The position numbers and the translations under genes are program-made. The notes under the pieces are model-generated. The model was not told where the DNA came from. It did not search any database and was given only the letters and a program-made list of their open reading frames with translations. A stretch of 64,000 nt of DNA from positions 1 through 64,000 of the forward strand of contig NZ_AFGF01000007.1 of NCBI RefSeq assembly GCF_000219125.1. Direction: 5' to 3'. Positions 1 through 64,000 of the stretch are shown here, piece after piece; the stretch's first letter is position 1; each line of letters starts with the position of its first letter. This stretch comes from Acetonema longum DSM 6540 (GTDB taxonomy: Bacteria; Bacillota; Negativicutes; Sporomusales; Acetonemataceae).

Positions 1-417
1 CTCCAGGCCGATGATCGCCACGATCGCGCCCATAGCTGCCGGCGGAAAGATGACGTCGATCCAATCAGTGCCCACCATACGCACAATTTGGGATACCACG
101 ATGAAAAACAGGCCGAAAGCGATAAAACCGCCTTGAGCCGCCGCATAGCCACCCAGCTCCGGTACGGCCAGAATCGCGAAAACCGGAGCGATAAATGCAA
201 AACTGGAACCCAAATATGCCGGAATTCTGCCTCTTGACACAATTAGATAAATCAGAGTGCCAACACCATTCATCAATAATGAGGTGGCCGGATTGACCTT
301 AAACAGAAAAGGTACTAGGACCGTTGCGCCGAACATGGCGAACAAATGCTGCAGACTCAGGGGAATTCCCTGTAATACAGGAAGTTTCTCTTCGACTTGA
401 ATCATACGTCTTTCCAT
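1..417 (-). CDS. uraA: Uracil permease (NCS2/UraA family), 3' part missing off the left edge
   Basis: Nucleobase:proton symporter of the inner membrane that imports uracil. The 139 visible residues are the N-terminal part and read very like UraA: the stretch LQHLFAMFGATVLVPFLF, then NPATSLLMNG, the segment IPAYLGSSFAFI and the ligand-proximal FPPAAMGAIVAIIGLE at the edge. Start taken at the ATG at 417, with a GGAAAGG-like Shine-Dalgarno about 14 bases upstream; an in-frame ATG at 405 is the alternative. It lies 138 bases downstream of, and in the same direction as, a PucR-type regulator, which may control it. The remaining two thirds of the protein lie outside the window. Confidence 0.9.
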   Translation of the reverse strand, partial: MERRMIQVEEKLPVLQGIPLSLQHLFAMFGATVLVPFLFKVNPATSLLMNGVGTLIYLIVSRGRIPAYLGSSFAFIAPVFAILAVPELGGYAAAQGGFIAFGLFFIVVSQIVRMVGTDWIDVIFPPAAMGAIVAIIGLE

Positions 418-555
418 CCGCTTGCATCATTCCTTTCCTTGGTTCTAGCAATTTTGTACCTAAGATGACCTTCTCTGTCAGATCCGGGTTAACCTTTGTT
501 ATTATATTCTAAATTAATTGATTATTCTTTGTTTCGTTTTTACAATCCTGCCACC

Positions 556-2220
556 TCAACCTCTCTGGATCAATTTGCGAATCCGCAAGGCTACCTGCAG
601 GTTCAATCTGTCTTCCGGATCATCCAGATTCATCCCGGTTATTTCCTGTATCCGGTCCAGACGGTAGAGAATGGTATTATAATGGGTAAATAATTTTTCT
701 GATACTTTTTTCGCATTGCCATGATAATGGAAAAACATCTCCAGTGTCAACAGCAAATCTGAATTTTTCTCGGCATCATAGCGCATTAAGGGAAGAATAT
801 TTTCCTCTAAAAATTCTTCCAGCTCATTTTTCTTTTCAATCAGGGCAAACAGCCGATAAATTCCTAGGTCTTGAAAATAAACGTTCTGACCGCTGCAACC
901 GGTTTCTTTGCCGATTTTTAACGCTTTGACGGCTTCCTGGTAACTTTTCTGATATCCTCCCGGTTCAGGATAATAGCGGCCTGTACCAATGGTAATCCAT
1001 CCTTCTTTAACCAGAGGGGTGACCACCTGGCGCAAGGATTCCACTGCTTTCCGGATTTCCCGGTATGCCTGCTTAGACTCCTTGCTCACAACCTCCAGCA
1101 ACAGCACCACTACATTGCTCTTGGTCCCGGGAATCGCCGTGCAGTTATGCCCCCGGCAGCGCTGGGCTACCTCCAGATAAATCCGGTTATTGATCTCATT
1201 GCGTTTTTTTTCAATTTCATTATCGATCTCCATGCCTTGCCAGACAGCATTTTCATATTGAAACAGGATGGCAACATATGGTTTGCATAAGTCCCAGCCA
1301 AAAAATCTGGCCCGGTTCCTCAAGTCGTCGTCCAGGGATGAAAAAAGGAGCTGATCCAGAAACTCATTGGCATAACGCCGCTCAATCTGCATGATTGCGT
1401 GGCGGTTGGCAATCTCCAGCGCCGCTACGGTCGCCAGCCGTTCAATAATGAGGATATCCTGTCCCGTCAGGGGCCGGTTGGTTTCCGCCACTACCACTTT
1501 GCCATACACCTCATGGCCGGAAGCAACAGGCAGCTCCATGATCCGAAAGGTAAAGTCCGGCAGTTCAGTAAGGTAGGTGCGGGATTGAACCGGCAATTCT
1601 ACCCGGTCTTTGTCTTCACACCGCCAGAGAAGCTGAATGTCCTCGATTGGCCAGTTTACCGTTTCTCCCACTAAGCGCTGGTGTTTGGCATCATAAATCA
1701 GAACTGTGTTTTCGATGATTTGCGCCAGGCTCCGGGCCATATCGGCCAAATCACCGCCGAAAGATACGATATCCATAAACAGGCGGTGGGAATTGAGTGA
1801 GCGGCTGAGGTAATCATTCTGTTTATCCAGGGTTGCCGTCAGGACGGCATTGATCAAATCCGGGAAGGCTACTTCCGCCGACAGTTCTATCAAGGGAAAC
1901 TGCAGTTGATCAGCCTGATCCATCATCACGATGGGAATGCGCTCGATATATCGTCCGGGCTTGATCGCCAACCCGACCAATCCCTTACTGGCTAATTCGG
2001 GAACCAGGTTCTGCTGTGCCGGCAGGTTATCCCGAATGGAATAGGCAGTGGTCAGCAGCAGCTCGCCGGGTTTGGTCCAGGCCAAAATATCCGGTACCTC
2101 CATGATGTTGACACTGCGCACAACCTTATCCAGTCCGCCGTGTCCGGCAACCGGTTTTGATTGGGCAAACGGCAGCAACTCCAAAACTTCTTTCAGGCTC
2201 AGACCAATATCCTTGTTCAT
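556..2220 (-). CDS. PucR family transcriptional regulator
   Basis: 554-residue DNA-binding regulator of the PucR/CdaR class, which commonly controls purine, pyrimidine or amino-acid catabolism. Visible layout: an N-terminal PucR ligand domain (about residues 8-125, with the typical segment TKPGELLLTTAYS), a central CdaR-like GGDEF-related region (about 280-420) and a C-terminal PucR helix-turn-helix (about 490-550) with the hallmark TLEMFFHYHGNAKKVSEKL followed by HYNTILYRLDRI. Full family length. The uracil permease lies directly downstream on the same strand, so a role in nucleobase uptake or use is likely but inferred. No nearby catabolic enzyme except the nitrilase-family gene upstream. 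Confidence 0.88.
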   Translation of the reverse strand: MNKDIGLSLKEVLELLPFAQSKPVAGHGGLDKVVRSVNIMEVPDILAWTKPGELLLTTAYSIRDNLPAQQNLVPELASKGLVGLAIKPGRYIERIPIVMMDQADQLQFPLIELSAEVAFPDLINAVLTATLDKQNDYLSRSLNSHRLFMDIVSFGGDLADMARSLAQIIENTVLIYDAKHQRLVGETVNWPIEDIQLLWRCEDKDRVELPVQSRTYLTELPDFTFRIMELPVASGHEVYGKVVVAETNRPLTGQDILIIERLATVAALEIANRHAIMQIERRYANEFLDQLLFSSLDDDLRNRARFFGWDLCKPYVAILFQYENAVWQGMEIDNEIEKKRNEINNRIYLEVAQRCRGHNCTAIPGTKSNVVVLLLEVVSKESKQAYREIRKAVESLRQVVTPLVKEGWITIGTGRYYPEPGGYQKSYQEAVKALKIGKETGCSGQNVYFQDLGIYRLFALIEKKNELEEFLEENILPLMRYDAEKNSDLLLTLEMFFHYHGNAKKVSEKLFTHYNTILYRLDRIQEITGMNLDDPEDRLNLQVALRIRKLIQRG

Positions 2221-2405
2221 ACGCCCACCGACCTATTCTCGAATCTGATGAAAATACTGCAGACGCGGGCATCTAAAAACCCATTCAGCCCGGTTCATCT
2301 TTGCATAACAGAATTCCGCAATCTCTTACAAGAATCCTGCTCTTTTCCATATTTTCAGATAATTATGCGGTTCTTCACCTCATCTTCCGTTATTGGGATG
2401 AAAAG

Positions 2406-2454
2406 AATAAAAATGCCGCCTGTCTAAGCATCAGCCTATCAGGAAGCATTTTTT
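2406..2454 (-). terminator. Candidate rho-independent terminator of the nitrilase-family gene
   Basis: On the minus strand AAATGC-xx-CCTG pairs with CAGG-xx-GCATTT across a loop of about 17 bases, and is followed by a T-rich tail. It lies just downstream of the stop codon at 2470. The stem is interrupted, so strength is uncertain. Confidence 0.5.
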
Positions 2455-2469
2455 AACATCATTCGGTAT

Positions 2470-3297
2470 TTATTCTTTATAAAATTCATCCCGCCAATGT
2501 TGCAAAATCGGCAGTTCCGACCGGACTTTTTCCAGGAAGGAAAAATCCAGTTCACACGACAAAACAGCCTCATCTTCCTCAGCCCGGACCAGAATATTCC
2601 CCCATGGGTCCACCGCCATGGAATGACCATAGGCCTGATATTCAGCGCCGGGGGTCTTGGCCGGAGCAGCGCCGACGATAAAGACCTGATTATCGATCGC
2701 CCGGGATCGCATTAAGAGTTCCCAGTGAGCCGGACCGGTAACCGGCCCAAAAGCGGCAGGATAAATCAGCAGCTTGGCGCCTTGCAGCATCATGGTGCGG
2801 GCAAAGGCCTGAAAACGAATGTCATAGCAGATCGCCACCCCAAAGGTCAAATCACCCACTGTGACCACGGTAGCCTGATCCCCGGCCGTCAATGTCTTGG
2901 ACTCCTGGAACACCGTGCCGTCTTTAATATCCACATCGAACAGGTGGACTTTGCGATGACGGGCCACTAGATTGCCCTGTTCGCCAAAAACAAAACTGGT
3001 GTTAAAGATTTTTTCATGCTCCCGCTCCGGAATCGACCCACCCACCAGCGTAATCCGATGTTTAGCGGCTGCTGCAGCCAATCTGCGAATCGTCGGCCCG
3101 TCAGGCCAGGTTTCGGCATATTCGGGGAAGAGCTCGGATTGATAGGGGCAGTTAAACATCTCCGGCAAAATGACCAGCCTGCACCCCTGACCGGCCGCCT
3201 GAGAGATCATGGCGTCGGCTTGATCCATATTCAACGACTTGTCATTCCGCACCGCCAGCTGACAGATCCCGATTTTTAGTTTTTCGCCGGTTGACAC
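2470..3297 (-). CDS. Carbon-nitrogen hydrolase (nitrilase superfamily, omega-amidase-like)
   Basis: 275-residue cytosolic amidase of the nitrilase superfamily. The catalytic Glu-Lys-Cys triad is visible: Glu46 in VILPEMFNCPY, Lys in RHRKVHLFD (around 119) and Cys in GVAICYDIRF (around 158). The segment ending in WELLMRSRAIDNQVFIVGA is typical of the Nit2/omega-amidase branch, which hydrolyses alpha-ketoglutaramate or alpha-ketosuccinamate; substrate here is inferred from family resemblance only. Ten bases separate it from the deformylase gene upstream on the same strand, so the two may be cotranscribed. Confidence 0.87.
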   Translation of the reverse strand: MSTGEKLKIGICQLAVRNDKSLNMDQADAMISQAAGQGCRLVILPEMFNCPYQSELFPEYAETWPDGPTIRRLAAAAAKHRITLVGGSIPEREHEKIFNTSFVFGEQGNLVARHRKVHLFDVDIKDGTVFQESKTLTAGDQATVVTVGDLTFGVAICYDIRFQAFARTMMLQGAKLLIYPAAFGPVTGPAHWELLMRSRAIDNQVFIVGAAPAKTPGAEYQAYGHSMAVDPWGNILVRAEEDEAVLSCELDFSFLEKVRSELPILQHWRDEFYKE

Positions 3298-3307
3298 AGC
3301 ATCTACC

Positions 3308-3874
3308 TCATTTCTTTAATGAAAGTGGGTTCCCGATTCCTGTGGCCATAAACCCGGGAACATCCCGAACGTTTACTTTCTGCCTGGTCTGATCATGAAC
3401 AAGGGCATTCCCCTGAATACGGTCAATAAACAATACTCCTTCCAAGTGATCCATTTCATGTTGAATGCATCGGGCCAGAAAATCTTCACCTTCGAGAAAA
3501 TATGATTGTCCCCGTCGGTTTATGGCCTTGATCTTTACGTATTGTGCCCGTTTTACAAACCCTGTATAATCCGGCAACGATAAACAAGCCTCCGGGCCAA
3601 TCTGCTCCCCTTGCATCTCTATCATTTCGGGATTGATTAACTCAATCAATCCCTTTCCACAGTCCATTACTACAATCCTTTTCAGGCTGCCGATCTGAGG
3701 AGCCGCTAAACCTGCCCGGCCATCAGTTGCATATAGTGTATCAACTAGATCGCCAAGCAGGTTTAGCAGCTTTGAATCGATGCCAGTGACCGGTTTTGAT
3801 ATTTTTCTCAGAATAGGATCACCAAAAGGAAGTATTCGTCTTTCCGCCAAAATTTTATCACCTTTCTGTCCCAT
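3308..3874 (-). CDS. def: Peptide deformylase (paralogue-type), coupled to an upstream XRE regulator
   Basis: Metal-dependent enzyme that removes the N-formyl group from nascent proteins. All three deformylase motifs are visible: GLAAPQIG (motif 1), EACLSL (motif 2, Cys metal ligand, with Ala where most members have Gly) and CIQHEMDHL (motif 3, HExxH). A longer frame upstream is open to 3946, but the ATG at 3874 gives a normal 188-residue protein and overlaps the stop of the upstream helix-turn-helix gene in the pattern TAATG, implying translational coupling. Pairing with a dedicated regulator suggests an accessory, regulated deformylase rather than the housekeeping def-fmt copy; that is inference. 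Confidence 0.9.
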   Translation of the reverse strand: MGQKGDKILAERRILPFGDPILRKISKPVTGIDSKLLNLLGDLVDTLYATDGRAGLAAPQIGSLKRIVVMDCGKGLIELINPEMIEMQGEQIGPEACLSLPDYTGFVKRAQYVKIKAINRRGQSYFLEGEDFLARCIQHEMDHLEGVLFIDRIQGNALVHDQTRQKVNVRDVPGFMATGIGNPLSLKK

Positions 3875-4116
3875 TAGGATGCACCTGCCAAAGGTGATGG
3901 CGTATGAACCCACAAGTCGTTGGGGGTGCACTCCAATGTTGTACATAATGCATCCAAGGTATCAGCTTTCATCTGTTTTGGTTCACCAGTAAGCAAGGCA
4001 CTGATAGACGGAGGAGATAAACGATAACCAGCCTTCTCTTGCAACAAACGGGCCAATGCCGCTCCGGTCCAGATACCTCTGTCAGCCATTATTTTTCGCA
4101 ACGACCATACGAGCAA
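3874..4116 (-). CDS. Small XRE-type (YozG-like) helix-turn-helix regulator
   Basis: 80-residue DNA-binding protein consisting of little more than one Cro/CI-type helix-turn-helix: SLRKIMADRG begins helix 1, LSPPSISALLTG is the recognition region, and TLDALCTTLECTPNDLW is the typical C-terminal end of the domain. The start is a TTG at 4116, seven bases after a GGAGTG Shine-Dalgarno. Its stop TAA overlaps the ATG of the deformylase gene, so the two are translated together. An imperfect inverted repeat just upstream could be its own operator. Function inferred from the fold. Confidence 0.8.
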   Translation of the reverse strand: MLVWSLRKIMADRGIWTGAALARLLQEKAGYRLSPPSISALLTGEPKQMKADTLDALCTTLECTPNDLWVHTPSPLAGAS

Positions 4117-4135
4117 TTATGATCACTCCAATTTA

Positions 4136-4170
4136 TTAGTTAACACTTTAAAAAATAAGGTAACAACTAA
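4136..4170. promoter_or_regulatory. Candidate operator upstream of the XRE-def pair
   Basis: Imperfect dyad with arms TTAGTTAAC and GTAACAACTAA separated by an AT-rich spacer, 20-55 bases upstream of the TTG start of the XRE gene. Position suits autoregulation. The symmetry is partial, so this is tentative. Confidence 0.3.
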
Positions 4171-4276
4171 TGTAAAATATATAATAGATGATTCAAAAAT
4201 GCAAGTTATCTTTGCCGCATTAGGCTGGGTTTTACAGCGAACTTCCATAAATATACAATGTAAAAAATGTACTCAA

Positions 4277-4304
4277 TTATTGTATTTATATGCTACACTA
4301 TAAA
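4277..4304 (+). promoter_or_regulatory. Candidate sigma-A promoter of the DcuC-like carrier gene
   Basis: TTATTG, 16-base spacer, TATAAA, about 50 bases upstream of the ATG at 4355. The gene itself has a good GGGAGGA ribosome-binding site. The -35 box is weak. Confidence 0.4.
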
Positions 4305-4354
4305 TATCGTAATAAATTCTATAAATTGATAATTAACAAGGGAGGAACTACTAC

Positions 4355-5614
4355 ATGATTTGGTTAGGCGGAATAATAGTTGTACTTACGTTTTATGCCA
4401 TTATTAAACGCTGGGAAACGCGGATGGTCTTATTTGCATCCGGCTTAGTCATGGCGGCAATTGCCGGTAAAGTTCCGGATGTAATTGACGCTTTTGCCAA
4501 AGCAATGATTAATGGCGGTTTGGTGCCTGTTATTTGTACTGTTATGGGTTTCGCTTTTGTTATGAAATATACCGGTTGTGACAAGCACATGGTTCAATTT
4601 TTGACCGGTGGGATTACCCGTATGCAGGCTATTCTGATTCCGGCAAGTGTTATGATAACTTTTGCTATTAATATTGCGTTGCCTAGCGCAGCAGGTTGTT
4701 CAGCTGCTGTTGGCGCTATTTTAATCCCGACCCTGATAAAAGCCGGTGTTCATCCGGCAATTGCCGGCAGCGCCATATTGGCGGGAACTTATGGCGGAAC
4801 CTTAAGCCCGGGGTCAGCCCATCCGCCTTTTATTGCCAAGCTGGCCGGGACGGATGTCATGAGCGTCATTGCCGGTCACACAGTAGCCGCGATCCTTTGC
4901 GGTCTGATCGGCGCGATTGTGCTTCTGGTCGTTGCGATAGTGCGCAAAGAGAATAAAGGCTGTAACATCGGAGAATCGGAAGCGGCTGCCGATACATCGG
5001 AAAAACTCCAGGTCAACTATATTAAAGCAATCGTGCCAATAGTGCCTTTGGCTTTGTTGGTGCTGGGAAGCAAGCAGATCAATGTGCTGCCGGCTGTCTC
5101 AGTGCCCGAGGCTATGATCTTTGGCACCATTTTAGGATTAATTGTTTGCCGCTGCAATCCTCAGACCATTTCCAAAGAATTCTTCAACGGTATGGGTGAG
5201 GCCTATGGCAGTGTCATTGGTATTATTATCGCCGCAGCCGTATTTACTAAAGGTATGGAACTGATTGGACTGACCGGCTCGTTGATTGAGGTTATGAAAC
5301 ACTCAGAACAAATCGCCCGGTTTGCCGCTGCGTTTGGCCCTATGATTGTCGCGATTTTATCCGGTTCAGGCGATGCTGCCACACTGGCCTTCAACGGTGC
5401 GATTACGCCTCACGCTCAGGATTTTGGCTTTGGCATATCACAAATGGGCTCAGCCGCCTTTTTAAGCGGTTCATTTGGCAGAAGCATGTCGCCGGTTGCC
5501 GGAGCGGCTATTGTTTGTGCTCAGTTAGCAGGAGTTGATCCTATCGAACTCGCTAAACGCAATGCACCGGGAATGATTCTTGCCGCGATTGCCGGCATGC
5601 TGCTGCTTTTGTAA
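4355..5614 (+). CDS. DcuC-family (anaerobic C4-dicarboxylate type) membrane carrier
   Basis: 419-residue integral membrane protein with 10-12 hydrophobic segments, resembling the DcuC branch of the ion-transporter superfamily (C4-dicarboxylate uptake, exchange or succinate efflux in anaerobes). Recognisable pieces are GFAFVMKYTGCDKHMV, the helical hairpin LPSAAGCSAAVGAILIPTLI, and GGTLSPGSAHPPFIAKLAG, with a symmetric second half carrying LSGSGDAATLAFNGAI and FGRSMSPVAGAAIV. Both Ser/Gly/Pro-rich re-entrant loops are intact. It stands alone on the plus strand between minus-strand genes. Exact substrate cannot be read from sequence. Confidence 0.75.
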   Translation: MIWLGGIIVVLTFYAIIKRWETRMVLFASGLVMAAIAGKVPDVIDAFAKAMINGGLVPVICTVMGFAFVMKYTGCDKHMVQFLTGGITRMQAILIPASVMITFAINIALPSAAGCSAAVGAILIPTLIKAGVHPAIAGSAILAGTYGGTLSPGSAHPPFIAKLAGTDVMSVIAGHTVAAILCGLIGAIVLLVVAIVRKENKGCNIGESEAAADTSEKLQVNYIKAIVPIVPLALLVLGSKQINVLPAVSVPEAMIFGTILGLIVCRCNPQTISKEFFNGMGEAYGSVIGIIIAAAVFTKGMELIGLTGSLIEVMKHSEQIARFAAAFGPMIVAILSGSGDAATLAFNGAITPHAQDFGFGISQMGSAAFLSGSFGRSMSPVAGAAIVCAQLAGVDPIELAKRNAPGMILAAIAGMLLLL

Positions 5615-5742
5615 ATAGGGTGATCGTCCACTTAGCTGATTTACGCAGAACCCAGGCTGCAATTATTGTGCGAACTGATTGCAGAACTGGCTGCGAAAGC
5701 TGGACACTAAAATACAGGTAACAAATCGGGATAATGTATAAT

Positions 5743-5794
5743 CGGGGATGTTCCTTTTGGGCAACATAGTTGCGACGAAAAAGGGACATCCCCG
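5743..5794. repeat. Long palindromic hairpin (REP-like) in an intergenic region
   Basis: Two arms of 15-16 bases (GGGGATGTTCCTTTT and AAAAGGGACATCCCC, one G-T wobble) enclose an inner GCAAC-ATA-GTTGC stem. It sits in the 250-base gap between the converging DcuC-like gene and the small gene at 5867. It could act as a bidirectional terminator, but the flanks are not T-rich beyond the loop-proximal runs; a REP-like mobile palindrome is the alternative. No coding potential was accepted in the rest of this gap. Confidence 0.6.
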
Positions 5795-5866
5795 GTTTGC
5801 TCTGCCGCACCTGGATGCCCTGTCTAGCGGATTCGGCGTCTCCCTTTACGAATGCTATCAGACGCG

Positions 5867-6232
5867 TCATAATAATTTTCTCGGCCTTTTTACAGGTTTC
5901 TGATTTTGATAGATTTCTACTTCCAGAAAAAGTCGTTCAATAATAATCCTGTTGACCATTGTATTGATTTGTTCGGCAGCCGCGTCAACTCCCTTTTCCA
6001 GCGAGAGCAGCAGTGCATTTGCCTGTTCTTTTGACATCGGCGGTACAACCAAATCAAAGGCTGGATTAAACCATATGTTAAGATAATTGTCGATAAAAAA
6101 CATCATCCGTTCCGCTACGGCCTCAATACTGTCAGGATCGTCCATCATCTCGGCCAGATATTTGCGTATCAGCCCTTCTAATGCCTCCGGACCCTGTCCG
6201 GACTGTGCCGGAAAGCGCGTTATTTTTGCCAT
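5867..6232 (-). CDS. Hypothetical protein
   Basis: 121-residue soluble, mainly helical protein starting at the ATG at 6232 with a GGAGG Shine-Dalgarno ten bases upstream. It has an acidic N-terminal half (AEMMDDPDSIEAVAERM) and a basic C-terminus (KPVKRPRKLL). No catalytic motif, signal peptide or membrane segment is visible and the family is not recognised. It faces the DcuC-like gene across the hairpin and is followed by its own intergenic space, so it appears monocistronic. Confidence 0.6.
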   Translation of the reverse strand: MAKITRFPAQSGQGPEALEGLIRKYLAEMMDDPDSIEAVAERMMFFIDNYLNIWFNPAFDLVVPPMSKEQANALLLSLEKGVDAAAEQINTMVNRIIIERLFLEVEIYQNQKPVKRPRKLL

Positions 6233-6342
6233 CAAGACCAATCCTCCTGTGCGCGGCAGCTAAATGTATTCTCTATATTATCCCCACGTATTCTTGGAAT
6301 CGGATTTAGGATTGCCGCCGCGGGGACTAAAAATTTTGATGC

Positions 6343-6375
6343 AAAAAAAATCACTAACTGTCTCGTTAGTGATTT
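6343..6375 (-). terminator. Rho-independent terminator of the HIT-GDSL operon
   Basis: AATCACTAAC and GTTAGTGATT form a ten-base-pair stem with a 5-6 base loop. On the minus strand it is followed by a run of eight T. It lies 30 bases beyond the GDSL stop codon. Confidence 0.85.
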
Positions 6376-6404
6376 CAGCAATAAAATCGTATGGATATTG
6401 CAGT

Positions 6405-6956
6405 TTACGCCTGCTTAACGCACCGCCGCAAAAAATCCGACGCCACCCCGGCCATAACCCGGTACCCGGCTTCATTCGGATGAACGCCGTCGAAATACAG
6501 TCCTTCTCTGATTCCATCCCCGGCCGGATTGAGCATTGCCGAATAAAAGTCAATCAAGCCAATACCATTAGCTGCTGTATACCGGCGCAACAATTGGCGG
6601 TACTGCCCCAGCAGAGCTTCTTCCGCAAAATTACTACAGGGAGTCGGCAGCCCAATCCATGGCACAATACCGCTTTCCCCGGCCATCCGCGCCATTTTCC
6701 CGACATTATCCAATACTTCATTGGGGATAACCCCTTCGAATGCGTCATTCGCCCCGCCCAGGATAATTACATGCGACGGTTGCCGGGAAATCACATCCAA
6801 AGCGAAACGTTCCAGCATTCCCCAGGTAGTATCACCATTCATCCCTTTGTTCAGCATGGCTATGTCCAGTTCGTCGGAAACCAGGCGAACCCAGGAGAAC
6901 TCCGGCAAATAGGGGAAGCCATAGGTAATGGAATCACCCAATGCCACGATTTTCAT
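6405..6956 (-). CDS. SGNH/GDSL-family hydrolase (lysophospholipase L1-like)
   Basis: 183-residue esterase-like protein with the SGNH blocks in order: block I ALGDSITYG at the N-terminus (nucleophile Ser), block III GGANDAF (Asn), and block V DGVHPNEAGY near the C-terminus (catalytic Asp and His). No signal peptide, so probably cytosolic. The ATG at 6956 follows a GGGGAGG ribosome-binding site and overlaps the stop of the upstream HIT gene (ATGA), so translation is coupled. Substrate unknown; members deacylate lipids or sugars. Confidence 0.85.
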   Translation of the reverse strand: MKIVALGDSITYGFPYLPEFSWVRLVSDELDIAMLNKGMNGDTTWGMLERFALDVISRQPSHVIILGGANDAFEGVIPNEVLDNVGKMARMAGESGIVPWIGLPTPCSNFAEEALLGQYRQLLRRYTAANGIGLIDFYSAMLNPAGDGIREGLYFDGVHPNEAGYRVMAGVASDFLRRCVKQA

Positions 6957-7465
6957 ACATCCATCCTCCCCAAGATGAACCAAAGCGGAGCCAGTATGCA
7001 ATAGGATAGCTGACTTTTTATGAAGGTGATTGCTTTATTGATTTCAGGAATTACTCCCAGTTCACCGGTCTTATTTTTATTCCTGTAATAACTGAATAAC
7101 TTAGCGCCGTCCAATTTGCCCTCTGAGAATAGAGCATCATTCGATGTATCTGTCAGCCAGCGATAGCGCGGGAAAATATGAAAGTGCAAATGGCTTGTCT
7201 CCTCTCCCAGGCTCAATATATACACCTTCTCAACATCCGGCAGCCTGTAAAGAATACTCACCGTATTTTTCATTCCCTTTGTCATTGCCATCAGCTCTGC
7301 ATCGACTAACTCCTGATACTGAGTGACATGCCTAATCGGTGAAATGATTAGATACCCTGGTATATTGACATCCAGACAATGATGTATGATGATCCTGTCA
7401 TTTTTGTAAATCAGTCCTCCCGGCGGGGTTTCCTTCCCTTCTGCAATACTGCAGGTTATGCACAT
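6953..7465 (-). CDS. HIT (histidine triad) family protein with hydrophobic C-terminus
   Basis: 170-residue protein with a HIT domain (about residues 1-110) that ends in the histidine triad HLHFHIFPR; members hydrolyse or transfer nucleotidyl groups. An N-terminal CITC pair may bind zinc. The C-terminal part (about 150-165) is a hydrophobic stretch ending in WFILG, unusual for cytosolic HIT proteins and possibly a membrane anchor. A good AAGGAG site precedes the ATG. It overlaps the GDSL gene by four bases, so the two form an operon. Confidence 0.82.
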   Translation of the reverse strand: MCITCSIAEGKETPPGGLIYKNDRIIIHHCLDVNIPGYLIISPIRHVTQYQELVDAELMAMTKGMKNTVSILYRLPDVEKVYILSLGEETSHLHFHIFPRYRWLTDTSNDALFSEGKLDGAKLFSYYRNKNKTGELGVIPEINKAITFIKSQLSYCILAPLWFILGRMDV

Positions 7466-7665
7466 AGCCCCAACTCCTTGTTAAACATTATACCCCGATT
7501 TCAGACACCCCTATTGCTCAATGCCAAGCGCTGCAAACAGGCTGGCCACGAGGGCGCCGTTGAGCAAAACAGAGTTTTGTTCAACCAGTCTAAATGTATC
7601 GCGTTTAATTGGCTGATGCGAAAAATGCGCGGATGTTCCTGTTGACTTCCGGCATAATACTATGC

Positions 7666-8352
7666 TCAGCCACCCAACCGATTCATAAGCTTAATGAGGG
7701 ATTTTAGCTTTTCTTCATTGATTCCCCCATAGGCGGAGCTGTTATCACGAATCGCCGTTCCAAAATGATATTCAGGCGCCCCGGTTTCTGTAACAATCCG
7801 CCCGATATTTTCAAAATTCAGCCCGCCGCCTACTAAGACGCGGATCTTCCCGGCATTCTCCACCATTTCTTTTATGACGGCCAGATTTTCTTGTATATCA
7901 CCTTTACCACCTGATGTCAGTACCGTTGTGATCTCTGGATACTCAGCCAATACCTTTATGCCTTTTACCGGGTTTCTAAGTTCGTCAATCGCCCGGTGAA
8001 ACGTGACATCCAACCCACTGCAAGTTTCCAGCAACTCGGCTAAAGACTTCTCGTCAACCGCATTATTTTCATCCAGAACCCCAAGGACCACGCCATTTGC
8101 CTTGAGTTGTCGGGCTATTTTAATATCTTCTTTCATTATATTTAGTTCGGCTTCTGTATAAACAAAGGACTTGGCGTGCGGCCGGATCATTACATTAACG
8201 GGAATCCTGACGCTTTCCACCACTGTTTTGATCAGTCCGTAACTTGGGGTAAGGCCCCCCTCGGACATAGCACTGATCAGTTCGATTCGGCTGGCACCGA
8301 AAGCCTCTATCCTTTTGGCGTCTTCGATTGTTGTCGCTATAATTTCAATCAT
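7666..8352 (-). CDS. cutC: CutC family protein
   Basis: 228-residue TIM-barrel protein matching CutC along its whole length: the opening MIEIIATTIEDA, GASRIELISAMSEGGLTPS, VMIRPHAKSFVYTEAE, the FHRAID segment, the LTSGGKG phosphate-type loop and the closing VGGGLN-EYHFG region. Historically linked to copper homeostasis; the biochemical role is unsettled. Its ATG overlaps the stop of the upstream flavodoxin-like gene (ATGA), so they form a coupled pair. Confidence 0.92.
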   Translation of the reverse strand: MIEIIATTIEDAKRIEAFGASRIELISAMSEGGLTPSYGLIKTVVESVRIPVNVMIRPHAKSFVYTEAELNIMKEDIKIARQLKANGVVLGVLDENNAVDEKSLAELLETCSGLDVTFHRAIDELRNPVKGIKVLAEYPEITTVLTSGGKGDIQENLAVIKEMVENAGKIRVLVGGGLNFENIGRIVTETGAPEYHFGTAIRDNSSAYGGINEEKLKSLIKLMNRLGG

Positions 8353-8927
8353 TGCTCAGTTCTCTCCATACCAACAAGCCACTCGCCCATTCGCCCGGCT
8401 TCTGCCACCACTTCGGTTTGCGCGTGAAAATCCTCTGGCTTATGTGTTCCGCCAACGATAATGATTTTATAAGCACCAAAGCCGAGGAACAAAAGATTCT
8501 TGCCCATGTGCTCAAAATAGTGGCGGAACATAGACGTATCCGGCCTGGCCTGTGTTACCGCCAGCAGAACTTTCTTGCCAGGAGCTAAGTAACTGGAATA
8601 GTCGGGTTTTATATATGGATATAAACGATCAACCACCTGTTTCAATTGTGCCGTCATCTGCCACATGTAGACCGGTGTGGCAAAGACAATACCGCTGGCA
8701 GCATCAATCTCATCATACAATTCTTGCATATTATCCTGCAAGCTGCAGCGATGCTCTTTGCCTCTACAGGCATAACAACTCTGACAGCCTTTAATATTCA
8801 TACCATTAAGGTAATAGGATTTAATTTCAGCCCCCCGGCCAGCTGCCGCCTTACTGACAACTTCCGTCAGTGCAGCAGTTGTGCCTTGCTTACGAGGACT
8901 GCCATTCAGAATAATGATTTTCTTCAT
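8349..8927 (-). CDS. Flavodoxin-fold NAD(P)H-dependent FMN reductase
   Basis: 192-residue cytosolic iron-sulfur flavoprotein/FMN-reductase-like protein. The N-terminal phosphate-binding loop LNGSPRKQGTT and the region ATPVYMWQMTAQLK are typical. A cysteine cluster, CQSCYACRG followed by a further Cys, lies at residues 48-61, as in iron-sulfur flavoproteins of anaerobes, although the spacing is not a confirmed cluster site. Translationally coupled to cutC downstream. Likely role is electron transfer or quinone/nitro reduction (inferred). Confidence 0.83.
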   Translation of the reverse strand: MKKIIILNGSPRKQGTTAALTEVVSKAAAGRGAEIKSYYLNGMNIKGCQSCYACRGKEHRCSLQDNMQELYDEIDAASGIVFATPVYMWQMTAQLKQVVDRLYPYIKPDYSSYLAPGKKVLLAVTQARPDTSMFRHYFEHMGKNLLFLGFGAYKIIIVGGTHKPEDFHAQTEVVAEAGRMGEWLVGMERTEQ

Positions 8928-9059
8928 ACTTATCCCCCCGCCTTCGGCCTATTCTCAGCCGTTTTTCCAGCATCATCCCGATAGCGGACAGGCCCGCACT
9001 GCACAAAAATGATTGGATAATGTCCATCCTTCCTAATTGGAGTAGCAGCCAAGCTGTAC

Positions 9060-9662
9060 TTAGGGAAAGATCTCCACCGGAGTCCCTATTGTGAGATACT
9101 CTTTAAGAATCAATATGTCGGCATCGCTGACCGCTACACACCCTTGCGTCCAGTCCCACAAACTACCGCCCCCATGAATACCCACTTCACCGCCTAAAGG
9201 GGTCTTCCATAAAGGAATTCCGCCCATTTGAGCAGCGGACACAATCTGTTGATATTCTGATGAAGAAATCAGCCCTTGTTTTAATCCCCGTTCCGCATCT
9301 TTGACATTTGGATAATTTAGACCATAGAAATAGACATATGGAGTCTTATCATTGATATAGCAGATAACAAAATTGCCTTCCGGCGTTTTGCCGTCTCCTT
9401 CTTTTTCCTTATTTCCCACTGGAGCGAATCCTCTGGCGATCCGGAAAATGCCAATAATATTTCCATCACCATACAGCATAAGTCTTCGCTCGGATTTATA
9501 TATTTTTACTTCTATTTGCTTTGGCTGCCTGTTTGTTTGATGCAATAAACCGGGAAAAGCAGAAGTATGCAGTTGAAACGGGGGAAAGCCGCGCCATACT
9601 GCAAAAGCCAAAACAAAAATAACGATCAAAACAATTAGGATGGCTAACCGATTATATCGCAT
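9060..9662 (-). CDS. Membrane-anchored L,D-transpeptidase (YkuD domain)
   Basis: 200-residue cell-wall enzyme: one N-terminal membrane segment or uncleaved signal (residues 7-24) followed by an extracytoplasmic YkuD domain. The catalytic motif is visible near the C-terminus as GIHGGGSLWDWTQGCVAVSD, with the essential His and the Cys of the S/TxGC motif. Such enzymes form 3-3 peptidoglycan cross-links or attach proteins. The ATG at 9662 has an AGAGGAA site eight bases upstream. Stands alone. Confidence 0.88.
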   Translation of the reverse strand: MRYNRLAILIVLIVIFVLAFAVWRGFPPFQLHTSAFPGLLHQTNRQPKQIEVKIYKSERRLMLYGDGNIIGIFRIARGFAPVGNKEKEGDGKTPEGNFVICYINDKTPYVYFYGLNYPNVKDAERGLKQGLISSSEYQQIVSAAQMGGIPLWKTPLGGEVGIHGGGSLWDWTQGCVAVSDADILILKEYLTIGTPVEIFP

Positions 9663-10070
9663 GATCAAAATTCCTCTTAATATTTTTCCAACTGCAAGGT
9701 GTTCATAAATTCTTCAATCCGCTTATAGTGGTTTCACTGCCACCACTATTTCCTCATCGTTTGAACCCAATATTTTCTGTGACACGAAACAAATTGCCAA
9801 TGAATGTAAAGTTCATGTGGAATAATTCACCTGCTAAAACAGATTTCTGTTATCATACCATAATCTGCGCTCTCTATAAAGCCAAATTACTGTGCAAATA
9901 AAAAGTTCCTGCAAACATCAAATTGCAGGAACTCTGCTGCTCTATACCGTTTTGTTCGCATAACAATCTATTTTCGCCATTACCAAGGGGATGATTCCTT
10001 CTAACTGATTTCAGCAGCCATACGTCATTCCGTCTGGTGCCGCTCAGCCATATTATTCTATGCATTCCGC
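9663..10070. other. Intergenic region of about 400 bases without a credible gene
   Basis: Holds a short dyad at 9725-9748 (ATAGTGG arms around a TTTCACTG loop) and the terminator at 9897-9933. A 63-codon frame on the minus strand here spans the terminator stem and lacks a recognisable product, so it was not accepted. Confidence 0.5.
9897..9933 (-). terminator. Rho-independent terminator downstream of the MFS pseudogene
   Basis: Perfect 11-base arms AGTTCCTGCAA and TTGCAGGAACT with an eight-base loop. On the minus strand the stem is followed by TTTTTATTT. It is about 140 bases after the MFS stop. Confidence 0.8.
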
Positions 10071-11234
10071 CTATACCCTACCTGCCCTTTTCATCCTTTT
10101 TCCAATTACAGTTAACCCGATAGCAACCGTCATCAGCCCCATCAGCACTGCACTAACCAGCAATGACATCTTTACATTGAAATATTGTTTGCACAGACTG
10201 GCCAGTACAAAGGACAGAATGCCGCCGGAGGCGCCAATGGTGACAAAAAAGGTCATCAAGCGGCTTGAAACTGTTTTCAGTTGGGATGTACCGTAGGAAA
10301 CGATGGATGCATATACTCCGGAGTAGCCCAGCCCCATGAATGCAATCCAGAAATAGATCTCCCATATGCTATCGGAATGCAGCAGCATGGCATAGAAAAA
10401 TACCGCCAGTAAGGAACCGCCCAAAATATACTGCTCAATAGGAAAGATCGTAACAAGATACGTGGACAGCAGCCGGCCGACTGCAATGAATATCCAAAAA
10501 CTGACAGGGAAAAACCGGCCTGAGCTATATCCAAAGCCAGGGAATCAGTCAGATACACAATAAATCCAGTAGGTAAAAATCATTTCAGACAGAACATAAC
10601 ATAGTAATCCGAAGCCGATCAGATATATTTTTACGCCCCAGGGCTGGGAACATTCGCCGGAAAGGACCGGCTGCTGCCGGGAAATCAGCGAAAAGGGGGC
10701 AGACACCAGTCCATAGCATATTGCCGCCACCAGCACCAGCGTCAGTTGATATAGAGCTTCCCAGGTTACCTGGAAATATAACAGGAAACCGGCTAGCGCC
10801 GGCGAGAAGACGGCGCCGCAGCTATAGAAAAAATTCAGCAGATTCAGTTTGGCGGTCCTCTGTTCGTCCCGGTAGAGAGAAACCATGGTATAATTGCCGA
10901 TCGAGCAAAGAATTCCCAGACCCAAGCCATAGGTTAGGATAAAGCAGGAAAAAATGACTAAATTCGGCGACAGCAAGGTAGTGCCGCCAATGCCGGCACA
11001 TATCAAAACAAGGCCGGCTATCATATCCTTCTGTAAATTGACCCGGTCCAGCAGGCAGCCATTTCCTAAAATAGCCAGGCTGTTACCCAAAGTAAACAAT
11101 GCAAAAACATACCCGACCATGTAGGTGTCCACCTGATATTTTCCGGCAATCTCAAGCGGTACAACCCCGGCCAGGCTAAAAGTGACACCCAGAAAGAAAA
11201 AATTAAAATAGGCCAGCCTGTTAATATGTTGCAA
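10071..11234 (-). pseudogene. MFS transporter (TsgA-like), broken by two compensating frameshifts
   Basis: A major facilitator carrier of normal size (about 388 codons) if two indels are corrected. The first segment (11234 to about 10546, 229 codons, TTG start) ends in YWIYCVSD then stop. One T too many in TGGATTTATTG near 10563 shifts the frame; the middle continues as VYLTDSLALDIAQAGFSLSV. One T too few in GTTTTTGGATA near 10490 returns it to the original frame, which continues through RLMTFFVTIGASGGILSF to the end. The GVKIYLIGFGLLCYVLSE block and the SYGTSQLKTVSSRL block resemble TsgA-like carriers. Either a genuine pseudogene or two homopolymer sequencing errors. Confidence 0.8.
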
Positions 11235-11281
11235 AATAGCACCTCTGGCGCCTTGCTTTTAGGCGGCTTAATATACGAAAA

Positions 11282-11932
11282 TTATTCAGCCATAAGCATG
11301 GGAAGCAAATCCTGAACGGAGGCAGCCATAGCCTTGGGATTGGCCTCCCGGAGTTCTTCCGGGCTGCCATAGCCGAATGCCGCTGCAATGCAGCAGATCC
11401 CGTTTTTCCTCGCTCCGATCACATCATGTTTCCGGTCACCGACCATAATGATTCTACCCTTGGGAATGTCAAGACATTCCATCAGCGCGAAGGCAATCAC
11501 TTCGTCTTTGTCAACTCTGGTTCCGTCCAGGTTACTGCCGGCAATCCGGCTGAAATAATGGGCCAGCTGAAAATGCTGCAAAATCTTTTCAGCAAAAACC
11601 GTGGGTTTTGATGTGGCAACTATCAGGGTTTTGCCGGCTTGTTTCAAATTAGCCAATAGTTCCGGTATCCCGTCAAAAACCGCATTTTCATACAGACCCT
11701 TTTCAGTAAAATATTCCCGGTAGTACTCTACCGCTTTTTTGGCATCTGCCTCACTCAGGCGATAAAACACCTGAAAAGACTCGCTCAGCGGCGGGCCGAT
11801 AAACGGGATAAGAGAATCTAAATCCGCAACATGGATGTCAAACTTGGCCAGGGCATACTGCACGCTCCGGGTAATACCCGGCTTAGGGTCAGTTAAAGTT
11901 CCGTCCAGGTCAAATAAGATCACGTCATACAT
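11282..11932 (-). CDS. HAD-superfamily phosphatase (phosphoglycolate phosphatase/Gph-like)
   Basis: 216-residue cytosolic phosphatase. HAD motifs in order: I DLDGTLTD at the N-terminus (nucleophile and acid Asp), II VATSKP (Ser/Thr), Lys in the RVDKDEVI segment, and IV MVGDRKHDVIGA (metal-binding Asp pair), with a helical cap of about residues 15-85. The ATG at 11932 is preferred; the longer upstream frame overlaps xpt. Neighbouring xpt and nucleoside transporter genes suggest it may act as a nucleotide phosphatase, though the sequence class is generic Gph/PpaX-like. Confidence 0.88.
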   Translation of the reverse strand: MYDVILFDLDGTLTDPKPGITRSVQYALAKFDIHVADLDSLIPFIGPPLSESFQVFYRLSEADAKKAVEYYREYFTEKGLYENAVFDGIPELLANLKQAGKTLIVATSKPTVFAEKILQHFQLAHYFSRIAGSNLDGTRVDKDEVIAFALMECLDIPKGRIIMVGDRKHDVIGARKNGICCIAAAFGYGSPEELREANPKAMAASVQDLLPMLMAE

Positions 11933-11948
11933 GTTCAACGGCCCCTTG

Positions 11949-12524
11949 TTAATTTTGGGCGAAGCGAATCGTCCCCGGCTCCATATATTCGATGGCTGCC
12001 AGGGTCTCAATCCGGATGCCGGCAGCTCTCAGTTTTTTGCCGCCCTCTTGAAAGCGTTTTTCGATGACAATACCGGCACCGGCTAACTTGGCGCCGGATT
12101 GACGGACAATACTGACCATGCCGTTGAGCGCTTCACCGTGAGCCAGAAAATCATCGATAATTAAGATCACATCATCTTTAACGAGAAATTTGGCAGCAAC
12201 AGAAATCTGCACCGCTTCTTTACGGGTAAAGGAAAAAACATCAGCCAGGTAGGTCTCGCTGTCCTGAGTGACGGCCGGTTTCTTCTTGGCGAAAACTACC
12301 GGTACTCCCAGTTTTAATCCCGCCGCCATGGCTACGGCGATACCGGAAGACTCCACCGTAAGAATTTTAGTCACCCCATCCTGGGTAAACTTATCGGCCA
12401 ACGTCTCACCCATGCGCATGATAAAGGCAGGGTCAATCTGATGATTCAAAAATGAGTCCACTTTCAAAGTCTGCGTTCCGATTACCTGTCCGTCAATACG
12501 GATCCGATCCTGCAATTCTTTCAT
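11949..12524 (-). CDS. xpt: Xanthine phosphoribosyltransferase
   Basis: 191-residue purine salvage enzyme converting xanthine and PRPP to XMP. It follows Bacillus Xpt closely: LKVDSFLNHQIDP, ESSGIAVAMAAGLKLGVPVV, the PRPP-binding loop VILIIDDFLAHGEALNG and GAGIVIEKRFQEG. Start set at the ATG at 12524, five bases after GGAGG, rather than 12 bases further upstream. Part of a minus-strand block with the BMP-type nucleoside transporter and a HAD phosphatase. No guanine riboswitch was found upstream. Confidence 0.95.
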   Translation of the reverse strand: MKELQDRIRIDGQVIGTQTLKVDSFLNHQIDPAFIMRMGETLADKFTQDGVTKILTVESSGIAVAMAAGLKLGVPVVFAKKKPAVTQDSETYLADVFSFTRKEAVQISVAAKFLVKDDVILIIDDFLAHGEALNGMVSIVRQSGAKLAGAGIVIEKRFQEGGKKLRAAGIRIETLAAIEYMEPGTIRFAQN

Positions 12525-12547
12525 AAAGTCCTCCACATATACTTGCT

Positions 12548-13480
12548 TTAACGGTCTTCACGATTATACGGCAGTCCCAGCGCTCCAGGCGCCGTCAGCC
12601 TGCCGCCCTGGCGGGCCATAACTATCACCAAGACAATAATAGTAAATAAATAAGGAAGCATACTCAACAAAAACGGCGATACAGAAACCCCGAGCACTTG
12701 CAAATGGAAACCTAAGGCATCCACGCCGCCGAAAAAATAAGACCCGATCATAGCCCGTACCGGATTCCACAGGGCGAAGATCACCAGGGCCACAGCAATC
12801 CAGCCCCGGCCGGCAGTCATATTCTCCAGCCAACTGGGTGCATAAGCCAGGGAAAGATAAGCGCCGCCGATACCGCATAACATGCCGCCAAGGGTAATGT
12901 ACAGGTAACGCAGGGCAAATACCTTAACTCCCAGCGCATCCGCCGCCGCCGGATTTTCGCCCAAAGCCCGCAGGTAAAGTCCCGGACGGGTACGATACAT
13001 AAAAAACCATAAGAGCGGTACCAACAGATAACTCAGGTACACCAATACGTCATGCTGAAAAAACACCGGTCCCACCAGCGGCAAATCAGACAAAAATCCC
13101 AGCGGCTGTACAGCAAAGGGACTGGGTACCGGTATGCCGATATAGTCCTTGCCCAGATATCCGCTCAGTCCGGCGCCGAACAAGGTCAAGGCCAAACCGC
13201 TGACTATCTGGTTGGCCCGCAGGGTTATGCATAACAACGCATGAATCAGCGCCACCAGCCCTCCGGCCAGCATGGCCGCGGCCAGCCCCAGCCAACTGCT
13301 GCCGGTAGTCACGGCCGCAATAAAGCCGCTTACCGCGCCTACCAGCATGATGCCTTCGACTCCCAGATTCAGGATGCCGGCCCGTTCCGTGACCAGTTCT
13401 CCCAGTGCCGCGAACAGAATCGGAGTACCGGCCGTAATGGCCGCCGCTAAAATGGAAATCAGTACAGATTGCTCACTCAC
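12548..13480 (-). CDS. Nucleoside ABC transporter, permease 2 (NupQ/YufQ-like)
   Basis: 310-residue membrane permease of the BPD_transp_2 family with about eight to ten hydrophobic segments. The characteristic block GELVTERAGILNLGVEGIML lies at the N-terminus, and GENPAAADALGVKV is the EAA-like cytoplasmic loop that contacts the ATPase. Its first eight bases overlap the end of permease 1, so the two are coupled. With the BMP lipoprotein and ATPase upstream it forms a purine nucleoside importer (substrate inferred from NupNOPQ homology and neighbouring xpt). Confidence 0.9.
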   Translation of the reverse strand: MSEQSVLISILAAAITAGTPILFAALGELVTERAGILNLGVEGIMLVGAVSGFIAAVTTGSSWLGLAAAMLAGGLVALIHALLCITLRANQIVSGLALTLFGAGLSGYLGKDYIGIPVPSPFAVQPLGFLSDLPLVGPVFFQHDVLVYLSYLLVPLLWFFMYRTRPGLYLRALGENPAAADALGVKVFALRYLYITLGGMLCGIGGAYLSLAYAPSWLENMTAGRGWIAVALVIFALWNPVRAMIGSYFFGGVDALGFHLQVLGVSVSPFLLSMLPYLFTIIVLVIVMARQGGRLTAPGALGLPYNREDR

Positions 13481-14558
13481 TCGCCGTCTCTCCTTTCCTG
13501 TTGGAAATCACCAGACGATAGTTGGTCAATACCTCACCGCCCACCACGAAAAAGAGAATGGCGCCCTGAATCATCGTGGCAACCGATGCCGGCACTCCCA
13601 TGGTTTGAACGAAATAGCCGCCAACCTGCAGCGTCCCGAACAAACCGGCTACCAGCATGATGGCCAGCGGGTTTAGTTTTGCCAGCCAGGCCACAATAAT
13701 GGCGGTGTAGCCGTAGCCCGGACTCAAATGAGGCTGCAGCCTGCCTACGATGCCGCTGACCTCAGCCATGCCGGCAAAACCGCAGATGGCCCCGCTGACG
13801 ATCATGACCAGATAAATATTCTTCTTGATATTCATGCCGGCATAGCGGGCAGCCCGCTCACTGGAACCGATGACTTTGATCTCATAGCCCCATTTGGAAT
13901 TGCGGAAAATAATGACGAAAACTGCCATGATGATAAAGGCGAAAATAATGCCGATATGAATGCGTGACCCTCCAAAAGTAGGCAGCATGGCCGCCGCCGG
14001 GAACTGGGCTGTCAGGGGAAAATTCATTCCCTGGGGATCTCGCCAGGCTCCGTACACCAGATAGTTCACCCAGAGAATCCCCACATAGTTCAGCATCAGG
14101 GTGGTGATGATTTCATTCACCTGCCATTTTGCCCGCAAAGCAGCAGGTATGGCCCCCCAGAAACCGCCGGCGAGGGTGCTCAAAAGCAGCATGCCGGGAA
14201 GCATCAGCCAAGCCGGCAGACCGGGGAAAGTCAGCGGCAGCCAGCTAGCCGCCATGGCCCCCAGGTAAAACTGTCCTTCTGCCCCGATATTCCACAATTG
14301 CATACGGTATGCCAGGGAAACCCCAAGGCCGCAAATCATCAGAGGAATCGCCTTAACCACAGTCTCCGAGAGGCCATAGGCTGAACCCAGCGCACCGGTG
14401 AACATAGCAGTGTAAACCTCTAAAGGGTCCCGTCCGGTCAAGGCGAGAAAGGCGGCGCAGAAAAGCATCGCCAAAATGACCGACAAAACCGGGACCATAA
14501 CAATCATTGTCTGGGACGGAGCCAAGCGTTTTTCAAATTTAAACGGCAGAGCCGCCAT
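13473..14558 (-). CDS. Nucleoside ABC transporter, permease 1 (NupP/YufP-like)
   Basis: 361-residue membrane permease, partner of the gene at 12548. Family features include the block LSETVVKAIPLMICGLGVSL, QLWNIGAEGQFYLGA and the cytoplasmic loop VIGSSERAARYAGMNIKK. Start taken at the ATG at 14558, with GGAGG eight bases upstream; another ATG lies six bases earlier. Overlaps the second permease and follows the ATPase gene after 80 bases that include a short GAGATGC-AAA-GCATCTC dyad. Confidence 0.9.
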   Translation of the reverse strand: MAALPFKFEKRLAPSQTMIVMVPVLSVILAMLFCAAFLALTGRDPLEVYTAMFTGALGSAYGLSETVVKAIPLMICGLGVSLAYRMQLWNIGAEGQFYLGAMAASWLPLTFPGLPAWLMLPGMLLLSTLAGGFWGAIPAALRAKWQVNEIITTLMLNYVGILWVNYLVYGAWRDPQGMNFPLTAQFPAAAMLPTFGGSRIHIGIIFAFIIMAVFVIIFRNSKWGYEIKVIGSSERAARYAGMNIKKNIYLVMIVSGAICGFAGMAEVSGIVGRLQPHLSPGYGYTAIIVAWLAKLNPLAIMLVAGLFGTLQVGGYFVQTMGVPASVATMIQGAILFFVVGGEVLTNYRLVISNRKGETASE

Positions 14559-14638
14559 AAGCATCGCCTCCTAGAGAGATGCAAAGCATCTCGAAGTTAG
14601 TGGAAAAACAGATTGCGTTTCGGCTACAGAGACGGATG

Positions 14639-16192
14639 TCAGGGCTGGCAAAAATTCCGAAAAGCAAGGTTTTCCGAGTCTACCGCCCCGGGCGAACCGG
14701 CCATGAGCATGCCGATTTTATCAATATCAGCCTGATCAACCGGGAAGTCCCCTACTAATTGGCCATTAAATAAAACACCGACCCGGTCAGCCAATTTCAA
14801 AATTTCCTCCAGGTCCTCCGATATTAATAAAATCGCCGTGCGGCTGGCCTTCAAGTCCAACAACAGTTTATGAACGGCTTCAGTCGCTCCCACATCCAGT
14901 CCCCGCGCCGGATACACCACAATCATCAAGCGCGGATGGTCGGATATTTCCCGGGCAAGCAGCATCCGCTGCAAATTTCCGCCTGATAACAGTTTAACCG
15001 GTTGATTCAGGCTGGCCAGCTTGATCTGATACTGCTTGATCAGCCTGACCGCTTTTTCTTCTATCGCTTGGCTGTTTAAGAGCCAGCGGCCGGAATATTC
15101 CGGTTGCTGGTAACTTTTCAACAATAAGTTTTCTATTGCATTCAAATCCGGCACCAATCCCATACCGAGCCGGTCCTCCGGCACATAACTGACGCCACGG
15201 CTTATGATGGCCGCCGGCGGCAAATTAGTCACAGTCTCTTCATGCAGCCGGACCTGACCTTTAGCTACCCGGCGCAAACCGGTAATGATCTCGGCCAGTT
15301 CCCTCTGGCCATTACCGGCCACCCCAGCCAGCCCCAGGATTTCTCCCTCCCGGATGGTCAGTGAAATCCCCCGCAAGCCGGGCCGTCCCATATCGTTCCA
15401 GGCATGAACCTTTTCCAGGGAAAGGACTACGTTCCCCTGTCCCACCGTTTCTCGCGCATACTGAGACGCCACGTCCCGCCCAACCATTAGCCGCACTAGT
15501 TCCCGGCTGTTCAGCTGTTCACGCAACAGTGTTCCGGTGACCTTGCCGCCCCGCAATACGGTGACCCGGTCAGCCAGTTCCATGATCTCATTGAGCTTAT
15601 GAGTAATAAATACAACCGCACAGCCATCATCAGCCATCTTGCGCAGGTTGCTGAAGAGATCGCTGGTTTCCTGAGGCGTGAGCACCGCCGTCGGCTCGTC
15701 CATAATCAGGACCCGGGAACCCTGATACAACATCCGCAGGATTTCTACCCGCTGTTTTTCCCCGACCGACAAATGGCCGACAATCGCATCCGGATTTACT
15801 TCCAGGCCGTATTTAGCGCTAAAGGATGTGATTTTGGCTTTTAATTTATCCGCTGGCAGAAGCAATGAGCCGTTTTGTTCTCCCAGAGTTATGTTCTCGG
15901 TCACTGTAAAAGGATTCACCAATTTAAAATGCTGATGGACCATGCCAATGCCACTGGCAATGGCATCGCGAGGAGAACTGAATTTTTTTTCAACCCCGTT
16001 GACTGTAATGCCGCCGGCATCCGGTTTATAAAGGCCGGCCAGAATCGACATCAGAGTGCTTTTGCCGGACCCGTTCTCCCCCAGCAGGGCATGAATTTCC
16101 CCGGCATAAATGTCTAGATTTACCTGCTGATTGGCAATAACGCCAGGGAAACACTTTACAATATCCCGCATTTCAATAAATGGTTTTGCCAT
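14639..16192 (-). CDS. Nucleoside ABC transporter, ATP-binding protein (NupO/YufO-like)
   Basis: 517-residue double ATPase of the sugar/nucleoside class. The first half has a complete nucleotide site: Walker A GENGSGKST (residues 38-46), signature LSVGEKQRVEIL, Walker B VLIMDEPTAVLTPQE. The second half keeps the signature LSGGNLQRMLLARE, but Walker A is degenerate (GVAGNGQREL) and Walker B reads MIVVYPARGLDVGA, as usual for this family where one site is catalytically weak. Sits between the binding lipoprotein and the permeases. Confidence 0.92.
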   Translation of the reverse strand: MAKPFIEMRDIVKCFPGVIANQQVNLDIYAGEIHALLGENGSGKSTLMSILAGLYKPDAGGITVNGVEKKFSSPRDAIASGIGMVHQHFKLVNPFTVTENITLGEQNGSLLLPADKLKAKITSFSAKYGLEVNPDAIVGHLSVGEKQRVEILRMLYQGSRVLIMDEPTAVLTPQETSDLFSNLRKMADDGCAVVFITHKLNEIMELADRVTVLRGGKVTGTLLREQLNSRELVRLMVGRDVASQYARETVGQGNVVLSLEKVHAWNDMGRPGLRGISLTIREGEILGLAGVAGNGQRELAEIITGLRRVAKGQVRLHEETVTNLPPAAIISRGVSYVPEDRLGMGLVPDLNAIENLLLKSYQQPEYSGRWLLNSQAIEEKAVRLIKQYQIKLASLNQPVKLLSGGNLQRMLLAREISDHPRLMIVVYPARGLDVGATEAVHKLLLDLKASRTAILLISEDLEEILKLADRVGVLFNGQLVGDFPVDQADIDKIGMLMAGSPGAVDSENLAFRNFCQP

Positions 16193-16269
16193 TACTTCCT
16201 CCAGCTTGTAAGACTCGGAAAGCGCTTACTTCCCCGATACCCCGAGAAGCCTCGCCTCTCTCTAAATGC

Positions 16270-16303
16270 AGAGTGCCGGCAGAAAAAAATCTGCCAGCGC
16301 TCT
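16270..16303 (-). repeat. Inverted repeat between the binding-protein and ATPase genes
   Basis: Arms AGAGTGCCGGCAGA and TCTGCCAGCGCTCT (two mismatches) around an A-rich loop. In the mRNA it lies just after the binding-protein gene, where such stem-loops often cause partial termination or protect the upstream message, giving more binding protein than transporter. Function inferred from position. Confidence 0.6.
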
Positions 16304-16334
16304 ACACCTATAAATAGGATCGCTGTTTACTTAC

Positions 16335-17432
16335 TTATTTACCAAGAGTCCCTTCGACACCTTCTACAAACCAGTCAAACGAGAGCATATCGGCATCAGA
16401 CATTCTTTGACCGGCCGGAACTTTGACCTTACCGCTTTGATCTTTAATCGGGCCGGTAAAGACGTCCCATCTTCCGCTGATGATGACCTTTTGTGCGTCA
16501 TCTACCAGTTGTTTTGTCTCATCATTGACCATCGGGCCGAAAGGCGCGAGAGCTATAACGCCGTCACTCATCGGACCCCAGTACTGTTCGGATTTCCAGG
16601 TCTTATTCTTCACGGATTCCACTATCTTTACATAGTATGGACCCCAGTTCCAGACAACAGAAGTCAAAACAGCTTTAGGCGCCAGTTTGCTCATATCGGT
16701 ATTATAACCCACACCGTATTTGCCTGCTTCCTCAGCAGCCTGCTGCGGACCGGGGGTGTCCTGATGCTGGGCGATAACATCGGCGCCGGCATCAAGAAGC
16801 GTCTTGCCGGCCTGTTTTTCTTTTGCCGGGTCATACCAGGTATTGGTCCAGATGACTTTTACTTTTGCATCGGGATTTACCGAACGGACACCTTGGGTGA
16901 AGGCATTGATACCGCGTACGACTTCCGGAATCGGGAAGGCGGCTACATAACCGATCTGATTGCTTTTTGTGGTTTTGCCGGCGGCAATGCCGCTGAGATA
17001 GCGTGCCTGATAAATCCGGCCGAAATAGGTGCCTACATTGGCGGCAGTTTTATAGCCGGAACAGTGCATAAATACTATATCAGGATATTTCTTGGCGACA
17101 TTGATGGTCGGGTCCATATAACCGAAGCTGGTGGTAAAAATCAGCTTGTTGCCTTGCTCGGCCAGTTGGGTGATAACCCGTTCGGCGTCGGCGCCTTCGG
17201 GAACGGACTCAACAATCGTAGTCTGAACGTCCGGTATTTTGCTGATTAAGTATTTACGTGCTTCGTCATGGGAATAAGTCCAGCCGGTATCCCCTACCGG
17301 TCCCACATAAACAAATGCAACTTTGAATTTGTTCTCCGGAGCCGGAGTGGCTTGCTTCTGCCCGCAGCCGCTGAGCGCCAGGGTAACCATCAGAACGGCA
17401 ATAAGCGCGGCGCACCAAAACCTTCTTTTCAT
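16335..17432 (-). CDS. BMP-family nucleoside-binding lipoprotein (NupN/Med-like)
   Basis: 365-residue substrate-binding lipoprotein. It has a signal peptide with a lipobox (LALSGC, Cys at about residue 23 from the ATG at 17432), then a Bmp domain: KVAFVYVGPVGDTGWTYSHD, DVIAQHQDTPGPQQAAEEAG and YGVGYNTDMS. Start at 17432 with GGAGG ten bases upstream; the frame is open 11 codons further. First gene of the transporter operon. Purine nucleosides are the probable ligands, as in Bacillus NupN and spirochaete PnrA; inferred. Confidence 0.92.
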   Translation of the reverse strand: MKRRFWCAALIAVLMVTLALSGCGQKQATPAPENKFKVAFVYVGPVGDTGWTYSHDEARKYLISKIPDVQTTIVESVPEGADAERVITQLAEQGNKLIFTTSFGYMDPTINVAKKYPDIVFMHCSGYKTAANVGTYFGRIYQARYLSGIAAGKTTKSNQIGYVAAFPIPEVVRGINAFTQGVRSVNPDAKVKVIWTNTWYDPAKEKQAGKTLLDAGADVIAQHQDTPGPQQAAEEAGKYGVGYNTDMSKLAPKAVLTSVVWNWGPYYVKIVESVKNKTWKSEQYWGPMSDGVIALAPFGPMVNDETKQLVDDAQKVIISGRWDVFTGPIKDQSGKVKVPAGQRMSDADMLSFDWFVEGVEGTLGK

Positions 17433-17689
17433 TCCTAGTTGACCTCCCATACATTTGTTGAACATTTAATCGATATATTTAAAAATCATTCGGCATTTTT
17501 ATTATTTTACCTGCTGTCCAACAAAAAATTTTCGCGGAAAATAGTGCTTATAGCCTATTGTACACCCCATCTGCAGCCCGTGAAAGCTGGAATAAAGCAG
17601 ATCGCTTTTCGGGTAATCAGAGCGAAGTAACCAATCGGCACAAATCCGAAAAGGGACACTTTCTGAACAGCGCGCTCTCGCAGACCTGA

Positions 17690-17719
17690 CAACGCAGACG
17701 GGCCTTTTTCAACAGGCCC
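17690..17719. repeat. Dispersed inverted-repeat element, copy C (right arm only)
   Basis: Contains CAACGCAG, then GGGCCTTTTTCAAC, matching the right arm of the complete copy at 52824. The TCA at 17709-17711 is the stop codon (TGA) of the molybdopterin oxidoreductase read on the minus strand. No matching left arm was found nearby, so this copy is partial or degenerate. Confidence 0.65.
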
Positions 17720-19712
17720 CTTTTACGTCGACTTTAGTATCATAGAAGGTACTCCCCGCCGCCCGGTCGGCCAGCCGCTGGGAGGTCAGGGCATTCACCG
17801 TGCGATCGCCGGGAGCATCCTTTATCCAGTATATGCTGTCGGCTACCACCACTCCGGCCGGGACTTTATCTGTAACTTTTAAAATAAATGGCACTTCGCC
17901 CCGAATATTAAATGCCACCACCTGCTGCCGGTCGGTCAACTGCTTCGCGGCGGCGTCAGCCGGGTTCATCTGCAGATACATGGCTTCTTTTTGCATCAGC
18001 AAATCGTCCCGTTCGTTAAAAGACGAATTCAGGGAGTATAAGTTAGGCGCCGTCATCAGCCAAAAGGGCGCTGACTCCCCTGCCGGCGGAAAATAACGGG
18101 GCAGCGGCTCCTTTTCTTTCTCATTGAGAATTTCGATTCTGCCGCTGGGAGTTCTGTAGTCCAGTTTATAACCCTCCGGCAAGGGCAGCTCCACGGTCAG
18201 GCCATTTTTCAGCCGGTCCATATCCACGCCGGCCATCCAGGGCTTGGGATCGGCTAGCAGGGAATCAATCATTTCATCGGCGCTCTGCCGGAAAAACGCG
18301 TCCTCAAACCCCATTTCACGGGCTAACAGCTGAAAGACTTCCCAGTTTGACTTGGACTCGCCCACAGCGGGAATAGCCGGATAGGTCCGCTGCAGGCAAT
18401 AGTGCCCGTAGGACCGGTATATATCCGACGTTTCCAGAGAACTGGCAGCCGGCAGCACAATATCGGCATACAGGCAGGTATCCGTCATAAACCGTTCATG
18501 GACGACCGTAAATAAGTCCTGCCGCATCAGGCCGGCTATGACTTTGTTCTGGTCCGGCGCTACCGCTGCCGGATTGGAAGTATATACATAGAAGCTTCTC
18601 ACCGGCGGATTGGCCGCTTCCGTCAGAGCGTCGCCGATCTGGTTCATATTGATGATCCGGGTCTCTTCGGCCATAAAATCTTCCCGTGTGACTTGTTCCA
18701 TGGCAAAGGCAGATCCGGTACTAATGGAGCTTAGCAAGCCGCCACCCGACTTTTGCCAGGCTCCGGCCAGGGCTGGCAGACAAGTGATACAGCGGACGGT
18801 CATAGCGCCATTGGCATACCGGGAAAGTCCGCTTCCCAGGCTGATAAACGGCGCCCGGGCGCTGGCATAAGTCTTGGCCAGTTCCACAATAACCGCCGGA
18901 TCCAGACCGGTCACGTCACTGACGGCTTCCGGCGCATAGGCCGGCAGAGTGTCTTTAAACTGTTCAAAGCCATGGACATGCCGCGCAATAAAGTCTTTGT
19001 CCACCCAGCCTTCACGTACCATGACCTGCATCATTGACAGAGCCAGCGCCCCATCACTGCCGGGCTTGACCAGAATGACCCGGTCAGCCGCAACCGCCGT
19101 AGGCGTTTCATAGGTGTCAATCAGCCAGACCTTGGCCCCTTGCTGTTTCGCTTTCCGCACAATCTGAAAAAAATGAATGCTGGTTGCCAGAATATTTGTG
19201 CCCCATAAGATGATAAAATCACTCTTTGGCGCTTCATCCGGATGAAGCGCCAGGGTAGAACCCATAACCGCTTTCCAGCCATAATCTTTAGCTGGTGAAC
19301 AGATGGTCCGTTCCAGCCGGGAAGCACCCAGGCGATGAAAAAAAGGATGCCCGGCATGACGCTGCACCAGGCCCATGGTGCCGGCGTAAGAGTAAGGCAA
19401 AATCGCCTCCGCGCCATACTCGGCAATGATCGTGCGCCACTGACCGCCAATGCGCCGAATAGCTTCTTCCCAGGATATAGGCCGGAACTGTCCCTGCCCC
19501 TTGGCGCCTGCCCGCAAAAGAGGCTGAGTCAATCGTCCGGGAGAATGCACGGTTTTTTCGTAATGATTCATTTTCGGGCAAAGACTGCCCCGGGTATAGG
19601 GGTGATCTGGATCGCCGGTTACTTTGACCGCGCTGCCGGCCTCAACCTCTACCAGCAAGCCGCAGGCATCCGGACAATCGTAGGGACAAACCGAGCGTTT
19701 CACTGTCACCAT
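17709..19712 (-). CDS. Molybdopterin-dependent oxidoreductase (DMSO reductase superfamily, single subunit)
   Basis: 667-residue catalytic subunit. The N-terminal 4Fe-4S motif is CPYDCPDAC followed by GSLCPK. The segment ERTICSPAKDYGWKA carries the probable molybdenum-ligand cysteine. ADIVLPAASSLETSDIYRSYGHYC is split by the usual cofactor-binding features, and the C-terminal molydop-binding domain starts near residue 550 (SGRIEILNE). No Tat signal, so probably cytosolic. No electron-transfer subunit is adjacent. Substrate unknown. The TGA stop lies inside a dispersed repeat arm. An ABM monooxygenase-like gene and an MFS gene lie upstream on the same strand. Confidence 0.85.
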   Translation of the reverse strand: MVTVKRSVCPYDCPDACGLLVEVEAGSAVKVTGDPDHPYTRGSLCPKMNHYEKTVHSPGRLTQPLLRAGAKGQGQFRPISWEEAIRRIGGQWRTIIAEYGAEAILPYSYAGTMGLVQRHAGHPFFHRLGASRLERTICSPAKDYGWKAVMGSTLALHPDEAPKSDFIILWGTNILATSIHFFQIVRKAKQQGAKVWLIDTYETPTAVAADRVILVKPGSDGALALSMMQVMVREGWVDKDFIARHVHGFEQFKDTLPAYAPEAVSDVTGLDPAVIVELAKTYASARAPFISLGSGLSRYANGAMTVRCITCLPALAGAWQKSGGGLLSSISTGSAFAMEQVTREDFMAEETRIINMNQIGDALTEAANPPVRSFYVYTSNPAAVAPDQNKVIAGLMRQDLFTVVHERFMTDTCLYADIVLPAASSLETSDIYRSYGHYCLQRTYPAIPAVGESKSNWEVFQLLAREMGFEDAFFRQSADEMIDSLLADPKPWMAGVDMDRLKNGLTVELPLPEGYKLDYRTPSGRIEILNEKEKEPLPRYFPPAGESAPFWLMTAPNLYSLNSSFNERDDLLMQKEAMYLQMNPADAAAKQLTDRQQVVAFNIRGEVPFILKVTDKVPAGVVVADSIYWIKDAPGDRTVNALTSQRLADRAAGSTFYDTKVDVKGAC

Positions 19713-19728
19713 ACCCGACCTCCTGATT

Positions 19729-20025
19729 TTATATTTTAATTTCTTCCGCCTGAAATACCTTGACTGATCGATCCAGCCTCATATCTTTTACCGTACTGCC
19801 AAAGGCGGCAAAATGGGGTGTCTTAAAATGCCGGTCTAAAGCCTCCCGGTCCGTCCATTCCTCCACGAACATAAAACTGTCATTACTAACAGTATCCGCC
19901 ATCAACTGATAACTGATACATCCCGCTTCCGCCCGGGTAGCCCGGATCACAATTTCTGCCTGCTCTAAAAACGCCTCAATGCATTCGGGTTTTATTTTCG
20001 ATTTCGCATGCACCACGATCATCAT
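19729..20025 (-). CDS. ABM-domain protein (putative quinol monooxygenase, YgiN-like)
   Basis: 98-residue dimeric alpha-beta barrel protein of the antibiotic biosynthesis monooxygenase fold. Diagnostic pieces are VVHAKSKIKPECIEAFLE, EAGCISYQLM, FMFVEEWTDREALDRH and TPHFAAF. Members oxidise quinols or other small aromatics without cofactor. Good GGGAGG site five bases before the ATG. Sixteen bases upstream of the molybdopterin oxidoreductase gene, so probably cotranscribed. Confidence 0.85.
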   Translation of the reverse strand: MMIVVHAKSKIKPECIEAFLEQAEIVIRATRAEAGCISYQLMADTVSNDSFMFVEEWTDREALDRHFKTPHFAAFGSTVKDMRLDRSVKVFQAEEIKI

Positions 20026-20132
20026 GCAGCCCTCCCCTTTTCTTCATCATCTGCTGCCTATATTCGCGACGATCGGCGCCGATTTCCTCCTAGTCACAAC
20101 CTTTTTAGGACGGCGCAGAGCGTCTCGCTTAC

Positions 20133-21308
20133 CTAAGCATTTTGTTCTACTGCCTGTGCCTTCTGAACCAGTGTCATATAAAAATAGTAGGTACAGACCA
20201 GCACCACAGCTGCAGAGACCCAAAACAGGACCCGATAGCCAAAAGTGTCGGCCACGACGCCCAGAACCGCGGCTCCCATGGCATTGCCCACATCGCCGGC
20301 TGTCGAAAGAGTGCCAAGGGCAGTGCCTTTATTGGCGGGATTAGTATGCTCCACCACATATACCGCCAAGGAGGGGAAAATAACCCCAAACCCCAGTCCC
20401 ACCAAAATCCCGCTGAGAATAAAGGTCATGGTAGAAGGATGAATGGCAATTACCGCCACACTACCGACATTCAGCAGACTGGCATAGGTCGCCGCCCTTT
20501 CCGCCGGCCACAATTTCGTAATATATTGCACTCCCAGCCTGGCGCTGATCACCGCCACCATAAAAGCAAAAAAGAAAGGGAAATACGGAATGCCGCCTTC
20601 AGCCAGGGCAATCAGAGGAACAAAAGTAAAGGTAGTGATACTGGCAAAATTGGAGGCAAACAGACAAATTGTCGGTGCCATAACATCTTTCGAACGCATG
20701 ATGTCCATGACCGGAGTGCGTTCCACCCCGGTCATCGGCGCAATAGCCGCGGCGCGCAAGGTCATGACCAGCACCGCAATCGCCAGTATCGCCAGGCTGA
20801 TCAGGATCAGCCGCTGAAATCCCATAGCTGCAAAGAAAAAAGGTCCGATGCTGGTAGCCACTCCCACTCCTACCATCGTGCAAACGGCATACATAGAAAT
20901 GGCGCTGGCCGTATTCTCGCGGGTTTCCACCGAACTGGCGAATGTCACCGCACCTGTGCCATAGAGAGCTACGGCAATGCCCTGGCCCAGGCGCAAAACA
21001 ACAAACGCAAAAAAGCTGCTGACCCAGAGATACGCTGCCAGACACAAGCCAATCATAACCTGTCCCACCAAAAGGACCGGCTTACTTCCCCTCACATCCA
21101 CGCCAATGCCGGCCAAGGGACGAATCAGCAGTGCACCCAGGGCTGCGATACCCATGATTAACCCGATTTGCGTATCACTAAAATTTTGCAGTTTTAAATA
21201 TACCGGCAGCACCGGCACCAGTAAATTTGAAGCAAAAGTAGTCAACATCTGGCTAACGGCAATATTTTGAAACTGCCTGTTGGCAAACAGCATTCCCATC
21301 TGTGGCAT
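20133..21308 (-). CDS. MFS transporter
   Basis: 391-residue major facilitator with about 12 membrane segments. The hallmark loop 2-3 appears as GIGVDVRGSKPVLLVGQ, and the second half has PANKGTALGTLSTAGDVGNAMG. The reading frame is intact. Substrate cannot be predicted; position upstream of the ABM and molybdopterin genes suggests export or import of the same small compound (inference). Confidence 0.85.
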   Translation of the reverse strand: MPQMGMLFANRQFQNIAVSQMLTTFASNLLVPVLPVYLKLQNFSDTQIGLIMGIAALGALLIRPLAGIGVDVRGSKPVLLVGQVMIGLCLAAYLWVSSFFAFVVLRLGQGIAVALYGTGAVTFASSVETRENTASAISMYAVCTMVGVGVATSIGPFFFAAMGFQRLILISLAILAIAVLVMTLRAAAIAPMTGVERTPVMDIMRSKDVMAPTICLFASNFASITTFTFVPLIALAEGGIPYFPFFFAFMVAVISARLGVQYITKLWPAERAATYASLLNVGSVAVIAIHPSTMTFILSGILVGLGFGVIFPSLAVYVVEHTNPANKGTALGTLSTAGDVGNAMGAAVLGVVADTFGYRVLFWVSAAVVLVCTYYFYMTLVQKAQAVEQNA

Positions 21309-21533
21309 AAAACAACACCTTCTCTGTCCATTATGAATCGATATTCGGAATAAAGAAAATAAAACATAAATCCATCCAGTCGCAACCAGATAAATTTATG
21401 CTCTAAATTTTCTCAGTTATATCCTACTGCAGGATACTTCCATATATTATATGATATGCCTTTGCACTGACTTTAGCAACCCATTTTTATCAGGCTATTT
21501 CAGGCTGTTCTTATTTGGCAAGCTCCTTCATCA

Positions 21534-22055
21534 TCAGATCAACACCATCAATAAGGCAGTCCCGCCTCCCAGAACCGCCCCTGTCGCCACATCGCTGGGG
21601 TAATGGACACCCATATAAATGCGGGAGATGCCGGTGGCGGCAGCTAGAAATAAAAGCGGCAAGGTTAACAGGGGAAAATACATAGCATAGGATACGGCTA
21701 AAGAAAATGCCGCCGTGGTGTGGCCGGAAGGGAATGAATGATCCTTCAGCGGACCGGTCAATGTATAGCAGCCGGGCAATACCAGGTAAGGACGCGGTCG
21801 GGTAAACAGCAGCTTAACAATATAGGCTACCGCATGACTGAAGGCCAAGGCAAAAATGGCATGTACAGCAGCTTCGGCCAGCATGCCCCTGCCTGCCAGA
21901 TAGAAAACAGCACAAGAAAGAATGGTAAAAACCGGTCCGCCCAGTTCAGTGATCCAGGGCATAATCGTGTCCAGGCAATTGCGACGCCAAGCATGATTAA
22001 TGTGATAAAACAGTTTGACATCGCCCAGGAAAGCCCAGGCCGCAAGACGCGACAT
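21534..22055 (-). CDS. PAP2-superfamily membrane phosphatase (undecaprenyl-diphosphatase-like)
   Basis: 173-residue membrane protein with the three PAP2 motifs: KLLFTRPRP (motif 1), PSGHT (motif 2) and SRIYMGVHYPSDV (motif 3), between about five hydrophobic helices. Related to BcrC-type enzymes that recycle undecaprenyl pyrophosphate for cell-wall synthesis, or to phosphatidylglycerophosphatase B. Intact and monocistronic. Confidence 0.87.
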   Translation of the reverse strand: MSRLAAWAFLGDVKLFYHINHAWRRNCLDTIMPWITELGGPVFTILSCAVFYLAGRGMLAEAAVHAIFALAFSHAVAYIVKLLFTRPRPYLVLPGCYTLTGPLKDHSFPSGHTTAAFSLAVSYAMYFPLLTLPLLFLAAATGISRIYMGVHYPSDVATGAVLGGGTALLMVLI

Positions 22056-22170
22056 TTACACCCCTTCTTTCTTATATATTTTCTTAGAATATCACCTTTA
22101 TTATCCCACTTTGCCGGCTAAATGGAAAGACCTTCGCAGGACATGAGAAGTTAATTTTTTATAAATATTT

Positions 22171-24801
22171 TTATTGCAGCATAGTCCCCAGCCGTTTGGC
22201 AATGGGTGAGAAACCGGGCTGCTCACAACCGTCCTGACAGGAGATCGCAGCTTCATTCAGACGCCAAATCTCAGCCGCATATTCGGCGAAGGTCCGGTCG
22301 CTGGAAAACCAGCCGGCATGAGCAATATTATGGATGCACATCCGACGCCATACTTTCTGGTCCTGATATTTGCCATTAATGATCTCTTGAGCAGCCACAT
22401 AAGCGGCAAAATCTTTCAAGACAAAATACTGGTCCCCATGGTGCAGGAAGGAGTCATAATGGGCACGGAAATCTTCCCGGTCAGAGCTTAGCGATCCGTC
22501 CACCAGTTTCTCCAGCATTCTTTTGACCCGCGGGTCGCTATGATAGATATCCCAGGGATTGTAGCCGCCCTGCCGGTAATATTGCAAAACTTCCGGCGCC
22601 GTCAGGCCGAAGGTGACAATATTGCTATGTCCCGCTGCCTCCCTGATCTCAATATTGCCGCCATCAAGAGTCCCCAGAGTCACAGCGCCGTTCATCATAA
22701 ACTTCATATTGGCCGTACCGCAGGCTTCCCGGCTGGCTGTAGGAATTTGCTCGCTGACATCGGCGGCCGGAATGATGGTTTCGGCTAAAGATACGTTGTA
22801 GTTAGCCAGAAATACCAATTTGATCTTATCCCGGATCCGCTTGTCATTGTTGATCACCTCTGCCAAACTGTTGATCAGCTTAATAGTGCGTTTGGCAATA
22901 TAGTATCCCATCGCCGCCTTGCCGCCGATAATGAAGGTTCGCGGCCAGACGGGCAGGTCCGGGTCCTCCAGCAGACGCTGATATAAATCCATGATGTGAA
23001 ATACATTCAAGCTCTGCCGTTTATAAGCGTGAATGCGTTTTACCTGTACATCAAAGATAGAGTCGGAATCCACTGCTATTCCGTTTTTTTGCTGGATGAT
23101 CCTGGCCAATACCTGCTTATTGCGCCGCTTGATTTCGGCGATTTCCTTCTGGAAAGCGGCATCGTCGGCATACTGCGTCAAATCCTGCAGGCGGCACGGA
23201 TCTTCCAGCCAAGCCTCCCCGATCGTTTCCGTGACCAAAGAGGCCAGCTTGGGGTTGGCTGCCAGCAGCCAGCGGCGGTGCGTGACGCCGTTGGTTTTAT
23301 TGTTAAATCTTTGGGGATATATTTCCCAAAAATCATGCAGAACTTCTTTCTTTAAAATGTCGGTATGCAGCACGGCTACACCATTGGTGCTGTGGCTGCC
23401 GGCAATAGCCAGATAGGCCATGTGAATATAGCCGTCAGCAATGATGGCCATATGCCGGATCTTTTCCCAGTTGCCCGGATATTTGTCCCATAGCTCACGA
23501 CAAAATCGTTCATTAATTTCGTGAACGATCATATAGATCCGCGGCAGCAGCGTTCTAAACAGATCCTCCGGCCATTTTTCCATGGCCTCCGGCAAAATGG
23601 TATGGTTGGTATAGGACATGGTCCGGACAGTAATATCCCAGGCATCTTCCCAGCTAAGGCCGGCCTCATCCACCAGCAATCGCATCATTTCCGGGACAGC
23701 CAGCGCCGGATGGGTGTCGTTAATATGTACGGCCACTTTGTCTGGCAAATTGGCATAAGGCAGGTTCATCTTCCGGAAGTCCCGCAGGATGTTCTGCAGT
23801 CCGGCCGACACCATAAAATACTGTTGCTTGAGCCGGAGGACCTTGCCCTCATGGTAGGTATCGTCCGGGTAGAGTACATGACTAATGCTCTCAAGCGATT
23901 GTTTATATTGCAAGGTATTCCGGCAATCAGTCTGACCGGCGGCGCAGGCCTGCTTTGCCAGCTCGGCTTCGGCGCTCCACAGCCGGAGAGTATTGACGGT
24001 ATTGTTATGATAACCGGTAATGGGAATATCATAGGGAACCGCCGACACGGCTTCGTAATTTTCATGGATATATACAATCCTGCCGTTGGCCTGCAACCGG
24101 ACCGCGCCGCCAAACCGGACTTCCACCGCCTCATCGGCGGCACGGTATTCCCAGGGGTAATACCCGTATTTCAGCCAGTCATCGGGAAACTCATACTGAG
24201 CGCCGCCGATAATCTGCTGCTCAAACAAGCCATAACGGTACCGGATACCGCAGCCGTGTCCATTTAGCTCCAAGGCCGCCATGGAATCAAGATAACAGGC
24301 CGCCAGACGGCCTAAGCCGCCGTTGCCCAGCCCGGGATCCTCTTCTTCTTCCCTCAGTTGGGCCAATTCTATGCCCAGTTCTCTCAGCCCCCGTTCGCAA
24401 GTATCCTTCAGGCCTAAATTGATCATATGGATGTCCAGCATACGCCCCAGGAGAAACTCTATAGAAAAATAGTACACCTGTTTCTCCTGATTTTCTTGTT
24501 GCTGAGCCCGCAGTTTTTTAGCCTGCAGCCATGTTCGGCTAATCTCATCCCTGACCAGGCTGGCCAGAGTCAGGTACTTTTCCTTATCGGACGCCGCTTC
24601 AAGAGTCTTGGCATACAGGGAGTACAGTTTGTTCCGGTAAGCTTCTTTGAACTGTTCCGTCGTCATGTCGGCATTGGGTTCCCGGCGTTCGACCGGCTTG
24701 TTTGCGTCCTGCCCGGTAACCAAAACGCCGCCAACATGTTTCGCATCGCCGCTTTTCGCCTGGCAGTACGGTTGCTGTCTTTTATACATACTATATAACA
24801 A
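22171..24801 (-). CDS. glgP: Glycogen/alpha-glucan phosphorylase
   Basis: 876-residue PLP enzyme releasing glucose-1-phosphate from glycogen or maltodextrin. Recognisable blocks: DPGLGNGGLGRLAACYLDS, AVHINDTHPALAVPEMMRLL, THRRWLLAANPKLASL, KRIHAYKRQSLN, and the PLP site EACGTANMKFMMNGAV with the cofactor lysine. Slightly longer than typical (about 815) because of a 45-residue N-terminal extension that may be untranslated, since an internal Met begins the conserved part. Its start overlaps the end of glgD by 11 bases. Confidence 0.95.
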   Translation of the reverse strand: MLYSMYKRQQPYCQAKSGDAKHVGGVLVTGQDANKPVERREPNADMTTEQFKEAYRNKLYSLYAKTLEAASDKEKYLTLASLVRDEISRTWLQAKKLRAQQQENQEKQVYYFSIEFLLGRMLDIHMINLGLKDTCERGLRELGIELAQLREEEEDPGLGNGGLGRLAACYLDSMAALELNGHGCGIRYRYGLFEQQIIGGAQYEFPDDWLKYGYYPWEYRAADEAVEVRFGGAVRLQANGRIVYIHENYEAVSAVPYDIPITGYHNNTVNTLRLWSAEAELAKQACAAGQTDCRNTLQYKQSLESISHVLYPDDTYHEGKVLRLKQQYFMVSAGLQNILRDFRKMNLPYANLPDKVAVHINDTHPALAVPEMMRLLVDEAGLSWEDAWDITVRTMSYTNHTILPEAMEKWPEDLFRTLLPRIYMIVHEINERFCRELWDKYPGNWEKIRHMAIIADGYIHMAYLAIAGSHSTNGVAVLHTDILKKEVLHDFWEIYPQRFNNKTNGVTHRRWLLAANPKLASLVTETIGEAWLEDPCRLQDLTQYADDAAFQKEIAEIKRRNKQVLARIIQQKNGIAVDSDSIFDVQVKRIHAYKRQSLNVFHIMDLYQRLLEDPDLPVWPRTFIIGGKAAMGYYIAKRTIKLINSLAEVINNDKRIRDKIKLVFLANYNVSLAETIIPAADVSEQIPTASREACGTANMKFMMNGAVTLGTLDGGNIEIREAAGHSNIVTFGLTAPEVLQYYRQGGYNPWDIYHSDPRVKRMLEKLVDGSLSSDREDFRAHYDSFLHHGDQYFVLKDFAAYVAAQEIINGKYQDQKVWRRMCIHNIAHAGWFSSDRTFAEYAAEIWRLNEAAISCQDGCEQPGFSPIAKRLGTMLQ

Positions 24802-25909
24802 TTCCTTTCTTGATCACCAGGGGATAATGAAACTCCCCTCGCAATTGTTTGCCGGATGTAACACGAACATTTTTATCGCATATCACATTCTCCAATATAG
24901 TGTTACCCGCAATATCACAATCTTGCATGATGATGCTGTCTTTAATGCAAGCGCCTCGCTGCACCGTAACACCGCAAAACAGGATGCTGTTCTCCACTCG
25001 TCCTTCTACCAGACAGCCGCCGGCCACCAAAGAATTGCGCACAGCAGCACTGTTTGCGTACTTGGTGGCCGGTTCGTCCCTGGTTTTGGTAAATATGATA
25101 GCCGACTCATGAAATAACTCACGCCATATTTCCGGCTGAAGCAGTTCAAAATTATGCTTGAAGAAACTTTGCAGACAGTTGATCCTCGCCACGTATCCCG
25201 AAACAGGATAAGCCGCTATTTTCAGGCGGCTCAGATTTTTAATCAGGCAATGTTTGGCAAAGTCAAAATCACCATGAGCAATGCAGGTATTGACTAAATC
25301 AATTAAAAGTTCTCTTTCCATAATATAAGTATCTAAGGAAAGCTTTTGATCTTTCACTCTTCCCGGATTCACCAGCATGTCACGGACCATTCCCCTTTCG
25401 TCAAGCCGCAGGGTAGTGGCCTTGGAGCAATCCTGCACCGTACAGTCTTCCTGGCTGTAAAGCAGCGTAACATCCGCCTGGACTTCCTGATGAAATTCCA
25501 GTATATCCCGGTAATCAGCCTTATAAATCACATGAACGCCGGCAATCACCACATAGTTTTGGCGGCTCTTTTCGATATAATCCAGATTACTGTGAAAATT
25601 CTCCGCGTCTCCCCGGTACGGTCTCCAAGGGTGATTGGCGTAAGCCGGCGGCAGCAGGAAAAGCCCGTCTTGTTTTCGGGCCAGATCCCAGTCCTCACCG
25701 GAACGCACGTGGTCCATCAGGGAGCGGTATTTCTGATGCGCCAGAATTCCCACATTATGAATCCCGGAATGGACCATATTAGATAAAATAAAATCAATCA
25801 TGCGGTACTTGCCGCCAAAGGGCACGGCTGCCAAAGGCCGGTGCAGCGTTAACTCCGACAAATACGAATCATCTTCCATCAAATTGATGATTCCCATCAT
25901 GCTGTTCAT
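24791..25909 (-). CDS. glgD: Glucose-1-phosphate adenylyltransferase subunit GlgD
   Basis: 372-residue regulatory partner of GlgC. It keeps the nucleotidyltransferase fold (PLAAVPFGGKYRMIDFILSN) and a left-handed beta-helix C-terminus, but lacks the N-terminal GGxGxRL catalytic loop, which reads MMGIINLMEDDSYLSEL instead, as in Bacillus and clostridial GlgD. It starts three bases after the glgC stop and overlaps glgP, so the three genes are one operon. Confidence 0.93.
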   Translation of the reverse strand: MNSMMGIINLMEDDSYLSELTLHRPLAAVPFGGKYRMIDFILSNMVHSGIHNVGILAHQKYRSLMDHVRSGEDWDLARKQDGLFLLPPAYANHPWRPYRGDAENFHSNLDYIEKSRQNYVVIAGVHVIYKADYRDILEFHQEVQADVTLLYSQEDCTVQDCSKATTLRLDERGMVRDMLVNPGRVKDQKLSLDTYIMERELLIDLVNTCIAHGDFDFAKHCLIKNLSRLKIAAYPVSGYVARINCLQSFFKHNFELLQPEIWRELFHESAIIFTKTRDEPATKYANSAAVRNSLVAGGCLVEGRVENSILFCGVTVQRGACIKDSIIMQDCDIAGNTILENVICDKNVRVTSGKQLRGEFHYPLVIKKGIVI

Positions 25910-25912
25910 ATA

Positions 25913-27076
25913 TTAGAGTTCCTCGCAATCCTCTTGTTCCCTATGAGCAAAACTCTGACCGATAACGGTGATTTCTCTGCTCCCGGGACTCAACAGCCCG
26001 ATCTTGCGTCCGGCTTCAATCTGAACTTTTTCACCAATGACTGACCGGTCAATTTCCACATCCTTGCCAATGTACACATCGGACAAAATAATGGAGCGGC
26101 GAACCCGGGCACCTGTTTCGATGTACACGTTGGCAAAAATGACGGACTGTTCCACTTGCCCGAAAATTTGACATCCCTCGCCGACGATGGACCCTGTAAC
26201 TTCAGCCCCGGGAGCGATATAATGAGGCGGCTGCCCAGAATTGAAAGAGCAGATCCGCCAACTGTCGTCCCGAATATCAAACTGGGGCTGATCCGACAAT
26301 AAATCCATATTGGCTTCCCAATAACTTTCAATGGTACCCACGTCTTTCCAATACCCCTGGAACCGGTAGGCATACAGTCGTTTGCCGGCTTTAAGCAGAG
26401 ACGGAATAATGTTCTTGCCGAAATCGTGGCTGGATGTAGGGTTTTGGGCATCTTCCCGCAGGCAGCGGCGCAGCGCCGGCCAGGAAAAAACATAGACCCC
26501 CATGGAAGCCAGGTTACTGTGGGCATTTTTCGGCTTTTCTTCAAATTCGGTGATGCGGCCGTCGCCAGCCGTATTCATGATTCCGAACCGGATGGTATCC
26601 TCCCAGGGCACCTCCAGGACCGATATCGTCACATCCGCCTGTTTTTCCCGGTGATACTCCAAAAGCTGCGAGTAGTCCATCTTATAGACATGATCTCCCG
26701 ACAGGACCAAAACATAGCATGGATCATGCATATCCAAAAAATTAATGTTCTGGTAGATGGCATCCGCCGTACCGGAATACCAATCACCGCCTTTTTCCCG
26801 CAGGTACGGCGGCAGCAGAAATACTCCGCCGTATTTTCGGTCCAGGCCCCAGGCGCTGCCGACCCCTATGTACTGATTCAGCACAAAGGGTCGATACTGA
26901 GTCAAAACCCCCACCGTATCAATCCCTGAGTTATAGCAGTTGCTTAAAGTAAAATCAATGATCCGGTACTTGCCGCCAAAAGGAATGGCCGGCTTAGCCA
27001 AATTCTTGGTCAAAGCCCCCAACCGGCTCCCCTGTCCCCCTGCCAACAGCATGGCCACACATTTTTTTGCCGGCAT
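25913..27076 (-). CDS. glgC: Glucose-1-phosphate adenylyltransferase (ADP-glucose pyrophosphorylase)
   Basis: 387-residue enzyme making ADP-glucose for glycogen. It has the catalytic loop [36 protein letters not shown], the substrate segment [16 protein letters not shown] and a hexapeptide beta-helix C-terminus. Start set at the ATG at 27076 with GGGAGG ten bases upstream; an open frame continues upstream without conserved sequence. First gene of glgC-glgD-glgP. Glycogen synthase and branching enzyme are not in the window. Confidence 0.95.
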
Positions 27077-27263
27077 CAACAGCCGTTCCTCCCTCACATT
27101 CCCCTTAACCCGCTTCTGATCCCAGACAGTATAAAATCCCACTGAGCTTAGCATGATTCATGCGTATCCCGATGGGATCCTGGATTCAATAACCGAAGCA
27201 TTCCGTTTCCTGAATTATTTTGAGTGATTTTGCGGGGTTTTATACTCGAATCCATCCTTAAAA

Positions 27264-27296
27264 GAAAAAAGCGAATCCCATGCCCGAGGGATTCGC
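27264..27296 (-). terminator. Rho-independent terminator after the methyltransferase-like gene
   Basis: Perfect nine-base arms GCGAATCCC and GGGATTCGC with an eight-base loop. On the minus strand they are followed by TTTTTTCTTTT. It lies 30 bases after the stop at 27325. Confidence 0.9.
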
Positions 27297-27324
27297 CTCT
27301 GCCAAGCTCCCGCTTGTCCCTGTG

Positions 27325-27834
27325 CTATTCACCGGCTAAAGCGCGTTCCTCCGCCGGAATTCTCACCAGGAGCAGCAGTGCGGCATTGACGGTTGTGGCA
27401 ATAGCAGCCGTATATACCGCATCAAAAATCATCGGCGCCGCCACCAGTTCCAGAGCCACAGCCAGATAGTTGGGATGCCTCAGAAAGCGGTATGGACCGT
27501 GCTGCACAGGTTGGCTCCCGGGAATGACCAAAATGCGGGTATTCCAATAATGCCCCAGGCTGATGATGCACCAATATCTGATTACCTGCGCCAACAGAAA
27601 CAAACTCAGCCAAAGCGGCCAGGAAAAAGCCAGACAGTTGTTGAATCCGCCCTCCGCCATCCAGCCGGCCAGCCATGCAGCGTGCAGCAGGAAAAACGAC
27701 GGATAATGCCCGACGCCATACTCGCGGGCCCCTTGTTTCAGCGCCCATAGCCGGTTACGATGGGCCAGCAGCAATTCCGACAGGCGCTGGCTAACGATGA
27801 TGGCGGCCAAACCGGCAATCAGCCACGCTACCAT
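27325..27834 (-). CDS. Isoprenylcysteine carboxyl methyltransferase-like membrane protein (BpsB/YpbQ-like)
   Basis: 169-residue membrane protein with about four hydrophobic segments and the ICMT-type SAM-binding signature GPYRFLRHPNYLAV, followed by a hydrophobic C-terminus. In Bacillus the equivalent protein (BpsB/YpbQ) methylates alkylpyrones made by the neighbouring type III polyketide synthase. Here too it directly follows and overlaps the PKS gene by seven bases, so the same role is likely (inferred from homology and context). Confidence 0.85.
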   Translation of the reverse strand: MVAWLIAGLAAIIVSQRLSELLLAHRNRLWALKQGAREYGVGHYPSFFLLHAAWLAGWMAEGGFNNCLAFSWPLWLSLFLLAQVIRYWCIISLGHYWNTRILVIPGSQPVQHGPYRFLRHPNYLAVALELVAAPMIFDAVYTAAIATTVNAALLLLVRIPAEERALAGE

Positions 27835-28871
27835 TGAAACAACACCTGCTCAGCGCTAAAACCCGGACCCAGGGCTAACATCAGCCCATATTGCCGGGTC
27901 GGCGGCGTAACTGCCAGAAAGCGGTCCAGTACAAACAATACCGAGGCACTCGACATATTGCCGCATGCGGCTAAAACCCTATAAGCATGATTCAGGCTGC
28001 CATCAGGCAGTTTTAAGCTGTTGGCGTAAGCCTCAAGGACTTTCGCTCCGCCCGGATGCACGACATAATGCTGCACGGAATGAATATCAATGTTCCATGC
28101 CTCACAGGCCTTGCCTGTAAGCTCCGGCAAATAGCGCCTGACAATGGTCGGAATATCCCGGGAAAAGCGGACCTTAAGACCGCTTTCCGCAACATCCCAC
28201 CCCATAATATCTTCAGTGCCGGGAAATAGAGTGCTATAACTGCCATATACTGCCGGTCCGCCGCCATCCACCGCGATAAGGGCGGCAGCAGCTCCATCAC
28301 CGAACAGGCTGGCGCCGACCAGATTGGCTTTCGAATAATCGTTCCGCTGAAAAGTCAGACTGCACAGTTCAACGGCTATCAGCAGCACGACCTTGCCCGA
28401 TACCTGCGCCAACTCAGCCGCGCGGGCAAGGCCGGAAACACCCCCGGCGCAGCCCAGTCCCCAGATAGGGATCCGGACCGTATGGGGTGATAAACCTAAT
28501 TTCTGAATGATTTTAACATCCACAGTAGGCGTGGCAATGCCGGTAGAAGAAATATAAATAACCGCCCCTATCTCCTCCGGCCGGACGCCGGCCTGCCTAA
28601 TCGCCTTGGAAGCTGCCTCCCCGCCCAGAGCAACGGCCGTCTCTTCATAAACCTTGTTCGCCTCGGCAAAAGAATGGGCTTCCTGATACCAGGCAAGTGG
28701 GCGCGATAGATGTCTGACTTTAATCAGACTATTTTCAAATACGCCCAACAGCCTGTCAAGATGATCCAGCTTTGCCTGAAACAATGTTGCGGCAAATTCC
28801 TTTATTTTTTCTTGCCCTAAGGCATAAGGCGGTATCGCCGTTCCCACTGACATAATTTGCGGCTTGCCCAT
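27828..28871 (-). CDS. Type III polyketide synthase (chalcone/stilbene synthase-like, BpsA-type)
   Basis: 347-residue homodimeric thiolase-fold enzyme that condenses fatty acyl-CoA starters with malonyl-CoA to alkylpyrones or alkylresorcinols. The Cys-His-Asn triad is visible: nucleophile in WGLGCAGGVSGLARA (about residue 140), His in YVVHPGGAKVLEA and Asn in AACGNMSSASVLFVLD. N-terminal AIPPYALGQ is also typical. Coupled with an ICMT-like methyltransferase. Product inferred from the Bacillus bpsA-bpsB pair. Confidence 0.93.
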   Translation of the reverse strand: MGKPQIMSVGTAIPPYALGQEKIKEFAATLFQAKLDHLDRLLGVFENSLIKVRHLSRPLAWYQEAHSFAEANKVYEETAVALGGEAASKAIRQAGVRPEEIGAVIYISSTGIATPTVDVKIIQKLGLSPHTVRIPIWGLGCAGGVSGLARAAELAQVSGKVVLLIAVELCSLTFQRNDYSKANLVGASLFGDGAAAALIAVDGGGPAVYGSYSTLFPGTEDIMGWDVAESGLKVRFSRDIPTIVRRYLPELTGKACEAWNIDIHSVQHYVVHPGGAKVLEAYANSLKLPDGSLNHAYRVLAACGNMSSASVLFVLDRFLAVTPPTRQYGLMLALGPGFSAEQVLFQW

Positions 28872-28946
28872 TTTATCCCTCCCGGCTGCATAGTTGAGCT
28901 GCTAATATAAGCTATTTCCCTTTTTCTAAAAAATGCTTAAAATAAA

Positions 28947-28983
28947 AAATGCGACAAGGGAAGATTCCCTGTCGCATTTTTTT
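28947..28983. terminator. Rho-independent terminator (bidirectional shape) after the FMN glutamate-synthase-like gene
   Basis: AAATGCGACA-AGGGA pairs with TCCCT-GTCGCATTT. Both ends carry T-rich flanks, but the only gene ending here is the minus-strand gene at 28999. It separates that gene from the PKS promoter region. Confidence 0.85.
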
Positions 28984-28998
28984 CGCACTTATCACGCA

Positions 28999-30396
28999 CT
29001 ATTGCAGTTGCATTTGATTCGACCGCCATACGGCTTTTTGCCCGGAATCTGTCTGGTGGTGGCCTTCGCGGTGGCTGGCAGCGTAGCGTATACCGGCAAA
29101 TTCAGCCAGTTCCTTTTCCACCGCCACCAGGTCGGAACGGTCCAGTTCATGGACGGATTGCTTGCCCACCGCCTGCACCGCCAGCTGCATTTCAACCGTG
29201 CAGGATGCTAAAAAATTGGCTAAGTGCCGGGCCGCCACGTCAACATCCAGCTTATCGCTGAGTTTTCCTGTGTAAAGAGCAATTTGCACCGGCGGCGCCT
29301 GGGGCAGAGCCTTAGCCACCTGGCTTTGCAAAGCAGCCATTAAGGCGATAGTGCCGATATATACTGCATCCGCACCTAATGCCAGAGCTTTTAGAAAGTG
29401 ACCGGGCGTTGTGAGTCCGCCGGCAATGATCACGCTGAACCGCTCCCGCAAGTGATTTGCCTCAAGCCAGTCAATGGTCCTGACCAGAGTGTGGAAGGTA
29501 GGCAGCCCGACATGATCCTGGAGGGTGGGATTGGAAGATGACGTGCCGCCTTCAGAGCCGTCAACCACAATGTAATCGGCTTGTGTCTGGGCAATGACAG
29601 CCAGTTCATATTCAATATAGTCTGTCCCGGCAATTTTTACTCCGACCGGCACATCGTACTGTTCTTTCATGCTATTGACCATTTTTATATAATCCTGGGT
29701 CGATTGTTTGCCGGGCATGCGGGAATAAATAGTCGCATCCTGCCCTTCTTCGAGCTGCCAGGCCTTTCTAAGATGCTCTCCCATTTGCGAAGCCGGCATG
29801 GGTTCATCCACGGCGCCGCCCCATGCGCCTTGCCCCAGCTGAATCTCAATCGCATTCAGCCGGCTCAATTGCTCCTTGCCGCTGAGCTGTCCGCCCCGGT
29901 GGTATTGGCCGACCAAATAATGGGCGGCGTCCCGCTCCTCATTTGTAACAGCCGACTCACCTGTATTTGTTGAGGTACCGGCCAGAGCCGAGCCTTTGGC
30001 CAAAGCCATCTTCATCAGCAGACTCAGAGAACCGCCGTAAGACATGCCGGTAATCATAATCGGAATGGCCAGCTTCAGCGGCTTTTTAGCATTAGGCCCA
30101 ATAATCGTTTGGGTCTTAACTTGCGTATAGTCCGGATAAGGCAATTGAAATAGCTGCTTGGGATTTAACAGGATCTTATCCCACGGCGACAGCACCACCG
30201 GACTGCCCAGCGGGCGGGTCAGCTCCTTGCCCGATTCGGCCCGCATCGCCGCCTCTACCAGTGCGCGCGGCGACAGTTTCTCCGCCACCGTTACCATGAG
30301 AAAAGGGTTGTCCGGATAGTCCTCTGTAAGGGTTTTTGCCATCATTTCATCAGCCATGGGATCCATAAGTTTCATTGTCAGCCAGCTTAATAACAT
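28999..30396 (-). CDS. FMN-binding glutamate-synthase-like protein (GltB central-domain family)
   Basis: 465-residue cytosolic protein consisting of a glutamate synthase FMN/TIM-barrel domain without the amidotransferase part. Seen: IPIMITGMSYGGSLSLLMKMAL, STNTGESAVTNEERDAAHY, QLGQGAWGGAV, VGVKIAGTDYIEYELAVIAQ, VDGSEGGTSSSNPTLQDHVG and IAGGLTTPGHFLKALALGADAVYIGT. These are hallmarks of stand-alone GltS-like oxidoreductases common in anaerobes; the in vivo reaction of this subgroup is not established. Monocistronic with its own terminator. Confidence 0.85.
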   Translation of the reverse strand: MLLSWLTMKLMDPMADEMMAKTLTEDYPDNPFLMVTVAEKLSPRALVEAAMRAESGKELTRPLGSPVVLSPWDKILLNPKQLFQLPYPDYTQVKTQTIIGPNAKKPLKLAIPIMITGMSYGGSLSLLMKMALAKGSALAGTSTNTGESAVTNEERDAAHYLVGQYHRGGQLSGKEQLSRLNAIEIQLGQGAWGGAVDEPMPASQMGEHLRKAWQLEEGQDATIYSRMPGKQSTQDYIKMVNSMKEQYDVPVGVKIAGTDYIEYELAVIAQTQADYIVVDGSEGGTSSSNPTLQDHVGLPTFHTLVRTIDWLEANHLRERFSVIIAGGLTTPGHFLKALALGADAVYIGTIALMAALQSQVAKALPQAPPVQIALYTGKLSDKLDVDVAARHLANFLASCTVEMQLAVQAVGKQSVHELDRSDLVAVEKELAEFAGIRYAASHREGHHQTDSGQKAVWRSNQMQLQ

Positions 30397-30541
30397 TTAA
30401 ATGCCACCTCCGTTTTTCCATGGTTAGTTTACCCCTAATACAGAGTAAAAGATGCAATCAAAGGAGTCATCTCATTTTCTCCGTAAGCGTCAAACCCCGG
30501 AATACCTGTACAACCAAAATCCTTTCTGAAAAAAGAAACTT

Positions 30542-30583
30542 CAAAGCCAGCCGGATGTGTGTATCGCGTCCGACTGGCTTTTA
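30542..30583 (-). terminator. Rho-independent terminator of the WG-repeat gene
   Basis: AAGCCAG-CCGGA pairs with TCCG-ACTGGCTT across a loop of about 14 bases, roughly 20 bases after the stop at 30600. On the minus strand it is followed by a T-rich stretch. Confidence 0.7.
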
Positions 30584-30599
30584 CCCTGCTTATTCTTTT

Positions 30600-32432
30600 C
30601 TAATTTCGAAATGCCTTCCAAAACCCGCCCGTGGCATCCACCATATCCATCAGTTCTCCCCAGGGAATAACAAACTCAGGGAACCCAGCCGCATAAGGGG
30701 CGATTTCATAAGGCTGGAAGATGACTTTCAGCCCTGTCTCGGTAACACTGAACTCCTGGTCCGGCCGGATGGATTCCAGTTGCTCTCCGTAATAGAGTTT
30801 CTGTTCGCTGGCGGTGCTGATCATGCTGTTGATGCGCTGGGTAATGGCATCCTGGTAGTCGCTGTCCGGTTGGAACAAGTCCGCCAGATAGTATCTCCGG
30901 CCGGTCTTGAAGTTAAAATGATAGTATTGGCGCGACGGCATGCCGTGAGCCGCTCCGACGGGATAGTAATAGCCATTTTTTTCGATAATCAGGAGATCCT
31001 GTTGCTGGCGCAAAGAAAAATTAACGGTAGCGCTGGCTGTATACATCCCGTCCTCCTGAGGAGAGACAGGCTGATCACCGACAAACAGCGCCTTTAGCTG
31101 TCCGTTCAGCAGATCCCGCACAATCGGGTCTTTATGTTCCAGTACCTGAGGATACTTAATCAGCATAGCCCGGTCAGGGCGGTATTTAAAGGTCCGCAGC
31201 AAGCTGCCGGCGAGATTCCATTCAGTGGCAGCCTGCCAAATGACTTTACCGCTCTTGGTTAGATACATTAAATCGTCGTCAATATTAGCCTTGATCACAT
31301 CTCCTTGCACTATAACCACGCCGACTCCGGCCAGTTGGGGCAGGTCATCGATTTTTTCCCCGTTTTTATTGAGAAAATAGGTAACATGATCTTCACTGAC
31401 CGGTACTACATTCTGGGAAAAATTACCGATTTCAAAGTAGCGGAAATCGGTCAACTGTTTGCCGTTGCCGTCAAAAATAGCTTTAGGGCTGAATGTGTCG
31501 CCGCCGGCGCCCATGCCGCGGGAACTGACGGCAAACAGACCGCCGCCGATGGATTGAATTCTGGCATACTCAGGCTCTATCGCGTAATTTCCTTCTTTAT
31601 TTATGACCCCATATTGGGGACGCATATAATTGGGGGAAATGTTTACAATCGCCAGATCGTCCTCAAAGGGGCCGGCATAATAAAACCGGCCGGGGAATAG
31701 TTCGGTGCCAGTTAGTGCCTTATAGCCAAACTCATCATCCCCATAACGCAGAGTAACAATGCCGCCCGCGGCTTCTTGCGGCGGCAGATCAGACTCCAGC
31801 AGCACCCTGCCCTCCCGGTCAATGATCTGATATTGGCCGGATACAGACTGGACAATCGCCCTCTGCTGCCGGAAATCAGAGGCAAATGAAAACTGCGGTT
31901 CAATCACTGTTTGCCCCCGGGCATCAATATAGCCGTACAACCGCTGCTTTTGGGGCGTAATTTTGCGAATTACGGCCAGTCCTTCCGAAAATGGGCCAAC
32001 ATAGTCTTCACTCCGGTATATTACTTTGCCGGACTCATGCAAAACTTGATATATTTTTCCGTCAAAAGCCACTGCCACCCCACCGGAAAAGGGCGTGACC
32101 GACTGATACACCGGTTCAAATAGATAACGGCCTTTGCCGTTGATGACTCCGACTTTCCCTTTTTCCATCACACGGGCCAGCCCATTGGGTTCATAATCAT
32201 AAACCCACTCATAACGCGGCGTTATTTGAAACTTTCCCTGCCGGTTAATGTATCCCCACTGTTTGACGCTGCCGTCAGCCACATAGGCAGGAAACAAGCT
32301 GGGCGTAATGATCACACTGGCAGCCGGTGAATTTCGTCCTGCCCGTGCCGCCTGAACCTCTGGCGGCGCCCCGCCCAAAACAAAGAGAGCGACCAGACCG
32401 CAAAATAGCACCTTGCCCCAATATTTATTCAC
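30600..32432 (-). CDS. Secreted WG-repeat protein with DUF3298-like C-terminus
   Basis: 610-residue exported protein. Signal peptide with hydrophobic core and cleavage near PPEVQA (residues 1-28). Residues about 55-330 contain at least five WG-type repeats, of the form (W/Y)GYIN-x-G, seen as QWGYINRQGKFQITP, VGVINGKGRYLFEPV, YGYIDARGQTVIEP and YGVINKEGNYAIEPEY. The C-terminal 170 residues (from about TASATVNFSLRQQQ through FQPYEIAPYAAG) look like the DUF4163/DUF3298 pair found in RsiV-like and lysozyme-binding proteins. Probably an envelope-associated scaffold; function unknown. Confidence 0.8.
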   Translation of the reverse strand: MNKYWGKVLFCGLVALFVLGGAPPEVQAARAGRNSPAASVIITPSLFPAYVADGSVKQWGYINRQGKFQITPRYEWVYDYEPNGLARVMEKGKVGVINGKGRYLFEPVYQSVTPFSGGVAVAFDGKIYQVLHESGKVIYRSEDYVGPFSEGLAVIRKITPQKQRLYGYIDARGQTVIEPQFSFASDFRQQRAIVQSVSGQYQIIDREGRVLLESDLPPQEAAGGIVTLRYGDDEFGYKALTGTELFPGRFYYAGPFEDDLAIVNISPNYMRPQYGVINKEGNYAIEPEYARIQSIGGGLFAVSSRGMGAGGDTFSPKAIFDGNGKQLTDFRYFEIGNFSQNVVPVSEDHVTYFLNKNGEKIDDLPQLAGVGVVIVQGDVIKANIDDDLMYLTKSGKVIWQAATEWNLAGSLLRTFKYRPDRAMLIKYPQVLEHKDPIVRDLLNGQLKALFVGDQPVSPQEDGMYTASATVNFSLRQQQDLLIIEKNGYYYPVGAAHGMPSRQYYHFNFKTGRRYYLADLFQPDSDYQDAITQRINSMISTASEQKLYYGEQLESIRPDQEFSVTETGLKVIFQPYEIAPYAAGFPEFVIPWGELMDMVDATGGFWKAFRN

Positions 32433-32512
32433 AGTTCATTACCTCCAACAATCATGCGGAATCAATCAGCTTTATCATATCATATTCGCTGCCTGCGGCA
32501 TATAAAACAATA

Positions 32513-32546
32513 CAAAAAATTAAAGTCCGGACAAAGAATCCGGACT
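32513..32546 (-). terminator. Rho-independent terminator of the metal-binding-protein gene
   Basis: AGTCCGGA and TCCGGACT arms with a seven-base loop. On the minus strand they are followed by TTTAATTTTTTG. It is about 25 bases after the stop at 32570. Confidence 0.85.
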
Positions 32547-32569
32547 GATAACTGGTTGTCTATGGCTCT

Positions 32570-33511
32570 TTATTGTAAAGCCTGTTTTAATTGACTCAGG
32601 TTCTCCCGCATGACGGACAGGTAGTTTTTCCCTTGTGCAACCTCCTGATCGGTCAACCCTTCCAAAGGATTCAGGACCAGGACCCTGACGCCGGTTTCAC
32701 TGGCGATGGTCTGGGCCAGTTTGGGACTCAACAGAGTTTCGGCAAAAATATATTTTATATTGTGAGCTTTGATGTGGCGAATAATTTGGGTCATTTTTTC
32801 CGGTGAAGGCTCGGCATCCGGTTCCAATCCCATGATAGCTTCCTGCACCAACCCATAACGTTTGGCAAGATAGCCAAACGCCGCATGGGTGGTAATCAGC
32901 TCCCGGCGGGAGACCTGATTGAAGACGGCGATGTATTCGGCATGCAATGCGGCCAATTGGGCTATGTAGGACTGAGCATTGGCTTCATACCGAGTGGCGT
33001 TAGCCGGATCGATTTCTTTGGCTGCCTGAGCGATTCGCCCCACTATATCCTGGGCGTTAACCGGATCCAGCCAGATATGAGGGTCCAGATGACCATGGCT
33101 ATGACCATGCCCATCTTCCTCATGGTCCTCATCCTCTTCAGCGGCAGCGATCAGAGTCACAGCCTGGCTGACATTCACTACATTCTTTCCTGCCAGTACG
33201 GTGTTTTTAATGGATTCAACCCAGGGCTCCATACCTGCGCCGTTATAAATAAACAGTTTTGCTTTCTTTACTTTCACCAGATCTGCCGGTCCGGGCTCCC
33301 AGTCATGTGGTTCCACTCCCGGCGGGGTCAAAAGGACCACTTCGGCTCTCTGGCCGAACACCTGTCGGGCAAATTCATAAAGGGGATAAATTGTCGTTAC
33401 TACCGTTGGTTTGCTATCTGAAAATGCCACAGATGAAAAAGACGGTATCATAGCAACCACTAACAGACCAACGATCACTAATCCCCCAAAACGCAGCATC
33501 GCTTTTCTCAC
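32570..33511 (-). CDS. znuA: Zinc/manganese ABC transporter, substrate-binding protein (ZnuA-like)
   Basis: 313-residue periplasmic or surface metal-binding protein of the TroA/ZnuA family. A signal peptide of about 32 residues has no clear lipobox. The metal site is indicated by His in GVEPHDWEPGPADLV, by HLDPHIWLDPVNA and by THAAFGYLAKRYGL, and there is an acidic/His-rich loop (EEDEDHEEDGHGHSHGH) typical of zinc-specific ZnuA. Its gene is separated from the permease gene by 126 bases that include an AT-rich dyad resembling the site upstream of fur, so it probably has its own regulated promoter. Confidence 0.92.
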   Translation of the reverse strand: MRKAMLRFGGLVIVGLLVVAMIPSFSSVAFSDSKPTVVTTIYPLYEFARQVFGQRAEVVLLTPPGVEPHDWEPGPADLVKVKKAKLFIYNGAGMEPWVESIKNTVLAGKNVVNVSQAVTLIAAAEEDEDHEEDGHGHSHGHLDPHIWLDPVNAQDIVGRIAQAAKEIDPANATRYEANAQSYIAQLAALHAEYIAVFNQVSRRELITTHAAFGYLAKRYGLVQEAIMGLEPDAEPSPEKMTQIIRHIKAHNIKYIFAETLLSPKLAQTIASETGVRVLVLNPLEGLTDQEVAQGKNYLSVMRENLSQLKQALQ

Positions 33512-33538
33512 ACAATCACACCTTTGATAATAATATTC

Positions 33539-33554
33539 CTAATTAGTATTATTC
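33539..33554. promoter_or_regulatory. Candidate Fur/Zur operator upstream of znuA
   Basis: CTAATTAGTATTATTC on the plus strand, within a larger AT-rich imperfect palindrome. A close match (CTAATTAATAATATTA) lies upstream of the fur/zur gene at 35944. Shared sequence at the two promoters of the locus supports a common operator. Confidence 0.45.
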
Positions 33555-33637
33555 TTGATTTCAATTATATATTCCACATATTGCTGTGTCAACTGCATGA
33601 TTGGAAAAAGCGTAATCGGGAATCACATACCGGCATT

Positions 33638-34477
33638 TCATCCTGGCCGGGACAGCTTAACCCGCCCTGCCCGGTCGAGAACAAACTGTTTTGCCAAAAA
33701 TGACAAAGCAAAAAGAATCACTGCGGTAAGCACAATCGTACTGCCAGACGCCGCATTCAGGTAAAAGGAGGTTACCAAACCTACCAGTACAGAGACTTCA
33801 GAAATCAGCACCGCGTTGATCAGGGTGCGGCGGAAACTGCGGGAAATCTGCAGGCTGGCCGCTACCGGGATGACGATAAGGGCGGAAACCAGCAATATCC
33901 CGACAATGCGCATGGAGACTGACACGGTAACAGCCGTGAGGGCGGCAAATAAAAGGTTGACGGCTTTGGCCGGCAGTCCGCTGACGAAAGCCACCTCAGG
34001 ATCAAAGGTCAAAAACAGCAATTCTTTATAAATGACCTTTACTGTCACCAAGACCACTGTCGCCAGGATACCGATGGTCACCACATCCTCCGGGCTGACT
34101 GTCACGATGCTGCCGAACAGATAGCCGATAAGACTGACATTGCTCATTTTGCTCATGCTGCTTAATAAAACAGCGATACCGATGCCGGCATAAGAAAAAA
34201 CAGCCAGAATCATGTCGGCAAACGCCGGCTTGCGGTCCCTGAGTTCTTCAATCCCCAGACCGGCAGCCACCGTAACCGCTGTAGCGGTCAATACCGGATA
34301 GAACCCGGTCAGCCAGCCCAGGACCACACCGGCAAAGGCAATATGCCCCAGGCCGTCACCGATCAGGGATTGCCGGCGCATAACGATAAAGGCGCCGATG
34401 ACCGGACAGATGATCCCTGCTAACAGCCCGGCAATCAAGGCCCTCCGCATAAAGTCAAATTCCAGTATCTCAAGCAT
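33638..34477 (-). CDS. znuB: Zinc/manganese ABC transporter, permease (ZnuB-like)
   Basis: 279-residue inner-membrane permease of the ABC-3 family with about eight hydrophobic helices. Typical segments: MRRQSLIGDGLGHIAFAGVVLG near the N-terminus, LLFLTFDPEVAFVSGLP in the cytoplasmic loop, and LLVSALIVIPVAASLQISRSF. Eight-base overlap with the ATPase gene upstream. Adjacent metal-binding protein and Zur-like regulator point to zinc. Confidence 0.92.
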   Translation of the reverse strand: MLEILEFDFMRRALIAGLLAGIICPVIGAFIVMRRQSLIGDGLGHIAFAGVVLGWLTGFYPVLTATAVTVAAGLGIEELRDRKPAFADMILAVFSYAGIGIAVLLSSMSKMSNVSLIGYLFGSIVTVSPEDVVTIGILATVVLVTVKVIYKELLFLTFDPEVAFVSGLPAKAVNLLFAALTAVTVSVSMRIVGILLVSALIVIPVAASLQISRSFRRTLINAVLISEVSVLVGLVTSFYLNAASGSTIVLTAVILFALSFLAKQFVLDRAGRVKLSRPG

Positions 34478-35213
34478 GAACTATATTCCCCGCCTTTACA
34501 TGATTAATCTCCTGGTTTTGAGCCGTCCTGTTACCGGACCGGCCCGGTTCGCCATAATAAGTGACGCCATGGTTAATGCAGGCCACCTGAGTGGCGTAGC
34601 GGGAGATGACGTCTACATCATGGGAGACAATGGCGATGGTCACCGCTTTCCCCGCATTCAGTTCAGCCAACAGGGAATACAGATCATCCCGGGCCAAAGC
34701 GTCGACACCGGCAGTAGGCTCGTCCAGGGCCAGCACTTCCGGCCGGGAAGCCAGCGCCCGGGCGACAAAAGCCCTTTGCTGCTGTCCACCGGACAATTGG
34801 CCGATCATGCGATGACGATAGGAATTCAGTCCTGTTAGATGAAGGGCATTGTCAATACCAGCCTTGTCCTCCGGTCTCAGGCTGCGTCCCATTCCAACCA
34901 GCGCCGTTCGTCCCATGGCCACAATCTCCTCCACTGTCACGGGGAATTGCCGGTCTTTCAAGGGATTTTGGGGCACATAACCAATCTTGGCCCAGCCGTC
35001 AAACCGGGACACAGGCTCGCCAAAAAGCCTGACCTGTCCGCTCTGAGGTTTGAGCAATCCGACGCACAACTTGAGCAACGTAGATTTCCCCGCCCCGTTA
35101 GGCCCCACCAAAGCCACAAAATCCCCCTGTCTGACCGAGAAGCTGATTTGATTAAATACTACTACATTCTGATTATAGGCAAAGGATATATTCTCTAATT
35201 CAAATATGTTCAA
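34470..35213 (-). CDS. znuC: Zinc/manganese ABC transporter, ATP-binding protein (ZnuC-like)
   Basis: About 247 residues from the TTG at 35213, preceded at 12 bases by AAGGAG; the frame is open to an ATG at 35267 that has a poor site and adds unconserved residues. Complete nucleotide site: Walker A GPNGAGKST, signature LSGGQQQRAFVARAL, Walker B VLALDEPTAGVD and the switch His in AIVSHD. Overlaps znuB. Located just downstream of the repeat element that follows fur. Confidence 0.92.
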   Translation of the reverse strand: MNIFELENISFAYNQNVVVFNQISFSVRQGDFVALVGPNGAGKSTLLKLCVGLLKPQSGQVRLFGEPVSRFDGWAKIGYVPQNPLKDRQFPVTVEEIVAMGRTALVGMGRSLRPEDKAGIDNALHLTGLNSYRHRMIGQLSGGQQQRAFVARALASRPEVLALDEPTAGVDALARDDLYSLLAELNAGKAVTIAIVSHDVDVISRYATQVACINHGVTYYGEPGRSGNRTAQNQEINHVKAGNIVHA

Positions 35214-35277
35214 CCAAGGTTCACTCTCCTTAAACTTTTGAAAAAATTTGCCGCAAACTATCTCCATCCTTGAAGCA

Positions 35278-35508
35278 GGGACCGTTCAAAAAGGTCCGGA
35301 TGCCAGGAATGGTAGAGAGACGCTCTGCGTCTCCAAACAGTGCAGAATTTAAGTGATTCTTCGGCTCATGGCAGATCGTCATCTGTTACCACTCTCCCGA
35401 AAAGTCATAAAGTCTGATACGACGAGGCCGGGCGTGAGACTGTACGTGAGGGTACGTCGAACGCCCGCAGGACTAACAACGCAGATGAGCCTTTTTCACC
35501 GGTCCCCC
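35278..35508. repeat. Dispersed inverted-repeat element, copy B (long form)
   Basis: Left arm GGGACCGTTCAAAAAGGTCC begins at 35278; right arm CAACGCAGATGAGCC, TTTTTCA, CCGGTCCC ends at 35508. The inner part shares with copy A the run from GGGCGTGAGACTGTACG to GTACGTCGAACGCCCGCAG, and contains about 100 extra bases after the left arm. The TCA at 35496-35498 is the stop codon of the fur-family gene. Possible terminator between fur and znuC. Confidence 0.75.
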
Positions 35509-35921
35509 CGACATTGCTGGCAATAGCCGTAGAATTCCAGCGAGTGCCCTACGACTTCAAACTCTTCCTGGCCGGTAACTCTGCTCAATTCTTCCTGGTT
35601 CACCGGACAGTAAGACAGGCACTTGGCCTTGCCGCACTTCAGGCAGATCAGGTGATGGTGATGTGGATGGGCCACCAGTTCAAACACGTTGCCATCCCGG
35701 CCGGGTACACTGATTTGGTTGACCACTCCCAGGGAAACCAGCAAATTCAGGTTGCGGTAGACTGTATCTAAGCCCATGTCCGGGTGGATTTTTCTGACAT
35801 ACTCCAGGATTGCCTGGGCGGTCGGGAACTGGTCGCTGTCGCTAAGAGCCTGAATGACAGCCCGGCGCTGGGGGGTGATCTTACAATTCTTTTGCCGCAG
35901 CAAAGCGATGATCTCTTCCAC
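35496..35921 (-). CDS. Fur-family metalloregulator (probably Zur)
   Basis: 141-residue winged-helix repressor. N-terminal DNA-binding part NCKITPQRRAVIQAL and HPDMGLDTVYRNLNLLVSLGVV; metal-binding part HPHHHHLICLKCGKAKCL and the C-terminal CQQC, giving the two CxxC pairs of the structural zinc site. Adjacent znuABC genes favour the zinc regulator Zur over Fur or PerR (inferred). The last codons and the TGA stop lie inside the right arm of a dispersed repeat. Confidence 0.9.
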   Translation of the reverse strand: MEEIIALLRQKNCKITPQRRAVIQALSDSDQFPTAQAILEYVRKIHPDMGLDTVYRNLNLLVSLGVVNQISVPGRDGNVFELVAHPHHHHLICLKCGKAKCLSYCPVNQEELSRVTGQEEFEVVGHSLEFYGYCQQCRGDR

Positions 35922-35943
35922 TGCTTCTAAATCCTCCTGATTT

Positions 35944-35965
35944 CTAATTAATAATATTACTATTT
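35944..35965. promoter_or_regulatory. Candidate Fur/Zur operator upstream of the fur-family gene
   Basis: CTAATTAATAATATTACTAT, containing the perfect palindrome TAATATTA, about 25 bases upstream of the start at 35921 and matching the site upstream of znuA. Position suits autoregulation. Confidence 0.45.
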
Positions 35966-36006
35966 ACAATACTACCTTATTTATATAGCGGAAACAAGAG
36001 CCGGCG

Positions 36007-36261
36007 CTATTCTTTCCTGCAGACATAAAAAACAGGGGGCCCATGCATCAGCATTAGCCCCGTATTTTTCAGGATACCCCTATATTTCTCCAGAGCGGTT
36101 TCCCGGCGTTCAATGCTGGCCGGCGATAAATCCAAAGCGTGGATATGTCGGCCGCCCACAGAGCTTCCAGTGTAATACCGGTCAGAATCGGTTGCAGCGG
36201 CATAATCGTCTGAGGCATAACTACTCTTTCTCTCATTGCCCGCACAATGGCAATTTTTCAA
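36007..36261 (-). pseudogene. Possible gene fragment of unknown origin
   Basis: 84-codon frame with no good ribosome-binding site. The middle part, GGRHIHALDLSPASIERRE, is faintly like motif I of a SAM-dependent methyltransferase, but the glycine-rich loop is degenerate and the rest of such a domain is missing. Its upstream end overlaps the start of a plus-strand open frame. It may be a decayed remnant or chance coding; no function is claimed. Confidence 0.22.
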
Positions 36262-36335
36262 TATGCCTCATAATATATGCAGCAGGGAATACAGGCATGA
36301 CGGATTGTTGACAAACTATCCAGGGCTTGTTACGA

Positions 36336-36363
36336 TTGAGCCAAAAGATGAGTTCTGTATACT
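36336..36363 (+). promoter_or_regulatory. Candidate sigma-A promoter of the BASS-family gene
   Basis: TTGAGC, 16-base spacer, TATACT, ending 25 bases before the GTG at 36389. It lies inside the longer open frame and so argues for the downstream start. Confidence 0.55.
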
Positions 36364-36388
36364 ATATTGGAGAGAGCGGGGATTAAAT

Positions 36389-37369
36389 GTGAATATAACA
36401 AGGATTGCCGCATGCTGGAATCAATGGTTCGGGCAGCGCATGTTCTATCTGGTGCTGTCAGGAATTTTTTGCGGATTTATACTGGATATCCCAAAGAACG
36501 CATTTTATATAAAACCGGTCATCATCGGCGCATTCGCCTATATGACGTTTATAACCGCCTTAGGGACTAGTCTGAAAAAATTTATCGGAGTCCTGGGTAA
36601 GCCCTGGCTTCCCTTGTGGATATTGGCGTTAATTCATTTGGCGGCACCACTGTTAGCCTGGCTGATCGGCCTGCTATTTTTTCCGGACAATGAGTCAGTC
36701 CGGTTGGGATTCCTCATCAGCGCCTCCATTCCTATCGGGGTTACCTCGCTGATCTGGGTATCCATCACCAAGGCAAACGCTGCCCTGGCCCTGGTCGTTG
36801 TTACCTTGGACACCCTTATCGTACCGGTTTTGCTGCCGTTATTTTTCAAAATCATCATCGGCAAGACACTGCAAATCGATTACCTGTCCATGGCTTATCA
36901 ATTATTGATCATGGTAACAATTCCTAGTTTAATTGGCATGGCAGCCAATGATCTGACGCATGGCAAACTGACTTCCTTCGCCAACAGTATCGGCGGCCTG
37001 TCGTCCAAAGTGGCCTTTTTCCTGGTGATTTTCCTGAACGCAGCCATTGTTGCGCCCTCCATCCATTGGAGCATGTCGGTCCTTAAAATCCTTATAGTTG
37101 TATTCCTCACGGTTGCTGCCGGCTATCTGCTGGGCTTCCTTGGGTCCCTGCCTTTGAAGGAACACCGCCGGGAATCTGCCTTTACCATGATCTATACCGT
37201 CGGCATGCGCAACATCAGTTTCGGCTTGGTGATGGCCATGACCTATTTCCCGCCGGCGGTGGCTATCCCGATTATACTAGCCATGCTGTTTCAGCAGCCC
37301 CTGGCAGCCATCATCCCCCAGCTATTCCGGTGCATCGATAAATATAATGAAACAACGACCAACGTATAA
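36389..37369 (+). CDS. BASS-family (bile acid:Na+ symporter-like) membrane transporter
   Basis: About 326 residues, with ten hydrophobic segments, resembling the SBF/BASS superfamily (sodium-coupled uptake of organic acids). Seen: GAFAYMTFITALGTSLKKF, LISASIPIGVTSLIWVSITKAN, LDTLIVPVLLPL and the second half with AFTMIYTVGMRNISFGLVMA. GTG start at 36389 chosen because a promoter lies just upstream and the preceding 51 codons are polar and unlike the family. Substrate unknown. Convergent with an MFS gene across a strong terminator. Confidence 0.8.
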   Translation: MNITRIAACWNQWFGQRMFYLVLSGIFCGFILDIPKNAFYIKPVIIGAFAYMTFITALGTSLKKFIGVLGKPWLPLWILALIHLAAPLLAWLIGLLFFPDNESVRLGFLISASIPIGVTSLIWVSITKANAALALVVVTLDTLIVPVLLPLFFKIIIGKTLQIDYLSMAYQLLIMVTIPSLIGMAANDLTHGKLTSFANSIGGLSSKVAFFLVIFLNAAIVAPSIHWSMSVLKILIVVFLTVAAGYLLGFLGSLPLKEHRRESAFTMIYTVGMRNISFGLVMAMTYFPPAVAIPIILAMLFQQPLAAIIPQLFRCIDKYNETTTNV

Positions 37370-37377
37370 TTGCATGT

Positions 37378-37422
37378 AAAAAAGGCAGCGGGTTCAGTTC
37401 AAACGACCTCGCTGCCTTTTTT
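37378..37422. terminator. Bidirectional rho-independent terminator
   Basis: AAAAAAGGCAGCG and CGCTGCCTTTTTT arms around a loop of about 17 bases, between the convergent BASS and MFS genes. Confidence 0.92.
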
Positions 37423-37437
37423 ATGTTATTCTGCGTT

Positions 37438-38641
37438 TTAATTAACGGATGGTTCAGACGTCAGCGCCGTTTTTTTGTCGGGAATCATCGCCGCAATGCC
37501 GACAGCCAGTACCAGTGGCACAATCAACAGCAGCAATGCCTGCTGCAGGCCAATAAAATCGGCAATCAGCCCGGTAATGGCAGCGCCCGCCCCCGCCCAA
37601 ACCGAAAGCCAATCCCATCATCATGCCGGAAGCCATAGCCGCGTTGGCGGGCAGCATTTCCTGAGCCCAGACCACTGACGAGGGCAGTGTGGCCTGCAAG
37701 CAGGCGCCGCTAATCCACAAAGCTGCCCAGGTCAGAAGCGTCACCTCCCGGCTGGCCAAAAACACATAAAGCGCCGGAATGCAAATAGCCAGCGAGGCGA
37801 TAATGCATGGTTTGCGGCCCATGCGGTCTCCCAGATAGCCGCCGAAGATACTGCCGATCGCGCCGCCAAACAGGAAAACCGTAATCATCGAGCCGGCCAA
37901 TGCCGGCGAATGCCCCTGCTGCAACAGCCACACCGGCATAAAATTGGGGATGACGGACTGCGGCCAGGCGCGTAAGCCCATCACCACATTCAATTTCAGC
38001 AAACTGGCCGAACGATACCAGGGAACGGAATTTTGACTGGCCGTATCTTGGATTTGAGGCACCCGGCCCAGAGGCATCCGGTGCATCCCGGTCCAATAGT
38101 ATCCCCAGGTCACCAACAGGCCGGGTATAGCCAGCCAAATCAGCTGATCGGCGCTAAAGTAAAACAGGAAAAACATGACCACAGCCGGAGCGGCCGCCAC
38201 GCCGAAATTGCCGCCGCCGATAAAAAACGACATGCCCAGCCCCTTATTTTCCGCTGTGGATACCTTACCGAGCAAAGCCGAAGCAAGGGGGTGAAACAGG
38301 GAGGCGGCTAACCCGGACAAAGTAATATAGAGAAACAGGGTAAAAATGCTGTCGGCAGCAGCAGACAGACAAATAAACACCGCACTGACCGGAATGGTCA
38401 GCAGCACCATCCAGCTATAGCCGCTTTTATCCACATAGTAGCCGAACACCGGCTGCAGAAGATTGGAGGTAAAGGAATAGATCATGACTAAAAGTCCGCT
38501 TAAAGTTAACGACAATCCCAGCCTTTCGATGACCATCGGCAGCAATCCCGGCAAAAAAGTCACATAAAAATCGCTCAGGAAATGGCCGGCGGTTAGTAAC
38601 GCTATATAACAGCCGCTTTGATACTGTCGGGAATTTTCCAT
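37438..38641 (-). CDS. MFS transporter (fosmidomycin-resistance Fsr-like), C-terminus frameshifted
   Basis: Major facilitator of about 400 residues. It resembles Fsr: LTAGHFLSDFYVTFLPGLLP, YYVDKSGYSWMVLLTIP, GLAASLFHPLASALLG, FFIGGGNFGVAAAP and GGYLGDRMGRKPCIIASL. As written the frame ends at 37454 with a hydrophilic, Cys/His-rich tail that is not MFS-like. Removing one C from the run at 37590-37594 (G run in the gene) restores a hydrophobic last helix, AAITGLIADFIGLQQALLLL, and a stop at 37438. Either a sequencing error or a recent mutation. Confidence 0.82.
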
Positions 38642-38774
38642 GATATGCTCCTTTCACTTAGGGCCTTTACTTATATACCAAATATAGTCGTTCTTAACAA
38701 TGTAATGAGTCTAACAAATCCCACTCCCGGTTGCAAGCGGCAATAAACCGCAAAAATGAGAGATAGCGCAAAAG

Positions 38775-38808
38775 GAAAAGGCTAACTGCCTTAAAGCGGC
38801 AGTTAGCG
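38775..38808 (-). terminator. Rho-independent terminator of the DoxX-family gene
   Basis: Perfect ten-base arms GCTAACTGCC and GGCAGTTAGC with a seven-base loop. On the minus strand they are followed by TTTTCCTTTT. Confidence 0.85.
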
Positions 38809-38843
38809 CATCCGCCCGAAACGGGTCTGGGACAATATCGGCC

Positions 38844-39254
38844 TTAACCCTTATCAAAGCTGTATTTTCCCGCTCCGATCAGCATCAGGCTCACGACTAC
38901 GATCCCCAATTCCAATGCCTGGCTGGCCCCTGCCAAGCCGGCGCCTGTAGCAAACTTCATCGTCACAGCCACAGCCATGGTGCAGGTTAGCAGGATGCAT
39001 GCCGGGCGGAACATATATCCCACCGCCAGCAAGAATCCGCCGGCAAACTCAGAGAAAGCCGCGAGAAATCCCCAGAGCACAGGCATAAACGTGATGCCGA
39101 CATGCTGCATCGCCCCGCCTACCTTTACCCAGGCCGCCTCCCCGCCCATAACCTTAGGATAGCCATGATACATAAACATCAGCCCGATACCTAAACGCAG
39201 GAGCAGTAACCCCGCGTCCCGGTATTTGCTCGAAGATTTTCTTACTGAAAGCAT
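38844..39254 (-). CDS. DoxX-family membrane protein
   Basis: 136-residue protein with four predicted membrane helices. DoxX/DoxD-like features: LLLLRLGIGLMFMYHGYPKV at helix 1, AFSEFAGGFLLAVGYMFRPA and a C-terminal helix with LELGIVVVSLMLIG. The family occurs in thiosulfate:quinone oxidoreductase subunits and in oxidoreductase-associated membrane proteins; the role here is unknown. Monocistronic with its own terminator. Confidence 0.85.
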   Translation of the reverse strand: MLSVRKSSSKYRDAGLLLLRLGIGLMFMYHGYPKVMGGEAAWVKVGGAMQHVGITFMPVLWGFLAAFSEFAGGFLLAVGYMFRPACILLTCTMAVAVTMKFATGAGLAGASQALELGIVVVSLMLIGAGKYSFDKG

Positions 39255-39727
39255 AAAAATTCCACTTCTCCTTTTAATAGTATGTGTTTCAACGGTCTCC
39301 TAACGATTTACTTCTAATTGGGCTAACTTTGATCCATTTCTCCCATGCTGCCATCTTCAGGTGCCTGCATCATTTCCATAACTAAAGCCGTTGAAAGAAG
39401 GGGCATGTCCTATATACAGCCGCCTGATAATGAATACCGGCGAGGTCTGTGGTCGTATTCAGTATACAGCAGATCGTACCGCGTTTAAAGATATCTTTTT
39501 ATAGTATTCCTCACTTTGTAGAACAATCCTGTCTAAATCCGACCAATCTTGAGGAACTCTTTGGCCAGTCACCGGTGCCGGCAATCCTTGTCAATATTCC
39601 TAACAATGGCTCCGCTTCCGGATGAGCACATCCGGGCCCGCCTGAATACAATAGATCAGGAGACTGACCGATCCACGCACCTGTACAAAAGGCGTGGAAA
39701 TTTTTTCTTGAAGGTTGTGACCATTGT
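39255..39727. other. Intergenic region of about 470 bases upstream of the glycan cluster
   Basis: No credible gene. A 60-codon plus frame and an 87-codon minus frame are present but lack ribosome-binding sites and recognisable products. A stretch at 39388-39410 (CCGTTGAAAGAAGGGGCAT) faintly resembles the dispersed repeat arm. The promoter of the plus-strand glycan operon must lie here or just upstream, but no convincing box pair was identified. Confidence 0.5.
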
Positions 39728-40642
39728 ATGAGAAAGGTGCTGATCTTAGGAGGCTCAGGGATGCTGGGACACACTTTGTTCCGTTTCCTTTCGGAAGAGG
39801 CCGCCGACCTTGACGTCTATACATCAGTCCGCTCGGAACATGAACTGTCGCGTTGGCTTCCCCCGGACAGAATGAAAAAAGTATACGGCAATGTTGATGT
39901 ACAGCAACCAGAGAGTCTGGTAAATGTTTTTGCGGCAGTGAAGCCAGACATCCTGGTCAATTGCATTGGCATCATTAAGCAAGTGCCGGAGGCCAAAGAT
40001 CCGCTCACAGCGATTGCCATGAACGCTTTGCTGCCGCATCGTGTTGCCTTGCTGTGCGCTGCAGCCGGCGCACGCATGATCCATATCAGTACGGATTGCG
40101 TCTTTAACGGAGAAAAAGGAGGGTATATCGAACAGGATATTGCCAATGCAGATGATCTCTATGGAAGAACCAAATATCTCGGCGAAGTCGCTTATTCTCA
40201 CTGCATCACCCTGCGCACTTCGATCATTGGGCATGAATTAAAAGGAAAACGTGGATTATTGGAATGGTTCCTGGCTCAAAAGGAAACGGTACGCGGTTTT
40301 AGAAAGGCTATTTATTCCGGCTTTCCCACCATTGAACTTTCGCGCATTATCAGGGATTATATCATTCCCCGGCCGGAGCTGACGGGGCTTTACCACCTGT
40401 CTGCCGATCCAATCTCGAAATATGATTTGCTGCAGCTCATCAATGCTCAGTATGAAACCAGCCTGATCATTGAACCGGAAGACAATACCCGGCTTGACCG
40501 GTCACTGGACTCTGCGGCATTTCGTGCCCTCACAGGCTATAAACCGCCCGCTTGGCCGGAACTGATCCATGCCATGCACAAGAATCATGCGCAAACAAGC
40601 AAAACGATGCAGTTAAGGGGGAATGAGCATGGCGCTGTTTGA
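39728..40642 (+). CDS. RmlD-like NAD(P)-dependent nucleotide-sugar 4-reductase
   Basis: 304-residue short-chain dehydrogenase. Rossmann loop LILGGSGMLGHTLFR at the N-terminus; HISTDCVFNGEKGGY and YGRTKYLGE give the Ser/Thr-Tyr-Lys active site. It is the length of dTDP-4-dehydrorhamnose reductase and lacks the C-terminal cupin of CapF/FnlB. With the adjacent CapE-type dehydratase and WecB-type epimerase it matches the WbvR role, reducing the 4-keto sugar to an L-RhaNAc intermediate before 2-epimerisation to UDP-L-QuiNAc. That assignment is inference; a CapF-like product (L-FucNAc type) is the alternative. First gene of the plus-strand operon. Confidence 0.82.
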   Translation: MRKVLILGGSGMLGHTLFRFLSEEAADLDVYTSVRSEHELSRWLPPDRMKKVYGNVDVQQPESLVNVFAAVKPDILVNCIGIIKQVPEAKDPLTAIAMNALLPHRVALLCAAAGARMIHISTDCVFNGEKGGYIEQDIANADDLYGRTKYLGEVAYSHCITLRTSIIGHELKGKRGLLEWFLAQKETVRGFRKAIYSGFPTIELSRIIRDYIIPRPELTGLYHLSADPISKYDLLQLINAQYETSLIIEPEDNTRLDRSLDSAAFRALTGYKPPAWPELIHAMHKNHAQTSKTMQLRGNEHGAV

Positions 40643-41699
40643 TAATAAAGTGATTGCAATTACCGGCGGTACCGGTTCACTGGGCAAAGTGCTGACCCGC
40701 CGGCTCCTGCAAAAGGAACTCGGCTCTCCCCGGAAGATCATCATCTTCTCGCGGGATGAAGCGAAGCAGCACGCCATGCGGGTAGAATACCAGCACAAAA
40801 GAACGGCTACCGATGAGGTAATCTATGATAATTTTGCCCGGCTCATTGAGTTCAGAATCGGGGACATCCGCAATTATCATTCTGTTTGTTCGGTTTTAAG
40901 GGATGCGGACATCGTCATCAATGCCGCCGCCCTTAAACAGGTGCCTTCCTGCGAGTACTTTCCTTATGAGGCGGTATTGACCAATGTGCTTGGCGCAGAA
41001 AATATCGTCCGGGCAATATGCGAACATAAGCTTCTCATAGAAACAGTGGTGGGAGTCTCTACGGATAAAGCCTGCAAACCGGTGAATGCCATGGGTATTT
41101 CCAAGGCCCTTCAGGAGCGGCTGTTTATTGCCGCTAATGTGACCATTCCCCAGACCAGGTTTATTTGTGTACGCTATGGCAATGTGCTGGCTTCCCGGGG
41201 TTCTGTCATCCCCCTGTTCCATGAACAAATCAGGCATGGCGGCCCGGTCACAATTACCACCCAGGAAATGACCCGGTTCCTGCTGCCCTTGGAAAGTGCG
41301 GTTGATACCATTTTTGCCGCCCTTCAAGAGGCTGCGCCAGGTGAGATATATATACCGAAAATTCCCGCAGCCCGTATTGTCGATGTGGCCAAAGCCATAA
41401 TCGGGGACAGAAATATATCTCTGACCTATACCGGCATTCGTCCGGGAGAAAAAGTCCATGAAATTCTTGTTTCCGAAGAAGAGTCCTGGCGGACCTATGA
41501 TCGCGGCAATTATTATGCCATCAAATCAATGCTTCCCGAGCTGGCGAAAACGGCGCCCGGGCTGCAGGCCTTGTCCAAAGAATACAGTTCCGGTGATTTT
41601 GTCATGACTTTCGCCGAAACAGCGGCGCTGTTGACAAAACACCATTTGCTGCAGGAAACAGATCAAGATACTAACAGAGACGGGGAATTTTTACGATGA
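40629..41699 (+). CDS. UDP-GlcNAc 4,6-dehydratase/epimerase (CapE/WbjB/FnlA type)
   Basis: 356-residue extended SDR enzyme of nucleotide-sugar synthesis. Seen: AITGGTGSLGKVLTRRLL (NAD loop), IFSRDEAKQHAM, NAAALKQVPSCEYFPYEA, GVSTDKACKPVNAMGISKA with Met in place of the usual catalytic Tyr, as in CapE, and FICVRYGNVLASRGSVIPLF. Catalyses 4,6-dehydration with C5 (and C3) epimerisation of UDP-GlcNAc. Start at the ATG at 40629, seven bases after AAGGGGG, overlapping the reductase gene end; its own stop overlaps the next gene (ATGA). Confidence 0.92.
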   Translation: MALFDNKVIAITGGTGSLGKVLTRRLLQKELGSPRKIIIFSRDEAKQHAMRVEYQHKRTATDEVIYDNFARLIEFRIGDIRNYHSVCSVLRDADIVINAAALKQVPSCEYFPYEAVLTNVLGAENIVRAICEHKLLIETVVGVSTDKACKPVNAMGISKALQERLFIAANVTIPQTRFICVRYGNVLASRGSVIPLFHEQIRHGGPVTITTQEMTRFLLPLESAVDTIFAALQEAAPGEIYIPKIPAARIVDVAKAIIGDRNISLTYTGIRPGEKVHEILVSEEESWRTYDRGNYYAIKSMLPELAKTAPGLQALSKEYSSGDFVMTFAETAALLTKHHLLQETDQDTNRDGEFLR

Positions 41700-44600
41700 A
41701 AAAATATAAGATTGTGTGCATGTGCCAGATCTATAATGAACTGCGCAAAGGAAACCTGGAACGATTCGTAACCTACGTAAAACCTCTGGTCGAGGATTTA
41801 GTCGTCTATGACGACGGCAGCACCGACGGCAGCTACGAATATATGCTGCAGCAAACGCCCTATGTCCTGCGCGGGACAGAAAATGATTTCGCCAACGAAC
41901 AGCGCCATAAACAACTCCTGCTGCAGGAAGCCTTGAAACTGAATCCGGATTACATCTTATGGCTGGATGCGGACGAAGTTTTAACCGCTAATGCCGCAGA
42001 TTGCCTGCAAAAATGGTGCACCGCATGTGAAGTGCAACAGCTGGACGGCGTATGCTTCCACGAGCTGAATCTGTGGCGCAGCCATTCCTGGCGGCGGTTG
42101 GACAGTTTATTTGACCAGGGCTGGTTTTGCCGCCTATGGCGGGTAGTCCCCGGCATTCACTTCTATGAGCCGAAACCAGGGTTGCATCAAAAGCCGCATC
42201 CGGTAACAATTCAGCGCATGGCCTGGGCCGAAGACATTCAGGTGCTGCACTATGGCTTCGCTTCCGAGCGAAACCTGGCATATAAATATCTGGTTTATCG
42301 CTCCCACGGACAACGCGGTTATAACATGCTTGACCGTTTGATCAGTGAAGAAAGCCTAACGGTGACAAAGGTCCCCCGTGAGCTGTTTCCGGAAGGTCTG
42401 TGGCTGGACGATGAAGCTCCGCAGCCTATGAAATTCGTTGAGTCCCTGGCTTATGTGGAACAGTACCGGGAAGAAGTGTTTAAGCCCAAATTCTCCATCA
42501 TATGTTTAGTCTATAAAAGCGTTGGCTGGCTGGATTTCGTTCGTGAGCAGGTCTTGCGCTATACCGACATGACTGAAAAGGAGTTTTTCTTTGTCGCCAA
42601 TGATGCTAACACTGCTGTGCTGAGCCATTTGCAGGAACATTATATACCGCACTATATTCATGAGAACACTCCCAAACAGCAAGGGGAATGGTATGTCAAT
42701 AATGTATACCGGGCCTATAATTTTGCAGTCAGCAAGGCCCGGGGAGATTTTATTGTGTTCATTAATTCCGACATGGCTTTTACGCCGGGTTGGTTTGATC
42801 ATTTATGGCAGGCCTATAACGGAGCAAACTGCGTCGCCTCCCGCTTGGTGGAATCGGGAAAATTGCCCAGCGGTCAATACGGAGTGGAAAAAAACTTTGG
42901 CCGGGATTACGCCTCCTATCAAGAAAGCCAGTTTCTGCAGTATGCCTGTCAATTAGCGGAAGCTAAAACAGCGGACGGCGGCCTGTTTATGCCCCTTCTG
43001 ATCCGCAAGGAACATTTTGAGCGGGCCGGAGGCTACCCGGAAGGGCAGGTGGCCTTTGGCAGCGATCTTTACCGGCCGGTGATCGCCCGGCGGGGAGAAC
43101 CTTGCATTTCCGGCGACACAGCCTTGATCTTGAAGCTCCAGGCCATGGGGATCAAGCATCAAACGGCTTTCGGCAGTATTGTTTATCACTTCCAGTGGGG
43201 CGAAATAGATAGCCCGGAATCCCCGGAAACTCCGGTGCGTCCGGTAAAAGTCGCCCTAGCCATGGCAGCAGCAGTCGCCCCAGGTTTAGAAGACGCCCTG
43301 CTTGCCGCCTTGCCCGCCTCAGTCAGCCTTGGCGCCTCCGCAGCCGACAATCCGGGCGATTATGCCGCCCGGGCCCGCAGTGATCTAGAGGAACAGTATC
43401 CCGATACAGAGGTCATTATTCAGGATGCCACCCGCCTGCCGCTCATTGATCCCACTCGTTACACCATCGCTTTGCTGCAGGAGGATCTCCGCGCCAGCGG
43501 TACGGCAAGCGAGCAGCAGGAAGCGAATTTACGGCAGGCCAATAGGCTTGCAACCCACTCTATCGATATTGCCCACTCTTATGCCGAATATGATTTCACC
43601 ATAATTCCCGCTGCGCCGGATTCGGGCGAAAAATGGCGCCAGCTGCTGACTGCAGTTTTTCAGGAGTGCATGATAGCTAAACAGGAGCAGCAAGCAAAAA
43701 CAGCCCGGCATAAAGTATCGATCATTTTAACTACATTCCAAAGGGTACACTTGTTAAGATGGGGTTTATGGTCCTTAGCCCGCCAGGATATCCCTTTTGA
43801 TTTTGAAACCATTGTGGTGAATGACGGCTTACAGGATGAAACTGAAGCCGTTTGCAATGAGTTCAAGGAAAAGCTCAATCTGAAGTATGTATTTACCGGG
43901 CAAAGAAATCTAAACGGTCAAGTGGTGTGGCGGGTACCCGGTTTTGCCATGAATATCGGCGTACAACAATCCTGCGGCGATATTTTGGTCATCGGCTGCG
44001 CCGAAATGTTTCATGTCAATGACACCATCGCCAGGCTTGTGCCGCCCATTTTAGAAAATCCCAAACTGCTGGGCATTCCCACCGGCAAGGATGACCGCGA
44101 TGGAAGGTTTCTGGCATATATCAATAACCATGACGGAGCCTCTGATCCGGATAGCTATGACCAATGCGCCGCCTTAACTGTCACGCTGCCCTTTCTGATG
44201 GCCCTTCACCGCAGCCAGTATGTTGCGATTGGGGGATATGATGAGGATTTTGTCGGCATGGCCTATGATGACAATGACTTTATCCAGCGCTTATTAAGCA
44301 ATGGCTGCCAGTATTGTCAGACCGACGCTTCCACAATACACTTGTACCACCCCCGGTCAGACAGCTATTATGTGAGCGGTGGCCCCCCTGAATGGGAATA
44401 TAACAAACACCTCTATTTTTCCCGCATTGGTCAAATCGTCCGGAATGAAGGCCGTGAATGGGGCGTTATCAAATATACGCAAGTCAAGGAGGTCGAAAAA
44501 TTCGTGAAATTAAACTGGCATGAAGACTTTATTGTTCATCTGGCCGGTCTCATCCGCCCGCGGGTCTATGTGGAGCTTGGGCTATACCGGTGTTACCTCT

Positions 44601-45064
44601 TTAACCGCATCATCCCCCTAGCGGAAGAGTTAATTGGCGTGGATATCAGCGTCGAAGCCGGGCAGGCCATGCTATCTTCAACGAAAACCCGCTTTTTTAA
44701 GGGGACGACGCAGGACTTTGCCAGAGAATTGGCGGTAAGGCCGCTGCAAATCGATATGCTGTTCATTGATGCCGATCATTCGCAGACAGCCGTGTTACAG
44801 GACTTTACGAGCTTTTTCCCGTTTGTGGCGCCCCACGGTCTCATTTTGCTGCATGATACCCACCCGAAAGATGAGGCTATGATGGACCCCCAATGGTGCG
44901 GCACGGCCTGTCAGGCGGCGGAAATATTGGCGCAGGACACCCGCGCCTATGAATTAATGACGATTCCCGTTCCCCCGGGCCTGACGATTTGCCGCAAGCG
45001 GCGAGCGCAGTTATCCTGGCAGGAAGGCAGCATTGATCAAGCAACTCAGCAGCCAGGGAAATAG
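41696..45064 (+). CDS. Very large multidomain protein: three GT2-like glycosyltransferase modules plus a C-terminal methyltransferase-like module
   Basis: 1122 residues, cytosolic, no membrane segment. Module 1 (about 1-260) is a GT2-type domain with VVYDDGSTDGSYEYM and WLDADEVLT. Module 2 (about 265-505) has FSIICLVYKSVGWLDFV, a DxD-like FINSDMAF and a GGYPEGQVAFGSDLY acceptor-side region. Residues about 510-660 are a low-similarity linker, rich in Ala and acidic residues. Module 3 (about 671-920) is another GT2 domain with SIILTTFQRVHLLRWGLWSL and GGYDEDFVGMAYDDNDFIQR. Module 4 (about 950-1110) has a SAM-methyltransferase-like fold with VYVELGLYRCYLFNRI, IGVDIS, MLFIDADHSQTAVLQDF and LILLHDTHP. 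Coupled to the dehydratase gene. Likely assembles a short glycan on one acceptor (inferred). Confidence 0.82.
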   Translation: MKKYKIVCMCQIYNELRKGNLERFVTYVKPLVEDLVVYDDGSTDGSYEYMLQQTPYVLRGTENDFANEQRHKQLLLQEALKLNPDYILWLDADEVLTANAADCLQKWCTACEVQQLDGVCFHELNLWRSHSWRRLDSLFDQGWFCRLWRVVPGIHFYEPKPGLHQKPHPVTIQRMAWAEDIQVLHYGFASERNLAYKYLVYRSHGQRGYNMLDRLISEESLTVTKVPRELFPEGLWLDDEAPQPMKFVESLAYVEQYREEVFKPKFSIICLVYKSVGWLDFVREQVLRYTDMTEKEFFFVANDANTAVLSHLQEHYIPHYIHENTPKQQGEWYVNNVYRAYNFAVSKARGDFIVFINSDMAFTPGWFDHLWQAYNGANCVASRLVESGKLPSGQYGVEKNFGRDYASYQESQFLQYACQLAEAKTADGGLFMPLLIRKEHFERAGGYPEGQVAFGSDLYRPVIARRGEPCISGDTALILKLQAMGIKHQTAFGSIVYHFQWGEIDSPESPETPVRPVKVALAMAAAVAPGLEDALLAALPASVSLGASAADNPGDYAARARSDLEEQYPDTEVIIQDATRLPLIDPTRYTIALLQEDLRASGTASEQQEANLRQANRLATHSIDIAHSYAEYDFTIIPAAPDSGEKWRQLLTAVFQECMIAKQEQQAKTARHKVSIILTTFQRVHLLRWGLWSLARQDIPFDFETIVVNDGLQDETEAVCNEFKEKLNLKYVFTGQRNLNGQVVWRVPGFAMNIGVQQSCGDILVIGCAEMFHVNDTIARLVPPILENPKLLGIPTGKDDRDGRFLAYINNHDGASDPDSYDQCAALTVTLPFLMALHRSQYVAIGGYDEDFVGMAYDDNDFIQRLLSNGCQYCQTDASTIHLYHPRSDSYYVSGGPPEWEYNKHLYFSRIGQIVRNEGREWGVIKYTQVKEVEKFVKLNWHEDFIVHLAGLIRPRVYVELGLYRCYLFNRIIPLAEELIGVDISVEAGQAMLSSTKTRFFKGTTQDFARELAVRPLQIDMLFIDADHSQTAVLQDFTSFFPFVAPHGLILLHDTHPKDEAMMDPQWCGTACQAAEILAQDTRAYELMTIPVPPGLTICRKRRAQLSWQEGSIDQATQQPGK

Positions 45065-45078
45065 CTATTTAACAAGCC

Positions 45079-45104
45079 GGGAAGGGTTCCGTGGAACCCT
45101 TCCC
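45079..45104. terminator. Hairpin terminator between convergent glycan genes
   Basis: Perfect 12-base arms GGGAAGGGTTCC and GGAACCCTTCCC with a two-base loop. T runs at the flanks are short, so it may act by structure in both directions. Confidence 0.7.
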
Positions 45105-45112
45105 CTAAAAAT

Positions 45113-45754
45113 TTAATCCACCAGATCGGTTTTCATGATCATGTCTTTCAACCTGAAATTATAAGGCAACAAAACTGATTTGTCGAAGGTAGTAAAGTTT
45201 ATGTTTTGCAGCGGACCGATGTCGTATGGATAATCTTCTTCGGCCATTTGCCTGGTTGTCACGTTTCCTTCCTCTCGCCATTTTTTAAAAAAATGATTTT
45301 TAGTAAAATTAGTTTTTGCATACTGCCAGGATGTGGGTAAATAAATATAGTCAATTTCCTCGCTTTCATAATAACTGATATTTGCCTCTTTCAGCCGCCT
45401 GGTAAAATCATTGTCCTCATAACCGCCGCCGATAAACCGTTCATCAAAAAAACCAATCTTTCTGATCAAGTCCTTTTTGAATCCAAAAAAGCCAAATCGA
45501 TAAAGGCCCACCAAACCCCAGCCGTCTTGCAGCATAGTCAGAATTTTTTGCACCGCCGCAGGCGTTGGCCGGGCTTTATCATTACAGATGATAATTTTCT
45601 CATACCAACTTGACACTATCGCCTCATTAACCAGCTTTGAAAACGATGGATAATTTGTGCCATCAAGAATTCTGCTGTTCAAACCCGCTAAACATGATTG
45701 CGCTTCCCGGCTAAGGTGAGGTCTGTTGGATATGATAATTATTTCATAGTCCAC
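45113..45754 (-). CDS. GT2-like glycosyltransferase (small)
   Basis: 213 residues from the GTG at 45754, which has GGAGG 11 bases upstream (the frame is open six codons further). It retains the GT2 Rossmann half in degenerate form (IIICNDKARPTPAAVQKIL) and the acceptor-side motif GFFDERFIGGGYEDNDFTRRL, the same ED/DND pattern as module 3 of the neighbouring giant protein. No N-terminal DDGSxD motif, so the nucleotide site is unusual and activity is uncertain. Transcribed toward the glycan operon from the opposite strand. Confidence 0.68.
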   Translation of the reverse strand: MDYEIIIISNRPHLSREAQSCLAGLNSRILDGTNYPSFSKLVNEAIVSSWYEKIIICNDKARPTPAAVQKILTMLQDGWGLVGLYRFGFFGFKKDLIRKIGFFDERFIGGGYEDNDFTRRLKEANISYYESEEIDYIYLPTSWQYAKTNFTKNHFFKKWREEGNVTTRQMAEEDYPYDIGPLQNINFTTFDKSVLLPYNFRLKDMIMKTDLVD

Positions 45755-45865
45755 GTTTTTAATTGCCTCCACAGTTTAAATTTAGTCTTGATTATAATGT
45801 ATGTATTACCGTCCCAATGGTGTGAAAAAATGCTACTCCAGGTGACTCTACCTGCATAATCTTTT

Positions 45866-45903
45866 AAAAACACCCCACGCGCTCGAAAGGCGAAGTGTTT
45901 TTT
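45866..45903 (+). terminator. Terminator-like hairpin upstream of the 2-epimerase gene
   Basis: AAAAACAC and GTGTTTTTT arms, with an inner CGC/GCG pairing and a run of six T on the plus strand. It lies 40 bases before the epimerase start with no plus-strand gene ending nearby, so it may be an attenuator or a leftover of a lost gene. Confidence 0.5.
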
Positions 45904-45943
45904 ATCAGAGATCAAGCGCTAAGAATACAAGGGAGTTGCTGCA

Positions 45944-47020
45944 ATGAAGATTATGACCATTTTGGGCACACGGCCGGAAATCATTCGTCTTAGCCGGATT
46001 ATTCCTTACCTAGATGACCTTTGTAAGCATATTCTCGTGCATACCGGCCAAAATTTTGACCGGACCTTAAGTGATATATTTTTTACCGAACTAAAGCTGC
46101 GGTCGCCTGATTATCATTTGGACTGCCGCGCCCAGACCGCCATGAGTCAAATAAGCGAAATACTCCGTCGCTGCGAACAGGTGCTGAGCGAGGAAAAGCC
46201 TGACCGCCTGCTGATACTGGGAGACACCAACAGCGCCTTAGCGGCGCTGCCCGCCAAACGGCTGCGCATTCCGGTTTACCACATGGAGGCAGGCAACCGC
46301 TGCTATGATGACCGGGTGCCGGAAGAAGTCAACCGTCGTATTGTCGATCATTGCAGCGATATTCTCTTGCCTTACACCGAGCGAAGCCGGGCTAATTTGC
46401 TGCGGGAAGGCATTGCCGGCAGCCGGATCTATGTTACGGGCAATCCCATTGGCGAGGTTCTCAGCCATTATGCAGATCAAATTAGCCGGAGTCAGGCGCT
46501 GCAGACGCTAGGAGTAGCCAATCAAGGCTATTTTCTCGTAACCCTGCACCGGGCGGAAAATGTCGACGACGGGGACCGTCTGGAGAAATTCATCGCAGCC
46601 TTGCATAGACTCTATGCAGAATATGAACTGCCGCTGATTTGCAGTCTCCATCCCCGCACCCGCTCCCAACTGATTAAACAAAATAAGACCTTAGCCGGTA
46701 CCGGTATCCGGATCGTAGAGCCATTAGGCCTGTTTGATTTCGTGTGGCTGGAGCAAAATGCCTTCTGTGTTTTGAGTGACAGCGGCACAGTGCAGGAGGA
46801 GTGCTGCCTTTTCAAAACGCCGAATGTAACGCTGCGCGATGTGACCGAACGGCCGGAAACCCTGGAGACCGGCAGCAATCTGATTGCCGGCTGTGATCCT
46901 ACAGCCATCTTGCGGGCGGTGCAAACGGTTTTGCATCAAGGCCGAAACTGGGAACCGCCGCCTGAATACCGGGTCGCCAATGTAAGCCGGAAGGTTCTTA
47001 AAATCCTCCTGGGTGTGTAA
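45944..47020 (+). CDS. Non-hydrolysing UDP-GlcNAc 2-epimerase family enzyme (WecB/CapG/FnlC-like)
   Basis: 358-residue GT-B fold epimerase. Signature regions: TILGTRPEIIRLSRIIPYL, LVHTGQNFDRTLSDIFF, LILGDTNSALAAL, YHMEAGNRCYDDRVPEEVNRR, VTGNPIGEVL, LVTLHRAENV, CSLHPRTRSQL and LSDSGTVQEECCLF. The EAGNRCYD segment and genome context fit the CapG/WbvD branch, which inverts C2 of UDP-linked 6-deoxy amino sugars, more than WecB itself, but the two are hard to separate by eye. Third enzyme of the predicted L-amino-sugar pathway. Confidence 0.88.
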   Translation: MKIMTILGTRPEIIRLSRIIPYLDDLCKHILVHTGQNFDRTLSDIFFTELKLRSPDYHLDCRAQTAMSQISEILRRCEQVLSEEKPDRLLILGDTNSALAALPAKRLRIPVYHMEAGNRCYDDRVPEEVNRRIVDHCSDILLPYTERSRANLLREGIAGSRIYVTGNPIGEVLSHYADQISRSQALQTLGVANQGYFLVTLHRAENVDDGDRLEKFIAALHRLYAEYELPLICSLHPRTRSQLIKQNKTLAGTGIRIVEPLGLFDFVWLEQNAFCVLSDSGTVQEECCLFKTPNVTLRDVTERPETLETGSNLIAGCDPTAILRAVQTVLHQGRNWEPPPEYRVANVSRKVLKILLGV

Positions 47021-47067
47021 AAAGGAATTGGCTGCGCAATCAATCTTTTGACTGAATAAAAGATAGA

Positions 47068-47108
47068 AAGGGCTGTCTCGAAGAGGTGAAAACTCCGAGA
47101 TAGCCCTT
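47068..47108. terminator. Bidirectional terminator between the epimerase and Fe-S protein genes
   Basis: Arms AAGGGCTGTCTCG and CGAGATAGCCCTT (one mismatch) around a loop of about 15 bases between convergent genes. Confidence 0.8.
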
Positions 47109-47133
47109 CCCCTATGGGAATTCGTTTATTATT

Positions 47134-49122
47134 CTACTGTACACTCTCCCAAAGGACTTCAGCCAGATCTTTGGTCTTCACCGTTTCATCCACGCTTTTG
47201 AGTTTGGTCCCGTCTTCCATCATGGTCAGGCAGAAGGGGCAGGCGCTTACGATCATACCGGCTCCCGTTTCCAGTGCCTGTTCGGTGCGTTTTACATTGA
47301 TGCGCTCGCCGATGGTTTCCTCCAGCCACATGCGGCCGCCGCCGGCGCCGCAGCAGAAGGACTTTTCATGGCTTTTCTCCATTTCTTTGCTGCTGATGCC
47401 GGGAATGGAGGCCAAAAGGGCTCTGGGCTCCTGATAGATATCATTGTAGCGGCCCAGATAGCAGGAATCATGATAGGTGCAGGTAGCATCCACCGATTTT
47501 TGCGGCTGCAGTTTTCCTTCTTTCACGAGTTGCGCCAGGAAAGTGACATGATGGATTACTTCGTAATTGCCGCCGAATTGGGGATATTCGTTTTTCAAAG
47601 TATTAAAACAGTGAGGACAGGTGGTAATAATCTTTTTCACACCATATTCATTCAGAGCTTCAATGTTGCCCTGAGCCAGAGTCTGATACAGATACTCGTT
47701 GCCCAGACGGCGGGCCGAGTCACCGCAGCAGGTCTGCTCCGATCCTAAGACACCGAAAGAAACGCCGGCTTTTTGCAGCAGCTTCACAACCGCCGTAGTT
47801 ACCTTCTTATTCCGTTCGTCAAATACCCCGCTACAGCCCGGGAAGAACAAGTACTCCACTTCCGGCTTTTCCGCCAGGGAAGCAACTCCCAGTTCCTTGC
47901 TCATCCACTTTGCTTCGCTGCGGCTGATATTCCAGGGGTTTCCATTCCGTTCCATGCCGGTGAAAGTCAATTTGACTTCATGAGGAAAGGCACTTTCCAT
48001 CATCGTCAGATTCCGCCGCAGATCGATGATTTTAGGCACATGCTCAACATAGACCGGACACTGATGTTCGCAGGCGGCGCAAGTGGTGCAGGCCCAGACC
48101 TCTTCCTCGTTCACTACGTCGGGCACCAATGACGCCGAGGTTTCTTCAGCGGTAGCGCCCTTTACCAGCAAGGGCCCCTTCTGATTCAAATGTGTCTTGA
48201 AATCCTGGACAAGCTTTTTGGGCGAAAGGGGTTTGCCGGTCTGATAAGCCGGACAGTTGTCCTGACAGCGGCCACAGCGAATACAGGCATCGCTGTCGAG
48301 AAGCTGTTTCCAGGTAAATTGCTGCAGTTCGGCTACGCCAAACTGTTCGACTGTTTCATCTTCCATATCAATGGGCTTCATTTTTTGCGCCGCATTGCCC
48401 TGAGCCAATGCTATATTGGCTGAACCGCTCAGCATATGGAACATTTTCGAGTATGGAATATAGGCGATAAATCCAAAGCTGAACAATAGGTGAATCCACC
48501 AGACAGCCTGGTGGGCACTTCTCAGACCCGCCGGCGACCCGCCGGAAAATAACGCGGCAACCGCCGCTCCCACCGGCGACCAGGCAGCCCACGGGTCGGG
48601 AATGGCGGCCATGCGCAAGCCTTCCAGCAGAAAGCCTGTAACTAAAATCGCCTCAATCAACAGTAACGTATAGAGATCGTCCGGCTTGTTATCCAGCCCG
48701 GCAGGCTGCAGCACATATCGCCGGTAAGCGGCAAAACCGATCCCGATCACCGCTCCCAATCCTAACAGATCCATGGCCAATGATAAGATTAAATAATAGC
48801 CGCCCTGAAACAAAGGGATTCCTAAGTCTTCGGTCACAGCAATGGACAGTGTGCCGACAGCACATACGGCAAACGCCCAGAAAACGACTGCGTGGGCCAC
48901 TCCCGGTCCGGGTTCCCGCAGTAATCGTGCATGGCCAAAGCTGTTTTTGATCAGCCGGATCAATCCTGCCATATCTGGCTTGAAGTTTTCCGGGGCTCCA
49001 ACCTTCCAAAGTTTATACCGGTCATAAACTCCTTTGGCAAATATCGCGAAAGCTACGAGCATCAATACATACATTATCCAATAGCTGTCATGGTACATAC
49101 CCAATGGTCTCGACGCTGGCAT
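47134..49122 (-). CDS. Membrane-bound Fe-S oxidoreductase (Etf:menaquinone oxidoreductase/HdrD-GlcF-like)
   Basis: 662 residues from the ATG at 49122 (AAGGAG nine bases upstream). The N-terminal half has about five to six membrane helices (NarI-like, with conserved His residues that could bind haem). Then comes a ferredoxin-type pair, CIRCGRCQDNCPAYQ and CTTCAACEHQCPVYV, for two 4Fe-4S clusters, and then two CCG domains with TCCGDSARRLG, TTCPHCFNT, YHDSCYLGRYN and SFCCGAGGGRMW. This architecture matches the EMO/DUF224 proteins that pass electrons between EtfAB and menaquinone in anaerobes. The partner etf genes are not adjacent, so the assignment rests on domain order. Confidence 0.88.
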   Translation of the reverse strand: MPASRPLGMYHDSYWIMYVLMLVAFAIFAKGVYDRYKLWKVGAPENFKPDMAGLIRLIKNSFGHARLLREPGPGVAHAVVFWAFAVCAVGTLSIAVTEDLGIPLFQGGYYLILSLAMDLLGLGAVIGIGFAAYRRYVLQPAGLDNKPDDLYTLLLIEAILVTGFLLEGLRMAAIPDPWAAWSPVGAAVAALFSGGSPAGLRSAHQAVWWIHLLFSFGFIAYIPYSKMFHMLSGSANIALAQGNAAQKMKPIDMEDETVEQFGVAELQQFTWKQLLDSDACIRCGRCQDNCPAYQTGKPLSPKKLVQDFKTHLNQKGPLLVKGATAEETSASLVPDVVNEEEVWACTTCAACEHQCPVYVEHVPKIIDLRRNLTMMESAFPHEVKLTFTGMERNGNPWNISRSEAKWMSKELGVASLAEKPEVEYLFFPGCSGVFDERNKKVTTAVVKLLQKAGVSFGVLGSEQTCCGDSARRLGNEYLYQTLAQGNIEALNEYGVKKIITTCPHCFNTLKNEYPQFGGNYEVIHHVTFLAQLVKEGKLQPQKSVDATCTYHDSCYLGRYNDIYQEPRALLASIPGISSKEMEKSHEKSFCCGAGGGRMWLEETIGERINVKRTEQALETGAGMIVSACPFCLTMMEDGTKLKSVDETVKTKDLAEVLWESVQ

Positions 49123-49285
49123 AGTAGTACACTCCTTTTCTGATAATAGCACAGAGGCTCTTCTTCCTATCTAATTAATAACTATACGAGTTTGATTCCA
49201 AATTTCCTTCCAGTGTGTGGGCATGAAATGAAAATGTTCATAATTTTCACAGACTGGCACTGTATAAGAATCGTACATAAAATTC

Positions 49286-49314
49286 TTGCAGTTTTGAGCA
49301 ATCGATAGTATAAT
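49286..49314 (+). promoter_or_regulatory. Strong sigma-A type promoter
   Basis: TTGCAG, exactly 17-base spacer, TATAAT. It drives transcription to the right through about 165 bases of leader into the 35-residue membrane peptide. The leader holds short dyads (TGAGA-AGC-TCTCA near 49429-49441) and a 23-codon Arg-rich frame without a ribosome-binding site. Confidence 0.7.
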
Positions 49315-49483
49315 GTATACATAATCGGCCAACCAACTAGAATGGGCTTCCCTATGCCGCCAAGAGGACCGCGTTTTTCGAGAAGAAGAGAGACGCACGA
49401 AATCTTGACATGAGGTCTTCCCTCAGATTGAGAAGCTCTCACTAACCGGATGTCCGCCTCACATTATATGGAGGTGCATTCGA

Positions 49484-49591
49484 GTGACTGTTCAAGAATT
49501 AGTGCTACTCATCGTCGTATCCGTTGTATGGATTGTGCTGTTATCGCGCAAAGCCTGCCGGATTCTTGAAAACGAACTAAATTCCAAGTAA
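49484..49591 (+). CDS. 35-residue single-pass membrane peptide
   Basis: GTG start with GGAGG nine bases upstream, TAA stop at 49589. The peptide has one hydrophobic helix (LVLLIVVSVVWIVLL, residues 6-20) followed by a positively charged cytoplasmic-like end (SRKACRILENELNSK). A consensus promoter lies upstream and a perfect terminator begins six bases after the stop, so this is a complete small transcription unit. No family recognised. It could be a toxin of the small hydrophobic type, or a regulator or assembly factor of the neighbouring membrane Fe-S protein; these are guesses. Confidence 0.7.
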   Translation: MTVQELVLLIVVSVVWIVLLSRKACRILENELNSK

Positions 49592-49596
49592 CTATC

Positions 49597-49632
49597 AAAA
49601 AATCACCAGGATAAAATCCCGGTGATTTTTTT
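49597..49632 (+). terminator. Rho-independent terminator of the 35-residue peptide gene
   Basis: AAAAATCACC and GGTGATTTTTTT arms with inner GGA/TCC pairing, followed by a T run on the plus strand. It may also serve the convergent diguanylate cyclase gene. Confidence 0.88.
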
Positions 49633-49649
49633 GCATCTTATCCTTTGTT

Positions 49650-50828
49650 TCATTTGCTTACGCAATTCCTGCCTTGTTCTTTAGCGCGATATAAAGCCTT
49701 ATCGGCTGCTTTGACGACAGCCTCCGCCGTTTTCAGCCTGCCGGTTGCTTCTGCAGCTCCGATGCTGACAGTAACGAATAGCTTGCGGGGCGAGCGCTTC
49801 TGATGTTTGCCGGCGTCCTTGGATATATAGGCTGTTGTTCCCACCTTTTCCCTCAATTCTTCCAAGTAAGGCAGAGCCTGCTGCAGGCGCTTGTCTGGAA
49901 ACACGATAACAAACTCTTCGCCGCCGTAACGAAAGGGCTTGGCGTCGCCGCCGGTTTCTTTTATAACCGAGGCCACCAGCTGCAGAACTGCATCCCCGGT
50001 GGTATGTCCGTATGTATCGTTAAACTTCTTGAAATAGTCGATGTCCAGCATAGCGATGGTATACCGCCCGCTGAGCCGCAGCATTTCTTCCTTTAAAGCA
50101 CGGCGGGCCGGCAATCCGGTCAACTCGTCAAAATAGGCCATCGAATAAGAATCCTGAATCATCGCTACTGCCAGCATAAGCCCGGCGGCAGCGAAAAATA
50201 AAGGAACAGACAGAGCGTTTGCCTGAAAGTGAAAGGCGACGGCCGATGCGGTTAGTACGCCCAGCATGGCGCTATTTAGGTGGAAATCGCCGTAAGAGTG
50301 CCTGATGAGCAGGATAAAAGTCAAAACATAGGCAAAAATCGCCGCAGGCGGCAGGGATGTAAAGGCATAGGCCGGCGCCAGGGGACTTGTAATCAGAGAA
50401 ACCAGCCCGGCGTCACGGGAAAGGATGACCGCCAGTACAAATACGCCCTGCATTCCAATAAACCACATCCGTTTCAGGCCCCAGGCGTTAAAGATGCCCC
50501 TCTCTTGTATCCGGGAAAAAACATAAAGATTCAGCGGTATCAGAAAACAGACGACCGGAACCACCGTGCTGCGAAAAAAGGCTTGGTCGCCAACCAGGGA
50601 AGAATGCATCAGCAAAAACTGACTAAGCCCCAGAACGACCAACACAAAGAAAGCCCGGCTGCGGTTAAACCACCAGCTAAGAATCATACCGGCCAATATA
50701 ATGAGACAGGACAGGCTTTTTGCCAATGCAGCCAAGCTCTCCGAACCGGTCCCAGCCCACAAGCCGGCATAGGCCAGAGCCAGCAAGGCAAACGGCATCC
50801 GGGACAGGGGCACTCCTCCTGGACTCAT
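49650..50828 (-). CDS. Membrane diguanylate cyclase (GGDEF domain)
   Basis: 392-residue protein: seven to eight hydrophobic helices in residues 10-215, then a GGDEF domain (about 228-390). Active-site variant GGEEF at about residue 300 within RYGGEEFVIVF; DELTGLPARRAL and MLDIDYFKKFNDTYGHTTGD are intact, so catalysis is expected. The RxxD inhibitory site before the motif is not present. It starts two bases after the stop of the acyl-CoA ligase gene, indicating coupled expression. The membrane part is a candidate sensor with no recognised ligand. Confidence 0.9.
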   Translation of the reverse strand: MSPGGVPLSRMPFALLALAYAGLWAGTGSESLAALAKSLSCLIILAGMILSWWFNRSRAFFVLVVLGLSQFLLMHSSLVGDQAFFRSTVVPVVCFLIPLNLYVFSRIQERGIFNAWGLKRMWFIGMQGVFVLAVILSRDAGLVSLITSPLAPAYAFTSLPPAAIFAYVLTFILLIRHSYGDFHLNSAMLGVLTASAVAFHFQANALSVPLFFAAAGLMLAVAMIQDSYSMAYFDELTGLPARRALKEEMLRLSGRYTIAMLDIDYFKKFNDTYGHTTGDAVLQLVASVIKETGGDAKPFRYGGEEFVIVFPDKRLQQALPYLEELREKVGTTAYISKDAGKHQKRSPRKLFVTVSIGAAEATGRLKTAEAVVKAADKALYRAKEQGRNCVSK

Positions 50829-50830
50829 CG

Positions 50831-52330
50831 TTATCCTACTCTCGCGTCATTGGCGTCTTTTGTGAATTGATCCCGCAGCACCCGTTTTAAAATCTTACCG
50901 GTCTGATTTTTAGGCAGAGCATCCACGGCCACAAAATCCCGCGGCATTTTATAGGCGGCCAGGTTGCCCTGCAAATATGCTTTCAATGCTTTTTTGTCAA
51001 ATGCCTGATCCGGAGCCATAACAATATAAGCGCATACCGCCTGACCGCGCAGTTCATCAGCCTGGCCGACAACAGCCGCTTCAATGATGCCGGGATAAGA
51101 ATGCAACAGTTCTTCAATCTCGCGGGGATAAATATTCTCGCCATTGCTGATGATCATATCTTTCAGCCGGTCCACAATAAAGAGATAGTCTTCCGTATCC
51201 TGATAAGCCAGATCACCGGTATACAGCCAGCCATCCCTGAGGGCCAATGAGGTTTCCAGCGGCAGGTTAAAATACCCCTGCATTACAGTGTGGCCCTTGA
51301 CGATCAATTCCCCCACCTCACCGGGAGGCAGAGTCTCCCCTTTTGAGTTCACTACCCGGACCTCAAGGCCAGGCAGGGCTTTCCCAATGGAGCAAAATTT
51401 CGTTTTACCGGCAGGGTTCAGGGTCACGACCGGCGAAGCTTCGGATAAACCATACCCTTCTGTAACGGTCTTGCCGTACTTTTGGCGGAACTGCCGGGCG
51501 ACATTTTCCGGCAGGGAAGCGCCGCCGGATACAAGCAGCCTGATTCCCTGCAGATCTTCGGGTGTTCCGACCCGGGTGAGCAGATTATAGATAGGCGGCA
51601 CACCGTACATAACGGTCACGCCGTAGTCTTTAATGGCAGCCAGCGCTTCCTTGGGGGCAAAGGCCTCCAGAACCGTAATCGAGGCGCCGCACAGCAGCGG
51701 ATTTAACACGGCGCAAGTCCAGGCAAAGCAATGATACATAGGCAGGACGCACAGAACATTGTCCTGGGCCGATATGTCCAGTACCTTCTGCAGTCCCCCG
51801 GCGTTAGCGACCAGATTTTTATGGGACAATACAGCTCCCTTGGGGTTGCCGGTGGTCCCTGAGGTATATATGATCACACAGGGCTGATCTTCTTGCAAAC
51901 GATTGTCAAAGGAGGGTGTCATTTCGCCTATCTGGGATATCTGCTGTTTGATATCGGAAATCAAGCTTTGTCTCACTTCCTGCCGATAGCCGTACCGGTG
52001 CAATTCTTCGGCAATGTTCAGGGGCTCAGCCGTCACGATATGCTTCATGCAGGCATCTTTTACGATATAAGCGATTTCACGGCAGGTAAGCTGAAAATTA
52101 AACGGTACAACCACCGCGCCTAAACTGGCAATAGCCATATAACTGCAGACATATTCCACTGAATTGCGGGAAAACAATCCTATATTATCGCCAGAGCGGA
52201 TCCCTATTTGATAAAAATAAGTCCGGTATTTTGCCACTTCCTCCTGCAGCTGGGCGTAAGTAACGTTGTTAACGCCGCGAAAGGCTATGGCATCGGCCAT
52301 CCCCTGATAAATGAGATGATGAACAAACAT
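50831..52330 (-). CDS. AMP-forming acyl-CoA ligase (long-chain fatty-acid--CoA ligase-like)
   Basis: 499 residues from the ATG at 52330 (GGAGG seven bases upstream); the longer frame to 52465 runs through a terminator and was rejected. ANL-superfamily motifs: IIYTSGTTGNPKGAVLSHKN (P-loop), TEGYGLSEASPVVTLN (A5), LRDGWLYTGDLAYQDTEDYL (A7), DRLKDMIISNGENIYPREIE (A8) and the C-terminal lysine in LPKNQTGKILKRVLRD (A10). Activates a carboxylic acid to its acyl-CoA; chain length not predictable. Paired with a diguanylate cyclase gene. Confidence 0.9.
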   Translation of the reverse strand: MFVHHLIYQGMADAIAFRGVNNVTYAQLQEEVAKYRTYFYQIGIRSGDNIGLFSRNSVEYVCSYMAIASLGAVVVPFNFQLTCREIAYIVKDACMKHIVTAEPLNIAEELHRYGYRQEVRQSLISDIKQQISQIGEMTPSFDNRLQEDQPCVIIYTSGTTGNPKGAVLSHKNLVANAGGLQKVLDISAQDNVLCVLPMYHCFAWTCAVLNPLLCGASITVLEAFAPKEALAAIKDYGVTVMYGVPPIYNLLTRVGTPEDLQGIRLLVSGGASLPENVARQFRQKYGKTVTEGYGLSEASPVVTLNPAGKTKFCSIGKALPGLEVRVVNSKGETLPPGEVGELIVKGHTVMQGYFNLPLETSLALRDGWLYTGDLAYQDTEDYLFIVDRLKDMIISNGENIYPREIEELLHSYPGIIEAAVVGQADELRGQAVCAYIVMAPDQAFDKKALKAYLQGNLAAYKMPRDFVAVDALPKNQTGKILKRVLRDQFTKDANDARVG

Positions 52331-52424
52331 TGCGGATCCTCCTCTATTATTTTGAATGCAAGTATAAAAAATGTGCTTACAGAATGCTAGTATATCATAA
52401 CCAAGCGCATCAAACAAACCAAAC

Positions 52425-52456
52425 ATAAAAGGAGAGGTTTTATCCTCCCCTTTTAT
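52425..52456. terminator. Rho-independent terminator-like hairpin upstream of the acyl-CoA ligase
   Basis: AAAAGGAGAGG pairs with CCTCCCCTTTT around a TTTTAT loop. T-rich on both sides. It lies in the open frame upstream of the ligase start, supporting the downstream ATG. It would block read-through from topB. Confidence 0.7.
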
Positions 52457-52823
52457 ACAAAGCAACCATCCTTATAGCCCAGATGCCTCAAAGAGTCTTA
52501 CACGTGACGTTTCGAAACAACCTCTTTCCCAAAGGTCCACTGACATTTCATGCATAAACTGACTCTACGTGACTTGAACAGCAGACAACTACACTCGATG
52601 GTTTGATACTGACTTTCCGGTTTAAAACAAAAACACTAACCTTACTGACTGATGAATCGCGAATCGCTTGCAATACCGAAAAACGGATCTCACATTTGCA
52701 ATACCGATAAACCACTAGTCGCTATAAGGATGGTGCCTGATTTAAATATAGCACACCCTCTGTACTTTTGCAATAGCAAATAAATAAAAACCTATTGCCA
52801 AACTCATCCACAGCCACGAATCT
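52457..52823. other. Intergenic region without a gene
   Basis: AT-rich, about 370 bases between the terminator-like hairpin and repeat copy A. A 73-codon minus-strand frame overlapping the repeat was not accepted. Two related words, GCAATACCGAAAAAC and GCAATACCGATAAAC (52670-52710), form a short direct repeat of unknown meaning. Confidence 0.45.
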
Positions 52824-52951
52824 GGAACCGTTCAAAAAGGCCCAGATGCTAGACGCGACGAGGACGGGCGTGAGACTGTACGTTCGGGAGGGTACGTCGA
52901 ACGCCCGCCCGCAGGAGCAACAACGCAGATGGGCCTTTTTCAACGGTTTCC
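52824..52951. repeat. Dispersed inverted-repeat element, copy A (complete)
   Basis: 128 bases bounded by arms GGAACCGTTCAAAAAGGCC (left) and, on the complement of the right end, GGAAACCGTTGAAAAAGGCC. An inner GGGCGT/ACGCCC stem and the word CAACAACGCAGATGGGCC complete it. The arms differ at one key position (TTC versus TTG), so only a gene entering from the right finds an in-frame TGA; topB does so at 52940-52942. Read on the minus strand, the left arm gives UGGGCC followed by UUUUU, an intrinsic-terminator geometry. Confidence 0.85.
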
Positions 52952-55172
52952 TGGTAGTTTTAACTTGGCTAAAGCGTCAGCTAACGCCGAATTGATTGGC
53001 TGGTCCTGGGCCTTTTTCTGTTCCTTTAAATATCGTGACACTTCCTGTTTCGACACCTTGCCATGGTCGGTCTGCCGCCGTTCTTCAAAAGCGGTCAGTT
53101 TCTCCCGGTAGCCGCAGACGCAGGCAAACAGGCGATGCTCGCCTTCTCCCCGCAGCTCCAGTTTTTTTATGGCAGTTGGGGCAGCGGGCATTGGTCACCT
53201 TGGCCAGGCCTTTGCGGTAACCGCATTCCCGGTCCTGACAGATCAGCATCTTGCCCTTTTTGCCGTTGACTTCCAGCATATACTTGCCGCACTCGGGACA
53301 TTTGGTCCGGGTGAGATTGTCATGGCGGAACTGTTCCTGACTGTTTTTGATGCCAGTAACCGCTGTTTTTGCGTAATCCTTCATTTCATGAATAAATTTA
53401 TCTTTTGCTAAGGCGCCCTTGGCAATAGCGGCCAGCTTCTGCTCCCACCGGGCCGTCAGAGTCGGGGATCTCAGTTCTGCCGGCACAAGCTCCAGCAACT
53501 GCCGGCCTTTGGCGGTAATGAATATGTCCTGGCTGCCGCCCTTTTTCTCAATCAAAAAACTTCCAAACAGCTTTTCGATGATATCGGCCCGGGTCGCCAC
53601 AGTACCCAATCCGCCGGTTTCGCCAATGGTTTTTTTCAGGCTCTCATCCACGTTTTGCATATACTTTACCGGATTTTCCATGGCCGACAGCAGGCTGCCC
53701 TCATTAAAGGGAGCCGGCGGCTTGGTTTTGCCCTGGGTAAGGGAAACGCCGGATACCGGCAATACATCCCCTTTGCTGCAAGGAGGCAGGAGCTGTTCAC
53801 CGATCTCTTTCCTGCTGTCTGGGTCTTCTGTTTCTTCTGTATCCTCGTCTGAGTCTGTTTCGCCCTGGTACAGTTCCCGCCAGCCAGCCGCAATGACGGT
53901 CTTGCCTCTGGCCACAAAGGCCTCGCTGCCGATCTTGGCCTGGAGCGTAACCTGCTCATATTCAAAAGGCGGATATAATACCGCTAAAAAGCGTTTAACC
54001 ACTAAATCATACACTTTTCGCTCTTTGTCGCTCAGAGCGTTTAAAATCACGGTCTGTTCCGTGGGAATGATGGCATGATGGTCGGAGACTTTGGCGTCAT
54101 CGACAAAATGCCTATTGGCCTTGATGGGACTTTTCAGCAGTTTAAAGGCGGCTTTCATGTAAGGGCCCACGCCGCAGGCCTGCAGTCTTTCTTTCAGGGT
54201 ATCAACGATATCGGAGGAAAGATAACGGGAGTCGGTGCGGGGGTAAGTCAGAAGTTTGTGGTGTTCATACAGCTGCTGCATAATGCTTAAGGTTTCTTTG
54301 GCCGAAAAGCCAAAGAAACGGTTGGCATCCCGCTGCAGCTCGGTCAGGTCGTATAACTGAGGCGCAAAGCTTTTCTTGGCCGCCTTGTTGACAGCGGTAA
54401 TTTCAGCCGGTTTGCCCCCCAGGGAACCCAGGATTTTCTCACATTTTTCCCGGTCAAAGGTCCTGACCTGGCCGGTTTTTCCGTCCTGCCAGGTCAGCCT
54501 CAACCCATTGGCTGCGGCTTGAATCCCGTAAAAGGGCTTGGGCTGGAAGGTCTGAATCTCTTCTTCTCTGGCAGCGATGATGGCCAGAGTAGGGGTCTGG
54601 ACCCGGCCACAGGACAACTGGGCATTATACTTGCAGGTCAAGGCCCGGGTGGCATTGATGCCCACCACCCAGTCAGCTTCGGCCCTGGCCACGGCCGAAG
54701 CATAGAGGTTCTCATATTTCCTGCCGTCTTTCAGCTTCCTAAAGCCTTCCTGGATGGCCTTGTCGGTCACGGAAGAAATCCAGAGACGCTTGAGGGGTTT
54801 ACGGATCTGGGCTTTCTCCAGAATCCATCTGGCCACCAGCTCCCCCTCCCGGCCGGCATCAGTGGCAATGACTACCTCATGGACATCCTGTCGGCCCAGC
54901 TGTTCCCGGACGATCTGGAACTGCCTGGCGCTCTGCCTGATGACCACCAGCTTTAGCTGAGCCGGCAGCATGGGCAAATCTTCCAGGCGCCAGGACTTGT
55001 ACTTATCATCATAAGCTTCGGGATCGGCCAGGGTGACCAAATGCCCCAGGGCCCAGGTCACGATATATCTTGCCCCTTCAAAATAGCCGTTGCCTTTTTG
55101 GCCGCATCCCAGCACCCTGGCCAGGTCCCGGCCTACCGAAGGCTTTTCGGCGAGAACAACTGTCTTACTCAT
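52940..55172 (-). CDS. topB: DNA topoisomerase III, frameshifted near the C-terminus
   Basis: Type IA topoisomerase. Toprim region VVLAEKPSVGRDLARVLG and ATDAGREGELVARWILE; CGRVQTPTLAII; active-site tyrosine (about residue 309) in TYPRTDSRYLSSDI; C-terminal zinc-ribbon Cys pairs (CPECGKYML, CQDRECGYRKG, CPNCHKK). As written the frame passes a run of seven A (T run at 53162-53168) and ends at 53085 with an atypical tail. With one A fewer it continues LELRGEGEHRLFACVCGYRE through a charged tail to ALAKLKLPGNR and stops at 52940, inside the right arm of a dispersed repeat. Sequencing error, mutation or slippage are all possible. Confidence 0.88.
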
Positions 55173-55199
55173 GGTTAAAATCCTCTCAAGATGAATTGA

Positions 55200-55829
55200 T
55201 TAATCAAGTTTCTCTTTACCTATACTCTCCAGCTGCTGATTAAGTTTATCCGCCTGTTGCCGGACAGCTGCAGCTTTGGCCCTGACGTTATCGGCAAAGG
55301 CCTGGTCCTTGATCCCCGGCAGGTTAATCGCTACGTTGTAAAGAGCCCCCCGCAGGCCGGCATAGGCCATCAGCCCGGCGACAGCAGCATCGCTGGCTGC
55401 ATGAGGATTGCCGTATTCGAGAGTCTTAGCCGCCAATTCCATGACTTTCAGGGCTTCTTCGGCAACCTGCAGAGGCAGGATAGTGGCCTGCTTGGTAGAT
55501 TCCTGAATTTTTTGCGACCTGGCTTGCTTTTCCGCATCCGTGGCTTTGGGTAGTTTGTAGGCCGCCATAACTTGATTAAAGGCCTGGGTATCTTCGTCAA
55601 TATACCGGGTCAGGCTAGCCGTAACGGCTTGAGCCTGATTAAGGACAGCAGCCATTTCAGTGTGGACGGCCGCATGCTTTTCACTGTTCACGGTCAGACG
55701 GCAAACCATAATTGCCAGAGCGCCTCCCAGGCTGGCGGACAAGGCTGCGACGCTGCCGCCGCCAGGAGCCGATGAGTCGGAGGCCAATTCGGTGATAAAG
55801 CCCTGTACGGTTTTGTCGATCAGCATCAT
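55200..55829 (-). CDS. Cyclodeaminase/cyclohydrolase family protein (formimino-THF cyclodeaminase, FchA-like)
   Basis: 209-residue all-helical protein that converts 5-formimino-tetrahydrofolate to methenyl-THF and ammonia. Seen: FITELASDSSAPGGGSVAALSA with the glycine-rich folate loop, VCRLTVNSEKHA and NPHAASDAAVAGLMAYAGLRG. Lies 17 bases downstream of the glutamate formimidoyltransferase gene, forming the two-enzyme formimino transfer pathway. Confidence 0.92.
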   Translation of the reverse strand: MMLIDKTVQGFITELASDSSAPGGGSVAALSASLGGALAIMVCRLTVNSEKHAAVHTEMAAVLNQAQAVTASLTRYIDEDTQAFNQVMAAYKLPKATDAEKQARSQKIQESTKQATILPLQVAEEALKVMELAAKTLEYGNPHAASDAAVAGLMAYAGLRGALYNVAINLPGIKDQAFADNVRAKAAAVRQQADKLNQQLESIGKEKLD

Positions 55830-55846
55830 AAAATTCCCCTCCTATT

Positions 55847-56737
55847 TTATAAATTATCTTCCAGGACTTGTTTCCGGTCAAATCCTTCGAAACGCAGATA
55901 AAAATCCGCCACGTCCAACAGAGCCTGCATCGGCAGAAGGCCTACCACTTCGCTGCCGATAATGTTTACCCCATAACGGGCGGCTTCGGATTTCACTGTT
56001 TCAAACACTCTGAATAACGGAGTTCCGGTATAATCCACCATGTTGATGGAAACCTGGGCTACATTTCTGTCTTCCAGCATGACCCCCATGGCTCGGACAT
56101 ATTTATAGCCGCCCCTGGCTTCCCGGATAGTGTTGGCGATCTTTTTGGCAATGCTCACATCGCTGGTCCCCAGGTTAATGTTATAAGCGATCAAAAACTG
56201 TCTGGCCCCCACAGCCGTGGCTCCGGCTGTAGGATGCATCCGGACCGGGCCATAGTCAGGCTGTCTCTCGGGTTTCACGATTTCGGCTTTTAATCCCTCA
56301 TATTGTCCCTTGCGGACATCCGGCAGGTTTTTGCGGACAGGAGTCTTGGCTGCCGCTTCGTACATGTAAACGGGAATATCCAGCTTTTGTGCAATTTCCT
56401 GGGCCAATTCGTTGGCCAGGGCCACGCACTCTTCCATGGTTACGTCTTTCACCGGAATAAACGGGATGACATCGGTGGCACCGATGCGAGGATGCTCTCC
56501 CGTGTGCTTTTCCATGTCAATCAGCTGGGCAGCCTTGGCGCAGGATTGAAAAGCCGCCTGTTTCACCGCCGCCGGCTCACCGATAAAGGTCACAACAGTC
56601 CGGTTATGGCTGGCGTCGGATTGCACATTCAGCAATTTAACCCCTTCCACCCGCCTGACTTCCGCCACAATGGCATCAATGGCATCCCGTCTCCGGCCTT
56701 CACTGAAATTCGGTACGCACTCAACCAATTTCGGCAT
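55847..56737 (-). CDS. ftcD: Glutamate formimidoyltransferase
   Basis: 296-residue enzyme moving the formimino group from formiminoglutamate to tetrahydrofolate. Conserved N-terminus LVECVPNFSEGRR, DASHNRTVVTFIGEP, HTGEHPRIGATDVIPFIPV (with the catalytic His), PVYMYEAAAKTP and DYGPVRMHPTAGATAVGARQ. Monofunctional form, with the cyclodeaminase as the next gene. The rest of the histidine degradation genes are absent from the window, so the formimino donor source (histidine or purine) is not settled. Confidence 0.95.
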   Translation of the reverse strand: MPKLVECVPNFSEGRRRDAIDAIVAEVRRVEGVKLLNVQSDASHNRTVVTFIGEPAAVKQAAFQSCAKAAQLIDMEKHTGEHPRIGATDVIPFIPVKDVTMEECVALANELAQEIAQKLDIPVYMYEAAAKTPVRKNLPDVRKGQYEGLKAEIVKPERQPDYGPVRMHPTAGATAVGARQFLIAYNINLGTSDVSIAKKIANTIREARGGYKYVRAMGVMLEDRNVAQVSINMVDYTGTPLFRVFETVKSEAARYGVNIIGSEVVGLLPMQALLDVADFYLRFEGFDRKQVLEDNL

Positions 56738-56861
56738 TTATAATTCCCCCCTATCTTGTTTTTATATATGGGAAGTTTCCTGTCGACACTACTTTTATCT
56801 TACATGTTCTGCCTTTATCCCCAATTTCCTCTTACCCGGCTTGTTTCATACAATGCAGCGC

Positions 56862-56896
56862 AAAAAAAGGCCCTGCAACTCCAGTGCAAGGCCTTT
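56862..56896 (-). terminator. Rho-independent terminator of the thiM-thiW operon
   Basis: AAAGGCC-CTGCA pairs with TGCA-AGGCCTTT around an ACTCCAG-type loop. On the minus strand it is followed by seven T. About 85 bases after the thiW stop. Confidence 0.82.
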
Positions 56897-56939
56897 CATA
56901 CTGAGAAATCATTTGCAAAACCCCACTGCATCCCCGAAT

Positions 56940-56972
56940 CCGGAACCGTTCAAAAAGGTTCAGATGCTAGGC
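56940..56972. repeat. Dispersed inverted-repeat element, copy D (left arm only)
   Basis: CCGGAACCGTTCAAAAAGG, TTCAGATGCTAGGC matches the left arm of copy A. It lies ten bases from the thiW stop. The body and right arm are missing. Confidence 0.65.
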
Positions 56973-56981
56973 AAGAGTTTC

Positions 56982-57470
56982 CTAAACTGATTTTTCTTTG
57001 AAATATGTAGCCACCGGCGTCCTGCACAGCAGCCAGGCGATCATGCTGCCCCCGGTGGTACTGATCAGGAAGGGCGCGACAAAGAAGAAAGCGCCAACCT
57101 GAGACCCGATCAGATATTTGGCAATCGGATACGAGAGAAGCCCGCCGATAATGCCGGTGCCGATGATTTCCCCCAGGACGGCTCCCAGGATGTGATGGGT
57201 CCGCTTATAGACAAACCCGGCCAGGGCCGCCCCTGCCATACTGCCGGGGAAAGCCAGCAAAGAGCCGGTTCCCAGGATATTGCGCAGCAGCGAAATGCTG
57301 AAAGCTGCGCCCACAGAATAGCGAGTACCCAGCAACACGGCCAGTAAAACATTAATGGCGTGCTGGACCGGAAAACACTTAGACACTCCAACCGGAATAT
57401 ACACCAGGTGCGACGAAAGAACTCCCACTGCAACCAATAAAGCTGTTACCGTCAATTTTCTGACAGGCAT
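56982..57470 (-). CDS. thiW: ECF transporter S component ThiW (thiazole precursor uptake)
   Basis: 162-residue membrane protein with five to six helices, substrate-specific subunit for hydroxyethylthiazole. ThiW features: SSHLVYIPVGVSKCFPVQHA, LLAVLLGTRYSVGAAFSISL, NILGTGSLLAFPGSMAGA. It lies 19 bases downstream of thiM and is controlled by the TPP riboswitch. Shared ECF energising module would be encoded elsewhere. Confidence 0.93.
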   Translation of the reverse strand: MPVRKLTVTALLVAVGVLSSHLVYIPVGVSKCFPVQHAINVLLAVLLGTRYSVGAAFSISLLRNILGTGSLLAFPGSMAGAALAGFVYKRTHHILGAVLGEIIGTGIIGGLLSYPIAKYLIGSQVGAFFFVAPFLISTTGGSMIAWLLCRTPVATYFKEKSV

Positions 57471-57489
57471 GATATCCCTCCTTTAAATT

Positions 57490-58296
57490 TTAATTGATTT
57501 TGCCGTAATGAATCAGAGTATCCGGCTGCATCGTGGATATCGCATCGAAGAGACGCATCCGGAATGTTCCCTGTTCTTCGCCCGTTTTGAGTGTTTTTTG
57601 CGCTATTTCGCCGGCAATGCCCATAACCGCCACACCGGCCACGGCGGCCGCAAACAGATCATCAACCGCCCCGCAGCAACAGCCGACCAAAGACGTCGTC
57701 ATGCAGCCGGAACCGGTTATGCCGGTCAGCATGAGGTGCCCGTTATGGATCAAACAACGCTTATCGCCTTGGGCAATGACATCGGTTTTGCCGGTGATAG
57801 CGATCACGCATCCCAACCGCCGGGACAACTCCCGGGCAATCGCCTCGCCGCCCTGCTCGTCAGCCGTGGAGTCCACGCCGCGAATTCCTGCATTCATCCC
57901 GGCCAGGATCTTGATTTCAGACATATTCCCCCGGATCACTGAGGGACGTACTTCCTGGATAATCCGTTGAGCCGTATGGGTCCGCAGTGTGGTGGCCCCC
58001 ACTCCCACCGGGTCGAAAACTACTGGTTTTCCTAAAGCTGCCGCTTTTTTCCCGGCAATCAGCATGGATTCAATCGTACGGGTATTCAGAGTGCCGATAT
58101 TCAGAACTAAGGCTCCGGCATGACTAACCATTTCTTCCACTTCCGCCGGATCATCGGCCATGACCGGCGAAGCGCCGATGGCCAAAGCAATATTGGCGCA
58201 GTCATTGACTGTAACATAGTTAGTCAAATGATGAATCAGCGGCTTTTTCTCCCTTACCCGTCCGATCACTGCGGCGGCTTGACGTGCAATGTCCAT
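57490..58296 (-). CDS. thiM: Hydroxyethylthiazole kinase
   Basis: 268 residues from the ATG at 58296, which has AAGGAGGAG five bases upstream. Ribokinase-fold enzyme phosphorylating 4-methyl-5-hydroxyethylthiazole. Conserved: PLIHHLTNYVTVNDCANIAL, MADDPAEVEEMV, NIGTLN, KPVVFDPVGVGAT, VIRGNMSEIKILAG and the catalytic Cys/Asp-like end LTGITGSGCMTTSLVG. Operon with thiW under TPP riboswitch control: salvage of thiazole for thiamine. Confidence 0.95.
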   Translation of the reverse strand: MDIARQAAAVIGRVREKKPLIHHLTNYVTVNDCANIALAIGASPVMADDPAEVEEMVSHAGALVLNIGTLNTRTIESMLIAGKKAAALGKPVVFDPVGVGATTLRTHTAQRIIQEVRPSVIRGNMSEIKILAGMNAGIRGVDSTADEQGGEAIARELSRRLGCVIAITGKTDVIAQGDKRCLIHNGHLMLTGITGSGCMTTSLVGCCCGAVDDLFAAAVAGVAVMGIAGEIAQKTLKTGEEQGTFRMRLFDAISTMQPDTLIHYGKIN

Positions 58297-58315
58297 TCGT
58301 TTCTCCTCCTTACAT

Positions 58316-58345
58316 AATGAAAAGCGCACCCGTAAGGATGCGCTT
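58316..58345 (-). terminator. Regulatory terminator of the TPP riboswitch
   Basis: AAGCGCA-CC and GG-A-TGCGCTT stem with TTTTCATT following on the minus strand, located between the TPP aptamer and the thiM ribosome-binding site. Expected to form when TPP is bound. Confidence 0.8.
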
Positions 58346-58365
58346 AACCAAACCCTTTTGCAGCA

Positions 58366-58452
58366 GTCCCTACGCTGGCATTATCCAGATCAGGTTAATG
58401 GGTCATAGACTTGCGGGTCTATATCTCAGCCGGCCTTTTCCAGCTCCCCAGG
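58366..58452 (-). ncRNA. TPP riboswitch (THI element)
   Basis: Minus-strand RNA with the conserved THI pieces in order: GGGGAGC, GGCTGAGA, GACCC, then ACCTGATCTGGATAATGCCA and GCGTAGGGA. It is followed by the terminator at 58316-58345 and then thiM-thiW, so thiamine pyrophosphate represses the salvage operon by premature termination. Confidence 0.97.
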
Positions 58453-58584
58453 CATCTTTTTTCTATTAAATGTAACATATCACATCTGCATATTTTTTTC
58501 AATATCTTCAACCGGATAATTGGGGAAATTTATAACTCAGTCTAGCAAAGTAATAATCATCCAACAAAATGATTTAAAATAAAA

Positions 58585-58622
58585 AAGCAGGAAAACCAGC
58601 CAATTTTGTTTTCGTGCTGCTT
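58585..58622. promoter_or_regulatory. Imperfect inverted repeat upstream of the YfcC gene
   Basis: AAGCAG-GAAAAC and GTTTTC-GTG-CTGCTT arms, about 20-55 bases upstream of a sigma-54 type promoter. It could be an activator-binding site. Read on the minus strand it is followed by TTTTTTATTTT and looks like a terminator, though no minus-strand gene ends here. Confidence 0.45.
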
Positions 58623-58640
58623 GAAGCTTGAAGATATTTA

Positions 58641-58655
58641 TGGCACAATATTTGC
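58641..58655 (+). promoter_or_regulatory. Candidate sigma-54 (RpoN) promoter of yfcC-iadA
   Basis: TGGCAC, five bases, TTGC; the invariant GG and GC are separated by ten bases as required for -24/-12 promoters. It lies 27 bases before the start codon, leaving room for the AAAGGAGGAG ribosome-binding site. A sigma-A -10-like TATAAT overlaps at 58657-58662, so dual control is possible. Confidence 0.6.
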
Positions 58656-58681
58656 GTATAATTATTAAAGGAGGAGTATAA

Positions 58682-60406
58682 ATGTCAACCGCAGCGTCCG
58701 AGACAAAAGCAAAAAAGATTACTATGCCTCATACCTATATCATTATATTCGGCGTAGTGATTGCCTGTTGGCTGCTGACCTTCTTAATCCCTCTGGGCAA
58801 ATTCGATACCCATAGCATTACCTATATGAATGCGGAAGGGAAAGAAAAATCCAGAACCGTATTAATCCCGGAATCATTCCGATATCAGTATCCTATTGAT
58901 AATGTCAAATTGAAGACAAATTTATCGGAATTAGTTAATAATGAAGCGATGTTAAATAAAGCAGGGCTTGATAAGGCGAAAATTGGTGCGTTTTTAGCCA
59001 AAGAACCCGGGGAATGGGATCATGCCGCTTTAGATGCAGCAGGCCTTAATGAGCCTGTATTATACAGCCTGTTTAAGGATCGGATTTATGATACAAGCGT
59101 GAAGCTTAAATCTCAGGCAAATATCTGGGGTACCGATGACTTTTACGGCTTTGGCGTTTTGAACTATGTATTTGAAGGCCTGGTAACGGGAGATAAAACC
59201 GGCTCGGCAGTAGGCATCGTTGCATTCATCCTGGTAATTGGCGGCTCCTTTGGCATACTGCTCAGAACCGGTTCCGTGGATGCAGGCATCCATGCGTTTA
59301 TCAAACGGGTCAAAGGCTATGAAGCAGCTGCCATTCCGGCGCTTTTCACATTATTCTCCCTAGGCGGAGCAGTATTCGGCATGTCAGAGGAGACCATTCC
59401 TTTCGCCATGATCGTCATTCCCTTTGTGATAGCCCTGGGATATGATTCATTGGTAGGAATAGGTGTTACGTTTGTCGCCAGTCAGGCCGGAAACGCCGCC
59501 TCCTGGATGAATCCTTTCGGTATTGCCATAGCGCAAGGCATAGCAGGCGTGCCCGTAATGTCAGGGGCAGGCTTTAGAATCGCTATGTGGGTTATCACTA
59601 CAGCCCTTGGCTGCGCCTATCTGACGGTTTACGCCAATAAAATCAAACAAAAACCGACATCCTCTATAGCATATGAAACAGATCGTTATTTCCGGGAGCA
59701 CATCCAGGTCAACGAAGAAAAACATGAATTCAAATTAGGCGACAAACTGGTGTTGTTGTCATTCCTGGCGGGCATCATATGGATTATTTGGGGGGTTACC
59801 GAGGAAGGTTATTATATTCCTGAAATCGCTTCCCAATTCTTTGTCATCGGTTTGGCGGCAGGTATCATCGGAGTACTGTTCAAATTAAACAACATGAAAG
59901 TGAATGACATCGCCTCATCTTTTCAGCAAGGCGCTGCCGATCTTACGGGAGCAGCGATTGTAGTAGGCATGGCAAAGGGAATCATCCTGGTGCTGGGAGG
60001 CACCTCGGCAACGACTCCTACCGTATTGAATACGATATTGCACGACCTGGGTTCGGCATTCGCAGGGTTGCCTACTGTTGTTTCAGCTTTGTTCATGTAT
60101 GTATTTCAAACTGTATTTAACTTTTTCGTAACATCAGGCTCAGGGCAAGCCGCTTTGACTATGCCGATTTTGGCGCCTCTTGCCGATGTGGTAGGAGTAT
60201 CCAGGCAGATCTCCACCCTTGCCTATCAGCTGGGCGCCGGTTTTGCCGATGCTTTCGTTCCTACCTCCGCAAGCCTGATGGGTGTTCTCGGCGTAGCCAG
60301 GATCGACTGGGGCCGATATGCCAAATGGCAGATTAAAATGCAGGGTTTCTTCTTCGTAATCGGCTGCATCTTTATTATCGTTGCCGTCATGATCGGCTTC
60401 CATTGA
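58682..60406 (+). CDS. YfcC-family membrane transporter with a large loop after helix 1
   Basis: 574-residue integral membrane carrier of the YfcC/DcuC-related superfamily (related to AbgT and arginine/ornithine-type exchangers). TM1 is about residues 19-38, then an unusually long polar region (about 40-173, with charged helical stretches) precedes TM2; the remaining helices carry SEETIPFAMIVIPFVIALGYD, ASQAGNAASWMNPFGIAIAQ and NFFVTSGSGQAALTMPILAPL. Upstream of an isoaspartyl dipeptidase gene, which suggests import of isoaspartyl or other dipeptides/amino acids (inferred). Confidence 0.83.
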   Translation: MSTAASETKAKKITMPHTYIIIFGVVIACWLLTFLIPLGKFDTHSITYMNAEGKEKSRTVLIPESFRYQYPIDNVKLKTNLSELVNNEAMLNKAGLDKAKIGAFLAKEPGEWDHAALDAAGLNEPVLYSLFKDRIYDTSVKLKSQANIWGTDDFYGFGVLNYVFEGLVTGDKTGSAVGIVAFILVIGGSFGILLRTGSVDAGIHAFIKRVKGYEAAAIPALFTLFSLGGAVFGMSEETIPFAMIVIPFVIALGYDSLVGIGVTFVASQAGNAASWMNPFGIAIAQGIAGVPVMSGAGFRIAMWVITTALGCAYLTVYANKIKQKPTSSIAYETDRYFREHIQVNEEKHEFKLGDKLVLLSFLAGIIWIIWGVTEEGYYIPEIASQFFVIGLAAGIIGVLFKLNNMKVNDIASSFQQGAADLTGAAIVVGMAKGIILVLGGTSATTPTVLNTILHDLGSAFAGLPTVVSALFMYVFQTVFNFFVTSGSGQAALTMPILAPLADVVGVSRQISTLAYQLGAGFADAFVPTSASLMGVLGVARIDWGRYAKWQIKMQGFFFVIGCIFIIVAVMIGFH

Positions 60407-60462
60407 TGATTTTCTGATGATTTTCGTATCGTGAACTTAAAACCATGACCCGAGGGAGAAAG

Positions 60463-61641
60463 ATGATTAAAATAATAAAAAACGCAAAAATATATGCGCC
60501 GGAATTCATCGGGAAGAAGGATATCGTGCTAGCAGGCGGCAAAATACTATACATAGGAGAGAATCTATCACCAAACTGCTGCTTTCCTATAGAAACAGAG
60601 GTCCTGGACGGTCAGGGAAAACTTTTACTGCCGGGCTTTATCGACAATCATGTACACATACTGGGAGGCGGCGGCGAAGGCGGTTATAAGACCAGAACGC
60701 CTGAAATCAGCCTAACTGACCTGACCAAAGGAGGCATTACCACTGTCGTCGGCTGCCTGGGAACGGACGGAACCGCCAGAAGCATGATGTCCCTTTTGGC
60801 AAAGGCAAAGGGTTTAAGAGAAGAAGGCATTTCCGCCTTCATCTATTCCGGCTCTTATCGAGTGCCGATAACCACTATAACCGGTGATATACCGACGGAT
60901 ATCATGTCGATTGAAGAAATAATAGGAATAGGTGAAATCGCTGTTTCCGATCACCGGTCTTCCCAGCCCTCTTTAGAAGAGCTGAAAAGGCTTGCGGCTG
61001 ATGCAAGACTCGGCGGCATACTATCCGGCAAGGCAGGGGTCGTAAACCTGCACGTGGGCGACGGGCTGCGAATGATAGACTTTTTATTTGAAATGATAGA
61101 AAAAACAGAGATTCCGGCTTCGCAATTCTTGCCAACCCATATGAACCGAAACCCTTATCTTTTCAAAGAGGCCATACGATACGGCAAATCCGGCGGGTAT
61201 ATAGACTTCACCACAAGCTCCGACCCTGTCTTCTGGGAAGAAGGAGAGGTAAAAACAAGCAAAGCCCTCAAAACTTGTTTGGCTGAGGGCGTGCCGGCAG
61301 GCAATATAACCTTTTCCTCGGATGGACAGGGAAGTCTTCCGGTATTTAATGAAAAGCGGGAGTGCATCGGGCTGGGGGTCGGAAAGTGCACCTCTCTGTT
61401 TGATGAGGTAAGAGATGCGGTGTTAAAGGACGGTGTACCCCTTGAAATTGCATTGCGGGTGATTACCTCCAATCCGGCGGCTGTTTTGAAGCTTCAGGAA
61501 AAAGGACATATCATGGCCGGGTACGATGCAGACCTTGTCCTTGTCAGCGAAGACTCTCTTGAGATTGATACGGTTATTGCAAAAGGTCAGATCATGGTGC
61601 ATAATAAAGGAATCAAAGTATCGGATACATTTTGCCGCTGA
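60463..61641 (+). CDS. iadA: Beta-aspartyl-peptidase (isoaspartyl dipeptidase)
   Basis: 392 residues from the ATG at 60463 with GAGGGAG just upstream; an earlier in-frame ATG at 60445 overlaps that site. Amidohydrolase-fold metallopeptidase cleaving iso-Asp dipeptides. HxH pair in GFIDNHVHILGGGGEGG; TTVVGCLGTDG; SGSYRVPITTITGDIPTDI; VSDHRSSQP; HVGDG; THMNRN; FSSDGQGSLP with the catalytic Asp. The metal-bridging position that is Lys in E. coli IadA is Glu here (GIGEIAVSDH). Follows the YfcC carrier gene by 56 bases; probably one operon. Confidence 0.92.
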   Translation: MIKIIKNAKIYAPEFIGKKDIVLAGGKILYIGENLSPNCCFPIETEVLDGQGKLLLPGFIDNHVHILGGGGEGGYKTRTPEISLTDLTKGGITTVVGCLGTDGTARSMMSLLAKAKGLREEGISAFIYSGSYRVPITTITGDIPTDIMSIEEIIGIGEIAVSDHRSSQPSLEELKRLAADARLGGILSGKAGVVNLHVGDGLRMIDFLFEMIEKTEIPASQFLPTHMNRNPYLFKEAIRYGKSGGYIDFTTSSDPVFWEEGEVKTSKALKTCLAEGVPAGNITFSSDGQGSLPVFNEKRECIGLGVGKCTSLFDEVRDAVLKDGVPLEIALRVITSNPAAVLKLQEKGHIMAGYDADLVLVSEDSLEIDTVIAKGQIMVHNKGIKVSDTFCR

Positions 61642-61643
61642 CT

Positions 61644-62039
61644 TCAGGAGAAAATATACTGAATGCCTTTGATCACCAGCACAAGCCAAAATACAGTCCA
61701 GCTAACGATAAGAATAATGCCGGCAGCCAGAACCCAGGGCAGCCGCTTCTGCCATTTCAGGCTTTGCTGCCGGCACTCCAGGCGCACAGACTCAGGCAGC
61801 ATCCGATGAAAATACAATGTGGCAGCCGAAAGCAGGGCGGCGTCATCGGCAATACCCAGCAGAGGCATATAGTCGGGCAATAGATCAATCGGGCTGAACA
61901 GATAGACAGCCAGTACCAACAGCATCCCTTTTACATACCCTGGTGTAAGAGGGTGTTTCCAGGCATAATACAAAGCAATCGTATCTTCTTTTAAAAGCTT
62001 GAGCCAGGCCCACAGGTTCACAATCTTGCTGTAACTCAT
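61644..62039 (-). CDS. YkvA-family (DUF1232) membrane protein
   Basis: 131-residue protein with two hydrophobic segments. The family signature YLFSPIDLLPDYMPLLGIAD sits after the first. Function of the family unknown; some members modulate membrane or envelope homeostasis. C-terminal helix residues 103-125 likely span the membrane. Converges with iadA with only two bases between the stop codons. Confidence 0.87.
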   Translation of the reverse strand: MSYSKIVNLWAWLKLLKEDTIALYYAWKHPLTPGYVKGMLLVLAVYLFSPIDLLPDYMPLLGIADDAALLSAATLYFHRMLPESVRLECRQQSLKWQKRLPWVLAAGIILIVSWTVFWLVLVIKGIQYIFS

Positions 62040-62191
62040 CTCTCATCACCAACCTATTTTATATATATGAATCATATCACAACTCCCTATACTTTCGACA
62101 GGATTTTCACAGAAAGCACAACCGCCACCCTGGCAGATCCTCCGACAAGCAGGGCATACATACTACATAAAAAAGAGTAGGAGGCCTGTCC

Positions 62192-63208
62192 ATGACTCAA
62201 TCTATGTCCGGTGTAGAAATAAAAAAAATCCGCTACCGTGACTTAAAGGCATGGGAAAATCTGTTTGCCGCCACTTTCAAAGACGATGTTCTGCCGGCAA
62301 ATATCAATCTTCATATCCGCCGGATCCGTCAATATTATGGTATTTTGCGACCTCTGTCCCAGATTTTCCCCAGCGTAAGAAACTATTTCAACATCTATAT
62401 TATTACCGTAAACGGGCAGATCGGCGGCTTTTTTCAGGTATCTTACATGAATAGCCGTCAGCTGCATCTGGATTACATTACCGTGAGCAAGTCCTATCGC
62501 AGCCGGGGAATCGGCGCCTGGACCATCCAGAAATTGCTGGAGCGGGCCCAAAAAAATGCGTTGGATGTTGTGCTAGAGGTAAAGGCGGATAATCCGGCTT
62601 ATTGGTTGTATAAACGATTAGGCTTCTCCCCTCAGGCCCGTATACTCCACTATGAAAAAGAGTTTGCCAGGAGAGGCGTAAGCCTGGTGGCGCCCCATGT
62701 GCCTGGCCTGCGCAAACTGGAGGACCGGGACCGCTCCCGGCTTCACAAACTTTACCTGAACAGTGTCCCCCGGCGGATTCAACGCCATATTCTGAGAGAT
62801 CAGGGGCAGACTCACTCCAGTCTGTTCCAGAGAAATTTGGAATGGTTCAAAAACCGGCTGATGAAAACGGCCAAACAGGAATATGCCGTGGAGGTCGGCG
62901 GCAGCATCATCGCTATATTGGAAATTCGCAGTTATCCCAGGGACGCCACCCACAACATCAACCTCCGGCTGGATAAAAATTATGAATCATTGCGAAAGCC
63001 GCTGATGCAATACGCCGTATTCCTCTTGCAAAAGCAATATTCCAAAGGGCGGGTTCATACTACCGTCTATGATGACAGCGCCGCGAAACAACTGACCTTG
63101 GACAAATTGGGGTTTAAATTGGGAGCGACCTATTCCCTGATGGTACATACGGCTTCCACCCCATTATCCGAACCGAAACCCTGCCTTAAAGAAAGAACCT
63201 GCCCTTAA
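62192..63208 (+). CDS. GNAT-family N-acetyltransferase, two-domain
   Basis: 338-residue protein. N-terminal GNAT domain (about 8-155) with the acetyl-CoA loop VSKSYRSRGIGAWTIQKLL and LEVKADNPAYWLYKRLGF. The C-terminal half (about 170-320) has a second, degenerate GNAT-like fold (VEVGGSIIAILEIRSYP) without a clear Q/RxxGxG loop. Substrate unknown. GGAGG seven bases before the ATG. Its terminator hairpin begins inside the last codons. Confidence 0.83.
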   Translation: MTQSMSGVEIKKIRYRDLKAWENLFAATFKDDVLPANINLHIRRIRQYYGILRPLSQIFPSVRNYFNIYIITVNGQIGGFFQVSYMNSRQLHLDYITVSKSYRSRGIGAWTIQKLLERAQKNALDVVLEVKADNPAYWLYKRLGFSPQARILHYEKEFARRGVSLVAPHVPGLRKLEDRDRSRLHKLYLNSVPRRIQRHILRDQGQTHSSLFQRNLEWFKNRLMKTAKQEYAVEVGGSIIAILEIRSYPRDATHNINLRLDKNYESLRKPLMQYAVFLLQKQYSKGRVHTTVYDDSAAKQLTLDKLGFKLGATYSLMVHTASTPLSEPKPCLKERTCP

Positions 63209-63223
63209 GCCGGCAGGTTCTTT
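63193..63223. terminator. Terminator hairpin overlapping the GNAT gene end
   Basis: AAGAACCTGCC and GGCAGGTTCTTT arms with an eight-base loop containing the TAA stop of the GNAT gene. Lies between the convergent GNAT and aminopeptidase genes and can serve both. Confidence 0.82.
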
Positions 63224-63233
63224 CTTGTGTCTC

Positions 63234-64000
63234 CTAAATCGAAAAGTTGCCGTTTTTAAAGACCGGGATCTCCTGACCGGCAGCCGTAGTACCGGTAATC
63301 TCCAGGTCTTCTGTCCCGAGCATAAAATCCACATGTACCAAAGAATCATTGACGCCTTTGCGGCTTAATTCTTCCTTGCTCATACGATCACCGTTTTTCA
63401 GGCAAACTGGATATGCTTTTCCCAGGGCCAGATGACAGGAAGCGTTCTCATCAAACAGTGTATTTAAAAACAGGATATTGGCGCGGGACAGAGGCGAATC
63501 ATAAGGCACCAGGGCGACCTCCCCCAAATACCGGGCGCCTTCATCGGTATGAATTAGCTGCTGCAGCACTTCATACCCCTTTTCGGCCTGAAAATCCACC
63601 ACTTTGCCCTGTTGAAACGTCAGGGAGAACTTATCAATGACAGTTCCGTTATAATTCAAGGGCTTAGAACTGACAACCCGGCCGTTGGCGCCGTCTTTTT
63701 TCGGCAGGGTGAACACCTCTTCCGTCGGCATGTTGGCGATGAATTCTATGCCGCCGGGCGTACGTTCCGATCCCCCCAGCCATAGGTGATCCTCCGGCAG
63801 CTCCACGGTAAAATCGGTACCCAGGGAGTTTTTATAGCGCAAAAAGCGAAACCGGTGAGAATTCATGAATTCCAGGCTCTTTTGCAGGTTTTCTTTATGT
63901 TTTTCCCAGGCTGCCACAGGGTCCGGCGCATCCACCCGCACCGCTTTCAGAATGGCCTCCCAAAGGGCCGCCACGGCCTGGGGCGCCGGCAAAGCAGGAA
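63234..64000 (-). CDS. M29-family aminopeptidase (AmpS-like), 5' part missing off the right edge
   Basis: The visible 254 C-terminal residues match thermophilic aminopeptidases of family M29: GTDFTVELPEDHLWLGG, FIANMPTEEVFTLPKKDGANG, GEVALVPYDSPLSRANILF, LFDENASCHLALGKAYP and NDSLVHVDFMLGTEDLEI, which include Glu, His and Asp metal ligands of the dinuclear site. The frame runs open to the window edge; the TTG at 63992 is internal, not a start. Confidence 0.9.
   Translation of the reverse strand, partial: PALPAPQAVAALWEAILKAVRVDAPDPVAAWEKHKENLQKSLEFMNSHRFRFLRYKNSLGTDFTVELPEDHLWLGGSERTPGGIEFIANMPTEEVFTLPKKDGANGRVVSSKPLNYNGTVIDKFSLTFQQGKVVDFQAEKGYEVLQQLIHTDEGARYLGEVALVPYDSPLSRANILFLNTLFDENASCHLALGKAYPVCLKNGDRMSKEELSRKGVNDSLVHVDFMLGTEDLEITGTTAAGQEIPVFKNGNFSI

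What the first reader, a model, noticed from the sequence alone, without database searches (positions are those of the whole stretch)
41696..45064. 1122-residue protein with three GT2-like modules and a methyltransferase-like module
The protein joins two N-terminal GT2-type domains, a poorly conserved linker, a third GT2-like domain with an ED/DND acceptor motif, and a Rossmann SAM-methyltransferase-like end, all without membrane segments. Such a chain could build and cap a short oligosaccharide on one acceptor (for example flagellin, S-layer protein or lipid carrier). Translational coupling to an L-amino-sugar dehydratase gene links it to a particular sugar. The exact combination is not one I recognise.
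Basis: partly seen in the sequence, partly recalled or inferred. Interest (0 to 1): 0.68.

Follow-up and report, generated by a model that had tools for sequence, protein, structure and literature searches.

The report
Fused sugar-chain builder for spore coats
One bacterial protein strings together three sugar-adding enzymes, half of a fourth and a methyl-adding cap enzyme, and its relatives sit beside genes for the hair-like collagen proteins of spore surfaces, so it probably builds and caps the sugar chain that coats those spores.

Summary
The 1122-aa ORF is real and modular: A (GT2, 1-262), B (GT2-like, 263-512), L (513-668), C (GT2/Glyco_transf_7C, 669-932), M (Methyltransf_24, 933-1112). 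Desulfosporosinus relatives keep the whole GT4. The donor-binding half (~163 codons, always in frame) is missing at the same point in the window/Pelosinus branch and in several separate Desulfosporosinus lineages. The exact order A-B-L-C-M was found only here and in two Pelosinus genomes. Elsewhere the same modules are split, re-ordered or fused (M-A-B, M-A, A-B-L-C, SgtA-like GT fused to M), mostly beside the same nucleotide-sugar genes. Those genes point to UDP-L-RhaNAc/L-QuiNAc rather than L-FucNAc. Likely acceptor: BclA-type collagen glycoproteins of the spore surface. Such genes lie directly downstream in Desulfosporosinus. In the window's own contig, 22 kb downstream, a BclA_C collagen gene lies next to an SgtA-like TPR-glycosyltransferase. 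In Ignavibacteria the set sits beside flagellin, and in one genome beside a Wzm/Wzt exporter. No member found here has a known function; WsaE is the nearest working analogue. Verdict: new variant of a known kind.

The parts
39728..40642 (+). RmlD/QnlA-like NDP-sugar 4-keto reductase (304 aa, no cupin domain)
   Evidence: RmlD_sub_bind E=3e-27; PDB matches are dTDP-4-dehydrorhamnose reductases, no CapF at E<=1e-5; same position in nearly all Bacillota relatives
40623..41699 (+). CapE/FnlA-like UDP-GlcNAc 4,6-dehydratase/5-epimerase (358 aa); its stop overlaps the start of the finding (ATGA)
   Evidence: Polysacc_synt_2 E=4e-88; best PDB matches UDP-GlcNAc 4,6-dehydratase/5-epimerase 6e-70 and CapE 1e-68; overlap
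41696..45064 (+). five-module glycosyltransferase/methyltransferase protein A-B-L-C-M (1122 aa)
   Evidence: 81% identical homologues of the same order in two Pelosinus genomes
41696..42481 (+). module A: GT2 (GT-A) with VVYDDGSTDGS and LWLDADE (DxD)
   Evidence: PF13704 E=2e-9 and PF00535; motifs conserved in relatives; stands alone as a 276-aa gene in L029/L040
42482..43231 (+). module B: GT2-like (GT-A) with FVANDAN and FINSDM
   Evidence: AF2 model pLDDT mostly 80-93; motifs conserved; stands alone as a 246-aa gene in L029/L040
43232..43699 (+). module L: N-terminal half of a GT4/GT-B glycosyltransferase; donor-binding half missing (junction near 43605-43625)
   Evidence: hhalign of L to long-form L+X E=4e-67; L+X to GT4 prob 94, E=2e-7; long-form model matches GT-B enzymes; 489-nt in-frame gap
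43700..44491 (+). module C: GT2 with Glyco_transf_7C-type motif AYDDNDF; CAE in place of DxD
   Evidence: PF00535 at 675-793 and PF02709; best structural match K4 chondroitin polymerase, Z 22.2, rmsd 2.9 over 222 residues; stands alone as a ~257-aa gene in several relatives
44492..45064 (+). module M: class I SAM O-methyltransferase (Methyltransf_24)
   Evidence: PF13578 E=2.5e-11; invariant WHE, ELG and conserved FIDADH, HDT; profile matches O-methyltransferases such as YrrM; separate gene or differently fused in relatives
45113..45772 (-). companion mini-glycosyltransferase GTx (219 aa), convergent with the finding
   Evidence: sub-threshold PF02709/PF10111; 86% identical in Pelosinus; near M or A in L019, L029, L052
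45795..45821 (-). sigma-K-like promoter upstream of GTx (ACC-N15-CATACATTA)
   Evidence: only match in the window, 0.34 expected; similar site at the same place in Pelosinus, spacing 17
45944..47020 (+). CapG/QnlB-like UDP-sugar 2-epimerase (358 aa)
   Evidence: Epimerase_2 E=3e-96; best PDB match CapG E=1e-99

Best explanation
The protein is a soluble assembly-line enzyme for a short O-linked surface glycan. The neighbouring genes turn UDP-GlcNAc into UDP-L-RhaNAc and UDP-L-QuiNAc. Modules A, B and C each transfer one sugar, at least one of them that L-sugar. M then O-methylates a sugar of the product, capping it. L is the acceptor-side half of a former GT4 glycosyltransferase whose donor-binding half has been lost; it is kept as a spacer or scaffold and is predicted inactive, so the glycan should lack one sugar that relatives with the full GT4 add. 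In the window's organism and in Desulfosporosinus and Pelosinus the acceptor is most likely a BclA-type collagen glycoprotein of the spore surface, primed with a first sugar by an SgtA-like TPR-glycosyltransferase. Shown here: module identity, L-sugar genes, conserved companions, collagen gene linkage, loss of the GT4 half. Inferred: each catalytic activity, order of addition, the acceptor in this organism, and inactivity of L.
For: (1) Three GT-type modules plus a Methyltransf_24 module, catalytic motifs conserved, GT-A fold for C. (2) Modules occur as separate adjacent genes or in other fusions, mostly beside the same L-sugar genes: M-A-B, M-A, A|B, M|A-B-L-X|C, and an SgtA-like TPR-GT fused to M: fusion evidence that they act on one glycan. 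(3) In Desulfosporosinus, collagen-like genes (PF01391, BclA_C) lie directly downstream of A-B-L-C, followed in longer loci by TPR-GT and M. (4) On the window's own contig, a collagen/BclA_C gene (42.2 bits, cut-off 38) lies next to a TPR-GT that is 59-63% identical to the Desulfosporosinus one. (5) Pelosinus also has that TPR-GT next to collagen genes. (6) C. difficile SgtA, a 358-aa GT-A plus TPR enzyme encoded beside bclA3, adds the first O-GlcNAc to collagen-repeat threonines; extension enzymes were not found (PMC7157674). (7) Sugar genes CapE-, RmlD- and CapG-like; FnlA+QnlA+QnlB is annotated as UDP-L-QuiNAc (PMC6467956).
Against: In the window and in Pelosinus the enzyme is not adjacent to the collagen gene (about 22 kb and about 100 kb away); the link runs through Desulfosporosinus synteny and the shared TPR-GT. 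Two Syntrophomonas-type genomes with the modules lack the TPR-GT at E<=1e-30. Homologues beside flagellin and beside Wzm/Wzt show that the modules are not tied to spores. Module C lacks a canonical DxD. The model of M has low confidence because few aligned rows cover it. No expression or biochemical data.
Confidence: 0.55

Rival explanations
1. The enzyme glycosylates flagellin: it builds and caps an O-glycan on the flagellar filament.
For: In Stygiobacter (Ignavibacteriota) the set lies directly upstream of flagellin, FliS-like and FliD genes and downstream of a MotB-like gene. The window genome has flagellins.
Against: In the window genome the flagellins lie on other contigs (C233, C50), and no flagellar gene was seen near the locus in the window. 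In Desulfosporosinus the neighbours are collagen genes.
Confidence: 0.15
2. The enzyme builds a lipid-linked O-antigen or S-layer-type glycan that is exported and then attached, with M as chain terminator, as for WsaE.
For: In L021 the modules sit with a bacterial sugar transferase and a Wzm/Wzt exporter with Wzt_C domain. WsaE is a soluble GT-GT-methyltransferase for S-layer glycans (PMC2943079).
Against: Among the genes of the locus and its flanks that were examined in the window, none matched an initiating sugar transferase, flippase, exporter or oligosaccharyltransferase; none was recognised in the Pelosinus locus either.
Confidence: 0.18
3. A partly decayed fusion gene: L and possibly other modules are inactive leftovers and only one or two modules work.
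For: The GT4 donor half is gone; L diverges about twice as fast as A; C has CAE instead of DxD.
Against: A, B, C and M are 80-90% identical to Pelosinus with intact motifs. L is fast-evolving in full-GT4 forms too (ratio 1.75 versus 2.15), so relaxed constraint is not shown. CAE is conserved in stand-alone C genes.
Confidence: 0.12

Closest known systems
WsaE of Geobacillus stearothermophilus (S-layer glycan)
   Same: Large soluble chain with two glycosyltransferase domains and an O-methyltransferase that caps the glycan (PMC2943079)
   Different: WsaE has the methyltransferase at the N-terminus, uses dTDP-L-rhamnose and works with an ABC exporter and an oligosaccharyltransferase; here M is C-terminal, there are three GT2 modules plus half a GT4, amino-sugar genes and no exporter seen nearby. 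Sequence relation not tested.
C. difficile SgtA-BclA3 spore glycosylation
   Same: The window genome has a TPR-glycosyltransferase of the same layout beside a collagen/BclA_C gene; SgtA starts the glycan on collagen-repeat threonines (PMC7157674)
   Different: The finding would be the later extending and capping enzyme, the step that was not identified in that work
K4 chondroitin polymerase (KfoC) and heparosan synthases
   Same: Tandem GT-A modules in one chain; best structural match of module C (Z 22.2)
   Different: Two-module polymerases without methyltransferase or GT4 half; different sugars
FnlABC / CapEFG (UDP-L-FucNAc) and FnlA-QnlA-QnlB (UDP-L-QuiNAc)
   Same: First and last enzymes match CapE and CapG
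   Different: The middle gene is RmlD-like without the CapF cupin, which fits the QuiNAc branch
Megavirus chilensis mg534-mg539 cluster
   Same: UDP-L-RhaNAc/L-QuiNAc genes beside a protein with three GT domains; fibrils contain 4-O-methyl-L-RhaNAc (PMC9614988)
   Different: Giant virus; no homology tested; no methyltransferase fused in the three-GT protein as described

Membership tests
GT2 (GT-A) glycosyltransferase, module A | GT-A fold with nucleotide-binding Asp and DxD | tested here: met
   PF13704/PF00535 matches; DDGSTD and DAD conserved
GT2 (GT-A) glycosyltransferase, module B | GT-A fold with DxD-type motif | tested here: inconclusive
   confident GT-A-like model; motif NSD/NTD (HTD in one relative) rather than DxD
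GT2/Glyco_transf_7C, module C | GT-A fold; DxD; acceptor ED/DD motif | tested here: inconclusive
   fold met (Z 22.2 to K4CP); AYDDND met; DxD replaced by CAE in all rows with the module
GT4 (GT-B), module L | both Rossmann halves, including the C-terminal donor-binding half | tested here: not met
   only the N-half remains; C-half present in relatives, missing here
Methyltransf_24 class I SAM methyltransferase, module M | profile match over cut-off and SAM/metal motifs | tested here: met
   44.8 bits vs cut-off 26.3; ELG, FIDADH, HD conserved
WsaE-type GT/methyltransferase chain | N-terminal methyltransferase followed by two rhamnosyltransferases, encoded beside wzm/wzt | tested here: not met
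   M is C-terminal, three GT2 modules; no exporter among the neighbouring genes examined
UDP-L-FucNAc pathway (FnlABC/CapEFG) | CapF/FnlB reductase with C-terminal cupin | tested here: not met
   304-aa RmlD-like protein, no CapF among PDB matches at E<=1e-5
UDP-L-QuiNAc pathway (FnlA-QnlA-QnlB) | CapE/FnlA-like + RmlD-like + 2-epimerase | tested here: met
   product itself not testable with these tools
Spore collagen (BclA) glycosylation system | gene linkage with collagen/BclA_C genes and TPR-GT | tested here: met
   adjacent in Desulfosporosinus; collagen and TPR-GT on the same contig in the window genome, about 20 kb away
Spore collagen (BclA) glycosylation system | expression during sporulation and product on the spore | not testable with these tools
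   only a sigma-K-like site upstream of GTx, conserved in Pelosinus
Flagellin glycosylation island | linkage to flagellin genes | tested here: not met
   in the window genome flagellins are on other contigs; met in Stygiobacter

The most novel reading that the evidence does not exclude
A so far undescribed family of shuffled glycosyltransferase/methyltransferase modules extends and caps the glycan on spore-surface collagen proteins of anaerobic spore-formers, the step left open after SgtA. The chain is remodelled repeatedly by exact in-frame removal of the donor-binding half of its internal GT4, which would drop one sugar from the spore glycan each time.
Probability: 0.4. Interest if true: 0.72.

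Novelty: new variant of a known kind. Interest (0 to 1): 0.55.

Why it matters
For clostridial spore collagen glycans the initiating enzyme is known (SgtA), but the authors of that work found no extending enzyme (PMC7157674). This family gives concrete, expressible candidates for extension and capping in harmless anaerobes. The parallel loss of one GT4 half in close relatives makes a direct prediction (one sugar fewer) that mass spectrometry of spores can test. The same modules beside collagen, flagellin and an O-polysaccharide exporter would show one glycan-building kit re-used on different surfaces.

Tried and rejected
Plasmid search for relatives: only 27-31% identical single-domain matches. 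Viral contigs: only partial, 24-40% identical matches. First multi-module alignment with free M fragments placed them badly (low identities), so M was aligned apart. Relaxed selection on L as a relic: not shown, since L is also fast-evolving in the full-GT4 forms. BLAST of L alone against GT4 proteins gave nothing; the link to GT4 needs the long forms. The half-domain's own model is low-confidence and the N-half of the long model is too, so the GT-B call rests on the C-half, the junction and the homology of L to the long forms. The repeated ~114-aa domain of the Desulfosporosinus collagen proteins had no Pfam or PDB match. Rfam: only a TPP riboswitch elsewhere in the window. A sporulation-type promoter was not recognised upstream of the 39728 operon.

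Full report
Observation. The ORF 41696-45064 (+) encodes 1122 aa. It starts inside the stop of the upstream gene (ATGA), has no membrane-like segment and is conserved at 81% identity over its whole length in two Pelosinus genomes (one is P. fermentans JBW45). Pfam finds GT2-type matches in three stretches and Methyltransf_24. I divide it into A 1-262, B 263-512, L 513-668, C 669-932, M 933-1112.

Modules. A has DDGSTD and DAD, B has ND and NSD, C has NDG, CAE in place of DxD, and AYDDND; all are conserved in relatives. M has invariant WHE and ELG and conserved IDADH and HD, and its profile points to small O-methyltransferases. The AlphaFold model (mean pLDDT 62.7) is good for B and C, fair for the start of A, and poor for M, which few aligned rows cover. 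Module C matches K4 chondroitin polymerase at Z 22.2, rmsd 2.9 over 222 residues.

The linker is half an enzyme. L aligns over 137 columns with the same region of longer Desulfosporosinus homologues (E=4e-67), and the longer region L+X matches GT4 glycosyltransferases (prob 94, E=2e-7). A model of L+X is confident only in its C-half, which matches GT-B enzymes such as MshA, glycogen synthase C-domain and BshA. Compared with full forms, 483-492 nt are missing, always a multiple of three, between '..EIIP' and '..DS..KW'. On the A-module tree the short forms are nested among long ones, and in module L the closest relative of each short form outside the window/Pelosinus group is a long form. Without regain this needs about five losses (window+Pelosinus+L009, L010, L016, L033, L034); if regain by recombination is allowed, at least about four changes. 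Short GGATT/GATT-like repeats flank the missing part in several full forms (by eye). L diverges about twice as fast as A, but in full forms too, so I do not claim relaxed selection.

Shuffled modules. The five-module order was found only in the window and the two Pelosinus genomes. Others: A-B-L-C or A-B-L-X-C in Desulfosporosinus with M as a separate gene where the locus reaches that far; M|A-B-L-X|C|C, M-A-B|C and M-A|C in Syntrophomonas-type genomes; A|B as separate genes; A-B-L with a different GT2 in Sporomusa ovata; very long M-..-A-B-L chains (up to 2538 aa) in Ignavibacteria and Bacteroidetes MAGs. In G382 the TPR-glycosyltransferase is fused to M. Relatives are rare: 5 of 380 genomes of the class and 12 of 398 sampled from the phylum.

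Sugar. Beside the module genes lie a CapE/FnlA-like dehydratase-epimerase (PDB E 6e-70 to 1e-68), an RmlD-like reductase without a CapF match and a CapG-like 2-epimerase (1e-99). CapF has an SDR plus a cupin domain (PMC3699295). FnlA+QnlA (RmlD-like)+QnlB is annotated as UDP-L-QuiNAc (PMC6467956). I therefore predict UDP-L-RhaNAc/UDP-L-QuiNAc. In Ignavibacteria a separate cupin-type (FdtA/RmlC-like) gene is present.

Acceptor. In Desulfosporosinus the gene is followed by small ~114-aa proteins and collagen-like proteins, one with BclA_C over cut-off, then in longer loci TPR-GT, M and GTx. The window genome has collagen-like genes on several contigs. On the window's contig, C7:66732-67247, lies a collagen/BclA_C gene cut by the contig end, next to a TPR-GT at 65454-66557. 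This TPR-GT is 59-63% identical to those of the Desulfosporosinus loci. Pelosinus has the same pair. C. difficile SgtA has this layout, adds the first GlcNAc to BclA3 threonines, and its extending enzymes are unknown (PMC7157674). A Syntrophomonas locus has a collagen-like gene upstream of the reductase gene (L032). Against exclusivity: Stygiobacter has the set beside flagellin and FliD, L021 beside a sugar transferase and Wzm/Wzt, and two Syntrophomonas-type genomes lack the TPR-GT. So the modules are a general surface-glycan kit; spore collagen is the best-supported acceptor here, not a proven one.

Comparison. WsaE is the nearest described working analogue: two glycosyltransferases and a capping methyltransferase in one soluble chain (PMC2943079). 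Order, module number, sugar and neighbours differ. No NCBIfam equivalog reached its cut-off for the finding.

Verdict. A real, rare module combination of a known kind; the half-GT4 and the link to spore collagen are the informative parts. Catalysis, sugar order and acceptor remain inferred.

Noticed in passing
L009-L020, L033, L034 (e.g. L019 14446-17641): Tandem ~114-aa proteins of one family lie between the glycosyltransferase gene and the collagen genes in Desulfosporosinus, and the same domain forms the N-terminus of the collagen/BclA_C proteins; no Pfam or PDB match. Possibly subunits of a spore surface fibre.
   Followed up: partly
L034 versus L020, L016 versus L012 (module L): Near-exact in-frame loss of the same GT4 half in close relatives, flanked by short GGATT/GATT-like repeats: may be a recurrent switch of glycan structure.
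   Followed up: partly
window 39670-39730: A terminator-like stem with a T run (CCACGC..GCGTGG..TTTTTT) lies just upstream of the reductase gene; Pelosinus has a different stem with a T run at the same place: possible attenuation or antitermination. Seen by eye.
   Followed up: no
window 45795-45821 (-); L080 upstream of the collagen gene at 1776: Sigma-K-like sites upstream of GTx (conserved in Pelosinus) and of one collagen gene elsewhere in the same genome.
   Followed up: partly
window 58349-58460 (-): TPP riboswitch (Rfam RF00059, 65 bits).
   Followed up: no
L115 5111-8968 (G001, same family as the window genome): A TPR-glycosyltransferase in a 567-aa frame with a C-terminal extension lies near a 290-aa protein with a short collagen-like stretch, in a genome without the five-module protein.
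   Followed up: no
L026 16654-18453: Sporomusa ovata has another fusion nearby: GT2-methyltransferase-TPR (599 aa).
   Followed up: no
L079 (G000:C106:34000-48000): A collagen-like protein in the same genome sits among phage-like structural genes, so it is probably a prophage tail or fibre protein and not a spore protein.
   Followed up: no
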